DNA of 15,157 nucleotides from an uncultured Sphingomonadales bacterium (GTDB lineage Bacteria; Pseudomonadota; Alphaproteobacteria; Sphingomonadales; Sphingomonadaceae): the NCBI GenBank assembly GCA_903958285.1, contig CAJBSR010000249.1, forward strand, positions 1-15,157. Reading direction: 5' to 3'. The notes under the pieces were generated by a model. That model was not told where the DNA came from and ran no database searches. It was given only the letters and a program-made list of their open reading frames with translations. Below are positions 1 to 15,157 of this stretch, piece after piece. Each line of letters starts with the position of its first letter. Within the stretch, counting starts at the first letter, position 1. The position numbers were made by a program, and so were the translations under genes.

Positions 1-221
1 AGTCCGCCTGCGACCAGTTGAGGCACGCGCAACGTCTCACCGACCCATTCGCTGACAATCAGGAAGGGACGGAAAATGGCATAGCCCATTAGCAAAGTGG
101 CAAGCCAGAATGCCATGCGCACGCCTGCGCTCATCTCAAAGGTGCCAAAGGGCCCGATCAGGCCAAGCAGGACCCCAAGGGTAAGCACAATGAAGATTTC
201 GATGCTCACCGCTTTGATCAT
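1..221 (-). CDS. Partial membrane protein, possibly N-terminus of a membrane-anchored LytTR-type regulator
   Basis: Reading the minus strand from an ATG at 221 gives about 73 residues with no stop, running off the window start, so only the N-terminus is present. It begins MIKAVSIEIF and has two hydrophobic stretches: about residues 8-24, and about 36-57 ending in the motif GYAIFRPF. The pattern of a short cytoplasmic start followed by GPFGTFE and a second helix resembles the N-terminal membrane part of LytTR-domain transcriptional regulators in Sphingomonadales. This comes from memory of the family, and the DNA-binding domain would lie outside the window. The gene is divergent from the DUF2306-like gene at 364 with 142 bp between starts, which fits a regulator beside a target membrane gene. 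The coding call is fairly sure; the LytTR identity is tentative. Confidence 0.6.
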   Translation of the reverse strand, partial: MIKAVSIEIFIVLTLGVLLGLIGPFGTFEMSAGVRMAFWLATLLMGYAIFRPFLIVSEWVGETLRVPQLVAGG

Positions 222-363
222 GGGGCGAACGTGCCTGCCATTTCACGAAGCGTCAATTGGCGGTGCGGCCCTTCCGACGAAGAATATTGCCGGGATCGCG
301 AAGGCGGCATTGCCCGCGAACGGCCAGCTTGCATGACGGGACCAGCCATTCAGGAGACCCGCC
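222..363. promoter_or_regulatory. Divergent intergenic region between two membrane-protein genes
   Basis: This 142-bp gap separates the starts of two divergent genes and should hold both promoters. A good Shine-Dalgarno sequence, AGGAGA at 352-357, precedes the ATG at 364. I see no convincing -35/-10 pair and no strong dyad or direct repeat. Short frames on both strands cross the region, but none has a recognisable product. Confidence 0.45.
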
Positions 364-867
364 ATGACGACCGTAACTGCACCAGCTTATTCCCCGCGCT
401 TCATCCTCGCATGCATTGCCTTTGCCGTGTTGGGGACATTGACCTTCATGGCCGCCGCAAGTGTGATCTCCGGCGGGGCGCGGATCACTTATGATGACAC
501 GCCATGGGCCTTGTTCATTCATGTCGGCACCGTCATTCCCGCGCTGCTGCTCGGCGGGCCGGTGTTGTTGATGAAAAAGGGGACCCGCCTTCATAAAATG
601 CTGGGGCGGATCTGGGCGACGTTGATGATGACAACGGCCATATCCAGCTTCTGGCTTCAGGGTCTGGTTGGCTCCATCGGGCCGATCCATATCTTCTCGG
701 TTGTCACCCTCATTTCCATCCCGCGGGCGATCTGGGCGGTCCGCAAGGGCGATATGCGGACGCATCAGCAGGCGATGACCGGGCCCTATATCGGGTTGAT
801 CATTGCGGGCCTCTTTTCCTTCATGCCGGGCCGGATGATGGGGCAGCTTGTCGCCGGACTGTTCTGA
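364..867 (+). CDS. DUF2306-like integral membrane protein
   Basis: The protein has 167 residues and is almost entirely hydrophobic, with four to five predicted membrane segments at about residues 13-35, 48-68, 80-104, 106-124 and 143-165. A cytoplasmic His/Arg-rich turn (KGTRLHKMLGRIW, about 73-85) and the late segment RTHQQAMTGPY (about 138-148) match the layout of the DUF2306 family of predicted membrane proteins, in which conserved histidines lie close to the membrane. No enzymatic function is established for that family. The start is fixed by AGGAGA seven bases upstream of the ATG. It is divergent from the putative LytTR-type gene and 51 bp before nadE on the same strand. Its function is unknown; a heme- or quinone-related role would be speculation. 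Confidence 0.75.
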   Translation: MTTVTAPAYSPRFILACIAFAVLGTLTFMAAASVISGGARITYDDTPWALFIHVGTVIPALLLGGPVLLMKKGTRLHKMLGRIWATLMMTTAISSFWLQGLVGSIGPIHIFSVVTLISIPRAIWAVRKGDMRTHQQAMTGPYIGLIIAGLFSFMPGRMMGQLVAGLF

Positions 868-918
868 GATTGAGGGTCTGGTCTTGCCGTGATCGCAGGG
901 CCCTCATACACAGCGGGC

Positions 919-2583
919 ATGACTGACACCCTCACCATCGCCGTTGCCCAATTGTCCCAGCGTGTGGGCGATCTTGTCGGCAATGCCGATGCGATGCTCG
1001 CCTGGCGCGCCAAGGCGATGGAGGCGGGTGCTGTGGATCTGGTGCTGTTCCCCGAACAGCAACTCATTGGATATCCAGCGGAAGATCTTGTTCTGAAGCC
1101 CGCCTTTCAACAGGCGGCGGCTCAGGAGCTTGAGCGGCTTGCCGCTGCAACAGCCGATGGCGGCCCGGCGATGCTGGTTGGGTCTATCCTGATGGAAGCG
1201 GACCGGCTCTACAATATTGTGGCGCTACTCGATGGTGGCAGGATCACAGCGATCCGCAAAAAGCATGAGTTGCCCAATTACGGCACATTCGATGAGAAGC
1301 GCATCTTCGCACAAGGGCCCCTGCCCGAGCCTGTTGAATTTCGGGGCGTCAAATTGGGGTTGCCCATCTGTGAAGATGGCTGGCTGCCCACGGTCTGCAC
1401 CCATTTGAAGCAATGCGGCGCTGAATTGCTGATTTCGGTCAATGGCAGTCCTTATGAAATCGACAAGGATGACCGGCGGCTTGAGCAGGTTTTCGCCGCG
1501 CGCGTCAAAGAAACCGGGCTTCCAATCATCTTCCTCAACCGCATCGGCGGGCAGGATGAACTGGTGTTCGACGGCAGCTCCTTCGTGCTCAATGCCGATG
1601 GTGTCGCGGCGCATCGTCTTCCGGATTGGGAGGAGCATCTTCGCCTGACCGAGTGGACGCGCGAGGGCGATAACTGGACGTGCGCACCCGGCGATCTTGC
1701 TCAGTGGGAGGATCATCCCGCCGACATTTATTCGGCCATGGTGCTTTCGCTGCGCGACTATGTTGATCGCAACCGTTTTCCCGGTGTTGTGCTAGGACTT
1801 TCCGGCGGCATCGACAGCGCGATCTGTGCGGCGATTGCCGCCGATGCGCTCGGTCCGGACCGCGTCTGGTGCGTGATGATGCCCAGCCGTTTCACATCAC
1901 AGGAAAGCCTTGATCTTGCCAGTGACTGCGCGCGGATGATCGGGTGCAAGCTCGATACGATCGCCATCAACCCCGCCGTCATGGCCTTTGACGAGATGCT
2001 GAGCGACAGCTTTGCTGACCGCAGCGTCGATATAACCGAGGAGAATATCCAATCGCGCATCCGCGGTGTCACCTTGATGGCGCTCTCCAACAAATTCGGT
2101 CACATGCTGCTGACCACCGGCAATAAGAGCGAGATGAGCGTTGGCTATGCGACCATCTATGGCGATATGGCAGGCGGCTATAACCCGCTGAAAGACGCCT
2201 ATAAGATGACGGTGTTCGCAATCTCGCGTTGGCGTAATGCCCATCGTTGCCGCATCGGCCTTGGCCCAGACGGTCCGGTCATGCCCGACGCGATCATCAC
2301 CCGCCCGCCCAGTGCCGAACTGCGCCCTGACCAGAAAGATAGCGACAGCCTGCCAGAATATCCGGTGCTCGATGATATCTTGCTGGGGCTGGTCGAACAG
2401 GAATTGTCGGTCGATGAGGTCGCCGCACGCGGCCATCCGCGCGACGTGGTGCAGCGGATTGAGCGGTTGCTGTACATCGCCGAATATAAACGGCGTCAGG
2501 CCCCTCCGGGCGTCAAGCTCGGCACGCGCAATTTCGGACGCGATCGGCGCTATCCAATCACCAACGCCTTCCGTACAGCCTAA
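919..2583 (+). CDS. nadE: Glutamine-dependent NAD+ synthetase
   Basis: This enzyme (554 aa) makes NAD+ from deamido-NAD+, ATP and glutamine in the cytoplasm, the last step of NAD synthesis. The N-terminal nitrilase-type glutaminase domain (about 4-260) shows the expected Glu-Lys-Cys triad: E46 in LFPEQQL, K115 in RKKHELPNYG, and C151 in LPICEDGW. The C-terminal ammonia-dependent synthetase domain (about 270-554) has the ATP-pyrophosphatase P-loop SGGIDS at 295-300, then TTGNKSEMSVGY and PSAELRPDQ. The length fits the two-domain bacterial form. A GTG at 889 would add ten residues, but family members begin close to MTDTLTIAVAQ, so the ATG at 919 is preferred. The start lies 51 bp after the DUF2306 gene, and the stop is 3 bp before gltX, suggesting co-transcription with gltX. 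Confidence 0.96.
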   Translation: MTDTLTIAVAQLSQRVGDLVGNADAMLAWRAKAMEAGAVDLVLFPEQQLIGYPAEDLVLKPAFQQAAAQELERLAAATADGGPAMLVGSILMEADRLYNIVALLDGGRITAIRKKHELPNYGTFDEKRIFAQGPLPEPVEFRGVKLGLPICEDGWLPTVCTHLKQCGAELLISVNGSPYEIDKDDRRLEQVFAARVKETGLPIIFLNRIGGQDELVFDGSSFVLNADGVAAHRLPDWEEHLRLTEWTREGDNWTCAPGDLAQWEDHPADIYSAMVLSLRDYVDRNRFPGVVLGLSGGIDSAICAAIAADALGPDRVWCVMMPSRFTSQESLDLASDCARMIGCKLDTIAINPAVMAFDEMLSDSFADRSVDITEENIQSRIRGVTLMALSNKFGHMLLTTGNKSEMSVGYATIYGDMAGGYNPLKDAYKMTVFAISRWRNAHRCRIGLGPDGPVMPDAIITRPPSAELRPDQKDSDSLPEYPVLDDILLGLVEQELSVDEVAARGHPRDVVQRIERLLYIAEYKRRQAPPGVKLGTRNFGRDRRYPITNAFRTA

Positions 2584-2586
2584 ACC

Positions 2587-3900
2587 ATGACTGTGATCAC
2601 CCGTTTCGCGCCGTCGCCCACCGGCAATCTGCACGTCGGCAATGTCCGCACCGCGCTCCACAACTGGATGTGGGCGAAAAAGCACGGCGGCAAGTTTCTG
2701 CTGCGCATCGATGACACCGATCATGAGCGGTCGAAGGAAGACTATGTCGACGGCATTCGTGCCGACCTGCGCTGGCTCGGTCTCGACTGGGACGGCGAGG
2801 AACGCCAGTCGGCGCGCTTTGATCTTTATGAGCGGCGCTTTGAAGAGCTGAAGGCCGCAGGCCGCGTCTATGCCTGCTATGAAACGCCCGAGGAGCTTGA
2901 TCTGCGCCGCAAGGTGCTGCTCGGGCGCGGGCTTCCGCCCGTCTATGAGCGCAAGGATGCCGATGCGCCCGTGCCGGACGGTCGCGCGCCGCATTGGCGC
3001 TTCAAGCTTGATCATGACGCGATGATTGAGTGGACCGATCTTGTCCGCGGGCCGCAGCATTTTGATGCCAAGCTGATGTCAGATCCCGTCATCCGCCGCG
3101 CGGACGGATCGTGGCTCTACATGCTGCCCTCGGCCATTGATGATATCGATATGGGCATCACGCACGTCGTACGTGGCGAAGATCACGTGACGAACACCGC
3201 AACCCAGCTTCAGATGTTTGCCGCTCTTGGGGCGACCCCGCCAGAGTTCGCACATGAGGCGCTGTTGACCGGGACCGAAGGCAAGCTGTCCAAGCGGCTC
3301 GGCTCGCTCGGCATGGATGCCTTCAAGGAACGCGGCATTGAGCCGATGGCCCTTATCGCTTTGCTCGCTCGCCTTGGTACAAGTGAACCGGTTGAGCCCG
3401 TCACCAGTGCCGCGCCTCTCGCCGCGACCATCGACTTTGCTCATTTCGGCCGGGCGCCTGCCCGCTTTGACGAGGAGGAGCTGGCGCAATTGAACGCCAA
3501 GATCCTTCATCACACAGATTTTGCGGCAGTGGCGGACCGGTTGCCGGACGGCATGGACGCGATCGCTTGGGATGCCATTCGTCCCAATATTTCCACGCTC
3601 GCTGATGTGGTGGATTGGTGGTCGGTTGTCTCCGGTGAGGTGAGCGCAGAGATTGCCGCCGAAGACCGCGACTATCTGGCCGAAGCCGCCCGAGTTGCCG
3701 CTGCAATGGCGTGGGATGCGGACCCCTGGCACGCGCTTACCGATGCGCTCAAAGCGTCGAGCGGCCGCAAGGGCAAGGCGCTGTTCCTCCCGCTCCGGCA
3801 GGCGCTGACCGGACATGATCATGGCCCTGACATGAAGGCGCTGCTTCCGCTCATTGGCCAAGCGCGGGCCATTGCGCGGCTGGAAAAAGCAGCCGCTTAG
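2587..3900 (+). CDS. gltX: Glutamyl-tRNA synthetase (class I)
   Basis: This enzyme (437 aa) charges tRNA-Glu with glutamate. It opens with the class I Rossmann fold: FAPSPTGNLHVGN carries the HIGH-type signature as HVGN at 16-19, followed by RIDDTDHERS. The KMSKS-type loop is KLSKR at 233-237 in GTEGKLSKRLGSLG. The C-terminal anticodon-binding part (about 300-437) is short, and the protein is somewhat smaller than the roughly 470-residue GltX common in other bacteria. Many alphaproteobacteria carry two GltX paralogues, one of which can mischarge tRNA-Gln for the GatCAB route. This sequence alone does not say which one this is. No Shine-Dalgarno sequence is visible, and the ATG follows the nadE stop by 3 bp, which fits translational coupling. 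Confidence 0.95.
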   Translation: MTVITRFAPSPTGNLHVGNVRTALHNWMWAKKHGGKFLLRIDDTDHERSKEDYVDGIRADLRWLGLDWDGEERQSARFDLYERRFEELKAAGRVYACYETPEELDLRRKVLLGRGLPPVYERKDADAPVPDGRAPHWRFKLDHDAMIEWTDLVRGPQHFDAKLMSDPVIRRADGSWLYMLPSAIDDIDMGITHVVRGEDHVTNTATQLQMFAALGATPPEFAHEALLTGTEGKLSKRLGSLGMDAFKERGIEPMALIALLARLGTSEPVEPVTSAAPLAATIDFAHFGRAPARFDEEELAQLNAKILHHTDFAAVADRLPDGMDAIAWDAIRPNISTLADVVDWWSVVSGEVSAEIAAEDRDYLAEAARVAAAMAWDADPWHALTDALKASSGRKGKALFLPLRQALTGHDHGPDMKALLPLIGQARAIARLEKAAA

Positions 3901-3966
3901 ACCTTCCGAGATTGTCGTTAATCAGACGGGGTAGCATCGCGCCGTGACTAGCCCTATTTAAGCACG

Positions 3967-4317
3967 ATGCGTGTGTTCCCCCGTCCCGTTAATCCTCTTG
4001 CGGCCTTTCGCGATCTGCGCGCCTTTTTGGCTGCGCGCACCCGGCACCAATTGGGGTTTGCGGTTCTCTCGATTGCGATCCCTTTGTTCTGGCTGGGTCT
4101 TTTCTATCTGGATCAGGTGCCGATGGAGTATCGTCCGCCCGAGATTGTCTATGTCGAGAAGTTCGACCCCAACCGGACAGATGCGGACATCAAGGCGCAG
4201 CAGAAGATCGATACGGCCGCCAGAAAGAAGCACGAAGCCGAAGTGAAGCGCATCCTAGAGGAGCGCCGTGCGCCGTTTAAGGCCATCGACAAAAAGATGG
4301 ACGAACTGGGGCTGTGA
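3967..4317 (+). CDS. Small single-pass membrane protein with C-terminal charged helix
   Basis: I do not recognise a named family. The 116-residue protein has a basic N-terminus (about 1-27), one clear membrane helix at about 30-48 (LGFAVLSIAIPLFWLGLFYL), a Pro-rich linker (VPMEYRPPEIVYVEKFDPN), and a strongly charged, probably coiled-coil C-terminus from about residue 73 rich in Lys, Arg, Glu and Ala. The topology looks like N-in with the charged helix outside, in outline like small division or scaffold proteins, but that is only a shape comparison. The stop overlaps the ribD GTG start as GTGA (4314-4317), so the two are probably translationally coupled. No Shine-Dalgarno sequence is obvious at the ATG. 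A +1-frame ORF over the same bases is a shadow. Confidence 0.75.
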   Translation: MRVFPRPVNPLAAFRDLRAFLAARTRHQLGFAVLSIAIPLFWLGLFYLDQVPMEYRPPEIVYVEKFDPNRTDADIKAQQKIDTAARKKHEAEVKRILEERRAPFKAIDKKMDELGL

Positions 4318-5285
4318 CGACCGCACAGGACCGGCGTTTTATGGGTGTCGCGATGGCCCTGTCGGAACGCGGGCGCGCACGGACGGTTCCCAATCCCAAT
4401 GTCGGCTGCGTCATCGTCGCAAGTGGCACGGTCGTGGGCCGGGGGTGGACGCAAGCCGGTGGTCGCCCGCATGCCGAAGCGATGGCATTGGCGCAGGCAG
4501 GGGATCTGGCGCGCGGTGCGACAGCCTATGTCACGCTGGAACCTTGTGCGCATGAAAGTCCGCGTGGGCCCAATTGCACCGACGCTCTGATTGCGGCGGG
4601 TATTGCGCGGGTCGTCGTCGCGCTGACCGATCCTGATCCCCGCACCAACGGCCAGGGCATTGCGCGCCTGAGAGCTGCTGGCATTGCGGTGGAGGCCGGG
4701 CTGATGGCCGCAGAAGCCACAAGGGCCATGGTGGGCTGGCTGATGCAGCTGCAACAGGGGCGGCCCTTTGTTACCCTAAAGCTTGCCACCTCGCTCGACG
4801 GATGTGTCGCGCGGGCCGATGGGGAGAGCAAGTGGATCACCGGCGATACGGCGCGGAGCCATGGCCATTTGGAGCGGGCCCGCAGCAATATGATCCTTGT
4901 CGGGCGCGGCACGTTTGAAGCCGACTTGCCCCGCCTCGATGTCCGGCTGCCCGGATTGGAGAGCCGTTCACCTGCGCGCGCGCTTCTTTCAAAGGGCGCG
5001 GCACCAGAAGGTTGGCTTGGCCTTACATCGCCCGAGCAGATTTCCGATCTGGCGCATGTCCATTATCTGATGGTGGAAGGCGGCGCACAGACGGCGGGGG
5101 CATTTTTGAAGGCGGGTCTGGTGGACCGGCTGATGCTCTACCGTGCGCCGATCGTTATTGGCGCGGGCAAAGCTTGTCTTGCCGATATCGGGCTGGGGGC
5201 ATTGGCTGAGGCGCACGGCCAATGGCGGCGCGTTGATGCGCGCCCGCTTGGCAAGGACAGTCTCGAAGTCTACGAGCGGGCCTGA
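4314..5285 (+). CDS. ribD: Bifunctional riboflavin deaminase/reductase RibD
   Basis: RibD (323 aa) performs two cytoplasmic steps of riboflavin synthesis: zinc-dependent deamination of the pyrimidine from GTP cyclohydrolase II, then NADPH-dependent reduction of its ribosyl side chain. The deaminase domain (about 1-145) has PNPNVGCVIV, the zinc His and catalytic Glu in HAE at 53-55, and zinc Cys78 and Cys88 in EPCAHESPRGPNC. The spacing between these cysteines is one residue longer than in the E. coli enzyme. The reductase domain (about 150-323) shows TLKLATSLDG, ILVGRGTFEAD and LMVEGGAQTAGAF. The protein is shorter than E. coli RibD (367 aa), mainly in the second domain. The GTG start leaves the usual short leader before the deaminase fold and overlaps the upstream stop. 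It is the first gene of the ribD-ribE-ribBX-ribH cluster. Confidence 0.95.
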   Translation: MTTAQDRRFMGVAMALSERGRARTVPNPNVGCVIVASGTVVGRGWTQAGGRPHAEAMALAQAGDLARGATAYVTLEPCAHESPRGPNCTDALIAAGIARVVVALTDPDPRTNGQGIARLRAAGIAVEAGLMAAEATRAMVGWLMQLQQGRPFVTLKLATSLDGCVARADGESKWITGDTARSHGHLERARSNMILVGRGTFEADLPRLDVRLPGLESRSPARALLSKGAAPEGWLGLTSPEQISDLAHVHYLMVEGGAQTAGAFLKAGLVDRLMLYRAPIVIGAGKACLADIGLGALAEAHGQWRRVDARPLGKDSLEVYERA

Positions 5286-5298
5286 AAAGGGGCGGACT

Positions 5299-5913
5299 AT
5301 GTTCACAGGCATCATCACCGACGTTGGCACAATCACCAAGGCGGAGCAGCGCGGCGACCTGCGTCTGATCATTCAGTGCGGCTATGACATGTCGGGCGTG
5401 GATCTTGGTGCCTCTATCGCCTGCTCGGGCGTGTGCCTGACTGTCGTGGACAAGGGTGCAGACTGGTTCGCCATCGACGCCTCGGCGGAAACAGCGTCCA
5501 AAACGTCGAATGCGATGTGGGCGCAGGGACGCCGCCTCAATCTGGAACGTGCGCTCAAGATCGGCGATGAACTGGGCGGCCATATCGTGACCGGCCATGT
5601 TGATGGCGTTGGCACCATTGCTGCCATCGCGCCCGAAGGCGACTCGCACCGTGTCTCCGTGACGGTGAGCGCGGAGATTGCGCCTTATATCGCGACGAAG
5701 GGCTCCGTAACCGTCGACGGCGTCTCGCTGACGGTCAACAGCGTCGCCGACAATGCGGACGGCACCGCAACTTTTGGCCTCAACATCATTCCGCACACTT
5801 GGGATGTTACAGCGCTGGGCGATCTGGCGGAGGGCCAGCAGGTCAATGTCGAGATTGATGTCCTCGCCCGCTATCTAGCGCGGATGCAGGAACGCTTGAG
5901 CGCAGCGCGATAA
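5299..5913 (+). CDS. ribE: Riboflavin synthase alpha chain
   Basis: The enzyme (204 aa) catalyses the final step, dismutation of two 6,7-dimethyl-8-ribityllumazine molecules into riboflavin and the RibD product. It has the diagnostic N-terminus MFTGIITDVG and two homologous lumazine-binding repeats, about residues 1-90 and 97-190. The first contains SGVCLTVV, the second SVTVDGVSLTVN, joined by GGHIVTGHVDG at 93-103. The upstream-extended frame from 5143 is rejected because the family starts at MFTG and AAAAGGGGCGG before the ATG at 5299 serves as the ribosome site. Thirteen bases separate it from the ribD stop. A 55-bp gap follows before the next gene, the largest inside the cluster. Confidence 0.96.
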   Translation: MFTGIITDVGTITKAEQRGDLRLIIQCGYDMSGVDLGASIACSGVCLTVVDKGADWFAIDASAETASKTSNAMWAQGRRLNLERALKIGDELGGHIVTGHVDGVGTIAAIAPEGDSHRVSVTVSAEIAPYIATKGSVTVDGVSLTVNSVADNADGTATFGLNIIPHTWDVTALGDLAEGQQVNVEIDVLARYLARMQERLSAAR

Positions 5914-5939
5914 TCTCAATGTGAAATGAATCATTGACG

Positions 5940-5957
5940 ATCACACTATGATGTGAT
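5940..5957 (+). promoter_or_regulatory. Candidate operator: inverted repeat ATCACA-N6-TGTGAT upstream of ribB fusion
   Basis: The bases read ATCACA-CTATGA-TGTGAT, a perfect 6-bp dyad with a 6-base spacer, 11 bp before the ATG at 5969. A third half-site, TGTGA, lies at 5920-5924, and a shorter imperfect dyad AATGA-A-TCATT lies at 5925-5935. TTGACG at 5934-5939 is a good -35 match. Seventeen bases further on is T-rich TTTTTA (5957-5962), a weak -10, so the dyad would fill the spacer of a possible promoter. An alternative -10, TATGAT, lies at 5947-5952. The dyad is seen directly; the operator and promoter roles are inferred. Confidence 0.45.
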
Positions 5958-5968
5958 TTTTAGGGTTT

Positions 5969-7246
5969 ATGTCTACGCAACTCATCGAAAAACTCCGCAG
6001 CCTCGTCACCGACGGTGGCTTGTCCCGTTCCGGCCTTGCCCGTGCAGCCGGTCTCCATGCCAACACGCTGCGTGATCTGGACCAGCCCGACTGGAACCCG
6101 ACGGCAGAGACGCTGCGCAAGCTGGAAGCTTATCTCTTCGCCAGCGACGATAGCCCCGCCCTCGTCCCGATTGAGGAAATCATTGAGGAAGCGCGCAACG
6201 GCCGCATGTTCATCCTCGTCGATGATGAAGACCGTGAGAATGAAGGCGATCTCGTTATCCCCGCGCAGATGGCGACGCCCGATGCCATCAACTTCATGGC
6301 AACGCATGGCCGCGGGCTTGTTTGCCTGACGCTCACCAAAAAGCGTGTTGAGGAGCTGGGTCTGGAACTGATGAGCCGCGCCAATGGCACGCGCCACGAA
6401 ACAGCGTTCACCACCTCAATTGAAGCACGCGAAGGCGTGACGACCGGCATTTCAGCAGGCGATCGTGCGCGCACCGTGTCTGTCGCCATCGATTCGTCCA
6501 AGGGCCGCGATGATATTGTCACGCCGGGCCATGTCTTCCCGCTGATCGCCCGTGATGGCGGCGTGCTGGTGCGCGCCGGCCACACCGAAGCGGCGGTCGA
6601 TATTTCGCGCCTCGCCGGGCTCAACCCATCCGGCGTGATTTGTGAGATCATGAAGGATGACGGCACCATGGCGCGCATGGATGACCTCGTCTCCTTCGCG
6701 CGGATGCACAATTTGAAGATGGGCACGATCCGTGACCTTATCGAATATCGCCGCAAACATGACCATCTGGTCGAGTGCGTGTCTGAAGCGCCTTTCGTCT
6801 CGGATTACGGCGGGGAATGGACGGCCAAGACCTATCGCAACAAGGTCGATGGATCGGTCAACATTGTCCTGCAAAAGGGCCGCGTGGTCGATGGGGAGCC
6901 GACGCTGGTGCGCATGCACGGTATCTCAATCTTCTCCGATGTGTTGGGTGCCCCCGGGCCGCGTAAGCGGACCCTGCAGCGGGCCATGGCGGAAATCGGC
7001 GCGGCTGGCGCAGGTGTGATCGTGCTGTTGATGCCTGGTGACGCGGACTCGCTGACGCGTGAAATCAGCGCGGCCTCTGGTAAGCCGCCCGAAATGGATT
7101 TGCGCAGCTATGGCATTGGCGCGCAGATCCTTGCCGATCTTGGCATTCACGACATGATTCTTCTCACCAACGCCCACCGCAATGTCGTTGGCATTGAAGG
7201 CTATGGCATCAACATCGTGGGCGAGCGCCCCATTCCGGAGGCATAA
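5969..7246 (+). CDS. ribB: HTH-fused 3,4-dihydroxy-2-butanone-4-phosphate synthase with degenerate RibA-like domain (RibBX type)
   Basis: This 425-residue protein has three parts. Residues 1-56 form a Cro/CI-type helix-turn-helix ([19 protein letters not shown], then [15 protein letters not shown]). Residues about 68-270 are a full DHBP synthase, which converts ribulose 5-phosphate to the four-carbon precursor of lumazine: [11 protein letters not shown] at 84-94, [19 protein letters not shown], and [21 protein letters not shown]. Residues about 290-425 align with GTP cyclohydrolase II but lack its essentials. The zinc region HSECLTGD...RCDCG is replaced by [18 protein letters not shown] (316-333) with no cysteine, and the RGIGL motif is absent. 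This matches the RibBX variant known in proteobacteria, in which the C-terminal domain has no cyclohydrolase activity. The start is set by the intact HTH reading frame. AGGG at 5962-5965 is only 3 bases from the ATG, so initiation is weak or leaderless. Confidence 0.93.
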
Positions 7247-7250
7247 GTCC

Positions 7251-7670
7251 ATGGCAAAGTTTCTGATCGTCGAAGCCCGTTTTTATGATCACCTCAACGA
7301 CATGCTTGTCGAAGGGGCAAAAGCGGCGCTCGAAGATGAAGGCCATAAGGCCGATGTCATCACCGTCCCCGGTGCGCTCGAAATCCCCGGCGCCATCGCG
7401 CTGGCGGCCGAAAGCGGGCGCTATGATGGCTTTGTCGCCATCGGTGTCGTCATTCGCGGGGAAACCTATCACTTCGAAATCGTCGCAGGCGAAAGCGCGC
7501 GCGGTATCATGGCGCTGACCATGGACGGGATTGCCATCGGTAATGGCATTTTAACGGTCGAGAATGAGCAGCAGGCCCTCGTCCGCGCGGATCCGACGCA
7601 AAAGGACAAGGGCGGCGAAGCGGCCAAGGCCGCGATTGCGCTGCTGGAGTTGAAGTCTCAGTTCGGTTGA
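7251..7670 (+). CDS. ribH: 6,7-dimethyl-8-ribityllumazine synthase
   Basis: RibH (139 aa) condenses the RibD product with the RibB product to form lumazine, the substrate of riboflavin synthase, and usually assembles into pentamers or 60-mer capsids. Motifs visible are [17 protein letters not shown] at the N-terminus, [11 protein letters not shown] (about 39-49), [19 protein letters not shown] with the catalytic His at residue 74, and [12 protein letters not shown] followed by [11 protein letters not shown] near the C-terminus. The protein is slightly short for the family (about 150). GGAG at 7237-7240 is the ribosome site, 10 bases before the ATG, which excludes the longer frame from 7182. 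It is 4 bp after the ribB fusion stop and is the last gene before the intrinsic terminator. Confidence 0.96.
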
Positions 7671-7684
7671 TTTGATTTGATCTG

Positions 7685-7786
7685 CGCGCAGAGACGCAGA
7701 GAACGCCGAGGAAGTTGGAATGAATGGCTGTGCTCCGAATCAAGTCCGGAGCACAGTTTTACTTTTCGCCTCTGCGTCTCTGCGCG
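7685..7786. repeat. 17-bp perfect inverted repeat enclosing a terminator hairpin (REP-like element)
   Basis: CGCGCAGAGACGCAGAG at 7685-7701 is the exact reverse complement of 7770-7786. Between the arms sits a second, independent perfect hairpin at 7728-7756. The unit CGCAGAGACGCAGAG is itself built from near-repeats of GCAGAGAC/GCAGAG. It resembles intergenic repeats I recall from Sphingomonadales genomes. It fills the space between the convergent ribH and OYE genes, ending 9 bases before the OYE stop codon. Confidence 0.8.
7728..7766 (+). terminator. Rho-independent terminator of the riboflavin cluster
   Basis: CTGTGCTCCG (7728-7737) pairs perfectly with CGGAGCACAG (7747-7756), giving a 10-bp stem with a 9-base loop. 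It is followed directly by TTTTACTTTT (7757-7766). The U-tract lies on the plus-strand side only, so it should end transcription coming from ribH, about 58 bases after its stop. It sits inside the larger 17-bp inverted repeat. Confidence 0.82.
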
Positions 7787-7795
7787 AACCCTTAG

Positions 7796-8869
7796 TTACC
7801 CCGCCGTCGGATAATCCGTATAGCCTTCTGGGCCCGGCGTGTACCAAGTTGCCATGTTGGTCTCCGCCCAAGCCTTGCCATCGCGGATGCGGTCGGCAAG
7901 ATCAGGGTTGGAGATATAGGGACGGCCATAGCTGACGGCATCTGCCTGCCCAGAGGCGAGCAGGGCGTTTCCGCTTTCTACGGTCAGGTCGGAATTGAGC
8001 ACCAGCTTGTTGGTGAAGACTTTGCGGATGGCGGGGGACTGCTTGGGCACATCGGTCCGCCCGAACGTGCCGTCAGGGCCGGGTTCGCGCAGTTCCAGAA
8101 AGCCGATGTTGAGCTTCTGCAATGCGGCCGCGGCAGCCGTGAACAGGCCTTCGGGGTTGCTGTCATCCGCGCCTTGCGAATCGCCATTGGGGGACAGGCG
8201 CACCGAGACGCGGTCTGCGCCCCAGACGTCGCACAGGGCCGCAGTCACTTCGGTCGTCAGGCGGATGCGGTTCTCAACAGAGCCGCCATAGGCATCGTCG
8301 CGGAAGTTGCTGTTGTCGCGCAAAAACTGGTCGAGCAGATAGCCGTTCGCGCTGTGAATCTGGACGCCGTCAAAGCCGGCCTTTTTCGCATTCTCTGCGG
8401 CCTTCACATAATCGCCGATCAGCCGAGGGATTTCATCAAGGCGCAAGGCGCGCGCTTCTTCCAACGGCTGCTTGCCGGTCTTGGTATAGGCGTGGCCCGG
8501 ACCGGTTGTGGCTGAAGACGAGACGCCGCGGCCATTGTTGTAGCTGGAATGAACCAGCCGCCCCATGTGCCACAGCTGAAGGATGATGCGGCCATCGGCT
8601 TTGTGAACCGCCTCTGTCACGGGCTTCCAGCCTTCGGTCTGCGCATCTGTCCAGATGCCCGGTGCGGATGGCCAGCCAAGGCCTTCCTGCGAAATGCCTG
8701 TGGCTTCCGAGATGATGAGGCCCGCCGACGCGCGCTGCTCATAATAGAGGCGCATCAGATCATTGGGGATATGGCCGGGGTCGGCGCGGCCACGGGTCAG
8801 TGGCGCCATCAGGATGCGGTTCGGGCAATGAATGGCCCCAAGATCAATCGGATCGAAAAGTGTCGGCAT
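7796..8869 (-). CDS. Old Yellow Enzyme family FMN-dependent alkene reductase
   Basis: The 357-residue TIM-barrel flavoprotein belongs to the OYE/NemA group, which reduces activated C=C bonds (enones, maleimides, nitro compounds) with NAD(P)H. It shows the N-terminal MPTLFDPIDLG and RILMAPLTRGRA, the substrate-binding His172 and Asn175 in QIHSANGYLLDQFL, the conserved DDAYGGSVENR, RLSPNGDSQG, and the FMN-phosphate region AVSYGRPYISNPDLADR near the C-terminus. The length is typical, and AGGGG about 8 bases before the ATG is a good ribosome site. It is convergent with ribH and divergent from the EamA gene with 38 bp between starts. The natural substrate cannot be told from sequence. The family is sure, but nemA-like naming is not. 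Confidence 0.93.
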   Translation of the reverse strand: MPTLFDPIDLGAIHCPNRILMAPLTRGRADPGHIPNDLMRLYYEQRASAGLIISEATGISQEGLGWPSAPGIWTDAQTEGWKPVTEAVHKADGRIILQLWHMGRLVHSSYNNGRGVSSSATTGPGHAYTKTGKQPLEEARALRLDEIPRLIGDYVKAAENAKKAGFDGVQIHSANGYLLDQFLRDNSNFRDDAYGGSVENRIRLTTEVTAALCDVWGADRVSVRLSPNGDSQGADDSNPEGLFTAAAAALQKLNIGFLELREPGPDGTFGRTDVPKQSPAIRKVFTNKLVLNSDLTVESGNALLASGQADAVSYGRPYISNPDLADRIRDGKAWAETNMATWYTPGPEGYTDYPTAG

Positions 8870-8907
8870 GTGGGCCCCTAGTTGCTTTGTGAGTTCGGCT
8901 AACGGAT

Positions 8908-9822
8908 ATGAGGGCGATGGGTTCCAAGCAACAGCAACAATCTCTTGGGGGGCAAGAAGTTGGCAGCCGAGCCGCCGTCATCGCGGCGCTGCTGATTGGC
9001 AACTTTGCTCTCGCCTTCGGGCCATGGCTCGTGCGTATGGCCGATGTTGGCCCCAGTGCGTCTGCCATGTGGCGCTTGGCGCTCGCAGCACCTGTGCTGT
9101 TCCTGATCGCCGCCTATCGCCGCCAGCCGCTGACCTTGCCAAACAACGCCCTGTATTGGACGATGTTGTTGTCGGGCCTGTTCTTCGCCGTTGACTTGGC
9201 CGCCTGGCACATTGGTATCCTCAAGACGAAAATGGCCAACGCCACGCTCTTTGCCAACGCGGCGAGCCTGTTCTTCCCTATTTGGGGTTTCCTTGTGGCG
9301 CGCGCCTGGCCGACGCGGCGGGAAGGGACGGCCTTTGCTGTCGCCACGATCGGCACAGTCCTGTTGCTGGGGCGTTCGGCTGAGCTCAGCACCCAGAACC
9401 TGCTGGGCGATATGCTCTGCCTTGCCGCCGGCCTGTTCTACACAGCCTATCTGGTCGTCGTCGCTCAGGCGCGCGCGCAGCTGCAAAGCTGGACGTTGCT
9501 GGCCTGGTCCACGGTTGCGACGATCCTGCCGCTGCTGCTGATCGCGTTGGCGCTCGGCGAGACGATCATGCCGCACAATTGGACACCGGTCATCGCGCTG
9601 GCGGTTGTCAGCCAGCTCATCGGTCAGGGGATGATGGTCTATGCTCTGGGGCGCGTGACGCCGCTCGTCTTCGGGCTTGCGCTGCTCACGCAGCCAGTGG
9701 TCTCAGCCACGATGGGCTGGATCAGCTATGGAGAAATGCTGGCCTTGCCCGACTGGATCGGCGCAGGGCTGATCGGGCTGGCACTCCTGATGGTGCGCCA
9801 GCCCGACCGGTCAAAGGATTAG
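8908..9822 (+). CDS. DMT superfamily (EamA) transporter
   Basis: This 304-residue integral membrane protein has about ten hydrophobic segments arranged as two EamA halves. The first half (about 24-150) includes LLIGNFALAFGPWLVRMADVG and SASAMWRLALAAPVLFL. The second (about 165-298) ends with QPVVSATMGWISYGE, typical of the inner-membrane drug/metabolite family. Substrates range widely across the family (amino acids, nucleotides, metabolites), so none is assigned. The first ATG (8908) has a poor ribosome site, and a second in-frame ATG at 8917 is possible; the Gln/Ser-rich leader is probably cytoplasmic. It shares a 38-bp divergent promoter region with the OYE gene. Its stop abuts the stop of the convergent PuuD-like gene with no spacer. 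Confidence 0.9.
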   Translation: MRAMGSKQQQQSLGGQEVGSRAAVIAALLIGNFALAFGPWLVRMADVGPSASAMWRLALAAPVLFLIAAYRRQPLTLPNNALYWTMLLSGLFFAVDLAAWHIGILKTKMANATLFANAASLFFPIWGFLVARAWPTRREGTAFAVATIGTVLLLGRSAELSTQNLLGDMLCLAAGLFYTAYLVVVAQARAQLQSWTLLAWSTVATILPLLLIALALGETIMPHNWTPVIALAVVSQLIGQGMMVYALGRVTPLVFGLALLTQPVVSATMGWISYGEMLALPDWIGAGLIGLALLMVRQPDRSKD

Positions 9823-10392
9823 TTAGCCCAAGTTCGCTGAAATCATGCAATAAAGCATCGGAATGCTCAGCAAAGTGTTGGTGCGGCTGAACATCATCGC
9901 CGTGCTTGCAGCCTTCGCTTTGGTGGCGTCGTCAGCAGCAACAATGCCGAGGGCTTTCTTCTGGTTTGGCCAGATGATGAACCAGACGTTGAATGCCATG
10001 ATCAGCGCAAGCCACATGCCAATACCAATAAGGAGCATGCCGCCCTCGCCTTGGAGCAGCATTGCCTGTGCCAGATAGCCTGCACGCCAAGCGATCAGGA
10101 GGCCGGTTACCACAGTAAGGGCTGCGCCCCACCGGAACCAGAATAGGGCTTCGGGAGCGATGTACTTAGACACGGCCGGCTTAAGCTCCGCGGGGATCTT
10201 CGGCATGGTCGGGATCTGCGTGAAGTTAAAATAATAGAGATGACCAATCCACAAGATGCCGAAAAAGACGTGTAGCCAGCGGATTGTCTGCTGCTCCAGA
10301 TCGCCGTTTGGTGCGATCGAGAAAATAATGGCAAGAGCGGCGACTAAGCCCACCGCAAGAACCGCGTTCAGATTTCCAAAAAATTTCGCCAT
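9823..10392 (-). CDS. Urate-oxidase-N/PuuD-like membrane protein without cytochrome domain
   Basis: The 189-residue protein has about five membrane helices (near residues 10-27, 36-57, 82-100, 116-140 and 172-186). The stretch FFGILWIGHLYYFNFTQIPTM, followed by a conserved PEALFWFRWGAALTVVTGLL, matches the membrane domain at the N-terminus of PuuD-type urate hydroxylases (Pfam Urate_ox_N). Full PuuD proteins add a C-terminal cytochrome c with CXXCH, which is absent here, and no purine genes are nearby. A urate function is therefore unproven; a general redox membrane protein is as likely. The ATG at 10392 is preferred because GGGGGAG lies nine bases upstream; a longer TTG start at 10410 would overlap that site. 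It is divergent from the COQ9 gene. Confidence 0.82.
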   Translation of the reverse strand: MAKFFGNLNAVLAVGLVAALAIIFSIAPNGDLEQQTIRWLHVFFGILWIGHLYYFNFTQIPTMPKIPAELKPAVSKYIAPEALFWFRWGAALTVVTGLLIAWRAGYLAQAMLLQGEGGMLLIGIGMWLALIMAFNVWFIIWPNQKKALGIVAADDATKAKAASTAMMFSRTNTLLSIPMLYCMISANLG

Positions 10393-10459
10393 TTTTGACG
10401 ACTCCCCCAATTGGTTGAACCTTTGATTGACGCAGCGAACCTAACATCCCATCTAGCCG

Positions 10460-11158
10460 ATGTCACCTTGGTTGCAGCGAAAGGCCCGGCACGTGTCCGT
10501 CGATTTCAATAACATGACGCTTGAGGAGTTGCGGGGCGCTTTGGCAAGCGAGCTTCCTGCGGACGCTGCGTTTGACGGATGGACGTCAACGGCCTTGCAG
10601 GCAACGGCAGATCGGCTGGGCGTGGACGGCGATGTGGCCGGCCTCGCCTTCCCTGATGGTGCCCTCCAGATGATCGACGCTTGGTTCGCGTCGGTGGACG
10701 CCGACATGCTGGCTGCCTGCCCATTCGAAATGCTGGCCACGATGAAAATCCGGGAGCGGATCACGACGCTGGTGGAGAGCCGTCTGTCGATCCTCGCCCC
10801 CAATCGGGAGGCCCTGCGGCGCGCACAGGCCATTCTTGCCAATCCGTTGAATGCGCGTGTCGCGTCCCGTCTGGGTTGGCGCGCGGCCGACGCCATGTGG
10901 CGCGCGGCTGGCGATACGGCGACGGATTATAATCACTATACCAAGCGCGCCATTCTGGGCTCGGTCTATGCCGCGACGCTGCTGATCTTCGTGAATGATG
11001 ACAGCGAGGAGTGGGCCGACACACAGGCGTTTCTGGCGCGGCGGATTGACGGCATCATGCGGTTTGAAAAGGCCAAGGCGAAATGGACAGGCGGCGGGAC
11101 TGACCGCCATTTCAGCATGGCCCGGTTCCTTGGGCGGCTGCGCTACCCGGCCGCTTGA
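10460..11158 (+). CDS. COQ9 family protein (ubiquinone biosynthesis)
   Basis: The 232-residue protein matches COQ9, a TetR-like fold that binds isoprenoid lipids and helps COQ7-type hydroxylases in ubiquinone synthesis in alphaproteobacteria and mitochondria. The N-terminal helical part (about 19-95) contains FDGWTSTALQATADRLGVD. The C-terminal COQ9 core (about 135-205) holds GWRAADAMWRAAGDTATDYN, HYTKRAILGSVYAATLL, and then DTQAFLARRIDGIMRFE. The start is uncertain: the ATG at 10460 has no ribosome site, a GTG at 10493 follows AAAGG, and the ATG at 10514 (MTLEELRGAL) best fits where relatives begin. The longest frame is given. It lies 69 bp before feoA and is probably a separate unit. Confidence 0.88.
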   Translation: MSPWLQRKARHVSVDFNNMTLEELRGALASELPADAAFDGWTSTALQATADRLGVDGDVAGLAFPDGALQMIDAWFASVDADMLAACPFEMLATMKIRERITTLVESRLSILAPNREALRRAQAILANPLNARVASRLGWRAADAMWRAAGDTATDYNHYTKRAILGSVYAATLLIFVNDDSEEWADTQAFLARRIDGIMRFEKAKAKWTGGGTDRHFSMARFLGRLRYPAA

Positions 11159-11179
11159 ATCGTCTGGTATTCCCCTGAA

Positions 11180-11198
11180 GAAAATGATAATCAATTGC
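11180..11198 (+). promoter_or_regulatory. Fur-like operator upstream of feoAB
   Basis: By eye, GAAAATGATAATCAATTGC matches 15 of 19 positions of the classical Fur box GATAATGATAATCATTATC, with the core TGATAATCA at 11185-11193. It overlaps a 12-bp perfect palindrome CAATTGCAATTG (11192-11203). It lies 30-48 bases before the preferred feoA start, where GATAAT could also act as the -10. Iron repression by Fur, or by a related alphaproteobacterial regulator, is inferred from site and context. Confidence 0.7.
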
Positions 11199-11227
11199 AA
11201 TTGGGTTTGGATGAAGCTGGGGCCGAA

Positions 11228-11467
11228 GTGCAACTCGACGAATTGCCACTGAATCAGGTTGCGCACATTGCCGACATTGATTGGACACGCCTTGGCGACA
11301 CCGAGGCGCATCGCCTGCGTTGCCTGGGGTTTGAGCCGGGGGCCGAAGTGGAGCCGCTGCACCGTGGCTGGTTCCTGTTCAAAGACCCGCTCGCCGTCCG
11401 TGTTGGCCGCATGACCGTTGCCATCCGCGCGGCCCATGCCGCCGCTGTGCAGGTCACGACCGCGTGA
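11228..11467 (+). CDS. feoA: Ferrous iron transport protein FeoA
   Basis: FeoA (79 aa from this start) is a small cytoplasmic SH3-like protein that works with FeoB in Fe(II) uptake. Visible family features are LDELPLNQVAHIADIDW at the start, the central RLRCLGFEPGAEVEPLHRG, and the end DPLAVRVGRMTVAIRAAHAAAVQV. A longer frame begins with TTG at 11195, but that codon lies inside the Fur-like box and the added codons lack the GC-rich third positions of the gene. The GTG at 11228, with GGGG a few bases upstream, is therefore preferred. The stop overlaps the feoB GTG as GTGA (11464-11467), indicating translational coupling. Confidence 0.9.
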   Translation: MQLDELPLNQVAHIADIDWTRLGDTEAHRLRCLGFEPGAEVEPLHRGWFLFKDPLAVRVGRMTVAIRAAHAAAVQVTTA

Positions 11468-13317
11468 CGTCCCTCCCACTTGTCGCGCTTGCCGGGAACC
11501 CTAATGCCGGGAAGAGCGCGCTCTTCAATGCGCTGACGGGTGCACGGCAGAAGACGGGCAACTACCCCGGCGTCACGGTGGAGCGCCATGCGGGCCGCTT
11601 CTCATTGGAGGATGGGCGGCCGGTTGAGGTCGTTGATCTGCCCGGCACCTATAGCCTCCAGCCCGCCAGCCCCGATGAGGCCGTCACGCGCGATGTCCTC
11701 ATGGGCAAGCAGGCGGGGGAGCGGCGCCCCGATGCGCTGGTCGTCGTCGTCGATGCCGGTAATCTCGACAACCATCTGCGCTTCGCCATTGAACTGATTG
11801 CGCTTGGCCTGCCAACCGTCGTTGCGCTCAACATGATCGATCTGGCGGAGCGGGACGGGCTGACGCTCGATGCGCAGCGCCTGTCAGCAGCCTTGGGCGT
11901 GCCGGTGATCCCGACCGTGGCGGTGCGCCGCCGTGGCCTTGACGATCTGCGTGCCGCACTGTCGAGCGCTGTCACGCAACAGAAGACTGTGGCGGCAGAT
12001 GTGCCGCAGATCAGCGCGGCGGATTTGCGCGCGCGGGCGCATGCGGCTGCGCGGTCAGCCATTGTCGGTGAAACGCAGGAACGGCAGATCACCCGCACGA
12101 TTGACGCGGTTGTCCTCCACCCCATTGCGGGGCCGATCCTTTTGTTCGCGACGCTCTTTGCGATGTTCCAACTTGTCTATGCCGCAGCCGAAGCGCCTGT
12201 TGACCTGATCGAAGGCTGGATCGGCCTTCTGTCGGATTTCGTGCGGTCCTCTATGCCAGATACGCTGCTGCGCTCGGCACTCACCGACGGGGTGATTGCA
12301 GGCGTCGGCGCGGTGGTGGTTTTCCTGCCACAGATTCTCGTGCTGTTCGCCTTCATCCTCGTGCTCGAAATGTCGGGCTATATGGTGCGCGCGGCGTTCA
12401 TCATGGACCGGTTGATGGCCAGCGTCGGGTTGTCGGGCCGGGCCTTCATCCCGCTCCTCTCGTCCTTTGCCTGTGCTGTGCCCGGCATCATGGCGACGCG
12501 TACGATTGAAGATCCGCGCGACCGGCTGACGACGATCCTCATTGCCCCGCTGATGACCTGTTCGGCGCGCCTGCCCGTCTACGCCGTCATCATCGGCGCC
12601 TTCATTCCGGAACGGTCTGTCGGGCCGGGGCTGGGCTTGCAGGGACTGGTTCTCTTCGGCCTCTACATTGCCGGGATTGTCGGCGCGATGCTGGCGGCAC
12701 TCGTCATCCGCAAGACGGTGGCGCAAGGCTCCAGCCTTGGGTTCATGATGGAAATGCCGCGCTATCAGCTGCCGAACCTGAAGGATGTGGCGCTTGGCCT
12801 GTGGCAGCGCGCGGCCGCATTCTTGCGTCGCGCAGGCACCATCATCGCCGTGACCACCATCATCTTGTGGGCGCTGCTGAGCTTCCCGCAGGTGCCTGCT
12901 GGATCGAGCAAGAGCCAGATCGACCAATCAATTGCCGGGCGCATCGCCAGCGGGTTGGAACCCATCGTGGCACCTATCGGCTTCAACCGCGATATGGCGC
13001 TGGCGCTCATCCCGGCGATGGCCGCGCGGGAGGTCGCCGTCTCCGCGCTGGCCACAACCTATGCCATCGATTCCGCTGACGATGCGCAAGGCGAAAAGAC
13101 GCTTCGGGAGAAGCTGCGTGCGGGCTGGACCATCCCGATGGCGCTTGCCTTCCTCGCCTGGTTCGTTTTTGCGCCACAGTGCATTTCCACCATTGCCGTG
13201 GTGCGGCGTGAAACCAATGGATGGAAATGGCCCGTGATCATGGTGACCTATCTGTTCGCACTGGCATATGTCGCGGCAGGCGCTACATACTGGCTCTCAA
13301 CATTTCTGGGTCTTTAA
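11464..13317 (+). CDS. feoB: Ferrous iron transporter FeoB
   Basis: FeoB (617 aa) is the inner-membrane Fe(II) transporter with a cytoplasmic G domain. The G1 loop is GNPNAGKS at 11-18, G2 includes Thr38 in NYPGVTVE, G3 is DLPG at 58-61, and G4 is NMID at 123-126. A helical region links it to the membrane part from about residue 215. The two gate repeats contain SSFACAVPGIMATRTI (Cys337) and LMTCSARLPVYAVII (Cys366), residues proposed to line the iron path in this family. It is shorter than E. coli FeoB (773 aa), as in many alphaproteobacteria. It starts inside the feoA stop and ends 10 bp before ssb. No feoC follows. Confidence 0.95.
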   Translation: MTSLPLVALAGNPNAGKSALFNALTGARQKTGNYPGVTVERHAGRFSLEDGRPVEVVDLPGTYSLQPASPDEAVTRDVLMGKQAGERRPDALVVVVDAGNLDNHLRFAIELIALGLPTVVALNMIDLAERDGLTLDAQRLSAALGVPVIPTVAVRRRGLDDLRAALSSAVTQQKTVAADVPQISAADLRARAHAAARSAIVGETQERQITRTIDAVVLHPIAGPILLFATLFAMFQLVYAAAEAPVDLIEGWIGLLSDFVRSSMPDTLLRSALTDGVIAGVGAVVVFLPQILVLFAFILVLEMSGYMVRAAFIMDRLMASVGLSGRAFIPLLSSFACAVPGIMATRTIEDPRDRLTTILIAPLMTCSARLPVYAVIIGAFIPERSVGPGLGLQGLVLFGLYIAGIVGAMLAALVIRKTVAQGSSLGFMMEMPRYQLPNLKDVALGLWQRAAAFLRRAGTIIAVTTIILWALLSFPQVPAGSSKSQIDQSIAGRIASGLEPIVAPIGFNRDMALALIPAMAAREVAVSALATTYAIDSADDAQGEKTLREKLRAGWTIPMALAFLAWFVFAPQCISTIAVVRRETNGWKWPVIMVTYLFALAYVAAGATYWLSTFLGL

Positions 13318-13327
13318 AGGATAGAGC

Positions 13328-13837
13328 ATGGCGGGGAGCGTCAACAAGGTCACACTGGTCGGCAATCTGGGGAAAGACCCCGAAGCACGTTCGATGAACA
13401 ATGGCGGGGAAGTGGTCAGCTTCACCCTCGCCACATCGGAAACGTGGAATGACCGGGACGGCAACAAGCAGGAAAAGACCGAGTGGCACAACGTGGTGAT
13501 CTTTAACGAGAACCTCGGCAAGGTCGCAAAGAACTACCTGCGCAAGGGCCAGAAGGCCTATATCGAAGGTCAGCTGCAGACCCGCAAATGGACCGACCAG
13601 AACGGCAATGACCGCTACACGACTGAGGTTGTGCTGCAGCGCTTCCGTGGGGAACTCGTCCTGCTCTCCGGTCGCGAAGGCGGCGGTGGCGGCGGCGGTG
13701 CCAGCTCCGGTGGTGGGGATTGGGGTCAGCGCTCGGGCGGCGGCAATGCCGGCGGCGGCGCTTCATCCGGCAACTTTGGCGGCTCCGGCGCGCCGAGCCC
13801 GTTCGACAGCGATCTGGACGACGACGTCCCGTTTTGA
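13328..13837 (+). CDS. ssb: Single-stranded DNA-binding protein
   Basis: SSB (169 aa) coats single-stranded DNA during replication, repair and recombination. The OB fold spans about residues 4-110, with [16 protein letters not shown] at the start, the conserved TEWHNVVIF, and [11 protein letters not shown]. It is followed by a Gly/Ser-rich disordered linker (about 118-157) and the acidic tip DDDVPF at the very end, which recruits partner proteins. AAAGGA, overlapping the feoB stop codon, is the ribosome site. In many bacteria ssb lies beside uvrA; here it is 10 bp after feoB on the same strand and may receive read-through from the iron-regulated promoter. Confidence 0.96.
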
Positions 13838-13871
13838 TCGGGGGGGCTGAGGCCCTTTCCACCCGCTTACC

Positions 13872-13939
13872 CTGAGCCTGTCGAAGGGTTGTTCTTCTCG
13901 CTTGAAGCACAGGGAAGGACAGGGCTTCGACAAGCTCAG
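13872..13939. repeat. REP-like intergenic inverted repeat (CTGAGCYTGTCGAAG type)
   Basis: CTGAGCCTGTCGAAG at 13872-13886 pairs with CTTCGACAAGCTCAG at 13925-13939, differing at one of 15 positions, around a 38-base interior. This arm sequence is one I recall as widely repeated between genes in Sphingomonadales and some other bacteria. It lies in the 129-bp space between the convergent ssb and queuosine-transporter genes. It may act as a bidirectional transcript-end structure; there is no U-tract, so a classical intrinsic terminator is not supported. Confidence 0.8.
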
Positions 13940-13966
13940 CCCAAACGGGTCGGGATGCGTTGTCGG

Positions 13967-14680
13967 TTACGCCCGCGTCTTAAACGGGGTGAAATCAGTG
14001 CCCTCGTCAAACAGATCGACGCCCTCATGGCGCTTCAGTTTGTTGACGACCACATAGGTCACGGGTGTCAGCAGCACTTCCCACAACACCTTCAGCCCCC
14101 AATTGGTGACCATCACGGTCAGCACTTGGCTGGTGGACCAAATCCCTAAAAAGGCCAGCGGGTAGAAGATCATGCTGTCCACGCCTTGGCCGAAGATAGT
14201 GGAGCCAATCGTACGGCTCCACAGATGCTTGCCCTGCGTCCACACTTTCATGCGCGCGAGCACATAGGAATTGACGAATTCCCCCGCCCAGAAGGCGACG
14301 ATAGAGGCAAAGACGATCCGGGGCACCTGCCCGAACACGCTCTCATATGCGTCCTGCCCGTCCCAGCCCGGGGCTGGCGGCAGCGAGACGACAACCCAGC
14401 TCATAAACGCCATGAACAGCATCGCTGAAAAGCCCACCCAGATGCAGCGGCGCGCGCGGGCATAGCCATAGACTTCGGTCAGCACGTCACCGATGACGTA
14501 GCCCAGCGGGAAGAACAATATGCCCGCGCCAAACTCCCATCCGCCGAGCGTTGCGACTTTGGCCGCGCCGATGACATTTGATAGCAACAGGATGGCAACA
14601 AAGGCGGCCATCACGACATCAAAGCTGCGGAACTGGTGAATGGTCTCCGCCTTTACGGCGCGCGGGTGCTGATCGGTCAT
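13967..14680 (-). CDS. yhhQ: Queuosine precursor transporter (YhhQ/VUT family)
   Basis: The 237-residue protein has about six membrane helices and matches the YhhQ (DUF165) family of inner-membrane importers of the queuosine precursors preQ0/preQ1. Characteristic parts are LLLSNVIGAAKV (about 32-43), FFPLGYVIGDVLTEVYGYARARR (about 56-78, with the conserved acidic residues in DVLTEVYG), FWAGEFVNSYVLARMK (about 129-144) and RTIGSTIFGQGVDSMIFY (about 155-172). The length is typical. Its ATG overlaps the stop of the upstream minus-strand gene as ATGA (14677-14680), suggesting coupling. It converges on ssb across a REP-like element. Which precursor is imported cannot be told from the sequence. Confidence 0.92.
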   Translation of the reverse strand: MTDQHPRAVKAETIHQFRSFDVVMAAFVAILLLSNVIGAAKVATLGGWEFGAGILFFPLGYVIGDVLTEVYGYARARRCIWVGFSAMLFMAFMSWVVVSLPPAPGWDGQDAYESVFGQVPRIVFASIVAFWAGEFVNSYVLARMKVWTQGKHLWSRTIGSTIFGQGVDSMIFYPLAFLGIWSTSQVLTVMVTNWGLKVLWEVLLTPVTYVVVNKLKRHEGVDLFDEGTDFTPFKTRA

Positions 14681-15157
14681 GGCGTAACTTTAGCCACGCC
14701 ATCAGCTTTGGCAACGGGGGCACAGGCCAGAGTGCCTACCCATGGCGCGCGTTGGTGCTGGCATGTCCTGCCTTCAAATCGCTGTTCATCGGGTCGGTGC
14801 AGGCGGGCAGAGGTGTTGCGTGCCCGGTTGTAGATCCAGATGACAGCCTCGTCCTTGGCGGCGCTAAGCACAACATTGCCGTCCTGTTCCGGTGTCAAAA
14901 CCACTGTGCGCGCCGCGGGATTTTGTCCCTCCCGCGCAAAAAAGAAACGCCCCAGCTTCTCCAGAGAGTGCGGATCAAGGACCTTAGCGGCCGGATGATC
15001 CCACACAAACACCAGCCGCGCAGGCGCAAAGGGAAGCAAAAAGCTGCTGGCCTGTTCAAAGCCATAAACGTTCCGCGCGTGCAGCCGGGCCTGCAAGTCA
15101 GACGGGGTCGCGAGCGGCACAAGGAAGGCGAGGGTCAGCAGCGCATGGCCAAGGGCG
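14677..15157 (-). CDS. Hypothetical secreted or membrane-anchored protein, N-terminus outside window
   Basis: The frame is open from the stop at 14677 to the window end. A GTG at 15120 could start a 147-residue protein. The frame continues upstream as ALGHALLTLAFLVPLA, a signal-peptide-like hydrophobic run followed by TPSDLQARLHAR, so the true start is probably beyond 15157 and the protein exported. The body has the charged/aromatic stretch RLVFVWDHPAAKVLDP, a probable beta-rich middle (RTVVLTPEQDGNVVLSAAK, EAVIWIYN), and two cysteines near the C-terminus in the segment CQHQRAPWVGTLAC. I do not recognise a family. It is translationally coupled by ATGA to the queuosine-precursor transporter. 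The coding call is moderately sure; the function is unknown. Confidence 0.65.
   Translation of the reverse strand, partial: ALGHALLTLAFLVPLATPSDLQARLHARNVYGFEQASSFLLPFAPARLVFVWDHPAAKVLDPHSLEKLGRFFFAREGQNPAARTVVLTPEQDGNVVLSAAKDEAVIWIYNRARNTSARLHRPDEQRFEGRTCQHQRAPWVGTLACAPVAKADGVAKVTP

Follow-up and report, generated by a model that had tools for sequence, protein, structure and literature searches.

The window, by which we mean the whole 15,157-nucleotide stretch that was analysed, carries on its plus strand a fused riboflavin gene lying between two further riboflavin genes. The genes and the domains of the fused product are as follows.

5299 to 5913, plus strand: ribE (riboflavin synthase), the upstream neighbour (open reading frame list, locus survey)
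5969 to 7246, plus strand: HTH-RibB-RibX fused gene, 425 residues, stop codon included in the coordinates (open reading frame list, Pfam/NCBIfam)
5969 to 6142, plus strand: Cro/CI-like helix-turn-helix (HTH) domain, residues 1-58 (profile, conservation and model)
6056 to 6079, plus strand: putative recognition helix, residues 30-37, HANTLRDL (SinR alignment; H30, N32, L34 and R35 invariant in 42 fusions)
6173 to 6748, plus strand: DHBP synthase (RibB) domain, residues 69-260, with the 10-residue motif (Pfam, alignment)
6779 to 7228, plus strand: RibX, residues 271-420, resembling GTP cyclohydrolase II but lacking the zinc cysteines (Pfam, motif count)
7251 to 7670, plus strand: ribH (lumazine synthase), separated by 4 bp from the ribBX stop and presumed to be co-transcribed (locus survey)

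A sequence-only reading of this DNA had described an HTH in frame with a complete DHBP synthase, and this description was borne out: the open reading frame is as it had stated, and the DHBP synthase domain looks intact, with PF00926 matching residues 69-260 (E = 4.5e-83) and the active-site motif aligning with those of solved DHBP synthases. The same reading took the enzyme for a plain RibB and missed a third domain, since PF00925 (GTP cyclohydrolase II-like) matched residues 271-420 (E = 2.8e-32). Apart from these two families Pfam returned only the weak HTH match discussed below, and no riboflavin kinase domain was found in the window protein. The zinc motifs EC-x-TGD and [RK]CDC were found in 0 of 74 RibBX rows, and a plain bifunctional RibBA was rejected on this ground; both motifs are present in the separate RibA encoded in the window's genome. 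By the sequence features tested, the window protein is thus a RibBX. Brutinel et al. 2013, cited in PMC10012899, are said to have described RibBX as a DHBP synthase to which an inactive domain of the GTP-cyclohydrolase-II type is joined. PMC10012899 itself describes RibBX as a functional RibB joined to an X domain that is inactive as GTP cyclohydrolase II.

The HTH proposed at the N-terminus was confirmed at the level of the family rather than of the single protein. When the window protein was searched alone, the HTH match was weak (HTH_31, E = 0.033, 14.9 bits versus a cut-off of 27), so that the full-length query by itself stayed below the Pfam cut-off. At E ≤ 0.01, HTH_3 was found in 8 and HTH_31 in 7 of 17 HTH members, and precomputed HTH_3 (PF01381) is present on some close homologues. 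A profile built from the 17 HTH sequences matched solved repressors of the Cro/CI type, namely SinR (5tn0, E = 4.6e-4), HipB (E = 0.0078) and C.BclI (E = 0.0098). The HTH is also conserved in homologues, as the earlier reading would have it: A24, A27, G28, L29, H30, N32, L34, R35, W42, N43, P44, T45, T48, K51 and L52, among them four residues of the putative recognition helix, are invariant in 42 fusions (L021 and L085 were left out of this count), and pN/pS over residues 19-37 was 0.052 in 18 hand-picked pairs. The model of the HTH had a mean pLDDT of 82 and led Foldseek to Cro/CI-type repressors, yet with a best E not below 0.12. DSSP gave no regular helix at residues 27-45 of this model, where the recognition helix is expected, and the helix at residues 30-37 was assigned by the SinR alignment and general knowledge of the fold. 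The full-length model was poor (pLDDT 66.5, with residues 116-204 below 50) and was not used.

The fusion extends across the family. Matches beginning at residues 1-7 of the fused protein, all of which were fetched, were present in 12 of 13 genomes of the genus and in 32 of 46 additional family genomes; of the remaining additional ones, 12 had a RibBX without the HTH (the HTH-less matches were fetched in part) and 2 had no match. Outside the family, genomes of the order matched from about residue 55 or later. The HTH was detected at E ≤ 1e-8 in 159 of 199 sampled family genomes, a count of HTH presence with or without a RibB partner, in which at least one genome, G029, figures through a stand-alone gene only; nearly all matches listed lay in open frames of fusion length. 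Among 385 genomes sampled across the class, only the family and two stand-alone genes (G372, G453) gave matches with E below 1e-10; most hits of the class-wide HTH search outside the family were weak and of a generic XRE kind. In named genomes, at least 577 stretches of 595 were confirmed by a scan. Among the best 80 of the 577, which come from Sphingorhabdus, Chakrabartia, Novosphingobium, Sphingomonas, Sphingopyxis, Aquisediminimonas and other sphingomonads, the DHBP motif was in frame in all 80. We found no paper on an HTH-RibB or HTH-RibBX fusion in a search, by titles and the starts of abstracts, of part of the open-access literature and few subscription journals.

Two departures from the common arrangement were seen. 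In L085 (G019:C1:2389220-2396263) the HTH-RibBX gene is broken by a stop or frameshift and the upstream dyad is intact. Four genomes (G003, G033, G044 and G047) have, beside the HTH-bearing copy, one or two extra RibBX copies with neither HTH nor dyad (L064, L066, L067, L068 and L069).

Over 124 fusion loci, with identical upstream stretches kept in the count, ribH was the next gene downstream in 97 and ribE lay within 300 bp upstream in 37, so the controlled unit would mostly be ribBX-ribH.

The sequence-only reading had also pointed to a dyad just upstream of the gene. This dyad is present, is kept in all the fusions examined and lies among promoter-like elements:

5909 to 5924, no strand: distal operator remnant, 32 bp upstream of the proximal operator (right half ATGTGA, 5919-5924, only)
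5934 to 5939, plus strand: -35-like TTGACG, with the operator in the 17-bp spacer behind it (family promoter logo)
5941 to 5956, no strand: putative proximal operator, TCACACTATGATGTGA, with one mismatch to TCACATNNNNATGTGA and 12 bp before the ATG
5957 to 5962, plus strand: presumed -10 position, TTTTTA (suggested by a weak TAA preference in the family)

The palindrome TCACATnnnnATGTGA was found with at most three mismatches within 80 bp of the start in 44 of 44 HTH-RibBX loci, the window included (28 exact, 11 with one mismatch, 4 with two and 1 with three), and in 0 of 32 HTH-less RibBX genes, where the best match had four to seven mismatches. The start codons of the HTH-less genes were chosen by script, and the 32 rows include the fragment L084 as well as second and third copies from one genome; L083, which has no start, was left out of the dyad count. 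Among the best 80 of the 577 named loci, all 79 testable ones had the palindrome at two mismatches or fewer (49 exact, 25 with one and 5 with two), L212 having been left out because it has 9 bp of upstream DNA. The named-locus count and that over the G-numbered genomes share genomes and are not independent.

The site was also largely specific to ribBX. The site at 5941-5956 is the only one with at most one mismatch in the 2.98-Mb, 91%-complete assembly from which the window comes, a result on which a regulon over the other rib genes was rejected, and within the window itself it is the only site with fewer than three mismatches to the operator. Taken alone, the window's dyad is within chance (two matches at two mismatches or fewer, a number reached in 56 of 200 shuffles); it is counted as significant because it is conserved across relatives. 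Among the 13 genus genomes, eight had exactly one exact site, each at ribBX, four had none and one (G011) had seven, two of them at ribBX. Eighteen of 31 further HTH-bearing genomes likewise had exactly one exact site, each at ribBX, and 13 had none. In every HTH-bearing genome with a single exact site, therefore, that site was at ribBX (26 of 26). Of 12 family genomes with HTH-less RibBX, 11 had no exact site, and the single one in G029 was about 2.8 kb from a stand-alone HTH gene. A reversed control pattern gave no match in the genome-wide exact-site searches of the genus or of the further family genomes.

The additional sites of G011 form two clusters of three ribBX-type operators each, in L102 (4001, 4093 and 4126) and L103 (3001, 3034 and 3136); five of these six are exact and one has a mismatch, and one pair in each cluster is 33 bp apart. 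The clusters stand ahead of two genes, one probably for a Lon-like protease and the other, by its sequence, similar to DAHP synthase.

To place the dyad relative to the promoter, identical upstream stretches were removed, which reduced 123 sequences to 111. The dyad ended at most 44 bp from the ATG in 101 of these 111 unique fusion promoters and at 45-62 bp in the other ten. Logo offsets were taken from the 84 promoters in which the dyad ends 8-16 bp from the ATG. In this set TTG[ACT] occurred at offset -7 from the dyad in 50 promoters and at -6 in 14, a TAA-like box was seen at +16 from the dyad start, 46 had the half-site ATGTGA at -22, and in 41 the distal site that matched best over its whole length (four mismatches or fewer) was at -32. 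A generic promoter scan of the window returned no plus-strand promoter and did not report the -35-like TTGACG at 5934. With a -10 element at +16 to +21 and the ATG at +28, transcription would start near the ATG, so the ribBX mRNA is likely to be leaderless or nearly so. Because the dyad lies inside the promoter spacer, the layout favours repression over activation.

In a midpoint-rooted tree of 71 RibBX catalytic parts, 42 HTH-bearing and 14 HTH-less rows formed one clade (100/96); L068 was dropped by the tree program, and L021, L082, L083, L084 and L085 were also left out. HTH-less rows are nested among HTH-bearing ones, with seven label changes, at least five of which are forced by well-supported branches; several of the nested HTH-less rows are long-branched second copies whose placement is unsure. 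The simplest reading is apparently one gain of the HTH followed by several losses. None of the 32 HTH-less RibBX genes examined has kept the dyad, and since HTH and dyad are only about 12 bp apart, a single deletion could remove both.

Stand-alone homologues of the HTH, mostly of 60-90 residues, were found in genomes (L070-L073, L108 and L109) and on 27 viral contigs. A Peptidase_S24 repressor (Pfam) adjoins L070, L071 and L073, and of the 26 viral loci that could be tested, 10 have a CI-like divergent gene; a single group of nearly identical sequences makes up nine of the sixteen negatives. Where phage modules have a divergent CI-like S24 repressor, the fused gene has ribE on the same strand as its upstream neighbour. 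A palindrome that ends 9-17 bp ahead of the start and has at least five of six arm pairs preceded 13 of 24 non-redundant stand-alone genes (5.3% of shuffles), and a perfect six-pair palindrome preceded 7 of 24 (0.19%); these shuffles keep base composition only. At the script-chosen start, the other 11 of the 24 showed no clear proximal palindrome (L217, L219, L222, L225, L230, L234, L235, L236, L237, L239 and L109), L236 and L237 having one further upstream.

The sequence of these sites followed that of the putative recognition helix. An HxN[TS]LR helix went with TCACAT-type sites in 44 of 44 fusions and in a prophage gene (L070/L214); L234 (HPNTLR) had a poor dyad in which the ATGTG arm alone is similar. 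An HxN[TS]L[LY] helix went with GCATAT in six of seven non-redundant stand-alones (L215, L216, L218, L231, L233 and L073), the exception being L239 (HRNSLY), and for a [KRHS]DT[TV]LR helix at least one arm read nCGCAT (L221, L232, L071 and L108). The prophage-like region of L070 (G029:C1:215217-221384) has operators at 156, 187, 2935 and 2966, that is, two pairs with 31 bp within each and 2.8 kb between them, an arrangement resembling left and right operators. These prophage operators share the specificity of the ribBX operator, and the RibBX copies of G029 have no HTH. Homologous phage HTH genes with dyads at the same place, following the recognition helix, point to capture of the cassette by ribBX. 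A phage cro-operator cassette was thus probably fused to ribBX, and we infer that the transfer ran from phage to host.

In another family of the order, 2 of 29 genomes have a related HTH fused to the N-terminus of CoaBC, which takes part in making coenzyme A (L074, G087:C1:1171777-1176947, at 714-2207; and L249, G630:C294). These two genes had no clear TCACAT-type dyad upstream. Here a cofactor enzyme may have captured such an HTH independently, for a second time.

Control by an FMN riboswitch, which the sequence-only reading had found no sign of, was rejected for the window and its genome. Rfam gave no match at the gathering threshold in the window, hence no FMN riboswitch (RF00050), and with stricter filters there was none above the cut-off in the window's 91%-complete genome or in any of the 59 genomes of the family (f1) among 98 searched. 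One sub-threshold match was seen in G009. FMN riboswitches over the cut-off were found in 5 of the 98 genomes, all of other families of the order (G081, G062, G074, G072 and G090; L241-L245). With none above the cut-off in the 59 family genomes, an autoregulatory loop at ribBX may be a main local control of the pathway there.

Taken together, these observations make it highly probable that the fused protein is a bifunctional enzyme-repressor, in which a domesticated phage Cro-like HTH, brought in with its operator, autorepresses ribBX-ribH. In an ancestor of the Sphingomonadaceae, ribBX would have acquired a phage Cro-like repressor and its operator at its 5' end. DHBP synthase is a dimer, and a RibBX dimer would place a pair of HTHs on the palindrome at 5941-5956. 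Their occupancy of the ribBX-ribH promoter spacer would block RNA polymerase, so that more RibBX enzyme would lead to less transcription of ribBX-ribH, and where the second site, 32 bp upstream, has been kept, binding would gain in cooperativity. The sequence-only reading had suggested that the HTH acts on the ribB-ribH part of the cluster, by repression or activation. Self-regulation through the dyad is strongly supported by comparative genomics, as is the inclusion of ribH; as to the direction, repression is the favoured sense.

A different reading of the same binding, which we consider unlikely, is that the HTH acts on the dyad as an activator or as a flavin- or substrate-responsive switch, in which case RibBX would sense a metabolite as RbkR or NadR do. 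HTH-enzyme fusions that sense ligands do exist (BirA, NadR and RbkR), and the lack of an FMN riboswitch over the cut-off in the 59 family genomes leaves room for some other flavin control. However, the operator covers the spacer between the -35 and -10 elements, which is the position of a repressor, and one site at one mismatch or fewer in the window's assembly makes a pathway-wide sensor unlikely. A ligand might still modulate binding in addition to autorepression.

It is improbable that the dyad belongs to a different regulator, for example of the CRP/FNR type, with the HTH serving as a structural or protein-interaction module that has no DNA target. The half-site TGTGA does resemble CRP half-sites, and binding by the RibBX HTH is a prediction from sequence. 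The CRP site, however, is TGTGA-N6-TCACA, with its arms in the opposite order, and a generic regulator would have many sites, whereas all 26 HTH-bearing genomes with a single exact site have it at ribBX. Moreover, dyad and HTH are missing together, and the dyads of stand-alone HTH genes lie at the same place and follow the recognition helix. The CRP/FNR-type site was rejected on the arm order together with the specificity of the site to ribBX. We also rejected, as hardly tenable, an RNA hairpin in the leader acting by attenuation or start-codon occlusion: a transcript begun further upstream could fold at the inverted repeat, which lies 12 bp from the ATG, but the conserved TTGAC at -7 and TAA at +16 flank the dyad and place it inside the promoter, and a hairpin explains neither the absence of the dyad where the HTH is absent nor its link to the recognition helix.

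If autorepression by RibBX is the correct reading, a phage repressor and its operator have been taken over family-wide, making a biosynthetic enzyme repress itself. This would constitute a compact natural feedback loop on enzyme count and possibly a means of controlling vitamin B2 supply in a group whose 59 searched genomes gave no FMN riboswitch over the cut-off. It also predicts cross-talk between host metabolism and prophages. RibBX might bind prophage operators of the same specificity, exerting a standing repression on the phage, and the CI or Cro of an incoming phage could switch the host B2 gene; we hold this extension to be quite doubtful. The only prophage with exact TCACAT operators in this analysis, a single case, sits in G029, where RibBX has no HTH, and G011, where RibBX has one, carries five extra exact sites beyond ribBX.

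Compared with published RibBX, the window protein has the same RibB domain, the same X domain without zinc cysteines, a separate ribA and, as is often the case, ribH beside it. Published RibBX, as far as is known, starts at the RibB domain, whereas here a Cro-like HTH and an operator lie ahead of it. BirA, NadR and PutA are enzyme-regulators in which a ligand or the redox state governs DNA binding. They too combine an enzyme and, as is putative here, a DNA-binding regulator in one chain, but RibBX has no known ligand and plain autorepression is expected. RbkR is an archaeal HTH-riboflavin kinase. It resembles the fusion in carrying an HTH on a flavin-pathway enzyme and in being regulator and enzyme at once; it differs in the enzyme and in the domain of life, and the only site in the window's assembly (one mismatch or fewer) is at ribBX. 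PMC8305020 lists RbkR as both regulator and enzyme. The sequence-only reading had pointed to RbkR for comparison, but a phage Cro repressor together with its operator comes closest. Phage CI-Cro modules, in which an S24-type CI gene diverges from a small HTH gene and the operators are paired, share with the window a homologous HTH, a 16-bp palindrome 12-13 bp before the ATG, in many cases behind a TTG box, and a second site 31-32 bp upstream. Unlike in those modules, the HTH here heads a metabolic enzyme, and the sole exact site lies at ribBX in 26 HTH-bearing genomes.
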